Assembly: GCA_020426325.1 (NCBI GenBank) | Contig: JAGQQG010000013.1 | Span: 1 to 64,000, forward strand | Origin: Planctomycetaceae bacterium | GTDB taxonomy: Bacteria > Planctomycetota > Planctomycetia > Planctomycetales > Planctomycetaceae | DNA length: 64,000 nucleotides | Direction: 5' to 3' | Shown here: piece after piece, positions 1-64,000 of the stretch | Layout: each line of letters starts with the position of its first letter | Numbering within the stretch: position 1 is the first letter of the stretch | Program-made: the position numbers and the translations under genes | Notes under the pieces: model-generated | Told to the model about the DNA's origin: nothing | Seen by the model: the letters and a program-made list of their open reading frames with translations, nothing else | Database searches by the model: none

Positions 1-503
1 AGGTCCTCGACGACGGCCGCCTCACCGACAGCCAGGGCCACGTCGTCGACTTCCGCAACACCATCGTCCTGATGACCTCGAACATCGGCTAGCAGGCGAT
101 CCTTGAAATGACGGAGGAGGGTGATGAGGAGCAGATTCGTGAGACGTGCATGTCGGCTCTCAAAGCGAGCTTCCGTCCTGAGTTCCTGAATCGCATCGAC
201 GAGGTGATCGTGTTTCATCCGCTGGGACGACACGACATCCGCAAGATCGTCGACCTGCAAATTCGCCATTTGGAGGAGCAACTCGCAGAGCACGATTACT
301 CACTCGAAGTGAGTGACGACGCGAAGACGCTTCTGGCGAATGAGGGGTACGATCCGACGTACGGGGCACGTCCGCTCAAGCGTGTGATCCAGAGCCGTCT
401 GCAGAACTCACTGGCGAACGCAATCCTCTCCGGCGAGTTTCCGGAAGGGTCGACGATCGTCGTCGGCGCTCAGGGAGGCGGGTTCACGTTCGATCGGAAA
501 TGA
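1..503 (+). pseudogene. clpB: ClpB disaggregase C-terminal part, interrupted by an in-frame TAG
   Basis: Frame 3 reads VLDDGRLTDSQG, then the sensor-1 segment LMTSNIG, a TAG at 90-92, and continues [10 protein letters not shown] to the end at 503. The rest is the second AAA+ small domain of ClpB, with [11 protein letters not shown] and the sensor-2 motif GARPLKR. ClpB is the Hsp100 ATPase that dissolves protein aggregates with DnaK. Homologues usually have Ser where the TAG lies, so one C-to-A change in a TCG codon would explain it. The gene is cut at the left edge. The first 90 bases use almost only C- or G-ending codons, unlike the mixed usage after the stop, so a chimeric contig end is as likely as a true nonsense mutation. 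The piece after the stop could start at ATG 108 but would lack any complete ATPase domain. Confidence 0.75.
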
Positions 504-609
504 GCCCAGACTGTTGCTGATTCAACGACGAATTCCGCCAAGATTCGAGTCTCAGTGACGAATGACTGATGAGGTACAAACTCGTGCCATCGACTCAGAA
601 GAGAGACCA

Positions 610-861
610 ATGAACACCGCATCCAATCGTTATCACGATGAATTCGGAATGACCGGACAGGGATCAACAGGCAATGTGATCGCCGCTCTGTGCAGCTTCT
701 TCGCGCCGGGGCTCGGTCAATTGCTGCAGGGACGAGTCTTCACAGCGCTCACCCACTTTGTGCTGGCGGGGATGCTGTGGTTGCTCACATTCGGCACGAT
801 GGGCTGGGTGATGCACATCTGGTCGACGATCAGTGCGGCGATCTGGCGTCCCGAAAGTTAA
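610..861 (+). CDS. small membrane protein with a PGLGQ motif
   Basis: An 83-residue protein. Start ATG 610 is chosen over 562 because a purine-rich GAAGAGAG lies just upstream at about 598-605. A hydrophilic N-terminus of about 22 residues is followed by two hydrophobic segments, the first containing FFAPGLGQLLQGR and the second rich in Leu, Trp and Met, ending in a short IWRPES tail. PGLGQ followed by hydrophobic helices is reminiscent of the TM2-type small membrane proteins, but the match is short. Function unknown. It stands alone between the clpB remnant and the cold-shock gene. Confidence 0.65.
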   Translation: MNTASNRYHDEFGMTGQGSTGNVIAALCSFFAPGLGQLLQGRVFTALTHFVLAGMLWLLTFGTMGWVMHIWSTISAAIWRPES

Positions 862-899
862 TGAGGATGCTTGCTAATCAGCCATTTTCGCGGTCGGCG

Positions 900-930
900 T
901 TGACGCCAGCGGTCTCGGTGGTACGATAAT
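900..930 (+). promoter_or_regulatory. candidate sigma-70-type promoter of the cold-shock gene
   Basis: TTGACG at 900-905 and GATAAT at 925-930 are each 5/6 to consensus, but the 19-base spacer is longer than ideal. Predicted transcript start is near 937, giving a leader of about 65 bases before ATG 1003. Confidence 0.35.
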
Positions 931-1002
931 GGCGGTTTCGGCTCGGCTTGGGTACGTTTGCTGCGAGCACCGGAGCCAGCTCACTTTACAGGAAGAGATC
1001 TG

Positions 1003-1200
1003 ATGGCTGAAGGCACGATTAAGCGGCTGACCGACAAAGGTTTTGGTTTCATCGACACCGGGACCGCAAGCGACATGTTCTTCCACATGTCCAACCTCGA
1101 AGGAGTTCAGTACGAAGAACTTCAAGAGGGACAGAGAGTTTCGTACACGCCCGGTCACGGTCCCAAGGGTCCGCGTGCGGAGAATGTCAGGCCGATTTAG
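1003..1200 (+). CDS. cold-shock (CspA-type) RNA-binding protein
   Basis: A 65-residue single cold-shock domain. It binds single-stranded RNA and DNA and melts mRNA structure in the cytoplasm. The RNP1 motif appears as KGFGFI and RNP2 as MFFHMS, both in the usual places, and the C-terminus GPRAENVRPI is typical of the family. Length matches the usual 65-70 residues. ATG 1003 is preceded by AGGAAGAG at about 990-997; the open frame starting upstream at 958 has no such site. A strong intrinsic terminator follows at 1225-1261, so this is a monocistronic unit. Which cold-shock paralogue it is cannot be told from one domain. Confidence 0.93.
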   Translation: MAEGTIKRLTDKGFGFIDTGTASDMFFHMSNLEGVQYEELQEGQRVSYTPGHGPKGPRAENVRPI

Positions 1201-1224
1201 TCGACGTTTGACACAAACCTAACC

Positions 1225-1261
1225 AAGAAGCCGACGAGCAATCGTCGGCTTCTTGTTTTTT
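1225..1261 (+). terminator. intrinsic terminator after the cold-shock gene
   Basis: A perfect 13-bp stem (1225-1237 with 1242-1254) closed by a GCAA tetraloop and followed by a T tract at 1256-1261. This is the textbook rho-independent form. Confidence 0.92.
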
Positions 1262-1392
1262 GGTCGGAGAGTAAACTCGGGCATCGGGTCGACGACTTGC
1301 AACCGGACATCTGCTCTGAGACGCTAACCACGCGAGAACTCACTCGCGATCGACCACTTCTGAAATCCATCAGAGAGGCTGAGGAGCCGTTA

Positions 1393-2415
1393 ATGCACAC
1401 ATCTGTCCGTTTCTGCCTGCTGACTATTGCCTTGGGTGTTGTTTCAATCGCGTCAGCCTCGGCTGATGATCAAGACTCCGGCTCTCTCCGAGCCGGCATG
1501 ATCGGGCTTGATACGTCACACGTGATTGCCTTCACCAAGATCTTCAATGCGGAGGCGCCTGCAGAAGATGTGGCCGGGGTGAAGATCGTCGCCGGGTATC
1601 CGGGAGGGACAGACATCCCTGCGAGTGCGGATCGCGTTGAAGGGTTCACCAACCAGTTACGCGAGAGCGGAATCGAGATCGTGGAAACGATTCCGGAGCT
1701 GATTGATCGCGTGGATGTCGTGCTCCTGGAAAGTGTCGATGGACGCATTCACCTGGAGGAAGCGAGACAAGTCATCGCAGCGGGCAAGCCGGTCTTCATC
1801 GACAAGCCGATTGCCGGTTCGCTGGTGGAGGCGATCATGATCTTCGAGATGGCCGAACGGGCGGGTGTGCCTTGCTTCTCCAGTTCGTCAATCCGGTTTG
1901 GGGACGATCTTCTGAACGCGCGGCACAATGAGTCGCTCGGGCCGATAGCAGGATGTGCGGCGTGGGGACCATGCATCTACCAACCTGGGATACCTGACCT
2001 GTTCAACTACGGCGTTCATGGTGTCGAAGGCCTCTATACGGTGATGGGAACCGGATGTCAGACCGTTGTCCGCACGAAGACCGAGGACACGGACTTCGTG
2101 GTCGGCACATGGGAGGGGGGACGCATCGGCACCTACCGCGGCATCCGTAATAATTCAGCTGGTTTCGGCTTCATGATCTTCGGCAACAAGGCCATCACTC
2201 ACGCAGGGCGAGGCGAGTACGGGCAACTCTGTCGTGAGATCACCAGGTTCTTCAAGACAGGCACGTCACCAGTTCCTACCAGCGAGACGATCGAGCTTTT
2301 CGCCTTCATGGAAGCTGCGGATGAAAGCCACCGCCAGGGAGGTGCTGCGGTGTCGATCCCCGACTACATCGCCAAAGCAAGAACAGAAGCTGAAAAACGT
2401 CTGGCGATGGAATAG
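1393..2415 (+). CDS. exported Gfo/Idh/MocA-type oxidoreductase
   Basis: A 340-residue protein with an N-terminal signal peptide (MHTSVRFCLLTIALGVV then ASASA), so it is probably periplasmic. The mature part resembles the Gfo/Idh/MocA family, NAD(P)-dependent sugar or inositol dehydrogenases. The first strand reads AGMIGLDTSH in place of a clean GxGxxG, and the usual EKP motif appears as KPVFIDKPIAG. Start ATG 1393 has GAGGAG at 1381-1386. Planctomycetes carry many exported members of this family of unknown substrate. The altered nucleotide-binding loop leaves open whether it still binds NAD(P). No obvious operon partner: the next gene is on the other strand. Confidence 0.82.
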   Translation: MHTSVRFCLLTIALGVVSIASASADDQDSGSLRAGMIGLDTSHVIAFTKIFNAEAPAEDVAGVKIVAGYPGGTDIPASADRVEGFTNQLRESGIEIVETIPELIDRVDVVLLESVDGRIHLEEARQVIAAGKPVFIDKPIAGSLVEAIMIFEMAERAGVPCFSSSSIRFGDDLLNARHNESLGPIAGCAAWGPCIYQPGIPDLFNYGVHGVEGLYTVMGTGCQTVVRTKTEDTDFVVGTWEGGRIGTYRGIRNNSAGFGFMIFGNKAITHAGRGEYGQLCREITRFFKTGTSPVPTSETIELFAFMEAADESHRQGGAAVSIPDYIAKARTEAEKRLAME

Positions 2416-2509
2416 GAAACCGCGAACGATTGTTTCCAATCAACATTATTCCTGCTCCCCGATATTGACTGTGGGATGAGATCAAATCGGTCGACTGGAA
2501 TTCGACAAC

Positions 2510-4801
2510 CTATGTCGGTGCCGGCAAGATCACGGAGATCGACGAGAAGACCACGAGTTCGTCGACAGACGGAGCCGGGTTCACAAAGACCGTCGCCCCA
2601 GTCACGGCTGTCGTCGGTGATGACGTCAGACGAAGTTCGGTGTCACTCACGACTTCCAGAACCGCTCGGGTGACGCCGTCGATTTCGACAAGTTGTCCGG
2701 CTTCCAAAGTCGAGGTGAAGTTGGTCCCGACGCCTGTTACGACAATGCTGTTGGCAGGAATGGAGACAGTGCCCGGCAGAGCCTCGCTGAGTGGAGTGTA
2801 ACCATCCAGCGGGACGTTCGTCAGCGCGTCCGTCCGATCGAAGCCGTTCACAGGGGTGCTGTCAACGGCGTCAGTGACATCGAATGTCGGCAGGGCCTGG
2901 ATGTCCTGCGCGACTTCAATCCCTGTGCCAATGATACGTCCGAAGACCGTGTGTCGGGCAGCATCCAGGAACGAGTTGTTGGCGAGGTTGAAGAACCATT
3001 GACTCGTCCCACTGTTGGGGTCCGTTCCGCCGAAACCATCTCCGGACAGGGCGAGTGACAACGTTCCTTCGATGTTCGAATTCGTCGTGAGGAACTCGTT
3101 GGTGATCGCAGGATCAGTTTCGATCGGGATGATGGTGCCGTTGACTGTAAACCCGCCTCCCTGAATCACAGAAGGGACGCCGCCGGAACCGGTCCCCGAC
3201 CGATGGATGATGGAGTTGTCGTAGTCGTTCAGATAGCTCAGGAAATTGGCAACCGTGATCGGTGCATCATCGTCCAGGAACTCAACATCAATGGGGCCCA
3301 TTGAGCTGTCGAATCGCACGACTGTTCCAACCGCTCGGTGCAGATTGAACTCCTCCATCACCGAGTCACTGCCCAACGTCGACGTAACGACGATCGTCGT
3401 AGCCCCCTCGAAAAGATCGACGTCGATCGAGTAGTCACCATTGGTGTCGGCTGTGGTGGTACCCAAGTCGATTTGTCCGGTGTCCCCACCAACCACATTG
3501 ACGGTTGCTCCCGCGGCTGTTGTGCCGGAGATGTTGAAAGTCTCGAGTGTCGTGACCAGGGTGCCGCTGGACTCCATCGTGTCTGCATTCGCGGAGGTGT
3601 CCACCGTCAGTGTCAGTTCGTCCGTCGAACCGTTGCCGTCATCAGTGGCGTCGTTGAGTGTCATCCGCAGAGTTGCTGCGGCAGTCAGCGTATCGGTACC
3701 GCGCGACTCGATCGTGCTGTCGGCAACTGTGGATGACTCAAATCTCTTGAATTTGACCTTCCCGCCAAACGTCGTGTCTTCCGATGTCTGCATCGCATCG
3801 TGACGACCGAGAATTCCACCCGCCCAGAACTTGCCGTTGAAGTCGTTGGTATTTTGCGTGACGACCGTGTCATCTCCCTGAAGGAGAAAGAGCTTCGTGT
3901 TCCCGTTGACGGTTGCCCCATCAAACATCACGAAATCATCACCACCGCCGGTTGACGCATCGACCCTTCCGTTGACAGTCGAGTCCTGAACGATCACGTC
4001 ATCCTCTCCTCGACCTGTCTTGACGTTCAGCGAACCGACGGTGCTTTCTTCAATCACAACGTCATTTGCCCCTGATGTCCCCAGGCCGGCGAAGCCAAAC
4101 AGACCGAAACCGTGTGAGAACAGGTTCGTGGTGATCCGATCAAACAGTCGTGGAAAACGATCAGAAAGGAACTCACCAAACCGGCTGTTGGCAAACCGAT
4201 CGAAGCGGTTCGAGCCGAGCCAGGAGGAGACTGCGACTGCACCATCAACGGTGGTGTCGAACACGGAAACCTGATTGTCACCGCCGCCTGCATTGATCGT
4301 CAAACTGCCATTCAAAGTCGAACCAGAGATGCTGATGGCATCTGCCTCCGAACCCGTCGCAATGCTGACGTTGCCCTCGAGTGTGGCGTTCGTGATTCCG
4401 ACCTGTGAAACTCCGCTGCTGTCGTTGACATTCGTGGTGCCACTGATCGTAAGTGCACCTGTTACGCGCAGGGTGTCATCACCCTGACCGAGGAGAGAAA
4501 CCAGGTTGCCATCCAGTGTCGTCCCCTCGCTGACGGCGACAAACGCATCGGTGCTGTCGTTGACCGTCGTGCCGTCGAGTCCGGTCACAACCAGATCGCC
4601 ATCGACGATTGAGACTTCAACGGAGTTATCTGCATCATCCCCTGTGAGGGTGAGGTTACCATTCGTCACGACGGCATTCACGTTGCCGCTCAGGAGCGTC
4701 CGCGACTCAAGCGCCTCGCAGGCTTGAAACGCACGGACTCGTCTCCGATGAGACGAGCGACGACGTAAGACACGAAGCCAGTTGGGAAGGGCAACAATCA
4801 T
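2510..4801 (-). CDS. surface protein with LExRxLL motif, repetitive beta region and a cyclophilin domain
   Basis: A 763-residue protein in three parts. The N-terminus is Arg-rich and then carries ACEALESRTLLSG, the LExRxLL-type motif found near the start of large exported planctomycete proteins. Residues about 40-350 are Asp/Asn/Gly/Thr-rich with recurring segments such as GDDxxxV and VNG, looking like a stacked beta structure. From about residue 470 to 640 lies a cyclophilin-type peptidyl-prolyl isomerase domain (SMGPIDVEFLDDDAP, VIQGGGF, SQWFFNLANN, HTVFGRIIG). A last domain of about 80 residues has GVGTNFTSTLEAGQ and resembles short beta modules of phage and surface proteins. ATG 4801 is preferred over TTG 4813 because a GAG lies 8 bases upstream. 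Probably exported; isomerase activity untested. Confidence 0.78.
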   Translation of the reverse strand: MIVALPNWLRVLRRRSSHRRRVRAFQACEALESRTLLSGNVNAVVTNGNLTLTGDDADNSVEVSIVDGDLVVTGLDGTTVNDSTDAFVAVSEGTTLDGNLVSLLGQGDDTLRVTGALTISGTTNVNDSSGVSQVGITNATLEGNVSIATGSEADAISISGSTLNGSLTINAGGGDNQVSVFDTTVDGAVAVSSWLGSNRFDRFANSRFGEFLSDRFPRLFDRITTNLFSHGFGLFGFAGLGTSGANDVVIEESTVGSLNVKTGRGEDDVIVQDSTVNGRVDASTGGGDDFVMFDGATVNGNTKLFLLQGDDTVVTQNTNDFNGKFWAGGILGRHDAMQTSEDTTFGGKVKFKRFESSTVADSTIESRGTDTLTAAATLRMTLNDATDDGNGSTDELTLTVDTSANADTMESSGTLVTTLETFNISGTTAAGATVNVVGGDTGQIDLGTTTADTNGDYSIDVDLFEGATTIVVTSTLGSDSVMEEFNLHRAVGTVVRFDSSMGPIDVEFLDDDAPITVANFLSYLNDYDNSIIHRSGTGSGGVPSVIQGGGFTVNGTIIPIETDPAITNEFLTTNSNIEGTLSLALSGDGFGGTDPNSGTSQWFFNLANNSFLDAARHTVFGRIIGTGIEVAQDIQALPTFDVTDAVDSTPVNGFDRTDALTNVPLDGYTPLSEALPGTVSIPANSIVVTGVGTNFTSTLEAGQLVEIDGVTRAVLEVVSDTELRLTSSPTTAVTGATVFVNPAPSVDELVVFSSISVILPAPT

Positions 4802-5113
4802 GTTAGATCTCAATTGCTATGAAGTGTCGCAGCAATGGGAGGCAAGTCAATGTATTCGCGAAACCAGTGTCAGATTTGAGGCTGGAACTCGTTCTCATTG
4901 AGTGAGTAACGTTGATCCCTGCCATAAATCGACTCTCAAGCATAACCATGCATCGGATGCAATGACCAGTGTGGATGAGGAGTTCAGCAAAAATGGCTGA
5001 TCTACGGGTTGTAAGGCGAGATTGACGATTGTGACTGTCGTAATGTCTCGCAGTGCGGGGATCGCACCCCATGACCGCACGGCGTACAATGTGGGACAGG
5101 ACGGTGCCCGCCC
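4802..5113. other. intergenic region between divergent genes
   Basis: About 310 bases that must hold promoters for the cyclophilin gene (minus) and the VWA gene (plus). On the plus strand TACAAT at 5085-5090, 24 bases before ATG 5114, could be a -10 box, but its -35 is poor. GTGCGG (5053-5058) and CCGCAC (5075-5080) form a small inverted repeat upstream of it. No convincing gene seen. Confidence 0.4.
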
Positions 5114-8101
5114 ATGATTCAATTGCAATACCCGGAGTTTCTGCTGCTGGCGATCCCGTTGGGGTACGGCTGCGCTCGCTGGGGAGGATTTCGACCATCT
5201 TGGCTCTGGGCTGTCCCAATCGCGGCTTGGGTGGGATTGCAGGCACTCTGGACCGGGGTTTTTCCCTGGTGGTCGCACGTCTGGCTGATCGTACCAGTCG
5301 TGCTGTTTCTGCTCCCCTGGCTACGCACAGCAGGCGTCACAGGAGCAATTCGGTTGGCTTTGATCAGCCTGTTGCTGTTCGCAATTACAGGCCCCCGTTG
5401 GAATCAGGGTGGCGAAGGGATTGATGTTGTCGTCATTGCAGATCGCTCTCGTTCGATGCCTGCTGACTCACATCGCAACCTGCTGGAACTCATCGACAAC
5501 ATCGCAGGGAACCGGGGGTCAGGTGACCGGATCGGCGTGGTCACCTTCGGCAGCCAGGCCCAGGTTGAACACGGGCTGTCACAGAATGCTGAATTGGAAG
5601 CCTTTACTCGCGAAGTCATGCCCGATGGAAGCGACCTGAACGACGCAATCCTTGCTGCCTTGAATCTCATCGATACCGACCGGCCGGCCAGAATCCTCGT
5701 GCTCTCTGATGGCGAAGCCAATGGCAGTTCTCCTCTCTCAGGAGCGAGGAGAGCAAGAGAACTTGGTGTGCCGATCGACTACCGGGCCTATGAACGATTA
5801 CGGGCCGGTGATACGGCTGTGCGATCAATCTCGCTGCCGGAGAGTGTCTCGCCGCGAGAGCCTTTCCAGTTTTCCGTCTCGTTGTTTGCGGACAAGGACG
5901 TCGACGGTACGCTAAAGGTGTTGCGCAACGGAAGACCGGTTGCAACGCAGAGCGGGCCGTTTCTCACAGGGACAAATCGATTCTCGTTTCGAGACCTGAT
6001 TGAGGAAGCGGGAATTCACAATTACTCCGTCGAACTCGATGTTGCCGGGGACCCACTGCTGGAGAACAACGTCGGCGCAGGATTGGTGCGTGTCGATACA
6101 GGTCCCCGGATTCTGGTGCTCAACTCTGACGGAGCAGAAGGGAACATCGTGCGTGCTCTGCGATCGGCACGATTGCCGGTCGATGTCGCTGTCGCCGGGA
6201 CGCATCCGCTCACGCAGGATGCTCTCGATCCGTACCGTGCCGTCATCATCGAGAACGTCCCTGCGAAAGAGTTTGGCCGCACGAAGATGGAACGGCTGGC
6301 CCAGTTTGTCGAGGATCTTGGCGGCGGTCTGCTGCTGACGGGTGGACAGCGGAGCTTCGGGGTCGGCGGTTACTTCAACAGTCCGCTGGACGACGTTCTG
6401 CCCGTGTCGATGGAGATCCGCGAAGAGCATCGCAAGACACGTGTCGCCATCGCGATCGCACTCGACCGAAGCGGCTCCATGGCCGTCTCCGTGCCGGGGG
6501 GCAAGACAAAGATGGATCTCGCAAACCTCGGCACTGCCGAGTGCGTGCGACTGCTCTCAGCAGGAGACAGCGTCGCGGTGATCGCGATCGACAGTACGCC
6601 CCATACAATTCAACATCTGACTCCCGTTGACGATCCGGAAGCAATTGCACGCAAGGCTCTCACTATCGAGAGTATGGGCGGGGGTATCTTTGTGTATGAG
6701 GCACTCGTGGCCGCCGGGCAGGAGTTGATGAAAGCCGAGCAGGCGACCAAGCACATCATCCTGTTTTCCGATGCAGCCGACAGCGAGGAGCCCGGCTCGT
6801 ACAAGTCGCTGCTATCAAAGTACGAATCCGCCGGAATTACCGTCAGCGTCATCGGCTTGGGCACCATCGCCGACCCGGATGCCAAACTGCTGGAAGACAT
6901 TGCCAAGCTGGGTAACGGGAACATCATGTTCACGAACGATCCGGCTGAGTTGCCGCGACTGTTCACGGAAGACACGATGTCGGTCGCCCGCAGCAGCTTC
7001 ATTGAAAAGGACCCGGAGACGCAGCCGAACGGGATCACCGGGACATCACTCGCTGACGCCCAGTTGCTGGGCAATCTCACTCTCGGCGCCTTCCCGACCG
7101 TCGACGGATACAACCTGAGTTACCTCAAACCGGATGCAACCGCAGCAGTCATCTCAAGCGATGAGTATGCCGCGCCGTGGGCCGCGTTCTGGTACCGGGG
7201 GCTCGGACGGGTCGCTGCTCTGACACTCGAAGTCGATGGGCAGTTCTCAGGGCAGTTCGGTCATTGGGATTCGTATGACGATTTTCTCATCACGCACGCC
7301 CGCTGGCTGTTGGGAGGGGACGACCCGGACGACATCTTCGTCGACATTGCACGACAGGGTCAGGATGCGGTCATCACGGTCGAGTTGGACCCGAATCGTC
7401 CGGACAAGGGATCGGGCGAAGTGCCCGAGTTGGTGGTTGTGCCGCCGGGGGACGATCGTGTCGCACCGATCGAACCGGATTTCACGTGGGTTGGCCCGGA
7501 CACACTTGAGGGTCACTTCCGCATGGACCGTACGGGCAACTGGCGAACTCTCGTGAAGACGCGCGGCCGTGAGATCAAGCGGGGCCCGGCTGTGTCTTTG
7601 CCGTACTCACCCGAGTTCGACCCACGAGAGGGCCTCCCAACCGGCAGCGAGATTCTCGCGGAGGTTGCAGAATTGAGTGGCGGTGTCGAACGACCGGATG
7701 TGCTGGACGTACTCAAGAACCCGCCACGCTCCGCCAGCACGTCATCACTCCTGCCGTGGTTATTCATCGTGGGGATTGTGTTGCTCATCCTGGAAATCGC
7801 CGGTCGACGGTTGTCACTTTGGGAACGCCTGAGCGATGCAGCGACCGCGAGCATTCCCGAGACGATGAAGCCGCGCGGATGGCTGCCACAATGGAAGCTG
7901 TCCCTCCTCCGGCGAGAAGCACGCTCAGCCGAACAAACGTCCGCCGAAAGTGCCACTGCTTCGGCCAGTCAGAGCGTCCAGTCGACCGCAGGTGCGCAAG
8001 GCCTAAGCAATGCAACTCAGCCTTCGACCGAATCGAAATCGAAACCGTCCATCGACGTCTTCGCCGCAGCCAAGCAAAAGGCCAAACGGCGGTTGAAGTG
8101 A
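5114..8101 (+). CDS. large membrane protein with two VWA domains and a glutamine-amidotransferase-like domain
   Basis: A 995-residue protein. The N-terminal about 95 residues hold several hydrophobic segments. A first VWA domain has the MIDAS motif DRSRS at residues 110-114. A middle section around residues 330-420 looks like the class I glutamine-amidotransferase-like domain (GPRILVLNSDGAEGN, LAQFVEDLGGGLLLTGG), without an evident catalytic Cys. A second VWA domain has DRSGS from residue 451 and the strand HIILFSDAADSEEP. Near the C-terminus is one more membrane helix (LPWLFIVGIVLLILEIAG) and a Ser/Ala-rich tail. Such proteins are common in planctomycetes, often near BatA/MoxR-type genes, and may act in envelope assembly; none of those partners is next to it here. 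Start ATG 5114. Confidence 0.86.
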   Translation: MIQLQYPEFLLLAIPLGYGCARWGGFRPSWLWAVPIAAWVGLQALWTGVFPWWSHVWLIVPVVLFLLPWLRTAGVTGAIRLALISLLLFAITGPRWNQGGEGIDVVVIADRSRSMPADSHRNLLELIDNIAGNRGSGDRIGVVTFGSQAQVEHGLSQNAELEAFTREVMPDGSDLNDAILAALNLIDTDRPARILVLSDGEANGSSPLSGARRARELGVPIDYRAYERLRAGDTAVRSISLPESVSPREPFQFSVSLFADKDVDGTLKVLRNGRPVATQSGPFLTGTNRFSFRDLIEEAGIHNYSVELDVAGDPLLENNVGAGLVRVDTGPRILVLNSDGAEGNIVRALRSARLPVDVAVAGTHPLTQDALDPYRAVIIENVPAKEFGRTKMERLAQFVEDLGGGLLLTGGQRSFGVGGYFNSPLDDVLPVSMEIREEHRKTRVAIAIALDRSGSMAVSVPGGKTKMDLANLGTAECVRLLSAGDSVAVIAIDSTPHTIQHLTPVDDPEAIARKALTIESMGGGIFVYEALVAAGQELMKAEQATKHIILFSDAADSEEPGSYKSLLSKYESAGITVSVIGLGTIADPDAKLLEDIAKLGNGNIMFTNDPAELPRLFTEDTMSVARSSFIEKDPETQPNGITGTSLADAQLLGNLTLGAFPTVDGYNLSYLKPDATAAVISSDEYAAPWAAFWYRGLGRVAALTLEVDGQFSGQFGHWDSYDDFLITHARWLLGGDDPDDIFVDIARQGQDAVITVELDPNRPDKGSGEVPELVVVPPGDDRVAPIEPDFTWVGPDTLEGHFRMDRTGNWRTLVKTRGREIKRGPAVSLPYSPEFDPREGLPTGSEILAEVAELSGGVERPDVLDVLKNPPRSASTSSLLPWLFIVGIVLLILEIAGRRLSLWERLSDAATASIPETMKPRGWLPQWKLSLLRREARSAEQTSAESATASASQSVQSTAGAQGLSNATQPSTESKSKPSIDVFAAAKQKAKRRLK

Positions 8102-8214
8102 TCGTGCTTCTCAAGAGAAAAGATGACTGACGAGTATCCTTGATTGGACTGCCTGTTGATTGCTGGTAACGTTGCAGTTGACCTCGCTCCCTACCCGAAG
8201 TTTTTCTTCATACG

Positions 8215-9096
8215 ATGCCGGCTGCCGTCCAACCACTTTCGTCAGACAGGTTCACAGCTGAGGGAAATTGCGGGAAACTGGTGGGGCGGATCTGGCGACC
8301 GTCACGTGATACTGACGAGTTGGCCGGACACGTCATGTTCGTCCATGGGCTGGCCGATCACTGCGGACGTTACGAGGAACTAACGGCTCGGCTGGGGAGC
8401 ATTGGTCTGGCTACGATTGCGATCGATTTGCATGGGCATGGCGAATCGGCAGGACGACGCGCGTATGTGCAGGAGTTTGACGACTACCTGACCGACGTCG
8501 ATGTGCTGTGCGAGCAAGCCGATCGAGAATTCGCCGGGACGCCTCGTTTCCTCATGGGGCACAGCATGGGGGCGACGGTCACTGCGCTCTGGGTGATCAA
8601 GAATCGACCGCAGCTGGCAGGCCTCATTCTGAGCAGTGGAGCTTTCTCGCGGGGGGCGGACATTTCTCCGATACTTGCGAAGCTGTCGCACATCATTGTG
8701 GCTGTTGCTCCGCGACTGGCGACGGTCAAGATCAACCCGGAACTGATCACCCGTGACATCGGGCGTGCAACCGCCTATCGAGAGGACCCGCTGGTCGACC
8801 ACGACGGGATCCGCGCCCAAACCGGGGCACAACTGCTCAAAGCGATTGATCGGCTGATGCTGCAGGCAGACACCATTGATGTCCCAACGCTGATGTTTCA
8901 TGGCACAGCCGATCAGATCACCAATCCCGCAGGAACGCAACTGCTGTTTGAACGTCTGGGCTGTCAGGACAAGACGCTCAAGTTGTATGAAGGACTGTTT
9001 CACGAGACACTCAACGAGTTGGAACGTGACCAGGTTTACGATGATCTACTGACATGGGTCATGGCACATCTTCCGACAGCGGAGACCGAACGTTGA
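8215..9096 (+). CDS. alpha/beta hydrolase, monoacylglycerol-lipase-like (serine aminopeptidase S33 type)
   Basis: A 293-residue cytoplasmic enzyme with no signal peptide. The fold signature is clear: oxyanion strand VMFVHGLADHCGRY, DLHGHGES, the nucleophile elbow GHSMG with Ser117, then HGTADQITNP giving Asp233 and LFHETL giving His263, a complete Ser-Asp-His triad. The pattern FVHG...GHGxS...GHSMGG-like is that of lysophospholipase/monoacylglycerol lipases. It probably hydrolyses an ester of a glycerolipid; the substrate is not shown by sequence. It sits alone between the VWA gene and the SDR gene, both on the same strand with gaps of about 100 bases. Confidence 0.87.
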   Translation: MPAAVQPLSSDRFTAEGNCGKLVGRIWRPSRDTDELAGHVMFVHGLADHCGRYEELTARLGSIGLATIAIDLHGHGESAGRRAYVQEFDDYLTDVDVLCEQADREFAGTPRFLMGHSMGATVTALWVIKNRPQLAGLILSSGAFSRGADISPILAKLSHIIVAVAPRLATVKINPELITRDIGRATAYREDPLVDHDGIRAQTGAQLLKAIDRLMLQADTIDVPTLMFHGTADQITNPAGTQLLFERLGCQDKTLKLYEGLFHETLNELERDQVYDDLLTWVMAHLPTAETER

Positions 9097-9198
9097 AAGT
9101 AGCTGGATTCGCCAGAATTCAGCCCAATCGTGGCCTACCGGTGATCTTCTGAACTCTGGCGAGTTCAGCTACGTTTATCGGTGAAAGGAATGCATCAG

Positions 9199-10092
9199 AT
9201 GAAAACGGTTGCCATCACCGGCGCATCAGGAAATCTCGGTTGGAAGTTCGTTCAGCACATGGCGTCTCACGCTGATGTCGCAAGTGTGATCGGTCTCGAC
9301 CTGGATGAACTCTCGAGTGATCAACTGGCCCAGTTATCAGCGGACCAGGCGGACAAGTGTGAGTTCATCGCGTGTGATCTGCTGGACTGGCATGACCGTC
9401 GTTGGCGAGAAGCGATCAAGCGTAGTGACGCGGTCGTGCACTTTGCGGCTCAGAATCCGTTCCCTGAGGCGAGTTGGGACGATTCGAATCGTTCGCTGGA
9501 CATGACGCTGAATGCGGCCCTTGCCAGTGTCGATGCGGGAGTATCACGATTCGTCTTCGTCTCGTCGAACCATGTGATGGGGCGATACAAAGACGCGCCG
9601 CTGGCAGACACGATTGGTCCGGGTGAGTTGACCACGAGCCTGGAGCACGCGGTTGGAACCGTCTGGCAGATCGGCGAACGTGCGATGGATTCGACACCTT
9701 ACGCGGTCGCCAAGAGCAGTGGTGAGCGGTTATGTCAGGCACTGGCGACACGTGCGGAAGGGCGGACGACGTTCGTGAGCGTCCGCATCGGATGGTGCCA
9801 GCCGGGGGAGAATGTGCCTGCAACACTCTCAGCTGCTGGCACACCGACGCAGGCGATCGGGATCAACCGCGACGCAGACTTCGAGCGGGCCGATTACTGG
9901 TTTCGGCACATGTGGCTGTCCAATCGGGACTTTGCCCGGCTGTTTGAGCGTGCGGTCTTTGCTGAAACCGAGACATGGCCAACTCCGAACATCGTTGTGA
10001 ATGGAGTCTCGAACAACACCGGGATGGCGTGGAGTCTGGACGAGGCCCGGCGATTTCTCAACTACGATCCACAGGACGACGTCGAAGCCTGA
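9199..10092 (+). CDS. NAD-dependent epimerase/dehydratase family, uronate-dehydrogenase-like
   Basis: A 297-residue extended short-chain dehydrogenase. The Rossmann motif TGASGNLG lies at residues 7-14 and the catalytic pair is Y168-x-x-x-K172 in YAVAKSSGE. VFVSSNHVMG closely resembles the serine-bearing strand of bacterial uronate dehydrogenases, which oxidise glucuronate or galacturonate to the aldarolactone, so that is the best guess. The upstream GTG 9181 and ATG 9190 are possible, but AAAGGAA at 9184-9190 sits at good distance from ATG 9199, where the conserved MKTVAITG begins. Substrate not proven by sequence. Confidence 0.82.
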   Translation: MKTVAITGASGNLGWKFVQHMASHADVASVIGLDLDELSSDQLAQLSADQADKCEFIACDLLDWHDRRWREAIKRSDAVVHFAAQNPFPEASWDDSNRSLDMTLNAALASVDAGVSRFVFVSSNHVMGRYKDAPLADTIGPGELTTSLEHAVGTVWQIGERAMDSTPYAVAKSSGERLCQALATRAEGRTTFVSVRIGWCQPGENVPATLSAAGTPTQAIGINRDADFERADYWFRHMWLSNRDFARLFERAVFAETETWPTPNIVVNGVSNNTGMAWSLDEARRFLNYDPQDDVEA

Positions 10093-10095
10093 ACA

Positions 10096-10524
10096 TCACT
10101 CGACGACCGTTACGGTTCGTTCCGTACTGAGAGTGCAGGAGCGGGTGAGGGTGACGTCCTTAAAAATGTTCGGCGTCACCCAGGCATTCCCGTTCAGTGG
10201 GACACTGATCGTGACCGTCACCTCTGTCTCAATCCCTGTCAGGGGATCGGGGGTTACGGTGACTGTAGGATTGTTGATCTTCACAGCGGTCAGACCGGCC
10301 AGTGCTGTCGCTTCCCCCTGGGCAGCCGTTGAACCGGGAACGATCAATCGTCGAGCCCCCTCATAGGCGGAGTTCTCCATCGTGTGAAGCACGACGTTCA
10401 CGCGGGCAAACTCCATCGCGCCGAACAACAACGTGAAGTACAGCGGCATCGTGAGGGCCATCTCGACCGACACCACGCCTGTGCGTCGATCTCGCTGATC
10501 GTGAGTTGTTCTGTGAGTTCGCAT
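10096..10524 (-). CDS. TadE-like pseudopilin (second copy)
   Basis: A 142-residue protein. After a basic N-terminus it has GVVSVEMALTMPLYFTLLFG, the short hydrophobic helix with the Glu typical of TadE/TadF minor pseudopilins of the tight-adherence pilus; the periplasmic remainder is Thr/Val-rich. It is the last gene of a minus-strand block tadE-tadG-tadE: the preceding TadG-like gene ends 26 bases upstream of this start. It ends only 3 bases from the stop of the convergent SDR gene. Works at the inner membrane in Tad pilus assembly. Confidence 0.83.
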   Translation of the reverse strand: MRTHRTTHDQRDRRTGVVSVEMALTMPLYFTLLFGAMEFARVNVVLHTMENSAYEGARRLIVPGSTAAQGEATALAGLTAVKINNPTVTVTPDPLTGIETEVTVTISVPLNGNAWVTPNIFKDVTLTRSCTLSTERTVTVVE

Positions 10525-10550
10525 CTTGAGTGCTCAACTCGTGGTTGTTT

Positions 10551-11735
10551 TCAGTCGGTGAGGGTGGCTGGAAGAATGCGGGCCAGGTCCTCGAACGCGG
10601 CAATCAGTTCGTCCCGGTTCGAGGCGTGGTAATGCCGCCCGCCGGTTCGCGTCGCGATCTTCTGCATGTCCTGCTGATCAGCCGCATCGAGGAAGGAGAC
10701 CGTGTGAATGATGATTCCTTCTTTACGTGCATCATTTGCTGTCTGAACAGGATTGCTGCCCTTGTTCCATTGTCCGTCACTCATCAGCACCATTGTCACT
10801 TGTGCATTTGGCCGAACATCAGGACCGGTCAGAACATCAATTCCGGCTTCCATCCCCGCGGACATGTTGGTGGCACCAATCATCACGTTGTTTCCACGGT
10901 AAGTGAGCGCGTTGCTGATCGCCGAGTACGTTGAGCCCGCGAGCGGAACTTCGTACCTGACGGCTGGAGACGTGACGCCCGTGATGCTGTATTCGTAGGT
11001 TGAATTGTCCATGTCCGAGGCCCAAGTCACCAACGCGATCCGGGGAGCAGGGTTCACTCCACTGACAATTGTCAGGAACAAATCGACCGCATCCTCAAGG
11101 GTCTCCCAGCGACTACCGCTATCCTGAGGAGGGTATGCAATTTCATCAGGGCTAGTCGGAGTACCGGGAGGATAACTCCACGCGGGTCCTGTGAGATCAA
11201 AGCACATGGAATGCGAACGATCGATAACAAGGCACACCTCCTGCTCGAAGTAGGACGCGGTTGAGACACGCTGCGGTGTGAAGTTGCGAAGGCCGAACAG
11301 TCGTCCGAAGAACAAGGGAGCCGAGCCTGTGGGATTCGCATCAGACATCAGGGCTGTGACCCTCACAGCCGTGTGGGGCATTCCGTTGGTGAATTCCCAG
11401 GAACCGTCCGGCTGGAGGTCCGCCCGGCCGATCTGAACGTCACTCGCCTGAATTGCCAGCGGTCGACCGGCGACGGTGTTGGCATTGGCCACGTCAATCG
11501 CTTCCTGTATCGCGTCAGCGTCACTTTGTGAGCGACTCAGTTCAGCCGCCGCCGCCTTGGCAGCTGCATCGGTGGCGACGCGCAGTTCAGACCTCACCAA
11601 TTGCATGTAGGCGACGTCAACTGAGAATGCTGCGGTCACGAGGAAAAGGACGATTGAGAACACCATCAAGACAGTCATCGCTCCGCTGCGCGAGGACCAC
11701 GATGATTCACGTTGTTGACTTGGGAACCGTCTCAT
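10551..11735 (-). CDS. TadG-like protein with VWA domain
   Basis: A 394-residue protein. The N-terminus has the TadG/Flp-associated helix, VLMVFSIVLFLVTAAFSVDVAYMQLVRSELRVAT, here shown only by its key features: a single membrane span followed by the conserved DAAAKAAAAELS segment. The C-terminal half is a VWA domain with MIDAS DRSHS and VLMSDGQWN. TadG proteins anchor the Tad pilus across the envelope. ATG 11735 is chosen because it lies 8 bases after the stop of the upstream tadE; an in-frame GTG at 11798 would overlap that gene by 55 bases and has no ribosome binding site. Member of the three-gene block 12160-10096. Confidence 0.83.
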   Translation of the reverse strand: MRRFPSQQRESSWSSRSGAMTVLMVFSIVLFLVTAAFSVDVAYMQLVRSELRVATDAAAKAAAAELSRSQSDADAIQEAIDVANANTVAGRPLAIQASDVQIGRADLQPDGSWEFTNGMPHTAVRVTALMSDANPTGSAPLFFGRLFGLRNFTPQRVSTASYFEQEVCLVIDRSHSMCFDLTGPAWSYPPGTPTSPDEIAYPPQDSGSRWETLEDAVDLFLTIVSGVNPAPRIALVTWASDMDNSTYEYSITGVTSPAVRYEVPLAGSTYSAISNALTYRGNNVMIGATNMSAGMEAGIDVLTGPDVRPNAQVTMVLMSDGQWNKGSNPVQTANDARKEGIIIHTVSFLDAADQQDMQKIATRTGGRHYHASNRDELIAAFEDLARILPATLTD

Positions 11736-11743
11736 GGAACGAC

Positions 11744-12160
11744 TCACATGCGGGAAAAGACGACTGATTTCGACAGAGTGAAACCTTGAAAGAACCACTG
11801 AGGGGAAATCGCGTTGGCATCAGCAGAGGCGGTCACAGTCACGGTCACCAGCGTGCCGGGCGGTGTCGTGGAATCAATGGTCGGGGTGACCGTGATCGAG
11901 GCGCCGGTGATGCGTCGAGCAGCCAGAACCTGCTGGCCGCGCGCGACGGCATCCGCCTGCACACCGCCATGAGAGCTGACCGATCGGGCGACTTCATAGG
12001 CCGTCATCGTCAGACCCTGACGCAGATAGATCATGTTGGCGGTTTCGATGGCTCCGAATACCAGCGCTGCCACAATTGGCAGGAAGATGGCAAACTCAAC
12101 CAGCGCAAGGCCCTTGCGGTCTGCTTGCTGTTCCGATGTTCGCAACCTCGCACGTCGCAC
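11744..12160 (-). CDS. TadE-like pseudopilin (first copy)
   Basis: A 138-residue protein beginning at GTG 12160, where GAGGGG stands 6 bases upstream, an excellent ribosome binding site. The N-terminus then has GLALVEFAIFLPIVAALVFG, the TadE helix with its Glu, within 20 residues of the start as expected. The frame stays open to 12364, but the extra 68 residues are low in hydrophobic or family features, so the GTG is preferred. The rest has TGASITVTP and Thr/Val-rich strands like the paralogue at 10096. First gene of the minus-strand tadE-tadG-tadE block. Confidence 0.78.
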   Translation of the reverse strand: MRRARLRTSEQQADRKGLALVEFAIFLPIVAALVFGAIETANMIYLRQGLTMTAYEVARSVSSHGGVQADAVARGQQVLAARRITGASITVTPTIDSTTPPGTLVTVTVTASADANAISPQWFFQGFTLSKSVVFSRM

Positions 12161-12499
12161 TGGAATCCCCTCAACAACGACCGGGGCAACGAAGTGAATA
12201 GGACGCTCCCCGTTGGAAACAGTAGTTCGCGAGTTCGCAGGTGCTGTCTCAACCGGATGATTCGGATCAAAATTTCCCTCAGGAAGTTGCCAATCGTAAG
12301 CATTGAGCCATCGCATGCGTGTTTTTCGATGGAAGATCTCCTGGAATCGGCCCAACCGTTGCAATCGTCAGAAATTGATTCTTCGATGAATTGAAGGTGA
12401 GTTGCTTCGCCCTTTGCCTCAACAGGCCGAATCATGAATAATGGGAGGACCAAGCCAAACGTGCCTCTAAGAGGCAACTCTCAGCAGGAAAGCAGGTCG
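12161..12499. other. intergenic region with a 15-base palindrome
   Basis: Region between the divergent tadE and HemW-like genes. It contains TGCCTCT-A-AGAGGCA at 12462-12476, a perfect palindrome 24 bases before ATG 12500, which could be an operator. The minus-strand frame extension of tadE to 12364 also lies here but is not supported. Confidence 0.4.
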
Positions 12500-13810
12500 A
12501 TGGTTACTGACGCGACAACGACAACGGAAATCGGCAGTTACTTTGTCACCAACTACCCCCCGTACTCGCAGTGGACGAAGGATGCGGTCCCAGCATTTCA
12601 CGAAGCATTGGAACGTGAAGCGGACAAATCGGTGCCGATGGGCATGTATGTTCACATCCCCTTCTGCCGCAAGCGATGCAAGTTCTGCTACTTTCGTGTC
12701 TACACTCAGCAGAATGCGGACACCATCAAGAACTATGTCGAGACGCTGACTCGTGAAGTGGAGTTACTGAAGGATCAACCTGGAGTTGTCGGACGTTCAC
12801 TGCGGTTCGTCTATTTCGGCGGAGGCACGCCGTCTTACCTCAGTTCAAAGCAGTTGCTGATGCTTCGTGAGCGTCTCGGTCAGTGGATCTCGTGGGACAA
12901 TGCAGAAGAAGTCACGTTCGAGTGCGAGCCGGGGACGCTTTCGCTGGAGAAGGTGCAGACTCTGAAGGAGATCGGCATCACCCGCGTGTCGCTCGGCGTC
13001 GAGAACTTCAATGACAAAATCCTGGAAGAGAACGGCCGCGCCCATCTCTCGCCGGAGATTGAACGGGCATACGGGTGGATCCAGCAGGTCGGCTTTCCGC
13101 AAATCAACATCGATCTCATCGCAGGGATGGTGGGCGAGACGGATGAGAACTGGCATGCGTGTGTCGAGCAAGCAATCGGGATGGAGCCGGATAACATCAC
13201 GATCTACCAGATGGAACTCCCCTGGAACACGACCTATTCCAAGGAAATGCTGGAACAGGGAATCGAGTCACCCGTTGCTGACTGGCCGACTAAACGCAGA
13301 TGGGCCAGTGAAGCGATCGACCAGTTCCTGGCTGCGGGATATCAGGTCTCATCCGGAAACGAACTGGTCAAGTGCCGTGACACGGACCACTTTGTCTACC
13401 GTGACAATTTGTTCCGGGGGAACGACATTCTGGCCGTGGGGGTTTCATCATTCGGCCACTTTCAGGGAGTTCATTATCAGAACGATGCGGAGCTTGAGTC
13501 CTACATGCAGTCAGTGAACGAGGGTCATCTTCCGGTCAAACGGGCGATGGTCCCCACTGATCACCAGCGACTGATTCGCGAATGGATACTGCAGATGAAG
13601 GAAGGCCGCGTCGAGATCGAGCCGTTCGTCCGCAAGTTCGGTGTCAATCCGCTCGAAGAATTCGCAGAGCCGCTGGCTAATCAGGAGCGAGCCGGTTACC
13701 TCGAAGTCGAAGACGACGGGGTCGTCCTGACACGCAAAGGACTTCTCCAGGTCGACAGCCTGCTGACCGAGTACTTCGAGGAACAGCATCGCGAAGTTCG
13801 GTATACTTGA
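12500..13810 (+). CDS. radical SAM coproporphyrinogen-oxidase-family protein (HemN/HemW-like)
   Basis: A 436-residue radical SAM enzyme. The [4Fe-4S] motif CxxxCxxC is formed by C56, C60 and C63 in [12 protein letters not shown], followed by [11 protein letters not shown] and the SAM-binding region FECEPGTLS and GVENFND. The C-terminal part ([14 protein letters not shown]) matches the HemN C-terminal helical domain. Members either oxidise coproporphyrinogen III (HemN) or act as heme chaperones (HemW). The CxxxCxxC followed by Tyr and the short N-terminus do not settle which. ATG 12500 is preceded by AGGAAAG; an upstream GTG-type start at 12434 would cover the palindrome. The downstream genes on the same strand are not heme genes. 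Confidence 0.84.
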
Positions 13811-13844
13811 GATCAGATGCGTGAACCTCTCTAGGCCAAAGTGC

Positions 13845-14477
13845 ATGTCTGTCGGAATCCAATCTCCTGTGACGATTGCTGAGTTGATTGATCAGCTCGG
13901 TGTGTCTGCGGATCGTATTCGGTATCAGCCTCTCCCCGGGACCGCGACGGAAGCCGATGTGATCGCCTTGTGTGATCAGAACATCTACTGCGAACTCATT
14001 GATGGCGTGTTGGTGGAGAAGGCGTTGGGACAATACGAATCTCGAATCGCGATGCTGCTTGGGTACTTCCTGCTTAGATATCTGGAAGAGAATGACATCG
14101 GCGTCGTCCATGGTTCAGATTCACCGCATCGATTTTACGCTGGTCAGATTCGCTATCCGGACGTCGCCTTCGTTTCGTACGATCGGCTGCCGGGAGGACG
14201 GCCGACGCATGAACCGATCGCTCCCTGGGTTCCGAACCTCGCAGTAGAAGTCATCAGCCAGAGCAATACTCGGCAGGAAATGCGAGACAAGGTCGAGCTC
14301 TACTTTGCATCGGGCGTCGAGTTGGTATGGTACGTCTATCCCTCCACGAAGACGGTGGACGTGTACACGTCGCCTGACGATGTGACGACTCTGAACATTG
14401 AAGACTCACTCGATGGCCAGCACGTTCTCCCCGGATTCACTCTGTCGATCCGCAAATGGTTCGATAAGGCGGAATGA
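13845..14477 (+). CDS. Uma2 family (DUF820) putative endonuclease
   Basis: A 210-residue protein of the Uma2 family, which has the PD-(D/E)xK nuclease fold. Visible family elements are CELIDGVLVEK, RYPDVAFVS and VEVISQSN followed by MRDKVELYFASGVELVWYV, giving the acidic residues and Lys of the fold. Uma2 proteins occur in many copies in cyanobacteria and planctomycetes; their biological target is unknown. ATG 13845 is chosen over GTG 13821, neither having a strong binding site. It follows the HemW-like gene by 34 bases. Confidence 0.83.
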   Translation: MSVGIQSPVTIAELIDQLGVSADRIRYQPLPGTATEADVIALCDQNIYCELIDGVLVEKALGQYESRIAMLLGYFLLRYLEENDIGVVHGSDSPHRFYAGQIRYPDVAFVSYDRLPGGRPTHEPIAPWVPNLAVEVISQSNTRQEMRDKVELYFASGVELVWYVYPSTKTVDVYTSPDDVTTLNIEDSLDGQHVLPGFTLSIRKWFDKAE

Positions 14478-14527
14478 CGTTCCCGAATCTATAGCCAGCC
14501 AATTCAACTCATCACGGACAAAACCTT

Positions 14528-15070
14528 GTGAATCCCCTAGACGAACTCTCTCGACTGGCTGCGCTATTCCCGGAAGAGGAGCCGCTCTTTGCTGACGCAG
14601 AGTACGTCGCCAAGTCCCAGGTTCCCGAACCGTATCAAGGCATGCTCGTCCATGAACATCACATGACGATCACGATGGAGGAGTATCATGACTCTCCCGT
14701 CGAGGTGCGGGTGCTCGATCGTCGGTCTGAGGGGGACGTCTACTCGCGCAAGATTGTGCTCGTGAAAGCTGGGACCGATGACGTTGTCCAATTTGGGTTT
14801 GTGCGGTTCGATTTCCAGTATGTGACGGAGGCAGTTCGTCAGGAAATCATCTCCGAAGAGATTCCCCTCGGACGTGTGCTGATCAACCACAATGTCCTGC
14901 GACATATCGACTTGGGGGCGATTCTCAAAATTACCGCTGGGCCGGGGTTGGCAAAGATCCTACAAATGAAAGAGGGAGGCGTCACCTACGGACGATTGGC
15001 CACCATCTTTTGCAACGGACGACCGGCTGTCGATCTCTTCGAAGTCTCCGCTCCCCTGGAACATGCATGA
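14528..15070 (+). CDS. chorismate-lyase-like protein (DUF98/UbiC-like fold)
   Basis: A 180-residue protein starting at GTG 14528. It resembles the chorismate pyruvate-lyase superfamily (UbiC, Rv2949c/DUF98), which converts chorismate to 4-hydroxybenzoate and pyruvate. Supporting segments are [33 protein letters not shown] and the C-terminal [11 protein letters not shown] followed by LFEVSAP, matching the family order of an Arg-bearing strand, PLG loop and terminal E-x-x-x-P. The gene end is close to the next reading frame: an alternative start of the halogenase-like gene at 15063 would overlap it by 8 bases. That pairing suggests a shared pathway. The family assignment comes from motif reading, not from a search; confidence is moderate. 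Confidence 0.66.
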
Positions 15071-15122
15071 CGATTCGATTACTGATCAATTTCACCAGCA
15101 GCACCACAGAAGCGGTCCCCCA

Positions 15123-16439
15123 ATGATCCAGTCCCAATACACACCATCGAAAGACTTCCAACGGGACGTTGCTGAGTCGTACGACGTAATCGTGATCGGA
15201 GGCGGTCCCGCAGGCGCGACGACGGCCACCCTGTTAGCCGAGCATGGACATTCCGTTCTGATCCTCGAACGTAGCACGATCCCCCGGTTTCACATTGGAG
15301 AGTCACTGATCCCGGAGACATACTGGCCATTGAAGCGGCTGGGCTTGATCGACCGGCTGAAAGAGAGCGCCTTTCCGAAGAAGTTCAGCGTGCAGTTTGT
15401 CTCCGATGGCTGGAAGGAATCAGCGCCCTTCTACTTCGACGAGCATAACGCTCATGAGAGTTCACAGACCTGGCAGGTTGAACGGGCCGACTTCGACCGG
15501 ATGCTTCTCGACAACGCGATTTCCAAGGGAGTGACCGTGCGGAGTTGCGCACAGGTTCTCGATTTGATCTTCGAAGACGAACAGGTTGTTGGCGTCAGGG
15601 TCAAACTGCCCGGAGACTCTGATGAGGATACGGAGACACGTGAAATCCGTAGCAGGGTTGTCTGTGACGCGAGCGGGCTCTCGACATTCCTTGCCAATCG
15701 TCTGGGACTGAAGAACTCGGACCCGATCCTGCGAAAGGGAACTGTCTGGTCCTACTTCAAGGGAGCACAGCGGGACCCAGGGAAGGATGAGGGGGCCACG
15801 CTTATCATGCAGACCGAAGGCAAACACAGCTGGTTCTGGTACATCCCATTGCGGGACGATGTCGTGAGCGTCGGCTGCACGGGGGACATGCACTACATGT
15901 TTCCCAAAGGAGCTTCGGCCGAAGAGACGTTTGCCCGTGAACTGGAACGCTGTCCGGCCATGAGTAAGCGACTCGGAAAGGCCACACGGTGTCTGGACTT
16001 CTTCACAACGAAGGACTACTCGTACCGCTCCAGACAGGCGGCCGGCGATGGCTGGGTGCTCGTGGGAGATGCTTACGGATTCATTGACCCGGTGTATTCG
16101 TCCGGTGTGCTGCTCGCGCTTCGAGGAGGGGAGTTCGTCGCAGACGCTGTCCACGATGCTTTGCAGGCGAACGACGTCTCCGGTGCCCGCCTTGGTCATT
16201 GGAAGGCTGAATTCGACGCAGGTCTGGAGAATTTTCGAAGACTGGTTTATGCGTTCTACGCACCGGATTTCAGTTTCGGCGACTTCCTGCGAGAGCATCC
16301 GCAGTTCAAATCAAATCTCGTCGATGTTCTGATCGGAGCCGTCTTCAAACCGGGCGTTGGAGATATGTTTGACGTCATGGGCGACATTCGCCCTTCTCCG
16401 GTCGAACCGACTGCCTCTGAGGGTATGGCAAAGGCTTGA
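15123..16439 (+). CDS. flavin-dependent-halogenase-like FAD enzyme
   Basis: A 438-residue FAD enzyme. It has the dinucleotide motif GGGPAG at residues 26-31, FHIGESLIP, and the C-terminal FAD motif GWVLVGDAYGFIDPVYSSG. Residues 237-242 read WFWYIP, fitting the WxWxIP motif that marks flavin-dependent halogenases, and Lys86-Lys87 in FPKKFSVQF lie where the halogenase catalytic Lys is expected. The closest style is the PltA/CndH-like group rather than tryptophan halogenases. A geranylgeranyl-reductase-family oxidoreductase remains the alternative. ATG 15123 begins just before the FAD fold; ATG 15063 is possible and would overlap the chorismate-lyase-like gene. smpB starts 5 bases after its stop. 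Confidence 0.72.
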   Translation: MIQSQYTPSKDFQRDVAESYDVIVIGGGPAGATTATLLAEHGHSVLILERSTIPRFHIGESLIPETYWPLKRLGLIDRLKESAFPKKFSVQFVSDGWKESAPFYFDEHNAHESSQTWQVERADFDRMLLDNAISKGVTVRSCAQVLDLIFEDEQVVGVRVKLPGDSDEDTETREIRSRVVCDASGLSTFLANRLGLKNSDPILRKGTVWSYFKGAQRDPGKDEGATLIMQTEGKHSWFWYIPLRDDVVSVGCTGDMHYMFPKGASAEETFARELERCPAMSKRLGKATRCLDFFTTKDYSYRSRQAAGDGWVLVGDAYGFIDPVYSSGVLLALRGGEFVADAVHDALQANDVSGARLGHWKAEFDAGLENFRRLVYAFYAPDFSFGDFLREHPQFKSNLVDVLIGAVFKPGVGDMFDVMGDIRPSPVEPTASEGMAKA

Positions 16440-16444
16440 TCCTC

Positions 16445-16939
16445 ATGGCGGGCAAGAAAAGCAAGACCAAGAAGGTTGCTGAAGATCCGAACTCGCGCGT
16501 CGTCTGCCGCAACCGTCGAGCACGACATAACTACGAGATTCTGGATGAATTGCAGTGCGGAATCGAGTTGCGTGGCAGTGAAGTCAAAAGCATTCGCAAC
16601 AATAAGGTTTCCTTAGAGGAAGCCTACGCCCGTGTTACGGACGGGCAGGTCTGGCTGTATGGCTGCGATATCGCGGTTTATCCCCAGGCGAACGTGATGA
16701 ACCACGAGCCGCGCCGTGTCCGTAAGCTGTTGCTCAAACGCAGCGAGATCCGAAAGTTCGCCGAAGGGGGAACTCAGCAGGGGCTCACGCTGATCCCGAT
16801 GAAGATGTATTTCAATCGGGGACTGGTGAAAGTCTCACTCGCAATCGCGCGAGGTCGCAAGCAGCACGATAAACGGCAGAAGCTCAAACAGGCAGACGAT
16901 CGACGCGCGATGCAGGCAGCCATGAAGCGCGGCGGGTGA
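16445..16939 (+). CDS. smpB: SsrA-binding protein SmpB
   Basis: A 164-residue protein that carries tmRNA to stalled ribosomes for trans-translation. Family features are NRRARHNYEILDELQCGIEL at the start of the OB barrel, SEVKSIRNNKVSLEEAYA, and the basic tail GRKQHDKRQKLKQADDRR that enters the mRNA channel. Length is normal. ATG 16445 lies 5 bases after the stop of the halogenase-like gene, with AAAGG inside that gene as the probable binding site, so the two are translated from one message. The tmRNA gene itself is not in this window. Confidence 0.96.
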   Translation: MAGKKSKTKKVAEDPNSRVVCRNRRARHNYEILDELQCGIELRGSEVKSIRNNKVSLEEAYARVTDGQVWLYGCDIAVYPQANVMNHEPRRVRKLLLKRSEIRKFAEGGTQQGLTLIPMKMYFNRGLVKVSLAIARGRKQHDKRQKLKQADDRRAMQAAMKRGG

Positions 16940-16948
16940 TGAGTATTT

Positions 16949-17872
16949 TCAGCGGGCAAATGGATAAGCTTCGTTTTTCTCGTCGAAGTCTTCGTCAGTC
17001 AATCGGGCGTCCCAGTTGATCTGTTCGTAGCGATAGTGCTCGATGAACTCACTCCCTTCACCGCCGTTCGTCCAGCCGTGATTGGTGATACTCACCAGCC
17101 CCATCGTTTCTTCATCGATGAACAATTCTGATTCCGAATAGTCCGACTGCACAGCCGGTGAACCAAAATTGACGTACTGACGAATCGCGGGCCGGTTTTG
17201 AAACTCCGATCGAGTGACTGAAACATCGAGTTTCGCCTCCAGCGGAATGTCACTGACGACCTGTTTCAATCGCTCGGCCAACCTCAGCATGCCGATTTGT
17301 GTGATCGGATAGCGGGAGTCCTTCATCGCGATGCGACTCTCGGGCAAGAGCCGCCATACCGGTCGAAGCGATGCAAAGCCCCGTGACTTGTGAGCGATCA
17401 GCTTTCCATCGTAAAGGCCCTCACTGTAGAGGGCTTGCTGACTGCCATCCAGCCAGTTCAGGTGCACGCTGAATGGCTCATGGCGAACCTTCAGGTCAAC
17501 GTGTTCTTCATCCCTCACAGATCCATACAGTCGGATCTGACGAACCCATCGGGCAGTATAGCTGTGAACCGTCGAGAGCTGCCGAATCGCCCGGTCGAGA
17601 TTGCGATAACACTCAACCAACTGCGGGTTCAGCGGGGGAATGTCTGAATGCTGATCGAGTGATTGTCCGTTGATGACAGGCGTTAAGGCAGCTGTCTTCA
17701 GCGAACTTGCTGCCGTGGCAATCTCCACTGGGGCCACTTCAGTTGGGACGATACGGGGCTGACTCCTGTCACCATCGTTCTTGGGCTGGTTTGTGTTAAC
17801 AACCGGGTCGCCACAAAGCACCAAGAACACCCCTATCGCCGCACTTGCTAAAAGCCCAGCCATCTTTGCCAT
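16949..17872 (-). CDS. DUF1571 protein, probably a lipoprotein
   Basis: A 307-residue exported protein. The N-terminal helix ends GVFLVLCGD, so Cys could be the acylated residue of a lipoprotein. The conserved core is HSYTARWVRQ, LKVRHEPFSVHLNW, IAHKSRGF and DSRYPITQIGM, the pattern of DUF1571 proteins that are found mainly in planctomycetes. Function unknown. Convergent with smpB (gap of 9 bases). ATG 17872 is preferred to GTG 17878. It is downstream of tadC on the same strand but 210 bases away, so linkage to the pilus operon is uncertain. Confidence 0.78.
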   Translation of the reverse strand: MAKMAGLLASAAIGVFLVLCGDPVVNTNQPKNDGDRSQPRIVPTEVAPVEIATAASSLKTAALTPVINGQSLDQHSDIPPLNPQLVECYRNLDRAIRQLSTVHSYTARWVRQIRLYGSVRDEEHVDLKVRHEPFSVHLNWLDGSQQALYSEGLYDGKLIAHKSRGFASLRPVWRLLPESRIAMKDSRYPITQIGMLRLAERLKQVVSDIPLEAKLDVSVTRSEFQNRPAIRQYVNFGSPAVQSDYSESELFIDEETMGLVSITNHGWTNGGEGSEFIEHYRYEQINWDARLTDEDFDEKNEAYPFAR

Positions 17873-18082
17873 TGTCACGCCTGCCTAAGTCCCGACATAT
17901 TCATGAGATGTCTCCCTATTTGACCAGACCCAGGCTTCCAAGAGCAATACTTTTCTGGGTGCCGCAACAGAGGATGTCAACCTGGAACTACCCGCGATTT
18001 GCACAGCACTCGAGTCCTAAGGACTGACTGGACAGAATGTTGTGGTTAACATCGCTGGCGTTTATCGTCAGTCTGTCTGCAC

Positions 18083-19018
18083 TTAGGTGGTGAGCAGGTT
18101 GCGGATCATCATGATGGCGGCAGGACCGACGAGCACCACGAAAATGCCGGGAAAAATGAATAAAACCAGCGGGAAAATCATCTTCACCGCTGTCTGTTGG
18201 GCTTTCTCTTCCGCCATCTGCGATCGTTTGACTCGCATACTTTCGGACTGCACGCGGAGGGCCTGAGCGATCGACGAGCCGAATCGATCCGCTTGGATAA
18301 GAATCGCTGCCAGCGACTTCATGTCGTCTACGCCTGATCGGATGCCGAGATCGTGGAGCACCTCGCGACGGGGGCGTCCCATCTGAAGTTGCATGTTGGC
18401 CATGCCGAATTCGCTGCACACATCGGGAGCCGACTCCATCATCTCTTCCGACACACGACGCATGGCCGCGTCGAGTCCAAGTCCAGCTTCGACACACACC
18501 ACCAGCAGGTCAAGCGCGTCGGGAAGCGAGAGGAAAATGCGTTCGATTCGACTGCTCCGAAGGAACCACAGGATAATCTCAGGCACATAAAACCCCAGAC
18601 CGCCGCCGATGGCGAGAGTCGTCAGTCCCCCTTGAGTGGCTCCGTAAGTGACAAGACCATATCCTCCCCCAGCCATCACTCCTCCGAAGAGTCCTGCTGT
18701 CTTGATGGCCAGATAGAACGTGGGGGCATTCGGCGAATTGAAACCAGCATTCGCCAGCCTCACTTTGAGTTCACTTTGTTCGAGATCGCTTTTGGGCTCG
18801 AGTGCTTTGGACAGTGTCGGGGCAGCCTTTTTCAGCATGCCTTTGACACCCTCCTTGTCCATTTCGTCCAGTCCCTGATTACGCTTCTTCGGGTCCTTCA
18901 GCTCCTCTAGACGCTCAGCCGCACGTGACTTTCGAGCCGTGAAAATTGAAACAACACCAAAAACACCAGCCGTGATGGCGATGAAGAACGCAAATGGAGT
19001 CAGGGTTGCAATATCCAT
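18083..19018 (-). CDS. tadC: Tad pilus inner-membrane platform protein TadC
   Basis: A 311-residue type II secretion F-domain protein. An N-terminal membrane helix is followed by a charged cytoplasmic stretch, then the F domain (LPDALDLLVVCVEAGLGLDAA, RVSEEM, DDMKSLAAILIQADRFG) and two closing helices ending GIFVVLVGPAAIMMIRNL. Length and layout match TadC. It forms the platform that the CpaF ATPase drives to polymerise Flp pilin. It lies 127 bases downstream of tadB on the same strand. Confidence 0.9.
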   Translation of the reverse strand: MDIATLTPFAFFIAITAGVFGVVSIFTARKSRAAERLEELKDPKKRNQGLDEMDKEGVKGMLKKAAPTLSKALEPKSDLEQSELKVRLANAGFNSPNAPTFYLAIKTAGLFGGVMAGGGYGLVTYGATQGGLTTLAIGGGLGFYVPEIILWFLRSSRIERIFLSLPDALDLLVVCVEAGLGLDAAMRRVSEEMMESAPDVCSEFGMANMQLQMGRPRREVLHDLGIRSGVDDMKSLAAILIQADRFGSSIAQALRVQSESMRVKRSQMAEEKAQQTAVKMIFPLVLFIFPGIFVVLVGPAAIMMIRNLLTT

Positions 19019-19145
19019 GGCTGACAGTCGATTCGTGGAATAGTTGAACAGATGCCTAGTGACTCGAACGACTTGTTGATTGGATGTTCAGTCAACTTCA
19101 GATGGAAATTCTCTACAACATCTCAATAACCAGTGCTCTTATTCA

Positions 19146-20111
<966 letters not shown>

Positions 20112-20221
20112 GAGACGTACTCAACTACTGGTGTACATTCTGCCTGCGATCAGGCCGGAACGTTTGAGGATGACCCGCGTAAGTCCACAAAAGCCCCCTG
20201 AAAACTCCAAATGTCTTTCTC

Positions 20222-21538
<1,317 letters not shown>

Positions 21539-21907
21539 AGTGTAGCCGTCTCCTCATTGGACAACTGAACGTCGGGGAAAGGGGACAGGACGTCATCGCG
21601 CTTGGCGCAAAACATCCCAAATCGTTGCAAACCTAGCTCACATTCCCGGGACGTGTGGCTTCAAATCTTCCTGCTGTTGAAGAATTGCCACATCTTCGCT
21701 GGACCGGGGAGTCCGAACAATCCGCAAGATCGTGCCAATCCTCCTCACCAGGGTTAAGATTGACAGGCGGAGAGCAATGTTCGCGGCGAGTTGATCGAAC
21801 TGGAATCCACAAAACATCAAAGCCCCGCTGTTCGTAAACAGCGGGGCTTTGTGAGAGCTTGAGGTGGACATCGATCTCGGTCCGTCGATCAGTGGACCTC
21901 AGAGTGA
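21539..21907. other. intergenic region upstream of cpaF
   Basis: About 370 bases holding the terminator of the coiled-coil gene (21819-21850) and presumably the promoter of cpaF. No supported gene and no clear -10/-35 pair were recognised. Confidence 0.4.
21819..21850 (-). terminator. intrinsic terminator after the coiled-coil gene
   Basis: A perfect 14-bp stem, AAAGCCCCGCTGTT against AACAGCGGGGCTTT, with a 4-base loop. On the minus strand it is followed by a short T-rich stretch, fitting the end of the gene at 21908-23200. Confidence 0.85.
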
Positions 21908-23200
21908 TTACTCGTCTGACGGGGGAAACGGCACCGGAGAGTCGAAGCGATCATTGGCATGAGTCGATGGGATCAATTCCGAATCACTCGCAGCCACCCG
22001 AGATGCTCGCTGTTCCATCATACCACGAGCGATGGTGTGCAGATCATTGGAGTTCAATCTGCGGAGGTTTGTCAGTTCCATGAGAGGTTGCAGGCTGGCG
22101 ACCGTTCGCAGGACCGTACTTTCCAGCATGGCCAACTCGGTCAATCCGCGACGAATGTTTTCGAGACCACCGACACTTTCTGTGAACTCCGCTTGAAGAT
22201 CAGACATCAACTCCAATGATTCGACGGCAGCGACAATCTGATCGTCCTGAGACACCAGACGTTTTTCGATGGACACCAGAGCGTCGAGGTTCTCTTGAGC
22301 GTGTCCAATCTTGAGATTTGCATCGTCGGCCAGACTGTCTTCCAGGCTGAGCAAACCGTCTGCATGCTTGCGTGCGACATCGACTCGCGCCCCGCGACTA
22401 ATCAGGCTTTCTTTCAGTGAGATCAATTCATCAGTCAGGCCCAGGGCAGCAGCCAGATTCTCACCGCCTTCGAGGACCATCTGCTTGAGCGTCATGAACT
22501 CATTCGCACGAGATTGCGCAATGTCAATCTGCTCAGACGGCACTGAGGCGACGGACTCCTGCAGGTCGACCAGTCGTGCGAATTGCTTTTCTGCCAACTC
22601 GATCCCTTCCGATTCCATCGCCAGGTTGGACTTGAGTTCGCCCAGTTTCCGCAGGCTGTCGACGGCCAGTTCGAGACCGTTCGCTTGTGTTGCCACATCC
22701 CGCTTGAGTTCACCGAGTCCTTTCACCAACTGTGTCGCCCGATCGACCCCGATGAACTCACGCTCGGCTGCAGAAGTCAGGCCGTGAACCTGCGTTTGGA
22801 AGGCAGACAAGTCGTCCAGCGAGTCTTCCAGTTGTGCAATCTGTTGCCCTTGCGAGATGATCTCGTCCTGTAATCGCCTGAGGTTATGAACGAGGTTCAG
22901 TGAGTGCCCGGCTGCATGCCCCTGGGAACGGACTTCACGCTCGAACTTGCGGAGCTGATCGATGGCTGAGCGAGCCTCGTCGACTCGCTTTCCTTGCAGG
23001 GTCAAATTGGCCAGAAGATCATTGGCATCCGACGCGTGACTGGCGGAAGCAGTAATTTGGCCGATTCCGACATGCAATCGGGCGACTTCGGAGGTCAGGA
23101 GATCGATCCGTTGATTGAGAGGTTGCGTTGTCAACAAATGCAGGCACAGCTGTCCTGTTAAAATGGCTGCGGCAAACAGTGCCCAGGTCGAATGTTTCAT
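21908..23200 (-). CDS. membrane-anchored coiled-coil protein of about 24-residue tandem repeats
   Basis: A 430-residue protein. Residues 1-25 form one membrane helix (ALFAAAILTGQLCLHLL); the rest is predicted to be outside or periplasmic. From about residue 52 to 390 it is made of roughly 13 tandem units of 23-27 residues, each with the pattern xxLxxLxxLxxxLxxxxxxIxxAx, for example KQFARLVDLQESVASVPSEQ and the next units starting SRANEFMTLKQ, LTDELISLKES and KHADGLLSLED. The tail is Ser/Pro/Asp-rich. I do not recognise the family; a long helical rod or spacer is the likely structure. It is upstream of cpaF but separated by a terminator, so an operon link is unlikely. Confidence 0.8.
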   Translation of the reverse strand: MKHSTWALFAAAILTGQLCLHLLTTQPLNQRIDLLTSEVARLHVGIGQITASASHASDANDLLANLTLQGKRVDEARSAIDQLRKFEREVRSQGHAAGHSLNLVHNLRRLQDEIISQGQQIAQLEDSLDDLSAFQTQVHGLTSAAEREFIGVDRATQLVKGLGELKRDVATQANGLELAVDSLRKLGELKSNLAMESEGIELAEKQFARLVDLQESVASVPSEQIDIAQSRANEFMTLKQMVLEGGENLAAALGLTDELISLKESLISRGARVDVARKHADGLLSLEDSLADDANLKIGHAQENLDALVSIEKRLVSQDDQIVAAVESLELMSDLQAEFTESVGGLENIRRGLTELAMLESTVLRTVASLQPLMELTNLRRLNSNDLHTIARGMMEQRASRVAASDSELIPSTHANDRFDSPVPFPPSDE

Positions 23201-23466
23201 GAGAATCTGCTCCGGATCTGCTGAGATTTAGGAGGCGCACCAGTCGCCCCAGAGTGCAGCGTCTGCCTCATCCGCAAGGATGACCAACCGCACTAGAACT
23301 CTCTATCGCCGTCTGCAGCAGCGATTCCGGATGTCAAAGCAGGCAATAATTGCCGGTTTCCGAAAGACCGGCAGAGAATGCCGATTTTCACGGAAAGGGT
23401 AGAGGAGAGATTTGAATCTCAATTCAGGCGTGATTTACCGCCGTTTGGCGAAGAATTCGGCTTTTT

Positions 23467-24465
23467 CTAGCGCATCCAACTGGATTGCCAGACACTGGCT
23501 GCTGACGGGGCCGGCTGAAATAGCGAACGGGGCGGCTGAAGCCGTCTCGGAGCGTCATACTGAGGCATCCAGGCTCCCATCTGCTGCACGCTTGTGTCCG
23601 CCTGGGCGTGCCGTTGGGGCACCGACTCCCAGGAATCGGCCGACGACGATTGCACCGGGGCCTGAAGTGTGGCAGCCGGTGATTGAGGCAGGGTGGCGGA
23701 TTGCGGCAGTTCGATGGGTGTCGGGACCGCTGTCGCCGTCCCATCAAAATAGGGAGTGCCTGGCATCGTATATTGAGGCGTCATCCCGTAGGCAAATCCC
23801 TGATTACAAGTACTGCAGGGAGCGGCTGCCATTGGAACCTGAGGCATGTAGCTCATCTGCGTCTGAGGCACGTATCGCGTATGAGTTTGAGCAACTTGAC
23901 GGTTCACCGTATATGCGACATCCCGATAGCGAGTTTGTGCCTGGTAGGTCGTGACCGGAACCTGTTCGACGTAGGCTTCACGCCGGTATTGTGTCGTCGG
24001 CACATTATGGTAGGTCGTGTATTGCTGTGGCTGAAGCGTCGTCTGACAAACGGGTTGCGCACATGGATTCGGAGCGTATGACGTTGGGCCTTGCAAGATC
24101 GGTCCAGGGTCCATTGTGGGAGTAGGCACGTAGGATGGTGCGGGCGCGATCGGTGCTTCGATTCCACATCCGCACGGGCTTGGAGCCGGTGCATAGCCGT
24201 AACTCATCGGAGGAGGATAGGCATTTCCGCACCCGGAGTTGCAGCCACCATAACCAGCGTAGCCACCTCCACAACCGCAACCGGTCGTCCAACAACTCAA
24301 TCCGAAGTCTGAGGGCTGCAGGAGTGGGATACCGACCGTGAAGCCAATCCACTGACGGGGACCACATGATCCGCAACTAAAGGGAGCAAAGAGCCCCGCG
24401 TTGGCAGTCGCCGGGACGATTACCGCGAACATGAGGAACAATCCATTGCGAATCGACACGTGCAT
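23467..24465 (-). CDS. secreted Cys/Tyr/Gln-rich protein
   Basis: A 332-residue protein starting at ATG 24465, with GGAG 9 bases upstream and a signal peptide (MHVSIRNGLFLMFAVIV then ATANA). The mature N-terminal third is rich in Cys and Gly (SCGSCGPRQ, TTGCGCGGGYAGYGGCNSGCG), the middle is rich in Tyr, Thr, Gln and Arg (QYTTYHNVPTTQYRREAYVE), and the C-terminus is Pro/Gln/Ser-rich. No enzyme motif seen. Such proteins are common in planctomycetes and may be wall or matrix components, but no function is shown. It is divergent from the Cys-rich gene at 24952. Confidence 0.74.
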   Translation of the reverse strand: MHVSIRNGLFLMFAVIVPATANAGLFAPFSCGSCGPRQWIGFTVGIPLLQPSDFGLSCWTTGCGCGGGYAGYGGCNSGCGNAYPPPMSYGYAPAPSPCGCGIEAPIAPAPSYVPTPTMDPGPILQGPTSYAPNPCAQPVCQTTLQPQQYTTYHNVPTTQYRREAYVEQVPVTTYQAQTRYRDVAYTVNRQVAQTHTRYVPQTQMSYMPQVPMAAAPCSTCNQGFAYGMTPQYTMPGTPYFDGTATAVPTPIELPQSATLPQSPAATLQAPVQSSSADSWESVPQRHAQADTSVQQMGAWMPQYDAPRRLQPPRSLFQPAPSAASVWQSSWMR

Positions 24466-24951
24466 CTCCTGCACTCCTTCACAGAAACGTGCTTGAACCA
24501 CTCCGATCGACACCTGGACAAATTTCGACCGTCTTTGATCCTGCTGGACGGACGAGGCCAATACCATCAGCTGGCGTCGCTTCTCCGGCCCTGATGACCG
24601 GGGAATGGTTCCTGTCGGAATTATCGGCAAATCACCGTTCGACCGTGAATGTGGAACAGAAAACTCCGTAAGGTCGCTGATCGGAATTGCCGGAAAGGTT
24701 TTCCTAAACCCCGCAGCAGGCGGCATTTTTGTCTCTCGTCGACACAGAATTCCTGATCTCTCCGAGCAGGTGACGGGGCAGGTCGTTGACTTTCCCTATC
24801 TCACCCGGTTAGAACGGATAGTCAACCCGTCTGACAGAACCGGAATAATCACTTCGGTCACAAGACAGTCGGACAGGTTGATCCGTCACGGAATTCGCAC
24901 CGTGGACCATCAACATCCCAGAGACTGCTGCCACACTGACAAGGACACCCC
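24466..24951. other. divergent intergenic region between two Cys-rich genes
   Basis: About 490 bases with no supported gene. On the plus strand TTGACT at 24786-24791 with TAGAAC 18 bases later is a weak promoter candidate about 140 bases before ATG 24952. Two divergent promoters are expected here. Confidence 0.35.
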
Positions 24952-26022
24952 ATGATGATGCCACTCGCGAGACGCCTGTTGGGAGCTGCCTGTGCACTCC
25001 TGCTGACTGCAACCATCACACCGACGGCTGACGCGTTCTTCTACTCCCCCTTCGGTTACTCCTGGGGCTACAGCCCCTACACCACCTATTATGGAGGGTA
25101 TGGAGGCTACTACGGTGGCTATGCGACCGGCTACCGGGGATACAGCTATGCACTCTACGCACCATCGTATGTCTCGTACGGCTCGAGCTATTGCGGTTCT
25201 TCCTGTGGAACCGGTTGCAGTCCGTGTGGCTCGTCTTGCGGATCATCCTGTAATCCCTGTGGTGTGAGCTACGGCGGCTACAGCTGTGGACTGAGTTCCT
25301 GCTACGGCAACTGTGGATTGAGTTCGTGCTACGGCAGCTGCGGCCTGAGTTCCTGTTGCAGTGGCTGTGGCCTGACCGGTTGCAGTGGCGGATGTGGCCT
25401 CACGGGATGCGGCATCGCCTCGAACTGCACATCTTCGGGTGACTGCGGAACCGGCATCTCTCCCGCCGTGGGGGAAACAAAGCCTCAAAACGAACCATAT
25501 TCCGGAGAGGAAACTCCCTCTACATACAAAAATGAGCCTGCCAGCAACAGGAATTCTCCCGACGATTTCAGTACGCCGCGGCCCTCAGGACGCTCAAATG
25601 TACCCGCAGCTGGAAACGGCAACGCAGGTACTCCAGAGGTGTTGCCGGACGGAGGTAATCTCTTCGATAACGACGACAACAATAATGGAGCAACCTTCGA
25701 TGCATTCAAACCGGCTGCTGAAGAGCCGATCAAGCAGCGATCCGAACACGCTCCGACACCAGCCGAATCAACCGAGGGACAAGAACCGGCCGACATGGAG
25801 CCGACCGATGACGAGGAAGGCTCAGAAGAATCAGAGACTCAGGATGCTGAGGTTCGTCCGGCCGACATCAAAACACGGCTCGCCTCCAGCATCTCAGCCA
25901 AACGGAGTCGTGCCCACTATTCGGTTCGCTTCCATGCCCCCCGTGTCGCCCGCCTCGATGTGATACCCTCATCAAAATGGGTGCCCGTCGAATCCGATAC
26001 CAAGCTCGCGGCCACGAAGTAA
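24952..26022 (+). CDS. secreted Gly/Tyr/Cys-rich protein with 9-residue Cys repeats
   Basis: A 356-residue protein with a signal peptide (LLGAACALLLTATITPTADA). The first part is rich in Tyr and Gly (SPYTTYYGGYGGYYGGY). Five tandem 9-residue repeats follow at 25285-25419: CGLSSCYGN, CGLSSCYGS, CGLSSCCSG, CGLTGCSGG, CGLTGCGIA, with Cys at positions 1 and 6 of each. The second half is acidic and low in complexity, and the end is basic (AKRSRAHYSVRFHAP). AAGGA lies 7 bases before ATG 24952. No enzyme domain is visible; a disulfide-linked structural protein is a plausible guess. Confidence 0.77.
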   Translation: MMMPLARRLLGAACALLLTATITPTADAFFYSPFGYSWGYSPYTTYYGGYGGYYGGYATGYRGYSYALYAPSYVSYGSSYCGSSCGTGCSPCGSSCGSSCNPCGVSYGGYSCGLSSCYGNCGLSSCYGSCGLSSCCSGCGLTGCSGGCGLTGCGIASNCTSSGDCGTGISPAVGETKPQNEPYSGEETPSTYKNEPASNRNSPDDFSTPRPSGRSNVPAAGNGNAGTPEVLPDGGNLFDNDDNNNGATFDAFKPAAEEPIKQRSEHAPTPAESTEGQEPADMEPTDDEEGSEESETQDAEVRPADIKTRLASSISAKRSRAHYSVRFHAPRVARLDVIPSSKWVPVESDTKLAATK

Positions 26023-26051
26023 TCACGGCTCAAGTCGATCACGTTGGACCC

Positions 26052-26084
26052 GTTTAGCCCCACATTTCATATGTGGGGCTAAAC
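26052..26084. terminator. hairpin between convergent genes, containing a stop codon
   Basis: GTTTAGCCCCACAT (26052-26065) pairs perfectly with ATGTGGGGCTAAAC (26071-26084), a 14-bp stem with a 5-base loop. It lies after the Cys-rich gene (plus) and contains the TAG stop (26079-26081) of the minus-strand gene. No T tract on either side, so termination is only likely. Confidence 0.6.
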
Positions 26085-26450
26085 AGCGTTGATCCATCGC
26101 TCGCCACAGTCACGCAGGCCGTTCACCGATTGGGCATAAAGGTATGCCTGCACCACTTGATCGGTCGATGGGTGATCGAGTTGAACGGTTGTGCGTTCGT
26201 AGAGTCCTTCATCGACGGCTTCGATCCGATCCAAACGGTGGATACACCTGGCATCGACCGACCACAATTCGCCGTGAATCCTCAGCCCGTCCTGTGCCTC
26301 GACTAGCCCCGGATAGCTGCCGCAGTCGTACAGCCGATACGCCGCCACCGTCCGCGCCTCACCCAGAAACGTCTGAGGTCTGAGTACGTGCGCCCGACAT
26401 CCGCCTCGCATCAGGGTCCCATAGACGAAGATCAGCGTTCGATCGTTCAT
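26079..26450 (-). CDS. gamma-glutamylcyclotransferase-family (GGCT/AIG2-like) protein
   Basis: A 123-residue protein. The family motif FVYGTLMRGG is at the N-terminus, followed by GSYPGLV and HGELWSVD, the last with the Glu that acts as acid/base in gamma-glutamylcyclotransferases. YtfP/AIG2-like members release 5-oxoproline from gamma-glutamyl amines or peptides; the exact substrate is not known. ATG 26450 places the motif at residues 8-17; the frame open to 26510 has no good start. Its stop lies inside the hairpin at 26052-26084. Confidence 0.85.
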   Translation of the reverse strand: MNDRTLIFVYGTLMRGGCRAHVLRPQTFLGEARTVAAYRLYDCGSYPGLVEAQDGLRIHGELWSVDARCIHRLDRIEAVDEGLYERTTVQLDHPSTDQVVQAYLYAQSVNGLRDCGERWINAV

Positions 26451-26527
26451 CGTTCCGGCTTCAGGTGCATCCCGCTCACTGCCAGGACTTGAATAGCGAC
26501 TCAGAAACAATCGTGGCGATCACAGAA

Positions 26528-26557
26528 AAACCCCACGGAGGTTTCCCCGTGGGGTTT
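26528..26557 (-). terminator. intrinsic terminator after the Fe-S carrier gene
   Basis: An 11-bp stem, AAACCCCACGG (26528-26538) with CCGTGGGGTTT (26547-26557), loop of 8 bases. On the minus strand it runs into TTTCTGTG, a short T-rich tail, right after the gene ending at 26579. Confidence 0.8.
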
Positions 26558-26578
26558 GGTTCGTGAACGCTCAACAAC

Positions 26579-26908
26579 TTAGACAGAGAAGCTGCTGCCG
26601 CATCCGCAGCTGCGGGTGACGTTGGGATTCTCGAAGGTGAAACCCCGTTTCTCCAAGCCGTCGTAGAAGTCGACCGTGGTTCCATCGAGGAACAGGTCAC
26701 TCTTCTTATCCACGGCCACCTTGATGCCGTACTGCTCGTTGATGTGGTCCTTCGCTGCGTCTGCGGCTTCATCAAAGTTGAGCTTGTACTGGAAACCGCT
26801 GCATCCACCGCCAGCGACGCCGATCCGGAGGACGGTCGTTTCGGGCATATTCTGCTCCGTGATGACCCGCTTGATTTCGTTCACTGCTTTTTCAGTCACC
26901 GTCACCAT
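26579..26908 (-). CDS. A-type iron-sulfur cluster carrier (IscA/ErpA/SufA family)
   Basis: A 109-residue protein that delivers Fe-S clusters to apoproteins. The three conserved Cys are present: GGGCSGFQY and the C-terminal SCGCGSSF. Length is normal for the family. ATG 26908 is chosen: GGGAG lies 11 bases upstream, while the earlier ATG 26917 is only 2 bases from it. Which A-type subfamily it belongs to cannot be told. It stands alone, away from any suf or isc genes in the window. Confidence 0.94.
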
Positions 26909-27157
26909 GAAATGCATTTCTCCCGTAAATCGCTGGCAGACGATGTGACTCGTCTGCGGAGTATTGTGAATCGCCTGTTCGCATTATATCGGCTGGGCGG
27001 GGAAATCAACAAAGGGAAATCGACAATCAGGGCATCCAGACCGGAATGAAGTCCTTTTGAGGACGGTATTTGAAGCGTTTTCCCGTTCTTGATCGAAGTA
27101 CGGGTGGTATACTGAGGGGATGGCACGACAGATTCGCGGATGCGGGAGCAGACGGTA

Positions 27158-27610
27158 ATGCCTTGGCAACTGGTTCCAGTCTCAGACGATCGGCAAGCGG
27201 TTCCGATCGACAAAGCCGTCATTTTCTTTGGCAGACATCCCGACTGTGACGTCGTGATCACCAGCAGCCGCAAAGTCTCCCGCAAGCATTGCTGCCTGGC
27301 TCAGGTCAACGATTCGCTAATCGTTCGCGATCTGGGGAGCATGAACGGCATCCGCGTTAACGGCAAGACGATCCGCCGCGAGTCACGACTCAAGCTGGGT
27401 GATCGCCTGAGCATCGGGGATGTCGAATTCGAGGTCCAAGACGGTCGATTGAAGAAACGGGCAAACGCGGCTCCCCAAAACCTGCTCAGCCAAAGCGTCC
27501 CGGTTATCATTCCGGACGACGATAAGAACAGCCGCAGTCACAAGTCGTCAAAGAGGCGACCACAATCGAGCGCCCCGATCGAGTTGAACAGCTCAGACAT
27601 CATCGAGTGA
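27158..27610 (+). CDS. FHA domain protein
   Basis: A 150-residue protein with one forkhead-associated domain at residues 10-95: IFFGRHPDCDVVI, SSRKVSRKHC and RDLGSMNGIRVNG carry the Arg, Ser-x-x-His and Asn residues that bind phosphothreonine. The remaining 55 residues are Lys/Ser-rich and look disordered. It is likely to read Ser/Thr kinase signals, which are abundant in planctomycetes. ATG 27158 has GGGAG 9 bases upstream; ATG 27140 would place the binding site inside the gene. Confidence 0.9.
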   Translation: MPWQLVPVSDDRQAVPIDKAVIFFGRHPDCDVVITSSRKVSRKHCCLAQVNDSLIVRDLGSMNGIRVNGKTIRRESRLKLGDRLSIGDVEFEVQDGRLKKRANAAPQNLLSQSVPVIIPDDDKNSRSHKSSKRRPQSSAPIELNSSDIIE

Positions 27611-27636
27611 GCGACGCTGTGCCAGCCGATCTTTAA

Positions 27637-29433
27637 TCACTTCAACGCGGTCTCTTTGACAACATGCCCCGTCTTGGGATCGATGGTGAGGTTCAGGTCC
27701 TCGTCATCCTGCGTGTAAAAGAAGAAGCCCATCATCATTTCGTGATAGGTTTGCGGACCGTAGCCGACGGTGACGGTCGGGTCAGGGTTGTAGGGGTTGA
27801 ATTTCGAGTTGTCGAAGTGAGCTTGAACCTCGATCGTCGTGCCGCCCGGGAACTTGCGCTGCTGCTCAGGCCATTCGTATCCGAGTTGCCAGTCGAAACT
27901 GTAATTGGGCACAGTGAGTAACGTTTCCCGCTTCCCGTCCGGGTATTCGGCGATGAATGTCATGTCCTTGCCACGGACATGCATGTGAGAAAACATGCCG
28001 ATGCCGGTGACGTCGTGCTTGAGTGTTTCCTGCTCCTTCACCGGATAGTGTCCGTCTTCGGGAGCAATCTGGAAGTCGTAGTCACTAACCAGTACGTGAC
28101 GAAACGACTTCTTCACCGTTTCGCGGGCATGCGTCAGTCCGAGCGAAATGCGACAGCGTTCTTTCTGTCCCGTCGTCGTGTAGTGAATTTGCAGGGCCAG
28201 TGCATGGCCACGCGGGAAGTGGACTGCGATCCCGTTCTCCAGAGACAACGCCGCCACACCCGGCACTTTGCCCGTGATGAAGCGAGCCGATTTGATTCCT
28301 TCCGTCGGCTTGAACATCAGCAAATTGCAGTGATGCACCACGCGGGGGTTGTCCGGCAGAATCTCGATCTTCTGTACCCACGTGTCTTCCTCGAAGACAT
28401 ACGGCAGGATTGAGTATTGATAGTCGACGTACCCTTCAGCCGGCAGCTTGTGCTCTTCCAGCGCAGTGATGATGCGATCCGGTTCACCGAGTTCCCACGT
28501 TCGTCCCTCACGGACGTCCGCAGGGGTCACCGTCACCTCTTCGTTCGCGGCCGGAGCCCCAGCAGCAACCCACTGCAGAATTGTTCGCTTCTCGTCGTCC
28601 GTCATGCTGTTGTCATTGATGAAATCTTCGTCCTCGGGTGCTGCATACCACGGAGGCATCCGCTCCTCGGCAACCGTCTCTGCAATCATCTCAGCATTCG
28701 CAGAAACGTCCTCATATGTCAGCAGAGCAAACGGAGCTTCCGTATTTGGTTGATGACATTCAGCACAATGCTTCTCCATGAGCGGAGCAATGTCTGATTC
28801 CCAACTGAGAGACGCATCCGGCTCAACCGGCGCGTAGGGAGTGATCCGGCATCCATCGACCGCCGTCTCAGGCCTCGTTACCTCAACACAAGCGAGTACC
28901 TGATCCAATGCGTTCTTGAGGTCGTCACTCGTGACCCGGGGCGTGTTGCCGCCCAGACGATACTGGTCGTCAATCCGTCCGCGATATTGCAGCCGGTGGT
29001 CGGCATCGAGAACAACGACTTCAGGGGTGCGCTCAACGCCCATCGAGTCCACACAATTCCCCTCAATATCTTTCACGAAGGGGAATGGCATCTCGTACTT
29101 GAGCGCGTGCATCGCCATGTCGCGGACCGAATCGGCCTCGCTGACGTTGATCGCCACGAACTGCACGTCCGGATATTCCTCGCTCAAACGTTTGAGCTTG
29201 GGCAAATACCGCTGGACGATCGGGCAGGTCGAGTTGACGAACACAGCGATATACGCGGGGTGCTCACCGAAGTCACTCAACCGTCTCGGCAGGTAACGGA
29301 TATCTTTGAAAGTCACATCGTCGATCGTATTGCCGATGTTGACCTTGTGTGTCTCACCCGCCTGTGTCTGAGCAATGGCGACGAACGCTCCAGCCATGAC
29401 AAGCAAACAGACCAACCGCGATTGAAATCTCAT
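27637..29433 (-). CDS. exported redoxin, single-heme and copper-oxygenase-like fusion protein
   Basis: A 598-residue protein with a signal peptide. Domain 1 (about residues 30-190) is thioredoxin/AhpC-like, but the active site reads NSTCPIVQRY with one Cys and no CxxC. Then a short cytochrome-like segment has a single heme-binding CAECH followed by MPPWYAAPEDEDF. The C-terminal 270 residues resemble the copper type II ascorbate-dependent monooxygenase (PHM/DBH-like) domain: RVVHHCNLLMF, ALQIHYTTT, SHMHVRGKD and HEMMMGFFFY supply His and Met ligands. Similar three-part proteins occur in planctomycetes; substrate unknown. ATG 29433 directly precedes the signal peptide. Confidence 0.82.
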   Translation of the reverse strand: MRFQSRLVCLLVMAGAFVAIAQTQAGETHKVNIGNTIDDVTFKDIRYLPRRLSDFGEHPAYIAVFVNSTCPIVQRYLPKLKRLSEEYPDVQFVAINVSEADSVRDMAMHALKYEMPFPFVKDIEGNCVDSMGVERTPEVVVLDADHRLQYRGRIDDQYRLGGNTPRVTSDDLKNALDQVLACVEVTRPETAVDGCRITPYAPVEPDASLSWESDIAPLMEKHCAECHQPNTEAPFALLTYEDVSANAEMIAETVAEERMPPWYAAPEDEDFINDNSMTDDEKRTILQWVAAGAPAANEEVTVTPADVREGRTWELGEPDRIITALEEHKLPAEGYVDYQYSILPYVFEEDTWVQKIEILPDNPRVVHHCNLLMFKPTEGIKSARFITGKVPGVAALSLENGIAVHFPRGHALALQIHYTTTGQKERCRISLGLTHARETVKKSFRHVLVSDYDFQIAPEDGHYPVKEQETLKHDVTGIGMFSHMHVRGKDMTFIAEYPDGKRETLLTVPNYSFDWQLGYEWPEQQRKFPGGTTIEVQAHFDNSKFNPYNPDPTVTVGYGPQTYHEMMMGFFFYTQDDEDLNLTIDPKTGHVVKETALK

Positions 29434-29565
29434 GAGGTTATCCGTCAAATACGGGCTAGCGCAAACCGTTAATGACCTTTTTAATTGTGCCCTCACTCGT
29501 CGGGTGAGGTCAAGGGTGAACGCTGGACTCGATCTCGCTCACACTCCATCTCTCGCAGGCTGCTC

Positions 29566-31017
29566 ATGAGTCCGTTGCCTCGGCTGACCAACTTCGGACG
29601 CAATCTGTCCTGGCAGCCGAAGTACTTTGCCCAGCCGTCGTCAGAGCAGGAAGTCCTCGATCTGCTCAATCAATATCGCGGCAGGCAGATTCGGGTGATC
29701 GGTCGGTTGCATGCCTGGAGCGAGGCAGCGAAATGCGATGAGGTCTCGCTCGATCTGCGAAACATGTCCTCGATCGTGCTCCATCACGAGGGGGACGACC
29801 ACTGGGTTGAAGTCGGTGCCGGTTGTCAGATCAAGGACCTAATCCGTGAACTCGACCGGCAAGGGTGGACGCTGCCATCGGTTGGACTGATCATGGATCA
29901 ATGCATTGCCGGAGCCTGTGCGACGGGCACGCATGGCTCGGGGCGACACAGCCTATCGCACTACGTGCAATCGGTCAGGCTGGCGACGTATGACGCGGAG
30001 ACCGGTCAAGCCGTGATCCGCACGATTGACACAGGCAATGAGTTGCGGGCTGTTCGTTGCGCAATCGGATGTCTGGGGGTCATCACATCACTTCGCCTTC
30101 CCATTCGTCCTCAATACACGATCCGCGAGCGAATTCGCTATCGCCAGATCCGCACGCTCGAAGCCGCGTTGGCCGCTGAAGAGGAGTTCCCGCTTCAGCA
30201 GTTCTACCTCTACCCGTGGCTCTGGGAGTACGCCGCTCAACACCGCGAGGAAGACCCGGACAACAAACGCAGCAGCGTCGCAAGGCTCTATCGCCTGTAC
30301 TGGCTGTTGAGTCTGGATCTCTTTCTGCATCTGGAATTCCTGTTTCTCGTGCGCATCTGTCGAGGCTGGGGCATCCGCACGTTGTTTCGATCGATCCTGC
30401 CCAGAACGGTTATTGAGAACTGGGTCGTGTCCGACACGGCGTACAAACAGCTCACCATGCAGCACTCGCTGTTCCGACATATCGAGATCGAGATCTTCGT
30501 CAAGCGGTCTCAACTGCCAGGCATGATGAAGTTCGTCGAACGGTTTCTCAGACTCGGCGGCGGGGAACGAGACGCACTCTCACCAGACTTACGAACCCAA
30601 CTCGAACCGCTCGGCATCCTCGACGAACTGGACTCCTTCTGTGGTCAGTATCAGCACCACTATCCCATCTGTATTCGCAAGATCCTGCCGGACGACACGC
30701 TGATCTCGATGTGCTCCAGCGACGATGAGGCAATCTACGCCGTCAGTTTCATCAGCTACGCCCGAACGAACGACCGGGCCGGCTTCCTGACGATGGCCAA
30801 CCTGTTGGCCCGCACGACAGCAGCACTGTTTAACGCACGACCACACTGGGGCAAGGTCAGCCCGCTTCCACCTGCGATACTCAACGATCTCTATCCTCAT
30901 CTTGATCAGTTTAAGCAGATTGCTGACAAATTCGATCCCAAGGGGGTGTTTCGGAATGATTGGATGCGGGCCGTGTTGTCAGCTGCTGATGCGTCCAGCA
31001 CATTGGAGAAGTCGTGA
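29566..31017 (+). CDS. FAD-linked oxidase of the aldonolactone (D-arabinono-1,4-lactone) oxidase type
   Basis: A 483-residue flavoprotein. The N-terminal FAD-binding (VAO/PCMH) domain has VEVGAGCQIKDLI and GACATGTHGSG; the C-terminal domain has RPHWGK, the aldonolactone-oxidase signature. Enzymes of this type oxidise sugar lactones or alditols with O2 or another acceptor. A hydrophobic stretch at residues 245-270 (LYWLLSLDLFLHLEFLFLV) may touch the membrane. ATG 29566 precedes the conserved TNFGRNLSW; the frame is open further upstream but without domain features. Overlaps the next gene by 4 bases. Confidence 0.85.
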   Translation: MSPLPRLTNFGRNLSWQPKYFAQPSSEQEVLDLLNQYRGRQIRVIGRLHAWSEAAKCDEVSLDLRNMSSIVLHHEGDDHWVEVGAGCQIKDLIRELDRQGWTLPSVGLIMDQCIAGACATGTHGSGRHSLSHYVQSVRLATYDAETGQAVIRTIDTGNELRAVRCAIGCLGVITSLRLPIRPQYTIRERIRYRQIRTLEAALAAEEEFPLQQFYLYPWLWEYAAQHREEDPDNKRSSVARLYRLYWLLSLDLFLHLEFLFLVRICRGWGIRTLFRSILPRTVIENWVVSDTAYKQLTMQHSLFRHIEIEIFVKRSQLPGMMKFVERFLRLGGGERDALSPDLRTQLEPLGILDELDSFCGQYQHHYPICIRKILPDDTLISMCSSDDEAIYAVSFISYARTNDRAGFLTMANLLARTTAALFNARPHWGKVSPLPPAILNDLYPHLDQFKQIADKFDPKGVFRNDWMRAVLSAADASSTLEKS

Positions 31018-31694
31018 GAATGGGCCAATCGCTCGCGTCATCACGACTATGGATCGTGGCTTTGGTCTTGCTGACGTATCTCGCAGTCGCAAGTGCTGTC
31101 CTGCTGCCTTATGCGGATGTGAAAGGGTGGACCTATCCGTTTCTGATGGCCGCCTCGACTGGCTTTCTGGCACTGGGGCTGCTCACGAAACCGTGGCAAA
31201 CGACGAGTGACCGATGGATGTTCAGCGGACTCATGTTCTGCTGGCTGGGTGACTTCTTCGGGCCGTCCAACTTCGCGCTCGGAGCGGGGCTGTTCCTGCT
31301 CGCTCACGTGTTGTTCGTAATCGCCTTCATCATGAGCGGGTTGAACCGACGGAACACGCTGTGGGCAACACTGCTCACGCTCCCGAGTCTGGGCATCCTC
31401 GCATGGCTGTTGCCTCAAGTTGAAGAGTCAATGCGTGTGCTTGTGATTGCATACACATTGGTCATCACCGTGATGGTCATCACTGCAGCGGGTACCCGGC
31501 GCCTGGTGTTCGTCGGGGCGGTGATCTTTTACATCTCTGACATCTTCGTTGCCCGCTGGCGGTTCGTGGACCACGATCCTATCAACGCGTTGATCTGTTA
31601 CCCGCTGTACTACACCGCCTGCCTGATCCTCGCTTATTCGTTGTTCCAGTCCAACGCGACAGCGACCAGCGAAAAAAATCCGGAATTGGCGTGA
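31014..31694 (+). CDS. lysoplasmalogenase-like membrane protein (YhhN family)
   Basis: A 226-residue protein with about eight hydrophobic segments and little else, as in the YhhN/TMEM86 family. Its conserved acidic pattern shows as FCWLGDFFG and FYISDIFVARWRF. TMEM86B cleaves the vinyl ether of lysoplasmalogens; activity of bacterial members is largely untested. Start GTG 31014 gives GTGA overlap with the previous stop, so the two are translationally coupled, pairing a lactone oxidase with a lipid enzyme. Confidence 0.82.
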   Translation: MRMGQSLASSRLWIVALVLLTYLAVASAVLLPYADVKGWTYPFLMAASTGFLALGLLTKPWQTTSDRWMFSGLMFCWLGDFFGPSNFALGAGLFLLAHVLFVIAFIMSGLNRRNTLWATLLTLPSLGILAWLLPQVEESMRVLVIAYTLVITVMVITAAGTRRLVFVGAVIFYISDIFVARWRFVDHDPINALICYPLYYTACLILAYSLFQSNATATSEKNPELA

Positions 31695-31777
31695 ACCATT
31701 CGAAGACAGGCTGCGTCTGAGCGTTTGCACTGGGACACGGCTTCAACAGGATGCCGCATCACACACAAGAGAATTCC

Positions 31778-31897
31778 ATGTCATACCAATCAACCAACCA
31801 GAGCACTGCCGGCAGAATCGCCAACGAATCTGCTGAGCAGATTCAATGCTTGCCCTGCCCCGGGAAATCGAATTCCACGGGTCCGGGGAGGTTGTGA
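31778..31897 (+). CDS. possible small protein of 39 residues
   Basis: ATG 31778 has AAGAGAA 4-5 bases upstream and opens a 39-residue frame with a CLPCPG segment, ending at TGA 31897. An intrinsic terminator follows 33 bases later. No family recognised. It may instead be the 3' part of the transcript of the preceding gene, or chance. Confidence 0.28.
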   Translation: MSYQSTNQSTAGRIANESAEQIQCLPCPGKSNSTGPGRL

Positions 31898-31929
31898 CAT
31901 CAGGGAACCATGCAAGACATGCTCCACAG

Positions 31930-31957
31930 CCCGATGTCACCCGACATCGGGTTTTTT
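31930..31957 (+). terminator. intrinsic terminator upstream of the tRNA array
   Basis: CCCGATGTC (31930-31938) pairs with GACATCGGG (31943-31951), loop ACCC, followed by TTTTTT at 31952-31957. It separates the preceding transcript from the tRNA array that starts 19 bases later. Confidence 0.9.
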
Positions 31958-31976
31958 CGTGGACAGAGATCAACAC

Positions 31977-32048
31977 GGCTCGTTCGTCTATCGGAAAGGA
32001 CACGGCCCTTTCAAGGCCGAAAGAGGGGTTCGAATCCCCTACGAGTCA
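31977..32048 (+). tRNA. tRNA-Glu (UUC)
   Basis: 72 bases. Acceptor GGCTCGT/ACGAGTC (one G-U), D stem GTCT/GGAC, anticodon stem CGGCC/GGCCG with loop CTTTCAA (anticodon TTC), T arm AGGGG-TTCGAAT-CCCCT, discriminator A. No encoded CCA. First gene of the array. Confidence 0.93.
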
Positions 32049-32052
32049 CTGT

Positions 32053-32140
32053 GAGTTGAGAGTCCAGTGTCCAGAGTTGAGAGTGCCTGAATTGCGAGCC
32101 GACTTGCATCAAGGGCACTCTCAACCATCGACCCTCAACC
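32053..32140 (+). repeat. inverted-repeat spacer between tRNA-Glu and tRNA-Ile
   Basis: GTTGAGAGTGCC (32076-32087) is perfectly inverted at 32114-32125, and the flanks extend it imperfectly to about 35 bp. The left arm shares its GAGTTGAGAG...GTCCAGAG pattern with the spacers at 32446 and 32943. Confidence 0.75.
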
Positions 32141-32146
32141 CAACAC

Positions 32147-32219
32147 AGCCTGGTCGTTCAACGGTCAAGGACGCCGCTCTGATAAGGCGGAAACGAAGGT
32201 TCGACTCCTTCCCGAGCTA
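32147..32219 (+). tRNA. tRNA-Ile (GAU), irregular acceptor
   Basis: 73 bases. Anticodon stem CCGCT/GGCGG with loop CTGATAA (anticodon GAT); T arm GAAGG-TTCGACT-CCTTC. The acceptor AGCCTGG/CCGAGCT has one C-A mismatch and one T-G wobble. Discriminator A, no CCA. A 7-bp palindrome TGCGGCA-AC-TGCCGCA follows at 32225-32240. The irregular acceptor makes it unlike the usual rRNA-operon tRNA-Ile. Confidence 0.82.
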
Positions 32220-32369
32220 CTGCGTGCGGCAACTGCCGCATTGTGCCGTGGGAGAGCGAGAGAGCATCGGGAAGTCGCTCCGGCGAGTTCGATTAGAGGA
32301 CAGAGAAAAGAGAGGGTGAAGTCAAATGGCAACGTTGCATCGATTCAAACACACACCGCGACAGATTAC

Positions 32370-32441
32370 GGGGTCGTGGTGTAACGGCAGCACAGCAGGC
32401 TTTTAACCTGCACAGTGGGGGTTCGAATCCCTCCGGCCTCA
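32370..32441 (+). tRNA. tRNA-Lys (UUU)
   Basis: 72 bases. Acceptor GGGGTCG/CGGCCTC with two wobbles, D stem GTGT/GCAC, anticodon stem GCAGG/CCTGC with loop CTTTTAA (anticodon TTT), T arm GGGGG-TTCGAAT-CCCTC, discriminator A. No CCA. Confidence 0.92.
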
Positions 32442-32445
32442 CTTT

Positions 32446-32525
32446 GAGTTAAGAGATGAGTGTCCAGAGTTGAGAGTGCCTGCGATTGACAGTTCGCTCA
32501 ACTCTCATCACTTGACTCTCAACTC
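32446..32525 (+). repeat. inverted-repeat spacer between tRNA-Lys and tRNA-Thr
   Basis: Bases 32446-32476 and 32496-32525 form an imperfect inverted repeat of about 30 bp (GAGTTAAGAG... against ...CTCTCAACTC). The left arm ends GTCCAGAGTTGAGAGTGCC, identical to the same stretch of the spacer at 32053. Confidence 0.72.
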
Positions 32526-32529
32526 GAAC

Positions 32530-32601
32530 GCACTGGTGGTCCAGCGGCGACGACTCCGCTCTCGTAAAGCGGCAACGTGGGTTCGACTCCCACCCGGTGC
32601 C
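32530..32601 (+). tRNA. tRNA-Thr (CGU), unusual discriminator C
   Basis: 72 bases. Acceptor GCACTGG/CCGGTGC with one wobble, anticodon stem CCGCT/AGCGG with loop CTCGTAA (anticodon CGT), T arm GTGGG-TTCGACT-CCCAC. The D stem has only three pairs. Position 73 is C, unusual for tRNA-Thr. No CCA. Confidence 0.85.
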
Positions 32602-32612
32602 TCCGAAATGGG

Positions 32613-32665
32613 GAATCGAGAATGGTAAATAGGGAATCCTGACAACTGTTCCCCATTCTCGATTC
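32613..32665 (+). repeat. inverted-repeat spacer between tRNA-Thr and tRNA-Gly
   Basis: GAATCGAGAATGG (32613-32625) is perfectly inverted at 32653-32665 as CCATTCTCGATTC, 13 bp, with further AT-rich similarity around it. Sequence differs from the GAGTTGAGAG family. Confidence 0.78.
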
Positions 32666-32685
32666 ACAATTCTCCATTCAAAACC

Positions 32686-32756
32686 GTGCCCATGATGTAA
32701 TGGCAGCCTATCGCCTTGCCATGGCGAAAGTGCGGGTTCAACTCCCGCTGGGTACC
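32686..32756 (+). tRNA. tRNA-Gly (GCC), irregular
   Basis: 71 bases. Acceptor GTGCCCA/TGGGTAC with one wobble, anticodon stem TCGCC/GGCGA with loop TTGCCAT (anticodon GCC), T arm GCGGG-TTCAACT-CCCGC. The D stem ATGT/GCCT has a mismatch and a wobble, and position 73 is C where bacterial tRNA-Gly normally has T. No CCA. Confidence 0.82.
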
Positions 32757-32851
32757 TTGGTCAGTTGATGAGTTGACTGGATGATCAGATGAATAGCAGG
32801 ACGTTGTGACATTACTTTGGCTCATCCTGATCAACTACTCGTCTATTCATC
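32757..32851 (+). repeat. inverted-repeat spacer between tRNA-Gly and tRNA-Asn
   Basis: GATGAATAG (32788-32796) is inverted at 32843-32851, with looser pairing around it. Its first 16 bases, TTGGTCAGTTGATGAG, recur exactly at 63578-63593, so it belongs to a dispersed repeat. Confidence 0.68.
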
Positions 32852-32864
32852 CAATCCACCAATG

Positions 32865-32936
32865 TGCGGTGTGGCCCAATGGTAAGGCGCCTCCCTGTTA
32901 AGGAGACGATTGCAGGTTCGAATCCTGCCACCGCAG
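32865..32936 (+). tRNA. tRNA-Asn (GUU)
   Basis: 72 bases. Acceptor TGCGGTG/CACCGCA is fully paired, anticodon stem CCTCC/GGAGA with one C-A mismatch and loop CTGTTAA (anticodon GTT), T arm GCAGG-TTCGAAT-CCTGC, discriminator G as expected for Asn. No CCA. Confidence 0.92.
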
Positions 32937-32942
32937 CTTTTC

Positions 32943-33008
32943 GGTTGAGAGTTGAGTGTTCAGAGTTGAGAGCCGCGTCACGCGAAGTGTGACGTATCAC
33001 TCTCAACC
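32943..33008 (+). repeat. inverted-repeat spacer between tRNA-Asn and tRNA-Ser
   Basis: GGTTGAGAGT (32943-32952) is perfectly inverted at 32999-33008, with an inner CGTCA/TGACG hairpin. The left arm is related to the spacers at 32053 and 32446. Confidence 0.75.
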
Positions 33009-33013
33009 CTCAC

Positions 33014-33099
33014 GGAAGTCATCCGGCCGGATGAGGGGCCTGTCTCGAAAACAGGTGGTGAGTCACACTCACATGTGGGTTCGAGTCCCACGGCTTCCG
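33014..33099 (+). tRNA. tRNA-Ser (CGA)
   Basis: 86 bases with the long variable arm of tRNA-Ser. Acceptor GGAAGTC/GGCTTCC, anticodon stem CCTGT/ACAGG with loop CTCGAAA (anticodon CGA), T arm GTGGG-TTCGAGT-CCCAC, discriminator G. No CCA. Confidence 0.93.
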
Positions 33100-33119
33100 C
33101 TGAATCGGGTCTGGGGGTC

Positions 33120-33175
33120 TCGGCGTTCGGGTGTCGAAAGTAGTTCGCACTCCATCCCCGACACCCGAACGCCGA
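33120..33175 (+). repeat. 17-bp perfect inverted repeat after tRNA-Ser
   Basis: TCGGCGTTCGGGTGTCG (33120-33136) is inverted at 33159-33175 as CGACACCCGAACGCCGA, loop of 22 bases. It is the longest perfect arm among the tRNA spacers and its sequence is unrelated to the others. Confidence 0.85.
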
Positions 33176-33192
33176 ATCCCGATCGCCGATAC

Positions 33193-33245
33193 TGCGGGGT
33201 AGTTTCTACTCATACAAATCCGCGGCTTTGAACCGCGAGGTCTAG
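33193..33245 (+). pseudogene. 5' half of a tRNA-Gln-like gene
   Basis: TGCGGGG could be a 5' acceptor strand, GTTT/AAAT a D stem, and CGCGG-CTTTGAA-CCGCG a perfect anticodon arm with anticodon TTG (Gln). After it the T arm and the 3' acceptor strand CCCCGCA are missing, so it looks like a truncated tRNA copy. Confidence 0.5.
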
Positions 33246-33322
33246 ATTGGCTTTGACATTCAGGTTCAAAGGCAAAGGATCTTTCCATGAGCAGACCTCC
33301 GCTCCTCATAATGAGGAACTGA

Positions 33323-36300
33323 TCAGGACATTGTCATCAGCAGGTCGCCGGATTCGACTTGGGTGCCAGTGTGGATGTGGATGTCGGCGATCGTGCCGTC
33401 GCGTTCGGCGGCGATGATGGTCTGCATTTTCATGGCTTCGAGCATGAGTAGTTTCTGTCCCTTGGCGACGGCGTCTCCTGCCTGGACAGCGATGTTGACG
33501 ACCATGCCGGGCATGCTGGCAGCGATGTGTTTAGGGTCGTCTGGGTTGGCTTTGGGGCGACGCGGGGCATCCGGCTCCAGGGAGCGGTCGAGCACCGTCA
33601 CTTCTCTTGGCTGACCGTTCAGTTCGAAGAACACAGTGCGACGACCGTCTTCATGAGGTTCGCTGACCGTCTGCAATCGGATGATCAACGTTTTGCCGGG
33701 TTCAATATCAACTGCGATCTCCTCGCCCGATTCCAGTCCGTAGAGAAACGCCGGGGTTGGCAGGACGCTGACATCGCCGAACGTCTGCTGTTCGGTGGCG
33801 AACTCTTCGAAGACTTTCGGATACAGGAGGTGAGACACGACTTCCCGTTGCGATGGCTCGTATCCGAGTTTCTTCTCAAGCGTGGTTTTCGACTGCTGCA
33901 GATCCGCAGGAGGCAGGTTGGCCCCGGGACGTCCTTCCACGGGGGACTCTCCGCGGAGGATTCGCTTTTGGACGTCCTCTGGAAAGCCGCCAACGGTTTG
34001 TCCCATGCGTCCGCTCACGAGGTCGACGACCGACTGCGGAAACGCCAACTCTCGCGTGGAGGAGATGACATCTTCAGCGGTCATCTCGTTGGAGATGAGG
34101 AACAGAGCGAGATCGCCGACAGCCTTCGATGTCGGAGTCACCTTGACGATGTCCCCCAACAGACGATTGACGTCGGCATAAACGCGACAGACTTCCCCCC
34201 AGCGGTCGGCCAGCCCGAGAGCCCGGGCCTGATGGTAGAGGTTCGTGTACTGGCCACCCGGCATCTCGTGCTGGTAGAGGTCGCTCCCCGCGGGGAGGAC
34301 AGGACTCTCGAAGGGTGTATAGAACTCGCGAACTGCCCGCCAATACTCCGAGATCTCATCCAGGCTCTCCGCGTCGAGACCGGTCTCTCTGTCTGTGAAC
34401 TTCATGGCTTCGACGAGTGTGTTGAGGTTGGGCTGTGAAGTTCCGCCGGAGAGCGGAGCGAGGGCCGCATCGACGATACTGACTCCTGCTTCGGCAGCCT
34501 TGATCAATGAAGCGGACTGAACTCCTCCTGTGTCATGCGTATGAAAGTGGACGGGGATGCCGATCTCCTGCCTCAGGGTCTTGATCAGTAACTGCGCTGC
34601 ATACGGTTTGCACAGTCCCGCCATATCCTTGATGGCGAGAATGTGCGCTCCCATCCTCTCCAGTTCCTTCGCCATGTCGACATAGTATTGCAGGTTATAC
34701 TTCGATCGTTTGGGATCGAGAATGTCGCCCGTGTAACAGATGGCAGCCTCGCAGATGGCTCCGGTCTCGATGACAGCCTCCATCGCCACCTGCATGTTCT
34801 CAACCCAGTTCAAGGCGTCGAACACACGGAACACGTCGATGCCGGCCGAAGCTGCCTCCTTGACGAACTCCTGCACGACGTTGTCGGGATAGTTGGTATA
34901 GCCGACGGCATTCGACGCTCGTAGCAACATTTGAAAGAGGATATTCGGGACGCGTTCACGCATCTCAGTGAGGCGTTGCCAGGGGCACTCCTTGAGAAAA
35001 CGCATGGAGGTGTCGAAGGTCGCGCCTCCCCACATCTCCAGGGAGAACAACTGCGGACATCGGCGTGCATAGACATCTGCAATGTGCAGCATGTCGTAAG
35101 TTCTCAGCCTTGTGGCCAGCAGCGATTGATGTGCGTCGCGGAATGTCGTATCGGTCACGAGCAATGGCTGCTGTTCAAGCAGCCACTCCGAGAGGCCTTC
35201 CGCCCCCAACGCTTGCAGCCGTTGACGCATGCCGTCCGGAATCGCTTTGGCATCATTGATCTGCGGAGTTGGCGCCGGGTTGCGTCGCAGGGCTCGCGGG
35301 TGATCTTGAACTAAGGAGTTTCCATTGACGATCGTCTCAGCCAGATAGGTGAGGAGCTTGGTTGCCCGGTCTCGGCGGTGCGGGAAGTCGAACAACTCCG
35401 GCGTCTCGTCGATGAAGTTCGTCGTGCAATTCCCTTCCATCAGTGTGGGATGCATGACGAGCTTGATCAGGAACGGGATGTTCGTCTTGACTCCACGAAT
35501 CCGGAACTCCTGCAGGCAGCGTTCGATGCGGCGCGCAGCATCAGGGAATCGTCTTGCCCAGGCTGTGACCTTCACAAGCAGTGAGTCGTAGAACGGATGC
35601 ACCACAGCGCCAGAAAACGCAGAACCCGCATCGAGCCGGATCCCCATCCCGCTGGCAGAGCGGTAATGCGTGATGCGTCCGTAGTCCGGCATGAAATGAT
35701 TCGATGCGTCCTCGGTCGTCACCCGGCACTGAATGGCGAATCCGTGGGTCGAGATTGCGGCCTGGGACGGCAACCCGATCGCTGGATCGTCGAGGGGCGC
35801 TCCCTGCGCCACGAGGATTTGGGATTTGACGATGTCGACCCCTGTGACCTGTTCGGTCACCGTGTGCTCGACCTGAATTCGCGGGTTGACTTCGATGAAG
35901 AAGTAGTCATTCGTGTCAGCATCAACGAGGAACTCAACCGTACCGGCGTTTTCGTAGCTGACTTCACGGCCAATCGAGACGGCCGCATTGCAGAGCGCAT
36001 CGCGGACGTCCGCACGGAGGTTGGGAGCGGGAGCGATTTCGACGACCTTCTGATGCCGTCGCTGGACGGAGCAGTCGCGTTCGAAAAGATGGACCAGATG
36101 ACCGTGTTTATCACCGAGCAGTTGCACTTCGATGTGACGCGCCCGTTCGATGAATCGTTCAACGAAGATGTCCGGACTTCCGAAGGCCGTGAGGGACTCA
36201 CGGCGTGCCTGTTCGTAGGCCTGCTCGAACGCGGCAGCATCTCGAACGACGCGCATCCCCCGTCCACCGCCCCCATGAGCTGCCTTGAGGATCACCGGGA

Positions 36301-36766
36301 AGCCAACCTGCTCAGCTAACTTTAATCCCTGCTCTGCATCGACAATGGCACCTCCGCTTCCGCCAAGGACGGGAACGCCCGCCTTCTCTGCCGTCTTGCG
36401 TGCAGAAATCTTGTCGCCTAACTGCTGCAATGTCTCGACTTGCGGACCGACGAAGATGATGCCTGCATCAGCGCACGCCTGGGCAAACCGCGGATTTTCT
36501 GAGAGGAATCCATATCCGGGATGGATCGCATCGATGTCTTGTGATTTCGCCAGTTTGATGATGGCGTCAATGTCCAAGTACGCTTGGATTGGTTCGCCAC
36601 GCTTGCCGATCTCATAGGCCTCGTCGGCCTTGAAGCGATGCAGAGCATAGCGGTCTTCGTGCGAATAGATCGCAACGGTGCGAATGCCCAACTCATGAGC
36701 ACTCCGAAAAATGCGAATGGCGATCTCACTGCGATTTGCAGCCAGAAGTCGTTTGATGTCAGTCAT
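33323..36766 (-). CDS. pyc: pyruvate carboxylase
   Basis: An 1147-residue single-chain enzyme, the usual length, that makes oxaloacetate from pyruvate, bicarbonate and ATP. Biotin carboxylase domain first (LAANRSEIAIRIFRSA, HGGGGRGMRVV, FIEVNPRIQVEHTVTE), then the carboxyltransferase TIM barrel (TDTTFRDAHQSLLATR, FHTHDTGG, SGGTSQPNL), the PC/OADA domain, and a biotinyl domain ending with the biotin site EAMKMQ. All key motifs are intact. ATG 36766 has GAGAAG 10 bases upstream. It is transcribed toward the tRNA array and is divergent from the regulator-purEK unit. Confidence 0.97.
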   Translation of the reverse strand: MTDIKRLLAANRSEIAIRIFRSAHELGIRTVAIYSHEDRYALHRFKADEAYEIGKRGEPIQAYLDIDAIIKLAKSQDIDAIHPGYGFLSENPRFAQACADAGIIFVGPQVETLQQLGDKISARKTAEKAGVPVLGGSGGAIVDAEQGLKLAEQVGFPVILKAAHGGGGRGMRVVRDAAAFEQAYEQARRESLTAFGSPDIFVERFIERARHIEVQLLGDKHGHLVHLFERDCSVQRRHQKVVEIAPAPNLRADVRDALCNAAVSIGREVSYENAGTVEFLVDADTNDYFFIEVNPRIQVEHTVTEQVTGVDIVKSQILVAQGAPLDDPAIGLPSQAAISTHGFAIQCRVTTEDASNHFMPDYGRITHYRSASGMGIRLDAGSAFSGAVVHPFYDSLLVKVTAWARRFPDAARRIERCLQEFRIRGVKTNIPFLIKLVMHPTLMEGNCTTNFIDETPELFDFPHRRDRATKLLTYLAETIVNGNSLVQDHPRALRRNPAPTPQINDAKAIPDGMRQRLQALGAEGLSEWLLEQQPLLVTDTTFRDAHQSLLATRLRTYDMLHIADVYARRCPQLFSLEMWGGATFDTSMRFLKECPWQRLTEMRERVPNILFQMLLRASNAVGYTNYPDNVVQEFVKEAASAGIDVFRVFDALNWVENMQVAMEAVIETGAICEAAICYTGDILDPKRSKYNLQYYVDMAKELERMGAHILAIKDMAGLCKPYAAQLLIKTLRQEIGIPVHFHTHDTGGVQSASLIKAAEAGVSIVDAALAPLSGGTSQPNLNTLVEAMKFTDRETGLDAESLDEISEYWRAVREFYTPFESPVLPAGSDLYQHEMPGGQYTNLYHQARALGLADRWGEVCRVYADVNRLLGDIVKVTPTSKAVGDLALFLISNEMTAEDVISSTRELAFPQSVVDLVSGRMGQTVGGFPEDVQKRILRGESPVEGRPGANLPPADLQQSKTTLEKKLGYEPSQREVVSHLLYPKVFEEFATEQQTFGDVSVLPTPAFLYGLESGEEIAVDIEPGKTLIIRLQTVSEPHEDGRRTVFFELNGQPREVTVLDRSLEPDAPRRPKANPDDPKHIAASMPGMVVNIAVQAGDAVAKGQKLLMLEAMKMQTIIAAERDGTIADIHIHTGTQVESGDLLMTMS

Positions 36767-36955
36767 CGTCGTTGTTCTTCTCTAGGAGCCTGCACGCTGA
36801 AAAGCGTCGCGCCACGTCCAATTTCGTTCACTCACCGAAGATGCAAATCATACATGAAATGAAGATTCGCTCGTATTCATTTGAATCCCTTGTGCCGCTA
36901 TAACCCGCTGGCTCTCAATGTTGAGGTGATTATCGGAATTCCTGTTGATCAAGAG

Positions 36956-36983
36956 TTGCGACGCCGATAACATGAAATATAAT
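36956..36983 (+). promoter_or_regulatory. candidate promoter of the regulator-purEK unit
   Basis: TTGCGA (36956-36961, 4/6) and a perfect TATAAT (36978-36983) spaced by 16 bases. Transcription would start near 36990, giving a leader of about 110 bases before ATG 37099. Confidence 0.55.
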
Positions 36984-37017
36984 ACGCGACACATACTTCG
37001 TCAAATGTGTGTCGCGT
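36984..37017 (+). promoter_or_regulatory. inverted repeat next to the -10 box, likely operator
   Basis: ACGCGACACA (36984-36993) and TGTGTCGCGT (37008-37017) are perfect 10-bp inverted halves separated by 14 bases. The left half abuts the TATAAT and covers the predicted start of transcription, a good place for a repressor site. Confidence 0.55.
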
Positions 37018-37098
37018 AAATAGCTTCGCACGTTACGATTCGGCCGGCGATCTGTTTCGCTCATGCCTGCGGCGAAGAGCCCTGACTTGGGGAGCTTT

Positions 37099-37458
37099 AT
37101 GTCATCAACAAAGACTCGCAACGGGCAGCAGCCCTCTCCCGGGCGTCGGACTTCGTCCCCACTCGACACTCTCAGTGCCGATGATCATCGCTGGACATTC
37201 CTGACGAACCATGCCCACGTTCTGGCCATCCTGGCCTCCAACTCAGAGATTGTATTGCGGGAAGTCGCCGTGCAGGTGGGCATCACAGAACGAGCGGTCC
37301 AAAGGATCGTCCAAGACCTTGAGGAAGGCGGCTACATCGAGCGGGAGCGGATCGGTCGCAGAAATCACTACAGTGTTCACCGAAATCTTTCCCTGAGGCA
37401 TCCCATCGAAGCTCATTGCACGATTGGTGACCTGCTCAAACTGATCTCTAACGAGTAA
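37099..37458 (+). CDS. winged-helix DNA-binding regulator (MarR/ArsR-like)
   Basis: A 119-residue protein. After a disordered Ser/Pro-rich N-terminus it has a helix-turn-helix: [52 protein letters not shown], the last being the wing. No sensor domain or metal Cys is visible. ATG 37099 is preceded by GGGGAG 4 bases away. It lies 59 bases before purE on the same strand and may regulate its own promoter through the inverted repeat at 36984-37017. Whether it controls purine synthesis is a guess. Confidence 0.82.
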
Positions 37459-37517
37459 CATCTAGAGTTCAATAACTCATTGATGGGACTGAAGCGGAAA
37501 ACGTGTGAGAGACCAGA

Positions 37518-38012
37518 ATGACAACGACCCCCCAGCCGTACGTAGGCATCATCATGGGCAGCAAATCTGACCTGCCGACAATGCAACTCGCCTCCGAAAT
37601 CCTTGAAGAATTCGGTGTGCCCTATGAAAAACGAGTTGTGTCCGCACATCGTACGCCTGAATGGATGGTCGAATATGCGCGGACTGCGGAGACGCGAGGG
37701 TTGAAGGTGATCATCGCGGGGGCAGGCGGGGCTGCGCATTTACCCGGAATGGTGGCTTCACTCACAACCTTACCTGTGCTGGGGGTTCCGATCCAATCGC
37801 GTGCGATGTCGGGGCTCGACTCGCTGCTGTCGATCGTCCAGATGCCGGGGGGAGTCCCCGTCGGCACACTGGCGATCGGTGAGGCAGGGGCCAAGAACGC
37901 AGCCCTGCTGGCTGTCCGCATGTTGGCGGATGGGATGCCGGAGCTGCGTGAAAAGCTGAAGGCGTTCGCCTCGAGTCAAGAACAAAAGGTGATGAAGGAG
38001 TCTGAGTTATGA
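37518..38012 (+). CDS. purE: N5-carboxyaminoimidazole ribonucleotide mutase
   Basis: A 164-residue class I PurE, which moves the carboxyl group of N5-CAIR to make CAIR in purine synthesis. Conserved stretches are [22 protein letters not shown] and [12 protein letters not shown]. Length is normal. GAGAG lies just before ATG 37518. Its stop overlaps the purK start (ATGA), so the two enzymes, which act one after the other, are translationally coupled. Confidence 0.97.
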
Positions 38013-39199
38013 GTCGTGTCTTTCTCCCTGGTTCGACGATCGGTGTGTTGGGAAGCGGTCAACTCGGGCGGATGTTCGCCATGGCTGCTCGAAGACTCGG
38101 TTATCGAGTGCACGTCTACTCACCGGATGATGACACACCGACCGGACAGGTTGCCGACGTCGAAGTCCAGGCTGAGTACGACGACTTGGAAGCCATCAAA
38201 GCGTTCGCCGGGCAGGTCGATGTTGTCAGCTTTGAATTCGAGAATATCCCTACGGAGACTGTGAACTTTGTTGATCGGTTCGTTCCCGTACGGCCCGGCG
38301 GTCAGGTGCTCCACACCACGCAGCAACGGTTGCGAGAGAAGACGTTCCTGCAATCATCCGGCTTTCCAGTCACTCCCTACCGGACCATTCGCTCAACTGC
38401 TGACCTGGACGATGTGTCTGCCGCAGATATGCCAGGAATTCTGAAATCGACAGCCTGGGGATATGACGGTAAAGGACAGGTCAAAGTTGGGTCACTGTCC
38501 GAAATGCACTCAGCCTGGCAGGCATTGGATTGTGGCGAGGCCGTGTTGGAGCGATTTGTCGACTTCGAGAAAGAGTTGTCCGTCGTAGCTGTGCGCGGTC
38601 AGGACGGATCGATCGTCACCTACGATCCGATTGAGAATGTTCACCGGAATCACATTCTCGATCTGTCGATTTCACCTGCCACGCTCCCGCGGCGAGTCGC
38701 AGATGATGCCGTCGACATTGCCCGCGGCATTCTGACGGATCTGGATGTCGTCGGCGTGATGTGCATCGAATTCTTTCTGTCGAAGGATGGCAATCTGCTT
38801 GTGAATGAACTCGCACCGCGACCTCACAATTCCGGCCACCTGACGATTGATGCCCATACCACCTGTCAGTTTGAACAGCAGGTACGAGCCGTCTGCGGAT
38901 TGCCGCTTGGCTCGGTCAATCAATTGCGTCCTGCGGCCATGGCCAATCTTCTCGGCGATCTCTGGCAGAATGGCGAACCAAACTGGTCAGCGGCACTCGC
39001 AACTGCTGATGTCAAGTTACACCTGTATGGAAAAAAGGCAGCACGTGTCGGCAGGAAGATGGGGCATCTCACGGCACTCGCCGAGTCAACACTGGAGGCT
39101 GCACTTCAAGCAAAGAAGGCTCGTAAGGCACTGGTCGAGCAAAACTCGCCAGAATCCAAGGGCTGTCTAGAATCGAGTCCACTCACAATTTCGAGCTAA
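38009..39199 (+). CDS. purK: N5-carboxyaminoimidazole ribonucleotide synthase
   Basis: A 396-residue ATP-grasp enzyme that carboxylates AIR with bicarbonate and ATP. Motifs: [22 protein letters not shown] at the N-terminus, [12 protein letters not shown] for ATP binding, [14 protein letters not shown] and [14 protein letters not shown] for the active site. Standard length. Coupled to purE by a 4-base overlap. With PurE present, CAIR is made by the two-step bacterial route. Confidence 0.97.
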
Positions 39200-39368
39200 C
39201 AATCACTGGTGATCAATCTGACTTGAGCAACGATCATTTGTGCCTGAGAGGTCACACGACATGAGTGGCTCGGATCTGAACGGCTGAACTGGCGAGCCCA
39301 GTGCAAGTCCCTGATTCAATGTGCAGTTCGTTGAGTTGAATGTCGATGCAGACCGACGGGAGCAACGA

Positions 39369-41555
39369 GTGAACAGTCATCCGCACAATCCCACAAATGT
39401 CGGCCTGCAGCCGACAGAGAAGTCAGTGAAAACCGACGTCGAAGCAGCTGCGTGGTTGTTTGAGCAGTTGGCTGTCGAAGCGGGACAGCCGGCGAATCGA
39501 TCAAGTATCAGACGAGCTGTGGATGAAGCGGCTACTGCGTGGCCGGCCGGCCCGGAAGATCACTGGTGGAAGTGGTTGGTCGAGTCCGCGCGGAGTTTGA
39601 ATCTGAAGAGCAAGATTGTTGACTGCACTTTCGACCAGGTTGTTGATCTCTCACGCGAAGGGGCTCGCGTGATCACGCGCGTTGGCGAGGATCATCAGTG
39701 GAAAGCGATCGCATCGACAAAGGGACGACGTTTTCATCTCCTCAGGCCGCTCCGAAGCGACAATCAAATCTGGGTCAACTCCCGGCGTTTGCGCACAATG
39801 CTGGACGCGGAATCTCCAGATACTCTGATTCGGTGTCTCGTCGTCGAGCCCAGCATGATCGGTCCTGGCGATACGACCATTGATTCTCATGAGCAGACGC
39901 CATTTGGAAGACTACTGGCGCTCCTTAAGCCAGAAGCAGGTGATGTCTGGATCATCGTGGTTTTTGCGCTCGTAACCGGTTTGCTGGCTTTGGCAACGCC
40001 GATGGCCGTCGAGACACTGGTCAATACCGTGGCATTTGGCCGTCTGCTCCAGCCGGTGATCATTCTCTCGATCTTGTTGCTGGCTTTCTTGTCGTTTTCT
40101 GCTGCCTTGCGAGCGTTACAGACATACGTTGTCGAAATCATTCAGCGACGCCTCTTCGCGCGGGTAGCTGCCGATCTGGCTTATCGGCTCCCAAGAGCGA
40201 GGGTTGATGCGCTCGACAGGCAGAACGGTCGAGAACTTGTGAACCGATTCTTCGATGTCGTCACAGTTCAAAAAGTCTCGGCCCAGCTATTGTTGGACGG
40301 AGTCTCACTGGTTCTCAGTGGCCTCATCGGTATGGCAGTCCTGGCTTTTTACCATCCCTGGTTGCTGGGCTTTGACGTTGTGCTTCTCGCACTCATTGCA
40401 TTCGTCATTCTGGTGCTTGGTCGTGGAGCGATTGCAACGAGTGTGAAGGAATCGAAGACGAAATACCGTATGGCTGCATGGCTGGAAGATCTCGTCGGCT
40501 GTCCGACAGCCTTTCGTCATTGTGGCGCTGCAGAGTTCGCGCTCGACCGGGCAGACCGATTGACATACGAGTATCTCAACGCGCGAAGAATCCATTTTCG
40601 CGTGCTCATGAGACAGATCATCTTTGCTCTCGGGATACAGGCATTGGCCAGTACAGTTCTGTTGGGTTTGGGGGGATGGCTGGTGATCTCCGCCCAACTC
40701 ACGTTGGGCCAGTTGGTTGCGGCAGAACTCATCGTTACGGTGATCGTCAGCTCCTTCGCCAAGCTGGGCAAACATATGGAAAGTTTCTACGACCTGATGG
40801 CCTCCGTCGACAAACTTGGCGTTCTCTTTGATCTCCCGATGGAACGACAGGACGGCCTTCTTTCGATGCCAAATCATCGCCCAGCCAAGTTGATTTTGAG
40901 TGACCTCGGCTATACCGATGTGATGGAACAGCAAGTTCTTGAAGATGTCAATCTGCATGTTGCCAGTGGTGAGCGACTAGCGATTGTGGGACCAAGCGGA
41001 AGCGGCAAGAGTGTCCTCCTCGACCTGATCTATGGCACCCGGAATCCGTCGACGGGTCATCTTGCGATTGATGGTGTTGATCCAGGTGATTTGAGACCTG
41101 ATGCTCTTCGTCGGCACGTGACCCTTGTTCGCGACGTTGAAGTATTCGAGGGGACAATTGCTGAAAACATTCATCTGGAGCGTCCTGATGTCTCTACGAT
41201 CGATGTCAGAGACGTACTGGAGGAAGTTGGCTTGCTGGATTCTGTTCTCCGCTTGCCTGACGGTCTCGACACACGTCTCGTGGACCGGGGATCTCCCTTA
41301 TCAACCAATCAGGCAAGAAAGTTGATGTTGGCCAGAGCGATTGTTGGGCGTCCGAGGCTCCTGTTGGTCGATGGGTTGCTCGATGCTTTGCCGGATGAGG
41401 ATGCCAAGGCTCTCTTGGAGAAACTGGTTGATTCGGACAGGCCTTGGACTCTGCTCCTCGTCACCGGCCGAGAATTCCTTTCCAAGAACTGTAGTCGTTC
41501 ATTCCGTCCCGACACTCCCCATGTGCCTCATCTGCTGGAGGTCGCCAATGCCTGA
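39369..41555 (+). CDS. type I secretion ABC protein with a C39-like domain and degenerate ATPase motifs
   Basis: A 728-residue half-transporter. The N-terminal about 130 residues look like a C39-peptidase-like domain without a catalytic Cys, as in HlyB; then a six-helix membrane domain (VWIIVVFALVTGLLALATPM onward) and a nucleotide-binding domain. Walker A GPSGSGKS is intact (40989-41012), but the Q-loop Gln is Arg (41130-41132), the signature is LSTNQ (41298-41312), the Walker B Glu is Gly (VDG, 41373-41375) and the H-loop His is Gly (VTGR, 41466-41468). ATP hydrolysis would therefore be poor unless a partner helps. GTG 39369 has GGGAG 6 bases upstream. The HlyD gene overlaps its end by 8 bases. 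Confidence 0.85.
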   Translation: MNSHPHNPTNVGLQPTEKSVKTDVEAAAWLFEQLAVEAGQPANRSSIRRAVDEAATAWPAGPEDHWWKWLVESARSLNLKSKIVDCTFDQVVDLSREGARVITRVGEDHQWKAIASTKGRRFHLLRPLRSDNQIWVNSRRLRTMLDAESPDTLIRCLVVEPSMIGPGDTTIDSHEQTPFGRLLALLKPEAGDVWIIVVFALVTGLLALATPMAVETLVNTVAFGRLLQPVIILSILLLAFLSFSAALRALQTYVVEIIQRRLFARVAADLAYRLPRARVDALDRQNGRELVNRFFDVVTVQKVSAQLLLDGVSLVLSGLIGMAVLAFYHPWLLGFDVVLLALIAFVILVLGRGAIATSVKESKTKYRMAAWLEDLVGCPTAFRHCGAAEFALDRADRLTYEYLNARRIHFRVLMRQIIFALGIQALASTVLLGLGGWLVISAQLTLGQLVAAELIVTVIVSSFAKLGKHMESFYDLMASVDKLGVLFDLPMERQDGLLSMPNHRPAKLILSDLGYTDVMEQQVLEDVNLHVASGERLAIVGPSGSGKSVLLDLIYGTRNPSTGHLAIDGVDPGDLRPDALRRHVTLVRDVEVFEGTIAENIHLERPDVSTIDVRDVLEEVGLLDSVLRLPDGLDTRLVDRGSPLSTNQARKLMLARAIVGRPRLLLVDGLLDALPDEDAKALLEKLVDSDRPWTLLLVTGREFLSKNCSRSFRPDTPHVPHLLEVANA

Positions 41556-43032
41556 GAATCATCTGCTCACACAGCGAACGGCGACCGGTCAGGAACGAAG
41601 ACAGACGATGCTGGTCCCTGTCGCGTACAGCGAATCGGTCATGCCGTCACTTCGACTGGCCCGTTCCTCCAGAATCGCGAGAACAATTGCGAAATGGCTG
41701 TCGGCCGGACTGCTTCTGACAACCTTTCTGATGACCTTTGCGCCGTGGCAACAGTCCGTCAGCGGTACGGGAAATGTGCTGGCCTTCGCGCCCAATCAAA
41801 GACCGCAGGTCATTGAAGCTCCCATCAAAGGACGTATCGCACGTTGGGGGGAAGGCATTGTTGAGAATGCTTCAGTCACCCAAGGGCAGGTCATCGCGGA
41901 GATTCGTGATCTCGACGAATCCTACGCATCCCGGTTGGATCAGCATTTGAACAATAGTGAACAGGCGGTCGAAGCAAGTCGGCAGCAACTGGCGGCGAAT
42001 GAACGTGCACTGGAAGCAGCTCAGACAATCGTCGAGTCGTATCAGGCCCAGGTTCGCGCATACGAAACCGTCAAACAGGAAATCAGCGCTGCTCAGGATG
42101 CCTATGTCGAGATGGCGGAGAGGAAAGTGCTCGCGGAGCAGCAGCAACTCCAGGAGTATCAGGCCGCGCTGCCTCAACTACAGGCCGAGTTCGATCGGAC
42201 GAAGAAACTTCAGCAAGAAGGCAATCTCTCACTTCAGAAGTTGCAGGAGATCGAACGCAAGCTGACCGAATCTCAAGCCAAGGTTCGCCGAGCAGAAGCG
42301 TACGTCGAGGCAGCTCAGTCTGAACTCGAAGGGAAGCAACGCGACCGAACTGCGAAGATTGAAAAGGCCCAGGTCGATATCGACTATGCTGAGGCGGCAT
42401 TACGAAAAGCCAAGGGAGATGTCTCAAAAGCAGAGGGCTCAATTGCCAAAGCTCAACAGGAATTGAACAAGGCTTCGAAAGACGTCCTCGACATGCAGGT
42501 GAAGGTCGCTAGACAACAGAGTCAGGTGATCACAGCTCCGTTTGATGGAATCGTCGTCCAGATCACCCCCAACATGGGGACAGCAATTCTCAAGGAAGGC
42601 GATCAGATTTGTACGATCGTCCCGCAAACAACAGATCGATCGGTTCAAATCTGGCTGGATGGTAACGATGCACCGCTGGTCGAGCCAGGGCGCCATGTTC
42701 GACTCCAATTCGAAGGTTGGCCGGCCGTGCAGTTCTCTGGTTGGCCATCAGTCGCAGTCGGTACATTCGGGGGTGAGGTGGTTTCCGTTGATGCAACCGA
42801 CAATGGCAAGGGGAAGTTCCGGGTACTCGTCCGACCAGATGAGCAGACTGCTCCCTGGCCCGATGAACGCTTCTTGCGACAAGGGGTCAGGGCCAACGGC
42901 TGGGTGCTGCTCAAGCAGGTGCCACTCTGGTTTGAGGTCTGGCGACAACTCAACGGATTTCCACCGGTCGTCGAACTTGACGGGAGTCCCGAGAAAGAGA
43001 GCAAGAACAAGCCGCCCAAACTACCCAAGTAG
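41548..43032 (+). CDS. HlyD-type membrane fusion protein
   Basis: A 494-residue adaptor linking the ABC protein to the outer-membrane channel. A membrane helix at residues 50-68 (LSAGLLLTTFLMTFAP) is followed by a lipoyl/barrel half motif (APIKGRIARWGEGIVENASV), a long coiled coil of about 220 residues (Gln/Glu/Ala-rich) and the second barrel half (VITAPFDGIVVQI), then a beta domain and a Lys/Pro-rich tail. ATG 41548 lies inside the ABC gene with GGAGG 6 bases upstream. Second gene of the secretion set. Confidence 0.9.
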   Translation: MPENHLLTQRTATGQERRQTMLVPVAYSESVMPSLRLARSSRIARTIAKWLSAGLLLTTFLMTFAPWQQSVSGTGNVLAFAPNQRPQVIEAPIKGRIARWGEGIVENASVTQGQVIAEIRDLDESYASRLDQHLNNSEQAVEASRQQLAANERALEAAQTIVESYQAQVRAYETVKQEISAAQDAYVEMAERKVLAEQQQLQEYQAALPQLQAEFDRTKKLQQEGNLSLQKLQEIERKLTESQAKVRRAEAYVEAAQSELEGKQRDRTAKIEKAQVDIDYAEAALRKAKGDVSKAEGSIAKAQQELNKASKDVLDMQVKVARQQSQVITAPFDGIVVQITPNMGTAILKEGDQICTIVPQTTDRSVQIWLDGNDAPLVEPGRHVRLQFEGWPAVQFSGWPSVAVGTFGGEVVSVDATDNGKGKFRVLVRPDEQTAPWPDERFLRQGVRANGWVLLKQVPLWFEVWRQLNGFPPVVELDGSPEKESKNKPPKLPK

Positions 43033-43285
43033 ACCTCGCATTGAACTGGATTGCCTTCACCAAGACCAATGGTGACGCATTTATGGAGCAGGGCAAGTTT
43101 TCCGCATGTGAGTCAAACACAGGGATTATGAGAAGACCCCGTGTGTCGCTTCTCCTGTGAGCCATGTGCGGTGTGCACTTGCCACTTTTCTGGTCGAAGA
43201 CATTGGTAAGACCGTTAGGATCGGTCTGAGTGATGATTGCCTGCGCCAGGTGAGACATCACTCGTGTCAGGGAAGGCCAGTGATT

Positions 43286-44920
43286 ATGACCTTGAGAAGT
43301 CTCAAGCTGTCGATTGCTCTCATCATTTGCGGCTGCGCGCATTCCCGAAACGCCACGGTTGATTCAAGCACCAACCCAGCTGTGGAAGCCGCTGAGACAT
43401 CGATCACGGAATCTTCCGAAACTTTAGAGGATGTGTCCCACCTTGTCGCGCCAGCTGGCTTCGAAGCAGTGGACGAAGCTGCGCAGCAGTCAGGCGTTGA
43501 GATCATTCCCACAGTCGAAGAGCGATCCCCTTCAGTACCTGAGATACAGGAATCTGAGGCTCCCGAGTGGTGGGGAGTGGGGAACGAGGCTGTCCTGCTT
43601 GAGCATGTCATCGCTTCTGTCTATCAGAGCTATCCACTTCTTGAATCTGCACTGTATTCACGAACGATTGCAGCAGGCGAACAACTCGCAGCCTCGGGAG
43701 CATTTGATCTCAAGCTCAAAGCCGCGAGCGAAAACGGACCGACCGGGTTCTATCAGACTTACCGACAGAGCGTGGGGCTCGTGCAGCCCATTTATCATGG
43801 AGGCGAAGCCTTTGCCGGATACCGGATCGGCCGAGGTGATTTCCAACCCTGGTATCTGGAGCGACAGACGAACGGATCAGGGGAATTCAAAGCCGGTCTC
43901 GCCGTGCCTCTCGCCCGAAATCGTGACATCGACTCGCGTCGAGCTGATCTCTGGCGATCGAATTACGGACGACAGCTGGTTGAGCCGGATATCCAGGCGC
44001 AGCTGATCGGATTCGTCCAGGAGGCCAGCTACATCTACTGGACTTGGGTCGCGGCGGGAGAGAACGTTCGCATCGCCGATCGTGTCCTACAATTGGCAAT
44101 GGATCGCACCGAACGAATCAGTCGCCAGGTTGAGGAAGGACTGCTCGATCCGCCTGAGTTGACCGACAATCTTCGACTGGTCGCCGAACGTCGCGGCAAA
44201 CTTGCAGACGCTGAGCGTAAGTTTCAACAAACCGCCATTAAGCTCTCGCTTTACTATCGAGATCTGAATGGTGCGCCGCTGGTCCCTTCTCCGAAATCCC
44301 TGCCTGCGTTTCCCGATCCGCTTCTCACGGCGCCGGAAAGTCTGAACTCCGATATTCAAATTGCTCTCGAACAACGTCCCGAAATGTACGTGCTGAATAT
44401 GATTCGGCGGCAGTTGGATGTCGACTACGCTGAGTCCCAGAACGATTTGCGACCGAATATCGATGCTGTGGTCGCCGGATCACAGGACATCGGCGAGCCG
44501 ACCAGTTCCAAGAACGATAAGGGACAATTCGAGCTGGACGCGTCCATCTTTGTGGATGTGCCTCTTCAGCGACGGAAGGCACAGGGCAAGATGCAGGCGA
44601 TTCAAGCCAAGATTGCACAGCTCAGCGCCAAACGCAGGCTCACTGAAGATAAGATCGTCACCGATGTCCAGTCCGCGTATGCCGGGCTAGTCTCAGCCTA
44701 TGAACAGGTCCAACAGGCACAGGAAGCTGTCGAATACGCGGAAGATCTCGCCCGCCGCGAACGCTTGAATTTCGAGCAAGGAGCCTCCGATCTGCTCAAA
44801 GTCACACTCCGTGAACAGTACGCCGCCGAGGCCGCCGCAAAAGTCGTGGACGCACGCTTGCTCTACTTCCAGACACAAGCGGACTACCGAGCCGCCCTCG
44901 CCCAGGATCGCTTGCCCTAA
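43286..44920 (+). CDS. TolC-family outer-membrane channel, probably a lipoprotein
   Basis: A 544-residue protein. The N-terminus MTLRSLKLSIALIICGC has a lipobox-like ending, so it may be lipidated. The rest is typical of TolC efflux proteins: two related halves with long helices (QAQLIGFVQEASYIYWTWVAAGENV, QAMQAIQAKIAQLSAK) and short strands. It completes the ABC-HlyD-TolC trio, though the gap of 250 bases after HlyD may hold its own promoter. GGAAGG lies 9 bases before ATG 43286; the open frame upstream lacks domain features. Confidence 0.88.
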   Translation: MTLRSLKLSIALIICGCAHSRNATVDSSTNPAVEAAETSITESSETLEDVSHLVAPAGFEAVDEAAQQSGVEIIPTVEERSPSVPEIQESEAPEWWGVGNEAVLLEHVIASVYQSYPLLESALYSRTIAAGEQLAASGAFDLKLKAASENGPTGFYQTYRQSVGLVQPIYHGGEAFAGYRIGRGDFQPWYLERQTNGSGEFKAGLAVPLARNRDIDSRRADLWRSNYGRQLVEPDIQAQLIGFVQEASYIYWTWVAAGENVRIADRVLQLAMDRTERISRQVEEGLLDPPELTDNLRLVAERRGKLADAERKFQQTAIKLSLYYRDLNGAPLVPSPKSLPAFPDPLLTAPESLNSDIQIALEQRPEMYVLNMIRRQLDVDYAESQNDLRPNIDAVVAGSQDIGEPTSSKNDKGQFELDASIFVDVPLQRRKAQGKMQAIQAKIAQLSAKRRLTEDKIVTDVQSAYAGLVSAYEQVQQAQEAVEYAEDLARRERLNFEQGASDLLKVTLREQYAAEAAAKVVDARLLYFQTQADYRAALAQDRLP

Positions 44921-45086
44921 TTGTTCGACCTGCGTGGCTCGTTTTACCCGCAATGAAGGATGCTAGGCTGACGGGTGACTGAGGGGCAACAGGACGCGAA
45001 ATCATTTCAGATTCTGCCTGAGCACACACGTCCCATCATCTGACGTTCGAAGAGGGATCTCTTCAGGATCGCATCCTCAGCTTTAA

Positions 45087-45144
45087 AGTCAACTCGAGTG
45101 AGCGTCCAACACGATCCATTCGATCCTCGTGAGTTGACTCACAA
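45087..45144 (+). promoter_or_regulatory. candidate ArsR operator and promoter
   Basis: AGTCAACTC (45087-45095) is inverted at 45131-45139 as GAGTTGACT. The second copy also lies in the palindrome GTGAGT-TG-ACTCAC (45129-45142) and contains a TTGACT that can serve as -35, followed after 17-18 bases by an AT-rich -10 region (45157-45163). The site is 30-90 bases before arsR. Confidence 0.45.
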
Positions 45145-45174
45145 CGAGATGTATGCAAATATTCCCATATAGCC

Positions 45175-45495
45175 ATGCATGAGAAAACTCAAAGGCAATA
45201 TGAAGCAAGAGCGCGGATTGCCAAGGCGCTGGCACATCCGAGTCGTCTGCTGATGTTGGACCTACTCCAGAAGAGGGAGATGTGCGTCACTGATTTGACC
45301 GAGAAGGTTGGTGTGGATCAGTCGACCGTTTCAAAACATCTGTCAGTGCTGAAAGAGGTCGGCCTGATCGACGTCCGGAAAGCGGGGCAGATGAGTTTCT
45401 ACCGCGTCACCTGTGGCTGTCTCGACGGCTTCTTTTCGTGCCTGGAGGCGGTGCTGAAATCAGATGTGATGGGACGACGGAAATCGCTGAAATGA
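45175..45495 (+). CDS. arsR: ArsR/SmtB-family metalloregulator
   Basis: A 106-residue winged-helix repressor. The core reads ALAHPSRLLMLDLLQKREMCVTDL, VDQSTVSKHLSVLKEVGLIDVRKAGQMSFY, the usual ArsR layout. Cys in EMCVTDL sits near the classical arsenic site, and CGC and SCLEAV near the C-terminus add three more Cys that could complete an As(III) site. It presumably represses its own operon until arsenite binds. First gene of arsR-aquaporin-arsC, 10 bases before the channel gene. Confidence 0.9.
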   Translation: MHEKTQRQYEARARIAKALAHPSRLLMLDLLQKREMCVTDLTEKVGVDQSTVSKHLSVLKEVGLIDVRKAGQMSFYRVTCGCLDGFFSCLEAVLKSDVMGRRKSLK

Positions 45496-45505
45496 GTTGT
45501 GCTGA

Positions 45506-46189
45506 ATGAATAAGTACATTGCCGAAGTCATTGGGACATTTGCACTCGTCTTCGCGGGGACGGGGGCAATTGTTGTGAACGACGTGACGGGCGGCACTGT
45601 GACTCACGTGGGAATTGCGATCACGTTCGGACTGATCGTGATGGCGATGATTTATGCCATCGGCGATATTTCCGGGGCACACATCAATCCTGCCGTCACC
45701 ATCGCATTCGCTTTTACCGATCGCTTCAAGCGTCATCAGGTCATCCCGTATCTGATGTGCCAGACGGCCGGTGCCTTGCTGGCCAGCTTGTTGCTGCGAG
45801 CGCTCTTCCTCGAACATGATCACCTCGGAGCGACGCTTCCTGCGGGAGTCTGGTGGCAGTCATTCATCTTCGAGGTCGTCCTGACATTCATCCTGATGTT
45901 TGTGATTCTGAATGTGTCGACCGGAGCTAAGGAGAAGGGGATCATGGCTGGAGCCGCGATTGGCAGTGTTGTTGCTTTAGAAGCGATGTTTGCCGGACCG
46001 ATCTCTGGCGCCTCGATGAACCCCGCACGATCATTGGCACCGGCTGTTGTCAGTGGACATTTGAACCACCTGTGGATGTATCTTGTGGCTCCGGTACTCG
46101 GAGCACTTCTGGCTGTGCCAGCGTACCAATGTGTGCACACGGATCGATGCCTGTCAGTCAGTGAGCCGATTGTGGAGGAACAATCGTGA
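45506..46189 (+). CDS. aquaglyceroporin, probable arsenite channel (AqpS-like)
   Basis: A 227-residue MIP channel with six membrane helices and both selectivity-filter loops, HINPAVT and SMNPARS. Between an arsR and an arsC gene it matches the arsR-aqpS-arsC arrangement of Sinorhizobium meliloti, where the channel lets arsenite made by ArsC flow out in place of an ArsB/Acr3 pump. The stop overlaps the arsC start by 4 bases. The arsenite role is inferred from the neighbourhood. Confidence 0.88.
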   Translation: MNKYIAEVIGTFALVFAGTGAIVVNDVTGGTVTHVGIAITFGLIVMAMIYAIGDISGAHINPAVTIAFAFTDRFKRHQVIPYLMCQTAGALLASLLLRALFLEHDHLGATLPAGVWWQSFIFEVVLTFILMFVILNVSTGAKEKGIMAGAAIGSVVALEAMFAGPISGASMNPARSLAPAVVSGHLNHLWMYLVAPVLGALLAVPAYQCVHTDRCLSVSEPIVEEQS

Positions 46190-46602
46190 AGCGTGTCTTG
46201 ATTCTGTGTACAGGAAACTCCTGTCGGTCTCAAATGGCCGAAGCCTTGTGGGACTCGCTCGGGAAGGGAGAGTGGACGTCCGAGTCTGCCGGTTCAAAGC
46301 CATCGGGTTACGTACACCCATTGGCCGTGCAGGCAATGAAGGAATTGGAAATCGACATCTCGTCGAACAAAAGCAAATCGGTAGAACAGTTCCGCGATCA
46401 GGAGTTCGATGTGGTTGTCACCGTTTGCGACAACGCGCGTGAATCATGTCCAGCTTTTCCGGGAGCAAAGCTGACGCTCCACTGGCCATTTGACGATCCG
46501 GCCGATGCCGTGGGGACGGATGATGAAAAGATGAAGACATTCCGAAGAGTGCGGGATGAAATCCAGGAAAGGATCGAGGTCTATCTCTCCAATTCTGTGT
46601 AG
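46186..46602 (+). CDS. arsC: arsenate reductase, low-molecular-weight phosphatase type
   Basis: A 138-residue enzyme that reduces arsenate to arsenite using thioredoxin. The P-loop CTGNSCRS and the second pair of Cys in CDNARESCP are those of the thioredoxin-coupled ArsC family. Start GTG 46186 overlaps the aquaporin stop (GTGA), with GGAGG 9 bases upstream. Length is normal. Third gene of the arsenic operon. Confidence 0.94.
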   Translation: MKRVLILCTGNSCRSQMAEALWDSLGKGEWTSESAGSKPSGYVHPLAVQAMKELEIDISSNKSKSVEQFRDQEFDVVVTVCDNARESCPAFPGAKLTLHWPFDDPADAVGTDDEKMKTFRRVRDEIQERIEVYLSNSV

Positions 46603-47067
46603 CGCGACGTAGATCCAGTCGTGTCGATTTCTGTTTACGACGATGGGCAAGGTCAGAATCCACCAGTGTTCGGTGGCGGGACTGGAGAGAAAAAAATTTT
46701 CCTCAGATTACTGCCGAACCAATGTCCTATTTACCCTTGAGACAAAGGTTGTCACATTCTGTCTGTTGTTGAGTTGAAACAGAAACGAAGAGGACCTTCC
46801 GCTCGATCGTAGATCATTTCACAACTCCATGTTTCCTGCGTAGCTCCACTCCAATTGCACGTTGTATTGATCACGAAACCTTTGTGAGTGAATTCGCTTG
46901 AGGTGCTTCGATTCCCTCTCTTGCAAATGACTACAAGTGCAGGGGATGATGGTATGACGTTCGGAGCTCACTGAAGGGAAGGGCGATTCTGCAAGATTCC
47001 TCAGGAGTGAGTGATTCATAATGTGGTCGACGATAAGCATTCGGACGTTGGGGGCCAATTACTCATG
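46603..47067. other. intergenic region after arsC
   Basis: About 465 bases. AT-rich runs at 46692-46702 (AAAAAAATTTT). No supported gene, repeat or terminator was recognised; small open frames here lack family features. Confidence 0.4.
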
Positions 47068-47958
47068 CTGAAACGACTCGCAGGACTCGTCATTCTCTCG
47101 CTGATGAGCACGTCTGTGGACGGAGGTGATCAGACATCGAGTGCGGCGTTCACCGTTGCTGCGGTGCAGATGAGATCGAGCAGGGATCTCGCAGCCAATC
47201 TGCAGAAGATCGAATCACACTTGCAGGACTGCGAGAAGCGAGGAGTCCAGTTGGCCGTTTTCCCGGAGTGTGCCATCACGGGCTACTTCGATGATGTGGC
47301 TCGAGAAACTTCCTCTGCCGACCTGGTAATGGCCGAGGAGAAGGTGGCGAATCTTTGTCGCGAACTGAAAATCGCAGCCGTCATCGGATCGCCGTACCGT
47401 ATCGAGGACAAGCTCTACAACTCTGCCATCGTCTTTACCTCCGACGGAACAATTCTTGAACGATATCACAAGATTCAACTGGCCGAGGGCTGGCCCGACC
47501 CCGGAGACCATCTGTCCGTTTTTGAGATCAACAGCGTCCCGTGCTCCATCATCATCTGCCATGATGAAAGATACCCTGAGCTCGTGCGGTTGCCGGTCCT
47601 CGCGGGGGCACGCGTGATCTTCTATCTGTCTCACGAATCAGGTCTCAAAGCCGAGCACAAGATCGACCCCTACCGAGCTCAGATTCAGGCAAGAGCTGTC
47701 GAAAACGGAGTCTTCATTGTCCATGCCAATGCTCCCGCCAATGAAGACCTCAGCGGTTCGCACGGACACAGCCGCATCATCGGACCGGACGGCAACCTGA
47801 TTGGCCTGGAGGCATCGATTTTCGGCGAAGACATCCTCACTGCCACCCTCGATATTACGGAAGCCGGAGCCCGCAATGCCCAACGCAGCCTGTCCCGAGG
47901 AATCCTCCGCGACTGGTGGCAGGACGGAATAGACCGCGTCCGTATCATCCGAAAGTGA
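47068..47958 (+). CDS. exported carbon-nitrogen hydrolase (nitrilase superfamily)
   Basis: A 296-residue protein with a signal peptide (MLKRLAGLVILSLMSTSVDG). The nitrilase fold shows all three catalytic elements: Glu67 in FPECAITG, Lys in RYHKIQL, Cys in IICHDERYPEL. These enzymes hydrolyse amides or nitriles; the pattern is closest to carbamoylase/omega-amidase-type members. Export is unusual since most family members are cytoplasmic. Substrate unknown. GTTGGGGG precedes ATG 47068. Confidence 0.85.
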   Translation: MKRLAGLVILSLMSTSVDGGDQTSSAAFTVAAVQMRSSRDLAANLQKIESHLQDCEKRGVQLAVFPECAITGYFDDVARETSSADLVMAEEKVANLCRELKIAAVIGSPYRIEDKLYNSAIVFTSDGTILERYHKIQLAEGWPDPGDHLSVFEINSVPCSIIICHDERYPELVRLPVLAGARVIFYLSHESGLKAEHKIDPYRAQIQARAVENGVFIVHANAPANEDLSGSHGHSRIIGPDGNLIGLEASIFGEDILTATLDITEAGARNAQRSLSRGILRDWWQDGIDRVRIIRK

Positions 47959-48078
47959 AGCAGTCCGCGTGACCAGGGATTGCGAATACGTTTCCAAGGC
48001 ATGCGTGCCGAGTAGCCGTTGTGCGGCTACAATAAGCCAAACGCTTTCCTTGATGCCAATTCTGTTCCGGAGACTTCC

Positions 48079-49281
48079 ATGTCGACCGATGTGCTCGAAC
48101 CGCGTGCTGATGTGACCGTTCCGGGGACTGGATTCACAAAGGCTCACGAACTGTTCCGTCAGTCAGTCCGTCAGTTCATTGACAAGGAGATCAATCCCTA
48201 CGTTGATGAATGGGAAGATGCGGAGATCTTTCCGGCCCATGAAGTGTTCAAGAAGGCGGGCGATCTTGGGCTGTTGGGGTTGTCCTACCCGGAGGAGTAC
48301 GGCGGGATGGGAGCCGACTACTGGTACAACATCGCACTCTCGGAGGAGTTGGCTCACATCAATGGGGGATCGATCCCGATGGCAATGAGCGTGCAGACCG
48401 ATATGGCCACGCCCGCGCTCAACACGTATGGGACACATGAACTCAAGGAGCGGTTTCTCGCACCTGCGATCGCGGGAGACGCTGTCTGTTCGATCGCTGT
48501 GACGGAGCCGGGGGCCGGTTCGGATGTCGCTGCCATCCGGACAAAAGCCGTCAGAGACGGGAACGATTACGTGATCAACGGCAGCAAACTGTACATCACC
48601 AACGGTGTGCAGGCTGACTTTATTGTGCTGTTGGCAAAGACGTCACAGCACCCCGGCTATCGCAGCATGTCGCTGATCGTGGTGCCGACAGACACTGAGG
48701 GATTTCAGGTCACCAAAAAGCTCAAGAAGCTCGGCAACTGGGCCAGCGACACGGCAGAACTCGCATTCGATAACGTGCGGGTCCCCGTCGAGAACCGCAT
48801 CGGCGAAGAAGGCATGGGCTTCATCTATCAGATGGAGCAGTTTCAGAATGAACGCCTCGTCAGCTCAGCCGGTTGTGCTGCCGGGGCAGAGAAGATTCTC
48901 AAGATGACCATCGACTACTGTCGCGGTCGCGAAGCGTTCGGCAAGCCGTTGATTGAGAACCAGTGGATCGCCTTCAAACTGTCCGAGATGATTTCAGAGA
49001 CCGAGTTTCTTCGACAGATGTGCTATCACTGCGTTCGCAAGATGGAAGCGGGGCAGGATTACACTCGCGAAGCTTCGATGGCCAAACTGAAGGCAGGACG
49101 CCTCGCACGAGAGGTTGCCGACACCTGCATGCAGTTTCATGGCGGCATGGGTTACATGGAAGAGTATCCGCTCGCGCGCTATTACCGTGATTCGCGACTT
49201 TGGTCTATCGGCGCCGGGGCAGACGAGGTCATGTTGGGTATCATCGCCAAACTCGAAGGCATCACACCGAAAAAGAAGTGA
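48079..49281 (+). CDS. acyl-CoA dehydrogenase of the isovaleryl/long-chain class
   Basis: A 400-residue FAD enzyme making a 2-enoyl-CoA. Signatures are IAVTEPGAGSD, WASDTAELAFDNVRV and FHGGMGYMEEYPLARYYRD. The C-terminal site reads SIGAGADE in place of the YEG of short-chain enzymes, and NERLV at about residue 262 offers a Glu in the position used by isovaleryl-CoA and long-chain dehydrogenases. GGAG precedes ATG 48079. It starts the catabolic group with the carboxylase genes, so isovaleryl-CoA is the most likely substrate; citronellyl-CoA is an alternative. Confidence 0.88.
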   Translation: MSTDVLEPRADVTVPGTGFTKAHELFRQSVRQFIDKEINPYVDEWEDAEIFPAHEVFKKAGDLGLLGLSYPEEYGGMGADYWYNIALSEELAHINGGSIPMAMSVQTDMATPALNTYGTHELKERFLAPAIAGDAVCSIAVTEPGAGSDVAAIRTKAVRDGNDYVINGSKLYITNGVQADFIVLLAKTSQHPGYRSMSLIVVPTDTEGFQVTKKLKKLGNWASDTAELAFDNVRVPVENRIGEEGMGFIYQMEQFQNERLVSSAGCAAGAEKILKMTIDYCRGREAFGKPLIENQWIAFKLSEMISETEFLRQMCYHCVRKMEAGQDYTREASMAKLKAGRLAREVADTCMQFHGGMGYMEEYPLARYYRDSRLWSIGAGADEVMLGIIAKLEGITPKKK

Positions 49282-49402
49282 CGAGAACTTTCCAGATCCG
49301 CTCGTTGTGGACTTCGGCAGTTATCAGCTTCATGGCTGGGATAAGTCCAGAAAGTTTGCATAGATTCATCCCAGCCGACCGTTCCGATCAGGGGAGCATT
49401 CC

Positions 49403-51010
49403 ATCACATCTCGCTCGATTCTTCCTTCCCGCATTGACTCTCACTCGGATCTGTATCAGGCGAACCGGGAAGCCGTCCTTGCGCAGCTCGATGAGCATGA
49501 CCGGTTGCTTGCACAAGCCCGGGCAGGTGGCGGTGAGAAGTACACGAAGCGACATCATGAGCGGGGCAAACTGCTGGTGAGAGAACGGATCGAGTTGCTC
49601 CTCGATCGCGACTCTCCTTTTCTCGAACTTTCTCCCATCGCAGCGAATGGCACTGAGTATGAGGTCGGTGCGTCGATCGTCACGGGCATCGGAGTTGTCT
49701 CAGGTGTCGAGTGCGTCATCGTGGGGAACGATCCGACCATTCGCGGCGGTTCGACAAATCCGTTCACGCTTAAGAAGGCCCTGCGAGCCTGCGACATCTC
49801 CCGAGAGAACCGACTGCCCTACGTGACGCTTGTCGAGTCGGGGGGGGCTGATCTGCCACGGCAATCCGAGATCTTCCTGCCCGGCGGACAATCGTTCCGA
49901 GACTCGATACAACTCTCTGCGCTGGGGATTCCGACGATCGCACTCGTGTTTGGAAACTCGACTGCTGGCGGGGCCTACACGCCTGCGATGTGTGATTACA
50001 CCGTCTTTGTGCAGGAAAACGCCAAGGTGTTTCTCGGTGGTCCGCCGCTGGTCAGGATGGCAACCGGTGAAGTCTCGACCGATGAAGAACTGGGCGGAGC
50101 CGAGATGCATTCACGAGTCTCCGGGCTGAGCGACTATCTGGCGGTCGACGAACGGGATGCCCTCCGCGTCGGTCGTGAAATTGTTGCCAATCTGAACTGG
50201 AAGAAGCTCGGGACGACACCATCCGCCCCGGTCGATGCCCCGGTTCATGATCCCGAAGACCTGTTGGGGTTCGCTCCTGCTGACCTCAAGATTCCCGTCG
50301 ACATGCGTGAGATCCTGACCCGGATTGTTGATGGGTCACGAATGCACGAGTTCAAGCCCGCATATGGGGTGAATCTCATCACAGGTTGGGCCTCCATTCA
50401 CGGGTTCGAGGTGGGCATCCTGGCCAATCAGCAGGGAGTGCTCTTCTCGGAAGAAGCACAGAAAGCGACGCAGTTCATACAACTGGCGAATCGCAACGAT
50501 GTCCCCCTGATCTTCATTCAGAACGTGACAGGGTTCATGGTGGGGAAGGAGTACGAACAGCGAGGGATCATCAAGCACGGTGCGATGATGATCAACGCGG
50601 TTTCCAACAGCCGTGTGCCTCATCTCACTTTACAGGTCGGCGGCTCGTATGGAGCGGGCAATTACGGGATGTGTGGACGTGCGTATGATCCCCGTTTCCT
50701 GTTCGTCTGGCCGAACAGCAAGACCGCCGTCATGGGGCCGCAGCAACTGGCGGGGGTGATGTCGATCGTCCAGCGGGCAGCGGCTCAGGCGGCAGGAAAG
50801 CCCTTCGATGAACAGCAGGACGCTCAGATGCGACAGGCGATTGAGAACCAGATCGAAAACGAGTCGCTGGCAACATTCACAAGTGCCCGCCTCTACGATG
50901 ATGGGATTATCGACCCCCGCGACTCTCGGACGGTCCTGGGGATCGCTTTGTCTGCATGTCACTCGAACGTCGTGAAAGGAACGAACGAATTCGGCGTGTT
51001 CCGAATGTAA
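49403..51010 (+). CDS. acyl-CoA carboxylase carboxyltransferase subunit, non-standard start
   Basis: About 535 residues. Conserved parts are GGGEKYTKRHHERGKLLVRERI, NDPTIRGGSTNP, FGNSTAGGAYTPAM, GGSYGAGNYGMCGRAYDPRF and the end EFGVFRM. This is the methylcrotonyl-CoA-carboxylase-like beta subunit. The family N-terminus (SRIDSHSDLYQANREAVLAQL) is encoded upstream of the first standard start (TTG 49505), yet no ATG, GTG or TTG lies between it and the in-frame stop at 49361. ATC 49403, 6 bases after GGGGAG (49391-49396), is the best start guess; a sequence error or CTG 49451 are alternatives. Partner of the biotin subunit 12 bases downstream. Confidence 0.88.
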   Translation: MTSRSILPSRIDSHSDLYQANREAVLAQLDEHDRLLAQARAGGGEKYTKRHHERGKLLVRERIELLLDRDSPFLELSPIAANGTEYEVGASIVTGIGVVSGVECVIVGNDPTIRGGSTNPFTLKKALRACDISRENRLPYVTLVESGGADLPRQSEIFLPGGQSFRDSIQLSALGIPTIALVFGNSTAGGAYTPAMCDYTVFVQENAKVFLGGPPLVRMATGEVSTDEELGGAEMHSRVSGLSDYLAVDERDALRVGREIVANLNWKKLGTTPSAPVDAPVHDPEDLLGFAPADLKIPVDMREILTRIVDGSRMHEFKPAYGVNLITGWASIHGFEVGILANQQGVLFSEEAQKATQFIQLANRNDVPLIFIQNVTGFMVGKEYEQRGIIKHGAMMINAVSNSRVPHLTLQVGGSYGAGNYGMCGRAYDPRFLFVWPNSKTAVMGPQQLAGVMSIVQRAAAQAAGKPFDEQQDAQMRQAIENQIENESLATFTSARLYDDGIIDPRDSRTVLGIALSACHSNVVKGTNEFGVFRM

Positions 51011-51022
51011 ATCGACTCACTT

Positions 51023-53011
51023 ATGCTCACGAAGCCCATCAACAAGCTTCTCATCGCCAATCGAGGCGAGATCGCACGACGCATCATCCGAACGTGCCGC
51101 GCGATGGGGATTGCCACGGTCGCTGTCTGCTCGGACCCTGATCGTGACTCTCCATTCGTTCGCGAAGCGGATGAGGCCCTCTGGCTTGGGGGAGCCCGAC
51201 CGGGCGAGTCGTATCTGGACATCGACAAGATTCTCGATGCGGCTCGCAGGACGAGTGTAAATGCGATCCATCCAGGGTATGGGTTTCTGGCAGAGAATGC
51301 GGATTTCGCACGTCGGTGTGCGGAGATCGGCATCACGTTTGTCGGACCGCCGGCAGCTGTCATTGCTGCGATGGGGTCGAAGATCGAAGCCAAACGACTC
51401 GTGGAACAGGCCAATGTCCCCGTCCTGCCGACAATCGAGGCAAGCAACCATTCGATCGATGTGATCCTGCAGGAACTCCAGGAGGTCGACTGGCCACTGT
51501 TAATCAAAGCCTCCGCTGGCGGTGGTGGTCGGGGGATGCGGATCGTCAGGTGTCTGGATGAATTACAAGCCGCACTCGACACGGCCCGTCAGGAGGCAAT
51601 GGCTGCTTTCGGAGACGGATCGTTGTTCATCGAACCGTATCTTGAGAAAACCCGGCATGTCGAAGTCCAGATCTTCGGTGACACTCAGGGCAATTTGGTT
51701 CATCTGTTCGAGCGAGAATGTTCAATCCAGAGACGACACCAGAAGATCATTGAGGAGTGTCCCTCACCGATCGTCGACGACACGTTGCGTGCCCAGCTGT
51801 GTGAGGCCGCACTGCGGGTCGGCAGACAGATCGGCTATATCGGGGCGGGGACTGTCGAGTTCCTGCTGGAGGAATCTGGGCGGTTCCACTTTCTGGAGGT
51901 CAACACGCGATTGCAGGTCGAACATCCTGTCACGGAATGTGTGACGGGGCTTGATCTGGTGCGGTTGCAGTTGCTCGTCGCTCAGGGTGAGCGATTACCG
52001 GATGAGGCGATTCACGCCTCGCTGCGTGGCCATGCGATCGAGGCCCGACTTTATGCGGAGGATCCTGGAAACGACTATCTCCCTGCGGCCGGAAGGCTGC
52101 ATCGCTGTCGCTTTCCAGCCGATCACGAACTGAGAGTCGACTCGGGCATCGACGAGTCATGCGAAGTGTCTGCATACTACGATCCCATGCTGGCGAAGGT
52201 CATCGCTCATGCCCCCACACGGAGCGAAGCAGCGACCCGGCTGGCAAGTGGACTGGCATCGGCTCAGATTCACGGCTTGCAGACGAATCGGGAATTGCTG
52301 GTCCGTGTGCTTCGACATCCGGAGTTTCTCGCGTGTCGGACCGACACACACTTTCTGGAACGTCATGATGCAACTAAACTCGCTGCCCCGCTCGGTGATG
52401 AATCTGTTCAACGAATCCACGCGGCCGCTGCTGCACTTGCATCGCAAGCCGAGAGACGGACAAACGCAACCGTTCTGAGCACTGTCCCGTCCGGCTGGCG
52501 AAGCAATCCTTCGCAGTGCCAGCAGACGACGTTCACCATTGCCGAGCACGAATTCAGGGTCACGTACCGGTTTGAACGAGACAGACTCCAACTCACCGTA
52601 AACGGTGAAGAGCTGGTCGCCCCACAACTCGTCAGCTGCTCTCCAGACTGCGTGACACTGGTGATCGCCGGAGTCCAACGGACATTCCTCGTGCATCGTC
52701 AGAGAGATGCGTTCTACGTCGACAGCCCACTCGGTTCCACCACGTTGATCGAGGTTCCTCGTTTTCCAAATCTTTCGGTCGACGTGATCCCCGGGTCCTT
52801 ATCAGCACAGCTTCCGGGGGTTGTCAGTCAAGTCTCAGCACGCGTGGGTGATGTTGTCGCCAAGGGACACGTACTCGTGGTCATCGAGTCCATGAAAGTC
52901 CTGCATCAGATTGCTGCGCCGCATGCGGGAACTGTGAGTCAGATGTTGGTCAACACGGGTGACACGCTCAAAGCCGGTGCCGTGTTGGCCGTCATCGACG
53001 AACACAAGTAG
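51023..53011 (+). CDS. acyl-CoA carboxylase biotin carboxylase/biotin carrier subunit
   Basis: A 662-residue alpha subunit. Biotin carboxylase domain: LLIANRGEIARRIIRTC, SAGGGGRGMRIV, FLEVNTRLQVEHPVTE. The C-terminus is a biotinyl domain with the site ESMKVLH, where Val follows the biotinylated Lys in place of the usual Met. Domain order and length match MccA/AccA1. With the upstream subunit it should carboxylate 3-methylcrotonyl-CoA or a related branched enoyl-CoA. Follows the carboxyltransferase gene by 12 bases. Confidence 0.93.
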   Translation: MLTKPINKLLIANRGEIARRIIRTCRAMGIATVAVCSDPDRDSPFVREADEALWLGGARPGESYLDIDKILDAARRTSVNAIHPGYGFLAENADFARRCAEIGITFVGPPAAVIAAMGSKIEAKRLVEQANVPVLPTIEASNHSIDVILQELQEVDWPLLIKASAGGGGRGMRIVRCLDELQAALDTARQEAMAAFGDGSLFIEPYLEKTRHVEVQIFGDTQGNLVHLFERECSIQRRHQKIIEECPSPIVDDTLRAQLCEAALRVGRQIGYIGAGTVEFLLEESGRFHFLEVNTRLQVEHPVTECVTGLDLVRLQLLVAQGERLPDEAIHASLRGHAIEARLYAEDPGNDYLPAAGRLHRCRFPADHELRVDSGIDESCEVSAYYDPMLAKVIAHAPTRSEAATRLASGLASAQIHGLQTNRELLVRVLRHPEFLACRTDTHFLERHDATKLAAPLGDESVQRIHAAAAALASQAERRTNATVLSTVPSGWRSNPSQCQQTTFTIAEHEFRVTYRFERDRLQLTVNGEELVAPQLVSCSPDCVTLVIAGVQRTFLVHRQRDAFYVDSPLGSTTLIEVPRFPNLSVDVIPGSLSAQLPGVVSQVSARVGDVVAKGHVLVVIESMKVLHQIAAPHAGTVSQMLVNTGDTLKAGAVLAVIDEHK

Positions 53012-53054
53012 GATGTTGACCGAACGTTCTTCGATTGCTCGTGCAGGAACAGAC

Positions 53055-54812
53055 ATGTCAAAGCCACTTCGTATTGCAAACTGCTCCGGTTTCTATGGGG
53101 ACCGTCTGGCGGCGGCGCGGGAGATGCTCGAAGACGGGCCGATCGACTTTCTCACCGGCGACTATCTCGCAGAACTGACGATGATGATTCTCTGGAAGTC
53201 GCAGCAGAAGGACGCATCGAAGGGATACGCGGTGACGTTTCTTCGGCAGATGGAAGACGCCCTTGGGCTGGCGATCGACAAGGGCGTGAAGATCGTCACC
53301 AATGCGGGCGGTCTCAACCCTGCGGGACTGACAAGGGAGTTACGCGAATTGTGCGATCGATTGGGATTGAAGGCGAAGGTTCTGCACATTGAAGGGGACA
53401 ACCTGCTGCCGCAACTCGACTCACTCCAACAGGCCGGCCACGAATTGCGGCATCTTGATACGGGACGACCGCTTTGTGAACTCAATGTCAAGCCGCTGTC
53501 TGCGAACGCGTATCTCGGCTGTTGGGGCATTGTTGAGGCACTCAATCAGGGCGCGGATGTCGTCGTCTGCCCGCGTGTGACGGATGCGTCCGTTGTAGTC
53601 GGGCCGGCAGCGTGGCACTTCGGATGGAAGCGGGATGACTGGGACCAGCTCTCTGGTGCTGTCGTGGCGGGGCATGTCATCGAGTGTGGAACCCAGTGCA
53701 CGGGTGGCAACTATGCCTTCTTTCAGAAGGTATCCGGGCTGGAACATCCGGGCTTCCCGATTGCAGAGATCCACGCTGATGGTTCGTCGGTCATCACCAA
53801 ACATGCAGGGACGGGCGGGCAGGTCTCGATCGGCACGGTGACGGCCCAGTTGCTCTATGAGATCGCTGGGCCGCGATATGCCAATCCAGATGTCGTCTCG
53901 CGGTTCGACACCATCCAGATCGAGCAGGAAAGCCCCGACCGCGTGCGGCTCTCAGGTATCCGAGGGGAGCCGGCTCCGCCTGATGTGAAGGTCTGCCTCA
54001 ACTATCTGGGGGGCTATCGCAATCAGATGACGTTTGTACTCACGGGCCTCGACATCGAAGAGAAAGCTGCACTCGTCGAGAGGACCTTGCGACACGAGAT
54101 GGAGATCAGCTGGTTCGACGCGTTCGACGTCAGTTTATCGAACACAGCCAAGCCGAATGCACCGACGAATCAGGAGGCGACTGCCTTACTCCGCGTGACA
54201 GTGAAGAGCCAGAATCCGCAGCTTGTCGGACGTGAGTTCTCCAGCAAAATTGTCGAGATGGTGCTCGCCAGTTATCCGGGATTGTTCATGACGACTCCCC
54301 CGACCGATGCCAGCCCATTTGGAGTTTACTGGCCAGCCCTGGTGGCTGCTGATGTTCCTCAACAGGTCGTGGTGCTGGAGGATGGTGCGAAGATTCCGAT
54401 TCCCCCAACGCCATCCACCGAAGTGACTTTCGAAATCGGTGGACCCACACATCTCTCGACGCCGGTCCCGAGCGGCCCAACCAGGCGGGTACCGCTGGGA
54501 ACAATCTTCGGTGCACGTTCGGGTGACAAAGGAGGGAATGCCAACGTGGGATTCTGGGCCCGTAGTAATGAGGCGTACGTCTGGTTGTCTGAGACGATGG
54601 ATCTTGAGCACTTCCGACAGCTGATTCCCGAAGCGGATGCACTCGAAGTGCAGAGGTACGACTTTCCGAATCTGCGTTCGCTGAACTTCGTGATCGTCGG
54701 TCTGCTGGAAGAAGGCGTCGCTTCCTCCACGCGGTTTGATGCACAGGCGAAGGGACTGGGAGAATATCTGCGTTCCCGGCTAGTGAACTTGCCAGTGTCG
54801 CTGCTGGAATAG
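53055..54812 (+). CDS. AtuA-like (DUF1446) protein
   Basis: A 585-residue protein of the acyclic-terpene-utilisation AtuA family. The main domain has IANCSGFYGDRLAAAREML, FLTGDYLAELTM and CTGGNYAFFQ; the C-terminal part (TFGARSGDKGGNANVGFW) is the AtuA-like ferredoxin-fold domain. AtuA is needed for citronellol breakdown in Pseudomonas but its reaction is not established, and homologues also accompany leucine-type carboxylases. ATG 53055 has AGGAA 6 bases upstream. Last plus-strand gene of the catabolic group. Confidence 0.87.
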   Translation: MSKPLRIANCSGFYGDRLAAAREMLEDGPIDFLTGDYLAELTMMILWKSQQKDASKGYAVTFLRQMEDALGLAIDKGVKIVTNAGGLNPAGLTRELRELCDRLGLKAKVLHIEGDNLLPQLDSLQQAGHELRHLDTGRPLCELNVKPLSANAYLGCWGIVEALNQGADVVVCPRVTDASVVVGPAAWHFGWKRDDWDQLSGAVVAGHVIECGTQCTGGNYAFFQKVSGLEHPGFPIAEIHADGSSVITKHAGTGGQVSIGTVTAQLLYEIAGPRYANPDVVSRFDTIQIEQESPDRVRLSGIRGEPAPPDVKVCLNYLGGYRNQMTFVLTGLDIEEKAALVERTLRHEMEISWFDAFDVSLSNTAKPNAPTNQEATALLRVTVKSQNPQLVGREFSSKIVEMVLASYPGLFMTTPPTDASPFGVYWPALVAADVPQQVVVLEDGAKIPIPPTPSTEVTFEIGGPTHLSTPVPSGPTRRVPLGTIFGARSGDKGGNANVGFWARSNEAYVWLSETMDLEHFRQLIPEADALEVQRYDFPNLRSLNFVIVGLLEEGVASSTRFDAQAKGLGEYLRSRLVNLPVSLLE

Positions 54813-54854
54813 ACCACTTCCCGGAAGGGGGCCTTGCTGCGAGATTGCCTCGAA

Positions 54855-55649
54855 TTACGTCGCGTCCCACTTTGGTTTGCGTTTGTTCAGGAACGCATCG
54901 ATACCTTCACGGATCTCGTCGGTCTCCCAAGCATCAGCCAGGGCGTTCACCGTGTAGTCAAAGTTCTCATCTGCACTGTGAGTGCTGAGATAACGGATGA
55001 GGACTTTCGAGCGGCCGACGGCTCCCGGTGCACATTTGAGGAGATGTGCCACTTCACGTGCGACGGCCTCATCCAGGGCTTTTTCGGAATCAACAACGAC
55101 ATCCAGCAGACCGAACTGATGGGCAAGCCGGCCATCCATCGGCAGGGCGTTCAGCATCATCCGCCGAGCATGAGGGACACCGATCCGGGCAACAACATAA
55201 GGCGAGATCGTGGCCGCGATCAGACCGAGCGTCACTTCGGTGAGTCGAAATCTTGCATCGGCCAGTCCAATCGTGATATCGCACAACGACATCAGGCCAA
55301 CGCCTCCACCGAATGCAGATCCGTTGATGCGACCGATCAACGGTTTGGGAAGCTGGTCGAGTTCTCTAAGCGTCGCAGCAAACTCAGACGCATCACTTAG
55401 ACGGCCTTCCCGCGTGTTTGAAGCCTGTTGTTTCATTCCCTTCAGATCGCCACCCGCACAAAAGACGTCGCCTGCCCCTGTGAGGATGACTGCACGCACC
55501 TCGTTGTCTTCTGCGAGAGTCTGCGTGTGATGCCTGAGCTGCTGCATCAGGTCGTTTGAGAGAGCGTTTCTCGCTTCCGGCCGATTGAGGACCAGCCGCG
55601 CGATTCCACGGTCGTCAATGTCGAGAGAGACCAGTCGCTCGTCACTCAT
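54855..55649 (-). CDS. enoyl-CoA hydratase, methylglutaconyl-CoA-hydratase-like
   Basis: A 264-residue crotonase. Typical parts are RPEARNALSNDLM, GAGDVFCAGGDLKGM and GSAFGGGVGLMSLCD. EVTLGLIAATISPYVVARIG is characteristic of methylglutaconyl-CoA hydratases (LiuC/AUH), which follow methylcrotonyl-CoA carboxylase in leucine breakdown. So although it is on the opposite strand, it completes the adjacent pathway. Start ATG 55649 overlaps the end of the TPR gene by 8 bases (ATGAGTGA), so it is translated from that gene's transcript. Confidence 0.88.
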   Translation of the reverse strand: MSDERLVSLDIDDRGIARLVLNRPEARNALSNDLMQQLRHHTQTLAEDNEVRAVILTGAGDVFCAGGDLKGMKQQASNTREGRLSDASEFAATLRELDQLPKPLIGRINGSAFGGGVGLMSLCDITIGLADARFRLTEVTLGLIAATISPYVVARIGVPHARRMMLNALPMDGRLAHQFGLLDVVVDSEKALDEAVAREVAHLLKCAPGAVGRSKVLIRYLSTHSADENFDYTVNALADAWETDEIREGIDAFLNKRKPKWDAT

Positions 55650-56712
55650 TGGCCAGTTTCTTCGTCCAAAGGCTGTTGGGATACTCGGATTGCAGCTTGC
55701 CCGCTGCCAGGTCGGCCCGATCGACGTGTCCGAGACTCGGCCACAGCTTTGCCAAATGATACAACGCCTCGGCTTGCAGGTCATTCTCAGTCGACAGCGA
55801 GGGAATCACATCGAGATGCAGATATGCCATAACCGCGTCCTTCTCCCGACCGGCGATGGCCGCATAACAGTCGCCTTGCCTGACATACGCCTCAGCCTGC
55901 AGGCGGATGTCATCGACCGATGAGTTGTGGATGATCTCGTTCAGTGCATCTGCGGCTTCCTGGTATTTGTTCTCTCGTTGGAGAACGGTCGCCAGTCCCA
56001 GCAGGGCCTCAAACTTCCGGGCCTCTTCTGCCGGACTCTTCGCCTGCATGCTGGAGACCGACTCGAACGCTGTCCTTGCTGCAGCGACGTCACCCTGCTG
56101 GAGTGCCGTTCGCCCTAACGCAAGGTTGGCCGCCATTTGATAGTCCGGCCAGGGGGCGGCGGCGACGCGGTTGAACGCAGCATTCGCTTCCAGGGTTTCC
56201 TCTCGCGCCAGATGCACATCGCCCAGAAGAAGCAGTGCGTCGTAATAGCGGTAGTGCTCGGCATGCTCTTCGAGAAACTTGTTCAAAAGTTCGATCGCAG
56301 CTGATTGCTGCTCGGCGTCAACGAGAGCCAGCTTGCCAGTTGCCTGACAAATGCCATAAGTGATGTCATTCTGCAACAACTCCTGACCAGCAGGAGCTTC
56401 GGTCTTCGCCTTGTTGAAGTTTTCGATGGCCAACTCGTACTGTCCGCTGACGACGTTGCTTCTGGCGAGTTTGAGAGACCCGGGTTCACCGTCCCACTCA
56501 ATGCGTTCGATGTCATTGGCCGGCACCGTTGTTGCCGAACCCACTTTGGGCTTCACAGTGACTTCCGTTTTGCTGACCTCGGTGATCTCGCCCGCGGCCC
56601 GCTTGTCGGTACTCCTGCGTGTTACCGTATCGAGGCCGACAGCCGTGCGGTCGACCGCGACCGTAAACACAATCCAGAGGAGCAGGGGCTTGATGAGGTC
56701 ACGATGAAACAT
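55642..56712 (-). CDS. exported TPR protein
   Basis: A 356-residue protein with an N-terminal helix (PLLLWIVFTVAVDRTAVGL) that is a likely signal peptide. The first part (ITEVSKTEVTVKPKVG) is a small beta segment; from about residue 80 on it is tetratricopeptide-like, e.g. GQYELAIENFNKAKTEAP, LLLGDVHLAREETLEANAAFNRV, YQEAADALNEII. Probably a periplasmic scaffold. It lies 53 bases downstream of the larger TPR gene and overlaps the hydratase gene, forming one minus-strand unit. Function unknown. Confidence 0.82.
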   Translation of the reverse strand: MFHRDLIKPLLLWIVFTVAVDRTAVGLDTVTRRSTDKRAAGEITEVSKTEVTVKPKVGSATTVPANDIERIEWDGEPGSLKLARSNVVSGQYELAIENFNKAKTEAPAGQELLQNDITYGICQATGKLALVDAEQQSAAIELLNKFLEEHAEHYRYYDALLLLGDVHLAREETLEANAAFNRVAAAPWPDYQMAANLALGRTALQQGDVAAARTAFESVSSMQAKSPAEEARKFEALLGLATVLQRENKYQEAADALNEIIHNSSVDDIRLQAEAYVRQGDCYAAIAGREKDAVMAYLHLDVIPSLSTENDLQAEALYHLAKLWPSLGHVDRADLAAGKLQSEYPNSLWTKKLANE

Positions 56713-56765
56713 GATCGTCTCCGTTCGCCGTCGAGTGATGGATGTCTTGATGACCGCTTAAAAAC

Positions 56766-59700
56766 TCAGCGACGTTTGCGTGTGCGTGATGTCGTACGAC
56801 TTGAGGATGTTGATTTGGAAGGGGCTGCTGAAATGACAGACGCGTATTTTGCTCGCCGTTTCTTGTCCTGTTGGACCGTCATCACGTAAATACCGACAGC
56901 AGTTCCAATCCCGAGTGCCAACAGCACAACGATGAGTAGCATATTGCTGAACCCGCCGCTTTCGGTAGGGACTGTCTGAGCAGCTGAGTTGGGAGTGGAT
57001 GCAGGAGCAGTGCTGACAACTGCGGGGGATCCGTCGACCGGTTGACCGCTCTCAACGATCGTGTTGCGACGGACCAGTGGGACGACCGTTTCCCCCGACT
57101 CGGCAAGAGTCTTCTGGTAAAGCTCGTCAAATCGCTTCCAGTCGGCTTCCGGAATATCGTTCGTGATGGCGACAAACCGTTGGATTCCGAACCGCGCCTC
57201 ATCAAGGTGCTTGATCATGGCCTCGTTTGACGTCTGTTCGTCTGCCAACTCCAGCTGGCACAATGCCAGATGATATCGGGCATCAATGTGTTTCTGTGAG
57301 TATTCGGCAGTCGACTGGCCCATCTCGATCGCTCGCTGTAACCGCAGGGCGATTTGTGACCAGCCCCACATCGGACCCGCCTCCCCCTGTCCATTGATGG
57401 CGATTTGCAACTTCTCTTCAGCGTTGGCAGAACCACTGGTCGCCCAGTGTTCGTAGAGCCGTGCTGCGTCCATTTGAGCGTCAATCGCATTTGACCGCTC
57501 TGCCAGCACCTGTTGCATGACCTCGTCAGCAGCTGGGTAGTTCCCCTGCTCGCGACGGCAGTTGACCAGACGCAGTTGCACGCCGATCAATTGACCGCCT
57601 GTCTCCACAAAACTGGGTTCAGCTGCTGCTCGCTTGAGGATCTCGTCGTAAGTATCAGCGGACCGGTTGAAGTAGGTTGTCGCCTTGTCGCGATCGTTGA
57701 CAGAACCTTCCGCGAGACCGGTGTATGTCTCCGCGATCCAAAGCAAAGAATTGAACGTCTGTCCCTCCTTGCGATCGAAGAGATCACCGAGGAACGACTC
57801 AAATCCCGCCCGCACCTCGTTGAGCCGGGCTGTGTCGCCTGCTGCCTGAAGTTGTTCCAGTTCGCTATGCAATTCCTGCCCAAAGGCGACGTACACTTGT
57901 GTCAGCGCGCCGAGGTCACCGCCAGAACTCGCGATGGCCTCAAGCTGTTCACGTGTCTGCCGAGCCCCTTCAAGGTCGCGGATGCCGATGTATGCACGAA
58001 GAAGCTGCTGATAGGCGAGGCTGGCAATCGGCTGACTCTGGACCGCGCCGGCTTTTGTGGGCCGGGGCTGTCCCTCTGGCACCGCGACGGCATCGATCAC
58101 CGCGTGTGGAGAAACTGTGAGGAGTTCGATGGCTCCCTGCTTTTCGTCAGTCGTGTTGTAGATGCCCTGAGAATTCCGGATCTGCACGAGCGAGAGTTTT
58201 CCCAGGGCCAGATCATCGGGGGTCGCTGCATCCTCAGCAATCTGTTGTTGTCGCCGTTCGATTCCAACTGTGAGGTGTTGCTCGGCCTTCGCTTTCCATT
58301 CTGCCAGATGTTCGACCGGTGTCCGCTCGCTCTCCGGAAGTGCGGCCCGAGTGAGATAAGCGTTCCAGTAGGACTGGCCGGCACTCAACTGTGCGTCTGC
58401 ATACTGTTTCGATGTCGGAGGAATTTGGTCATACCACTCTGCAGCCTGTATCGGCTCATCGCTCTGCCGGAAGATGCGCGCGACTGCCAGACGGGCATCA
58501 ATGGCCCGGTCGCTTTCCGGCCATGTCTCAGCGATGAACTGTGCAGAGTTCATCAGCTGTTGCATCTCGAACTCGCGATTGTCCGCAGGGGCTTCCGAGA
58601 ACATTCGATCGAAGGCCGCCAGAGCAATATAGGCCGACTCCAGGGCGACCTCAGGTGAAGACGACTGATACTTGCGCCCGACGTAATCCGCCACCACCCC
58701 TGCTTCGAGGTACTTGCCTTCGAGGAAGTAGGAATAGGCCAGCCGAAACCGGGCGATATTTGTCTGTTCCGGGTCTGTCTGCGAGTCAGCCAGTTTCAGC
58801 GACAGATCGTACAACCGAGCCATCTCACTCGCAGTCGCCCTCAGTGTCAGCTGCAGTTCCTGTACCTTCGTCGCATCACCGGCGCTCTGGGCCTCCGCGA
58901 TGTTGGCATTCAGCTGTTTGGTCTCCTCCAGCCGCTGATTCGCGTTGCTGAAGGCCGTCTCAAAATCTCTCGGTTCGCCCTCATCCTTGTTGAGAACAGC
59001 CATTAACTTTTGGACGAGCGCCGCCGCCGGTGCCTTCAGAGGCCCCGGGTATCTGGCAACAGCACGAGCGTTGTCCAGCGCCTCATTGAGTGTGTTCGTC
59101 TTCAAAGCTTCCGGCATTGAGCGGTCGGATTGAGCGATCGCCTCCTGAGCCTTCGCGAGTTCATACTGGATGCCGAGTCCGACCATGGTTCGCACGCGGT
59201 CTGGCGACTCGTTTCGCCAGTTGGTCGCCTCCTCGACCACGAGTTGATGATCGTTGCGACTCTCATCATTGAGGCAGATCAGGCGGAACCAGCGAACCTG
59301 ATCCTGCAGGTTCTGCAACTGATCACCGGGGTGCTCCAGGATCTCGTTGTAGACGCCCAGGGCCTTGCGGATGTCCCCCTGTTCTTCAAAACACTTTCCT
59401 TGCCACATGCGTGCGTGCAGCCCGGCGATCTGACTGCGATACTTCTGATGAATCGTCTCAAATTCAACAGCCGCCTGGTTCAGAAGTTCTGTCTGTTTGG
59501 CGGAATCCTCGTCATGGGTTTGAGCCTCTTCGTAGGTGCATCGAGCCAGATCGAGCTGGGCTTGCATAAACAGTCGCTCGGCCTCTGCCCGCTCGGCCTG
59601 CTTGTCCTTCTCTTCCTCAGGAATGAAGCCTTTCAGTTTCTCCCACGCTGCCTGATACCGGTCGTGTGCCTGCTGAAAGACGCTACGAGCCTGAGCAATC

Positions 59701-60149
59701 AAGGTGCGTGCTTGTTCCGGGCTGCCCGCATTGGACTGCCACATCGCGAGCTGCGCTTTGTTCAGCAGGATGCGTGCAGACTCCGTATTCGCCTGCGCCC
59801 GGAGCGGATGATCCGGAGACGTCTTGGCAAACTGCTCAAACAGGGCCTGTGCTTCGTCGAGTTGCCTTGAACGGGCATCTGCGTTCCTGATCGATCGCGA
59901 ACTGTCGAGTAACGTGACTGCCCGCTCATACGGGATCACTTCTCGAACGTCGGCTGGCGTCCTGTCATTCTGCTCGATTTGATCGAGGTAGGTTTCCGCC
60001 AGATCATAAAACTGTCTCTCGCGGAGACCTCGCACAAACTCCAGGTACGGCTCAGCTGCCGATGCGAAGGAGCACAAGCCGAAGGCAAGAAGAGATGCCG
60101 CGACCGTCAGAAAGCGGATCAAATGGCCTGGAAGCAATCTTGCCTGCAT
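56766..60149 (-). CDS. large exported TPR protein with a C-terminal membrane anchor
   Basis: An 1127-residue protein. Signal peptide at the start (FLTVAASLLAFGLCSFASAAEP). Many helical TPR-like units fill the rest, for example FYDLAETYLDQIEQND, AALALDEAQALFEQF-type helices, YSFYLEGKYLEAGVVADYVG-type helices and DARYHLALCQLELADEQ. Near the C-terminus is one membrane helix (NMLLIVVLLALGIGTAVGIYV) followed by a basic tail rich in Lys, Arg and Ser. This topology fits a long periplasmic arm anchored in the inner membrane. Function unknown; operon partner of the smaller TPR gene. Confidence 0.82.
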   Translation of the reverse strand: MQARLLPGHLIRFLTVAASLLAFGLCSFASAAEPYLEFVRGLRERQFYDLAETYLDQIEQNDRTPADVREVIPYERAVTLLDSSRSIRNADARSRQLDEAQALFEQFAKTSPDHPLRAQANTESARILLNKAQLAMWQSNAGSPEQARTLIAQARSVFQQAHDRYQAAWEKLKGFIPEEEKDKQAERAEAERLFMQAQLDLARCTYEEAQTHDEDSAKQTELLNQAAVEFETIHQKYRSQIAGLHARMWQGKCFEEQGDIRKALGVYNEILEHPGDQLQNLQDQVRWFRLICLNDESRNDHQLVVEEATNWRNESPDRVRTMVGLGIQYELAKAQEAIAQSDRSMPEALKTNTLNEALDNARAVARYPGPLKAPAAALVQKLMAVLNKDEGEPRDFETAFSNANQRLEETKQLNANIAEAQSAGDATKVQELQLTLRATASEMARLYDLSLKLADSQTDPEQTNIARFRLAYSYFLEGKYLEAGVVADYVGRKYQSSSPEVALESAYIALAAFDRMFSEAPADNREFEMQQLMNSAQFIAETWPESDRAIDARLAVARIFRQSDEPIQAAEWYDQIPPTSKQYADAQLSAGQSYWNAYLTRAALPESERTPVEHLAEWKAKAEQHLTVGIERRQQQIAEDAATPDDLALGKLSLVQIRNSQGIYNTTDEKQGAIELLTVSPHAVIDAVAVPEGQPRPTKAGAVQSQPIASLAYQQLLRAYIGIRDLEGARQTREQLEAIASSGGDLGALTQVYVAFGQELHSELEQLQAAGDTARLNEVRAGFESFLGDLFDRKEGQTFNSLLWIAETYTGLAEGSVNDRDKATTYFNRSADTYDEILKRAAAEPSFVETGGQLIGVQLRLVNCRREQGNYPAADEVMQQVLAERSNAIDAQMDAARLYEHWATSGSANAEEKLQIAINGQGEAGPMWGWSQIALRLQRAIEMGQSTAEYSQKHIDARYHLALCQLELADEQTSNEAMIKHLDEARFGIQRFVAITNDIPEADWKRFDELYQKTLAESGETVVPLVRRNTIVESGQPVDGSPAVVSTAPASTPNSAAQTVPTESGGFSNMLLIVVLLALGIGTAVGIYVMTVQQDKKRRAKYASVISAAPSKSTSSSRTTSRTRKRR

Positions 60150-60410
60150 TCGTCGTTCACCACCCTGAGTGCGGAGCGAGAGCTAATGTTTCTTCTTCCA
60201 GAATAGACCCGGCGAACCACACACGCAAGTAGCGCACTGCGGTCGAGATATCGCCATCAAGCAAGGATGTCACTTGGATGGGTGGCATGGCGTCACGGCG
60301 ATAGCCGGGTCGTCATGTTTGGAAGTCGCTGAATACATGCTCACCCGACTATCGGCGTGAGAGCATGCCACCCTCCACGTCGATTCAGGTCAGACGATCA
60401 AGTAGGGATC
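60150..60410. other. intergenic region with a long hairpin
   Basis: About 260 bases between the esterase end and the TPR gene start, both minus. It should hold the TPR-gene promoter. Its main content is the 94-base hairpin at 60280-60373. Confidence 0.5.
60280..60373. repeat. 94-base imperfect hairpin with GGGTGGCATG ends
   Basis: Two 39-base arms (60280-60318 and 60335-60373) match at 31 of 39 positions and are separated by 16 bases. The ends GGGTGGCATG/CATGCCACCC are perfect. It looks like a dispersed palindromic repeat (REP or MITE-like). Confidence 0.8.
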
Positions 60411-61550
60411 TCACTCGGTTGGCTGCACTAGATATGTTGCAGTTGCCTCGGAGGGCTTGAGATGCGTGTCCATCCAGGCGTAGATGAGTGCCCGGGACTC
60501 ATGTTCGACCGAGTGACCTCGGCCGTGCATGAAGAAGGCGAAGTTCGCCGGGACACCGACGATTTCATAGACGTCCATCACCTTCATCAGCATCAAGGCC
60601 CGCTGACGTTGGGTGAGAGGCGGACCATCGTTGAGTCCCGCCACATCCAGGTAGGCTCGCGGTGCCACGAGGGCCATGATCTCGTGGAAGTCGATCGGCG
60701 GTAACTCCCCTTTGAGCAGTCCGGGGCGCAGATGTTTGAAGTAGACATACCAATGGTCTCGTGACCAGGCCTCGACGTTCGGGTTGTGTCGAAAGAACGA
60801 AGCGGCACAGTTCCCCGCAGCTGCTTTGATGCGGTCATCGTAAGCGGCCAGGAACATCGTGCCGTGTCCGCCCAGCGAATGTCCGAGTGCCCCGATCCGT
60901 TCACCATCGACCTCGTCCATCGACTGCAGGACATCGACCGCAATGGAATGTTCAAACGTGAACTTTCCGACCGAGGTCCACTCCGGATGTTTCTGGTGAA
61001 AGCGACCCGTTTCGTAGGGGCCTTCCGGCGGGACACGATGCCCCGCGACGAAATGATCAGGGGCAATCACGACATATCCGCGACGGCACAGGTGGTCGAG
61101 ATAAGCCTTGTCAGGATTATCAATTAGCCCGGCTGCCCGCTCCTTGCCATGGTCATACGTGCCATGCAGGGCGACGACTGCGGGCAAGGGACCTTCTCGC
61201 TCGAGCGGCACGCCGAGGTAGGCATGGGCTCGTTCGTCGACTTCGACCGCATAGCTGATCAGCCGTCGCTCGTAGATGCCGTCGACCTCGACTGTTTCGT
61301 GCACCTGCAAATCCAGCGGAACCCTGTTCGGCTTCTGATCGTCACGCAGCAATTCGAGATACCGTCGTTTGAGCACTTCCCGATGCCGCTGCCAGTCTTC
61401 AACGGTCTCAACCCCCTCCAACAGGTCGTCCCAGGAAGACTCGATCACCGGCGCATCCGACCGCAGTCGAACCGGTTTGTCGGCGTGTATGGGCGAAACG
61501 ACGAACCCGAAAAAGATCAGCAAAGAGTGACAGGCTTGTCGGTGAGTCAT
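60411..61550 (-). CDS. exported alpha/beta hydrolase (dienelactone/acetyl-xylan-esterase-like)
   Basis: A 379-residue protein with a signal peptide (SLLIFFGFVVSPIHA). The hydrolase fold shows VVALHGTYDHGK, the nucleophile motif GHSLGGHG, then LDVAGLNDG (Asp) and MHGRGHSVEHE (His). Many such enzymes in planctomycetes act on acetylated or sulfated polysaccharides; the real substrate is not shown. ATG 61550 overlaps the aroB stop by 4 bases (ATGA), so it is translationally coupled to aroB without an obvious metabolic link. Confidence 0.84.
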   Translation of the reverse strand: MTHRQACHSLLIFFGFVVSPIHADKPVRLRSDAPVIESSWDDLLEGVETVEDWQRHREVLKRRYLELLRDDQKPNRVPLDLQVHETVEVDGIYERRLISYAVEVDERAHAYLGVPLEREGPLPAVVALHGTYDHGKERAAGLIDNPDKAYLDHLCRRGYVVIAPDHFVAGHRVPPEGPYETGRFHQKHPEWTSVGKFTFEHSIAVDVLQSMDEVDGERIGALGHSLGGHGTMFLAAYDDRIKAAAGNCAASFFRHNPNVEAWSRDHWYVYFKHLRPGLLKGELPPIDFHEIMALVAPRAYLDVAGLNDGPPLTQRQRALMLMKVMDVYEIVGVPANFAFFMHGRGHSVEHESRALIYAWMDTHLKPSEATATYLVQPTE

Positions 61551-62665
61551 AGCAAGACTCTCACATCGTCTTCGGGAACATCATCGAACAGTTCAACATG
61601 TCCCAGCTTCGTGGGCAGAATGAAACGCAGTTTGCCACCGAGAGTCTTCTTGTCCAGACGCATCCGTCCGATGATGTCGTCAGCTGACCATGACGCGGTA
61701 GCCGGTCGTGCGGTCGGAAGACCGACAGCTCCGAGCAAACGAACCTGACGGTCCGTGATCGTCGCATCGATAAGGCCGCGACGTTCGGCCAGTCGCGACG
61801 CATCCACCATGCCGATTGCAACAGCCTCTCCATGTAGCAGCTCACCGTACCCAGCGAGAGCCTCATAGGCATGAGCAAACGTGTGTCCGTAGTTCAGCAC
61901 AGCCCGGAGGCCCGTGCGTTCGTACTCGTCCTGCTCGACCACATCCGCCTTGAGCTGACAACTGCGGGCAATCGCGTGTCTTAGGACTTCCGGGTCACGC
62001 TGATTCAAGCCGTCGACATGTTCCTCCAGATAGGCGAAGAACTCTGCATCGAGGATCACGCCATACTTCACGACCTCTGCCAGTCCTGAGCGATACTCCC
62101 GGTCCGGCAGCGTGCCAAGGACGTCCGTGTCGATGAACACGCCGATCGGTTGGTGAAAAGCTCCGATAAGGTTCTTGGCCCGAGGATGGTTGATGCCCGT
62201 CTTGCCCCCGACTGAGCTGTCAACGTCGGCGAGCAGAGACGTCGGCACCTGCACAAACGGAACGCCTCGGGCGTATGTCGCTGCCAGAAAACCGGCCGCG
62301 TCACCCACGACTCCGCCCCCCACGGCGACCACGAGCGTCCGACGGTCCGCGTGAAGATCGACCAGACGATCGTACATCTCGGACATCACGCTCAGCGACT
62401 TTGACTGCTCGCCCGCTGCGATCACGATCAACTCGGTCGTCCAGCCATCAGTGGCTAACGAGTGCTGAACTGCCTCCGCATGCGGTCGGACATTCGTGTC
62501 GGTCACAATGGCCGCTTTGCGACCAGTATTTGGCCATCCGCCCAGTCGATCGCCCCACGATGCAACGTCATCTGCAATGGACGTCAATGCCCCACTCGCG
62601 ATCACGATCTCATAACTGCGATCACCCAGATTGACGTTGACGGTTGTGTGTTTGGAATGAGTCAC
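61547..62665 (-). CDS. aroB: 3-dehydroquinate synthase
   Basis: A 372-residue enzyme of the shikimate pathway that cyclises DAHP. NAD-binding segment VVAVGGGVVGDAAGFLAATYARG, then QVPTSLLADVDSSVGGKTGIN, KNLIGAFHQP, the metal ligands in LNYGHTFAHAYE and LHGEAVAIGM. All expected. It feeds chorismate synthesis, which would also supply the chorismate-lyase-like protein at 14528. Gap of 21 bases to the isomerase gene upstream. Confidence 0.96.
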   Translation of the reverse strand: MTHSKHTTVNVNLGDRSYEIVIASGALTSIADDVASWGDRLGGWPNTGRKAAIVTDTNVRPHAEAVQHSLATDGWTTELIVIAAGEQSKSLSVMSEMYDRLVDLHADRRTLVVAVGGGVVGDAAGFLAATYARGVPFVQVPTSLLADVDSSVGGKTGINHPRAKNLIGAFHQPIGVFIDTDVLGTLPDREYRSGLAEVVKYGVILDAEFFAYLEEHVDGLNQRDPEVLRHAIARSCQLKADVVEQDEYERTGLRAVLNYGHTFAHAYEALAGYGELLHGEAVAIGMVDASRLAERRGLIDATITDRQVRLLGAVGLPTARPATASWSADDIIGRMRLDKKTLGGKLRFILPTKLGHVELFDDVPEDDVRVLL

Positions 62666-62686
62666 AACTCTTGATCTTTCAAAACG

Positions 62687-63571
62687 CTACAGCGGCCAGT
62701 GTTCGGCGATCTTGTTCTTCAGGAAGACGACACTCCCCTGCAATTGCTCGAACCCGTCGACGCCATCCTCGATACTGATCCAGCTGTCGAAACCGACGCT
62801 GGCCAACGTCGAGAAGATCGCGTCGTAGTCGTTCATCCCCTTACCGATCTCACCGTGGCTCAGCCGCTTCGCGTAACCAAGGCTGTCTTCCTCCTTGCGA
62901 AGATCCTCGATGGTGCCTTCCTTCAGATACCGGTCGCTGGCATGCATCGTGACGACTCGATCCTTGATGAGTTCGAGCAGTTCGAGAGGGTCTTCGCCTG
63001 CAAGGATGGTGTTGCTGGGGTCGTAATTCACACCGAAGTTTGGGGCATCGATCTCTTTGACCAGGTCCGCAAACACGTCCATGTGCTGGGCGAACTCCGG
63101 GTACGTCCAGTAGTTGTCCTTATAATGGTTCTCAAGGATCAGCGTCACACCCCGCTCGGCCGCGTACGGAAGACACGCCTCGATCGACTCAGCTGCATAC
63201 CGGATGCCTTCCTCTCGCGAGACTTCGGGGCGCCGTTGACCGGACAGCACGCGGCAGTAGGTCCCGCCCAGTTCGGCCGTCATGTCGATGTCTCGCTTCT
63301 CGTTGTCGATCTGTTGCTGGCGGAACTTCGGATCCGGATGTGTGAAGTCAGGCGAGGCACACATCATGGGGATGGACATGCCATGATCCTCGGTCCGTTT
63401 GCGAAACTCGGGCCACCGAGACCTATCCTTGAGGTCGAGCAGCCCGGTGTAAAACTCCAGGCCTTCGACATCGAGCTGAGCAGCGAGATCGATCCACTCC
63501 ACGAGACTCATCGAGCCGTCGATGCAGAGCTGATCCAGATACGCCTTAGGAAAAACCGCGAGCTGGGGCAT
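62687..63571 (-). CDS. sugar phosphate isomerase/epimerase-type TIM barrel
   Basis: A 294-residue protein of the xylose-isomerase-like TIM-barrel superfamily. Metal-ligand regions can be seen: LILENHYKD (Glu), FGVNYDPSNTI (Asp), VTMHASDRY (His) and SIEDGVDG (Glu). No signal peptide. Such proteins interconvert keto-sugars or their phosphates. It lies upstream of aroB, with a dehydrogenase further upstream on the same strand, so a small sugar pathway is possible. Confidence 0.87.
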   Translation of the reverse strand: MPQLAVFPKAYLDQLCIDGSMSLVEWIDLAAQLDVEGLEFYTGLLDLKDRSRWPEFRKRTEDHGMSIPMMCASPDFTHPDPKFRQQQIDNEKRDIDMTAELGGTYCRVLSGQRRPEVSREEGIRYAAESIEACLPYAAERGVTLILENHYKDNYWTYPEFAQHMDVFADLVKEIDAPNFGVNYDPSNTILAGEDPLELLELIKDRVVTMHASDRYLKEGTIEDLRKEEDSLGYAKRLSHGEIGKGMNDYDAIFSTLASVGFDSWISIEDGVDGFEQLQGSVVFLKNKIAEHWPL

Positions 63572-63577
63572 TGGACT

Positions 63578-63600
63578 TTGGTCAGTTGATGAGATGAATG
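63578..63600 (+). repeat. second copy of the tRNA-spacer repeat
   Basis: TTGGTCAGTTGATGAG at 63578-63593 is identical to 32757-32772, and ATGAAT follows in both, directly here and after an insertion there. It lies in the leader of the isomerase gene. Confidence 0.6.
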
Positions 63601-63617
63601 GCTGAAGAGTAGTTCTC

Positions 63618-63646
63618 GATCGCCGCTTGCGGATAAGCGAGCGATC
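63618..63646 (-). terminator. hairpin overlapping the dehydrogenase stop codon
   Basis: GATCGC-CGCTT pairs with AAGCG-A-GCGATC, an 11-bp stem with one bulge and a 6-base loop. It covers the TGA of the gene ending at 63645. No T tract, so the termination role is uncertain. Confidence 0.4.
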
Positions 63647-64000
63647 ACGGTTTCAATACGGCCTTGGCGATCTCTCCGCTGTGCATGCTCTCAAAAGCTG
63701 TGTGCCAGTCTTCGAGTGGCCAGATTCCGCCGGTGATGCGAGTGACGTCGAATTGACCGTCAGCCATCAGGCAGAGCACGCGTTCCCACATCGGCCAGTT
63801 GTGACTAAAGCTTCCTTGCAGCCGGACATTGTTCTGGACGATTGGGTCGAGCGAGAAACCGAGCGGATCGCGGCCCCAGCCGACCTTTGTGATCCAGCCA
63901 TTCGGACGCACGACATCGATCGCCAGCTTCAGCGTAGCAGAGATTCCCGCAGCATCGATCACGCCATCCGCACCGAGTCCATCGCGAGCCCTCGCCCAGT
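63645..64000 (-). CDS. zinc-type alcohol dehydrogenase, C-terminal part (cut by window end)
   Basis: The last about 118 residues of a medium-chain dehydrogenase; the frame stays open to base 64000. Visible parts are GADGVIDAAG (cofactor-fold strand), AIDVVRPNGWITKVGWG, and the C-terminal GGIWPLEDWHTAFESMHSGEIAKAVLKP, all typical of zinc sorbitol/alcohol dehydrogenases. The substrate and zinc-binding parts are outside the window. Same strand as the TIM-barrel isomerase 73 bases downstream. Confidence 0.85.
   Translation of the reverse strand, partial: WARARDGLGADGVIDAAGISATLKLAIDVVRPNGWITKVGWGRDPLGFSLDPIVQNNVRLQGSFSHNWPMWERVLCLMADGQFDVTRITGGIWPLEDWHTAFESMHSGEIAKAVLKP

Follow-up and report, generated by a model that had tools for sequence, protein, structure and literature searches.

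An accessory tRNA array with heptamer-repeat spacers and a putative attenuator-like leader in a planctomycete genome

Why would a bacterium keep seven tRNA genes in a row, most of them separated by hairpins, and what would set their transcription? The window analysed here, a stretch of 64,000 nucleotides, comes from contig C44 of a 6.85-Mb planctomycete MAG (genome G000), and the array occupies positions 31977-33100 of its + strand. ARAGORN recovered tRNA-Glu (ttc, 31977-32049), tRNA-Ile (gat, 32147-32220), tRNA-Lys (ttt, 32370-32442), tRNA-Thr (cgt, 32530-32601, identical in G002), tRNA-Gly (gcc, 32686-32756), tRNA-Asn (gtt, 32865-32937) and a type II tRNA-Ser (cga, 33014-33100), in agreement with a first-pass annotation that had read seven tRNAs on one strand. 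The first six also matched RF00005, with 53-65 bits. The tRNA-Ser fell below the gathering score of that family, and it is found at the same place in G001-G004, which belong to the same genus. The broken Gln-like half noticed downstream proved to be a true relic of tRNA-Gln (ttg, about 33193-33241, + strand), which keeps the 5' part and the anticodon arm and has lost the T arm and the 3' acceptor strand; at the homologous place, G001 and G002 have an intact tRNA-Gln-ttg.

The annotation had suspected an accessory set, and a search for copies elsewhere upheld this: all seven array anticodons (7/7) have a second copy in the genome, so the array is accessory for them. It had also called several tRNAs irregular, which holds only for their lower model scores. 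Otherwise, the array tRNAs are 89-99% identical to those of G001 and 87-100% to those of G002 (except Asn, 67%), and decay of irregular genes is not supported, as most of them are conserved between species. That reading did not mention the heptamer structure of the spacers, a second array in the same genome, or a region with putative leader peptide, antiterminator and terminator at 31778-31957. The only matches of the array in a plasmid search were to tRNA-like stretches in other phyla. Arrays of this kind are already known, since planctomycete tRNA clusters were reported in 2016 as 'degenerate tRNA gene clusters' (PMC4807772). Low-scoring tRNAs redundant with the core set, which characterize such clusters, are found in the window and also in G111. 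In the accessible part of PMC5966550, a tRNA array unit has at least 20 tRNAs at a density of at least 2 per kb; with 7 genes in 1.1 kb, the window array has the density of such a unit but not the number.

The six spacers do contain the inverted repeats that had been noticed. Most of these escaped a strict ungapped hairpin scan, and lower thresholds were used instead, together with folding z-scores (minimum free energy against dinucleotide shuffles) and z-scores of lag autocorrelation. Three hairpin spacers belong to the GTTGAGA heptamer family: Glu-Ile (32050-32146; fold z -5.8, lag-7 z 5.0), Lys-Thr (32443-32529; -4.0 and 4.5) and Asn-Ser (32938-33013; -4.1 and 5.6). Thr-Gly (32602-32685; -4.2 and 5.9) is made of GGGAATA heptamers, and the hairpin after tRNA-Ser (33101-33192; -5.5, and 5.0 on 33101-33195) belongs to a GGCGTTCGGGTGTCGGG family, with related copies elsewhere in G000 and in G001. 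The sixth, Gly-Asn (32757-32864), consists of GTTGATGA octamers, with a lag-8 z of 5.6. All six lie on the + strand. Pairing thus exceeds that of shuffled sequences in five spacers (z -4.0 to -5.8), whereas Gly-Asn reaches only -1.6. The remaining Ile-Lys spacer is unstructured and has no hairpin (fold z +1.1).

The arms are therefore periodic, with a lag-7 z of 4.5 to 5.9 in five spacers, above shuffled controls as expected of heptanucleotide short tandem repeats, and with a flat lag-6 autocorrelation in five of the six. Several word families contribute to them, mostly as degenerate heptamers such as GTTGAGA and GGGAATA. The sequence type said to be shared by three spacers was found again as GAGTTGAGAG words, although their count alone is uninformative, the reversed control being a member of the same repeat family. 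The estimate of repeat density rests on about 372 kb from three other contigs of this genome, in which a handful of intergenic sites, away from tRNAs, carry similar 7-mer hairpins. The hairpin elements suspected between the tRNAs are therefore dispersed repeats, with members elsewhere in the genome and a strong enrichment in the array. Integron gene cassettes have attC core sites (RYYYAAC/GTTRRRY) adjoining an integrase; they are an unlikely source of the array spacers, because the arm words differ. Other repeats were also seen. The hairpin repeat GTAGCTGRAYTCGCCAGARTTCAG is common to window positions 9099-9172 and to 10727-10795 of L061, the locus of the second array, and is apparently another dispersed family. 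Hairpins of the GTGCCTGCGGCAGC / GCTGCCGCAGGCAC type, devoid of a 7-nt period, are found at L061 9375-9453 and, in L114, between Pro-tgg and Ile-gat, and half elements of this type also lie between Asn and Ser in G001-G003.

Sister species have other word families in place of several hairpins, with near-identical tRNAs at their sides. Between G000 and G001, the Gly-Asn spacer is 57% identical (shuffled control 49%) and Asn-Ser 46% (control 47%), and partial similarity is kept in the Glu-Ile hairpin (69%) and in Thr-Gly (61%); the Thr-Gly spacer is 86% identical in G002. The dense arrays of relatives from the same genus and from other families have the same order and mostly short spacers, often of 5-35 nt, without hairpins, only a few being longer. 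At the positions of several window hairpins, another tRNA (Pro, Ile, Lys or Gly) is present in the dense arrays of G003 and G004: relatives have tRNA-Pro at the place of the Glu-Ile hairpin and tRNA-Ile(tat) and/or tRNA-Lys(ctt) at that of Lys-Thr, tRNA-Pro(cgg) stands at that of Gly-Asn in G003 and G004, and tRNA-Gly(tcc) at that of the last hairpin in G004.

These data bear on the proposal, also made by the annotation, that the hairpins help to process one long precursor. Functional processing or stability signals, for instance RNase III sites that cut such a precursor, would agree with the presence of hairpins at matching positions in G001 and G002 despite their differing sequences, and with the purine-rich strand coming first in many arms, though not in all. 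We nevertheless consider this explanation very unlikely. The collinear arrays of G004, G028 and G038 have mostly short spacers without hairpins, and the hairpins at one position can differ completely between sisters whose tRNAs are nearly identical, the two observations on which we rejected processing as the main explanation. Moreover, the similar 7-mer hairpins found elsewhere are away from tRNAs, and a processing stem has no need of a 7-nt periodicity. The swapping of hairpins between sisters and their absence from most dense arrays indicate that they are lineage-specific repeats, fast-changing and dispensable for processing, which probably just settled between the tRNAs.

Another conserved feature was found before tRNA-Lys, where a mini-ORF with a Shine-Dalgarno-like AGAGGG (32326-32406, + strand; MATLHRFKHTPRQITGSWCNGSTAGF and a stop) runs into the tRNA and stops in its anticodon loop. 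Of 38 spacers that precede Lys-ttt, 32 have a Shine-Dalgarno-like motif followed by an ATG at a distance of 39-68 nt (most often 43-45) from the tRNA; the combination was seen in 19 of the 170 other spacers. The mini-ORF is conserved across families, with a core like RLKRI, and its frame into the tRNA differs between lineages.

The order of the array is collinear in G001-G004 and in genomes of other families of the class Planctomycetia, and this gene order indicates that an accessory array common to several of these families is present in the window in shortened form. The array of G004 (32 tRNAs) and that of an Isosphaeraceae genome, in which 37 tRNAs for all 20 amino acids lie downstream of one leader, are both large and dense enough to count as tRNA array units. 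In G111, a complete genome, the core set of 47 tRNA genes covers the 20 amino acids, and the 29 tRNAs of two arrays are redundant with it except for Ile-tat and Arg-gcg. The second array of G000, on contig C284, has a leader of its own, and ORFs lie between its tRNAs; two such ORFs without Pfam matches, of 115 and 265 aa, are at L061 9572-9919 and 8448-9245 (- strand). A match to the tRNA-Sec model at L061 10625-10704 (- strand; 34.7 bits, below the cut-off) is similar to tRNA-Tyr from the sister arrays, except that its anticodon arm is altered. In L153 and L226, ARAGORN predicted a tRNA with anticodon TTA, which would read UAA stop codons, at the usual place of Asn.

An array of this kind might also be a decaying, horizontally acquired and dispensable cluster without a current role, which is the view expressed in the accessible part of PMC4807772. 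The low model scores, the lost tRNAs, the tRNA-Gln relic and the redundancy with the core set are all in line with it, and an Anabaena cluster is dispensable, as cited in the accessible part of PMC5966550. On the other hand, the tRNAs have remained 89-99% identical to those of G001 while several spacers turned over, order and leader are common to several families, the leader frame described below is open in 73 of 73 cases, and the Isosphaeraceae genome has a near-full set in its array. Decay without a role is therefore quite unlikely in our opinion.

Upstream of tRNA-Glu, the first element on the + strand is a putative leader peptide ORF of 39 codons (31778-31897; MSYQSTNQSTAGRIANESAEQIQCLPCPGKSNSTGPGRL), which ends GRL-TGA with its stop codon at 31895-31897. 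Position 31778 is the nearest in-frame ATG, and one further upstream would give an ORF of 48 codons. The putative antiterminator 5' strand (GTGACATC, 31894-31901) overlaps this stop codon and is an 8-bp complement of 31933-31940. That complement is part of a terminator-like hairpin at 31928-31957, whose 10-bp helix has a 5' arm GCCCGATGTC (31929-31938), a loop ACCC and a 3' arm GACATCGGG (31943-31951), followed by six T, 19 nt before tRNA-Glu. In eight leaders, the first tRNA is closely preceded by a terminator hairpin whose 5' arm or loop is complementary to a strand further upstream, and folding of the 5' part alone gave the antiterminator in all eight.

A covariance model of the leader (R1) found matches in 140 of 297 genomes of the class (E<=0.01) and, in a sample of the phylum, in 8 of 246 at 1e-5, all but one within the class. 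Thalassoglobus neptunius, a planctomycete that can be cultivated, has both the leader and the array. At least three tRNAs lie within 1.6 kb of 67 of the 75 leaders examined, and three leaders (L176, L201 and L219) have none nearby; 56-66 tRNAs are nevertheless present in three genomes without a leader match. The leader is found across many genera and at both arrays of G000 and of G111, that is, on both halves of split arrays. In Rfam, only the tRNAs matched in the window, and no leader family scored above its cut-off in five other leader loci. No viral contig matched in a search with the leader pattern, which leaves a phage origin unsupported, and our literature search, of partial coverage, found no account of leader peptides with tRNA arrays.

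The ORF and the pairing were assessed with separate controls. The conserved CTGCGCTTGTGAC motif is the end of the ORF, mostly LRL, LRT or LRS followed by TGA. In the 73 leaders with the homologous TGA, its frame is open for at least 30 codons in every case, against 26 and 32 of 73 for the other two frames, and an in-frame ATG lies 24-70 codons upstream in 71, against 6 and 3. As R1 includes the TGA region, the independent evidence here is the openness of the frame and not the TGA itself. Codon differences (217 nonsynonymous, 47 synonymous) pointed to no constraint on the protein sequence other than an open frame and the end of the ORF, and a conserved peptide is not claimed. No promoter was identified, and Shine-Dalgarno motifs are weak, also in the window. 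The antiterminator helix score has a mean of 19.5, against 17.6 with the partners of other species and 12.7 with shuffled 5' strands. In an alignment of 81 matches fitted to the terminator only, antiterminator cells are 87.7% paired and their covariation (0.211) exceeds that of shuffles (0.168+-0.008, none of 500 reaching it) and of slid controls (at most 0.113), although it rests on few independent changes, with counts inflated by relatedness. The terminator itself is 98.9% paired, with a strong covariation of 0.281. ATGAC is partnered by GTCAT and GTGAC by GTCAC (Fisher p=5e-6, inflated by relatedness). The two helices, both of which covary, share a strand by sequence and would thus be mutually exclusive.

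A simpler explanation would be that an unrelated small gene ends here with its own terminator, to which the upstream ORF and the hairpin belong, so that the array is insulated without being regulated. Genes ordinarily end in this layout, with an intrinsic terminator about 30 nt after the ORF, and the poor conservation of the leader peptide fits with it. However, the upstream complement is missing at 22 ordinary terminators of this genome: their mean helix score is 11.4 (p=5e-11 against the leaders) and none of the 22 reaches 17, in contrast to 56 of 74 leaders. Furthermore, the complement covaries with the terminator, the layout recurs ahead of tRNA arrays in many genera and on both halves of the split arrays of G000 and G111, and beyond a peptide of about 33-60 codons there is no separate gene to terminate. 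We regard a mere gene end as rather unlikely.

Based on these data, we think it fairly probable that the array is a shortened, species-specific copy of an accessory array of Planctomycetes that provides a spare tRNA set and whose transcription is set by ribosome-mediated attenuation. RNA polymerase would pass the terminator when the antiterminator forms. As the TGA lies inside the antiterminator 5' strand, a ribosome that finishes the leader ORF and sits on its stop codon could mask this strand, in which case the terminator would form and the array would be off. A stall or failure of leader translation would instead let the antiterminator form, and the spare tRNAs would be made. The leader peptide has a mixed composition, with no dominant amino acid and no run of any one, which disfavors a sensor of a single amino acid and suggests that the leader senses translation in general. 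By analogy with phage tRNAs, we hypothesize that the array serves as a reserve upon damage or starvation of the normal tRNA pool. As dispersed repeats, the hairpins would have been tolerated or gained in this genus, several of them where relatives have another tRNA. More tentatively, though far from implausibly, many Planctomycetia may hold a near-complete second tRNA set that is silenced by leader-peptide attenuation and turned on when ribosomes fail to finish the leader, an emergency reserve for translation whose triggers could be the cleavage of tRNAs by toxins or defence systems, or starvation. If real, a conserved translation-sensing switch ahead of large accessory bacterial tRNA arrays would imply conditional use and yield a direct, testable prediction of when they are needed. 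It would also bring attenuation, known from amino-acid operons, to tRNA genes, and constitute an RNA regulatory element that is new and present in about half of the genomes sampled from the class.

Among known systems, the closest are the planctomycete clusters described in the accessible part of PMC4807772 as degenerate, possibly dispensable, partly degraded and acquired. They belong to the same phylum, have low-scoring tRNAs, and include a single-copy tRNA-Ile-UAU as in G002-G004 and G111; that part of the paper does not mention conserved order, a leader, a leader peptide, an attenuator or heptamer hairpins, which are observed or proposed here. The tRNA array units of Mycobacterium, phages and plasmids are similar in their dense single-strand arrays, core-redundant isotypes and order conserved within groups, but the window array is below their size definition and no attenuator is mentioned in the accessible part of PMC5966550. 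Degenerate 7-nt repeats that fold into a hairpin and vary between strains are known from P6b of the Nostoc tRNA-Leu intron (PMC3488679), and intergenic heptamer repeats from other bacteria (PMC4679880). While the Nostoc repeat lies in an intron, those of this planctomycete are in spacers between tRNA genes and belong to several word families. Replacement of tRNAs depleted by host nucleases has been described for phage tRNAs (PMC10264068), from which the idea of a spare set for a damaged pool is borrowed; a further study reportedly deals with the same kind of replacement. Unlike phage tRNAs, the arrays described here are chromosomal in many genomes, and a search with a related leader pattern found no viral contig. 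In ribosome-mediated transcription attenuation of the trp/ilv type, a leader peptide ORF, an antiterminator that overlaps its end and an intrinsic terminator precede the regulated genes; ilvBNC is said to be an example. The putative window leader peptide differs from those leaders in lacking a run of regulatory codons, but the layout is alike, with tRNAs in the place of amino-acid biosynthesis genes.
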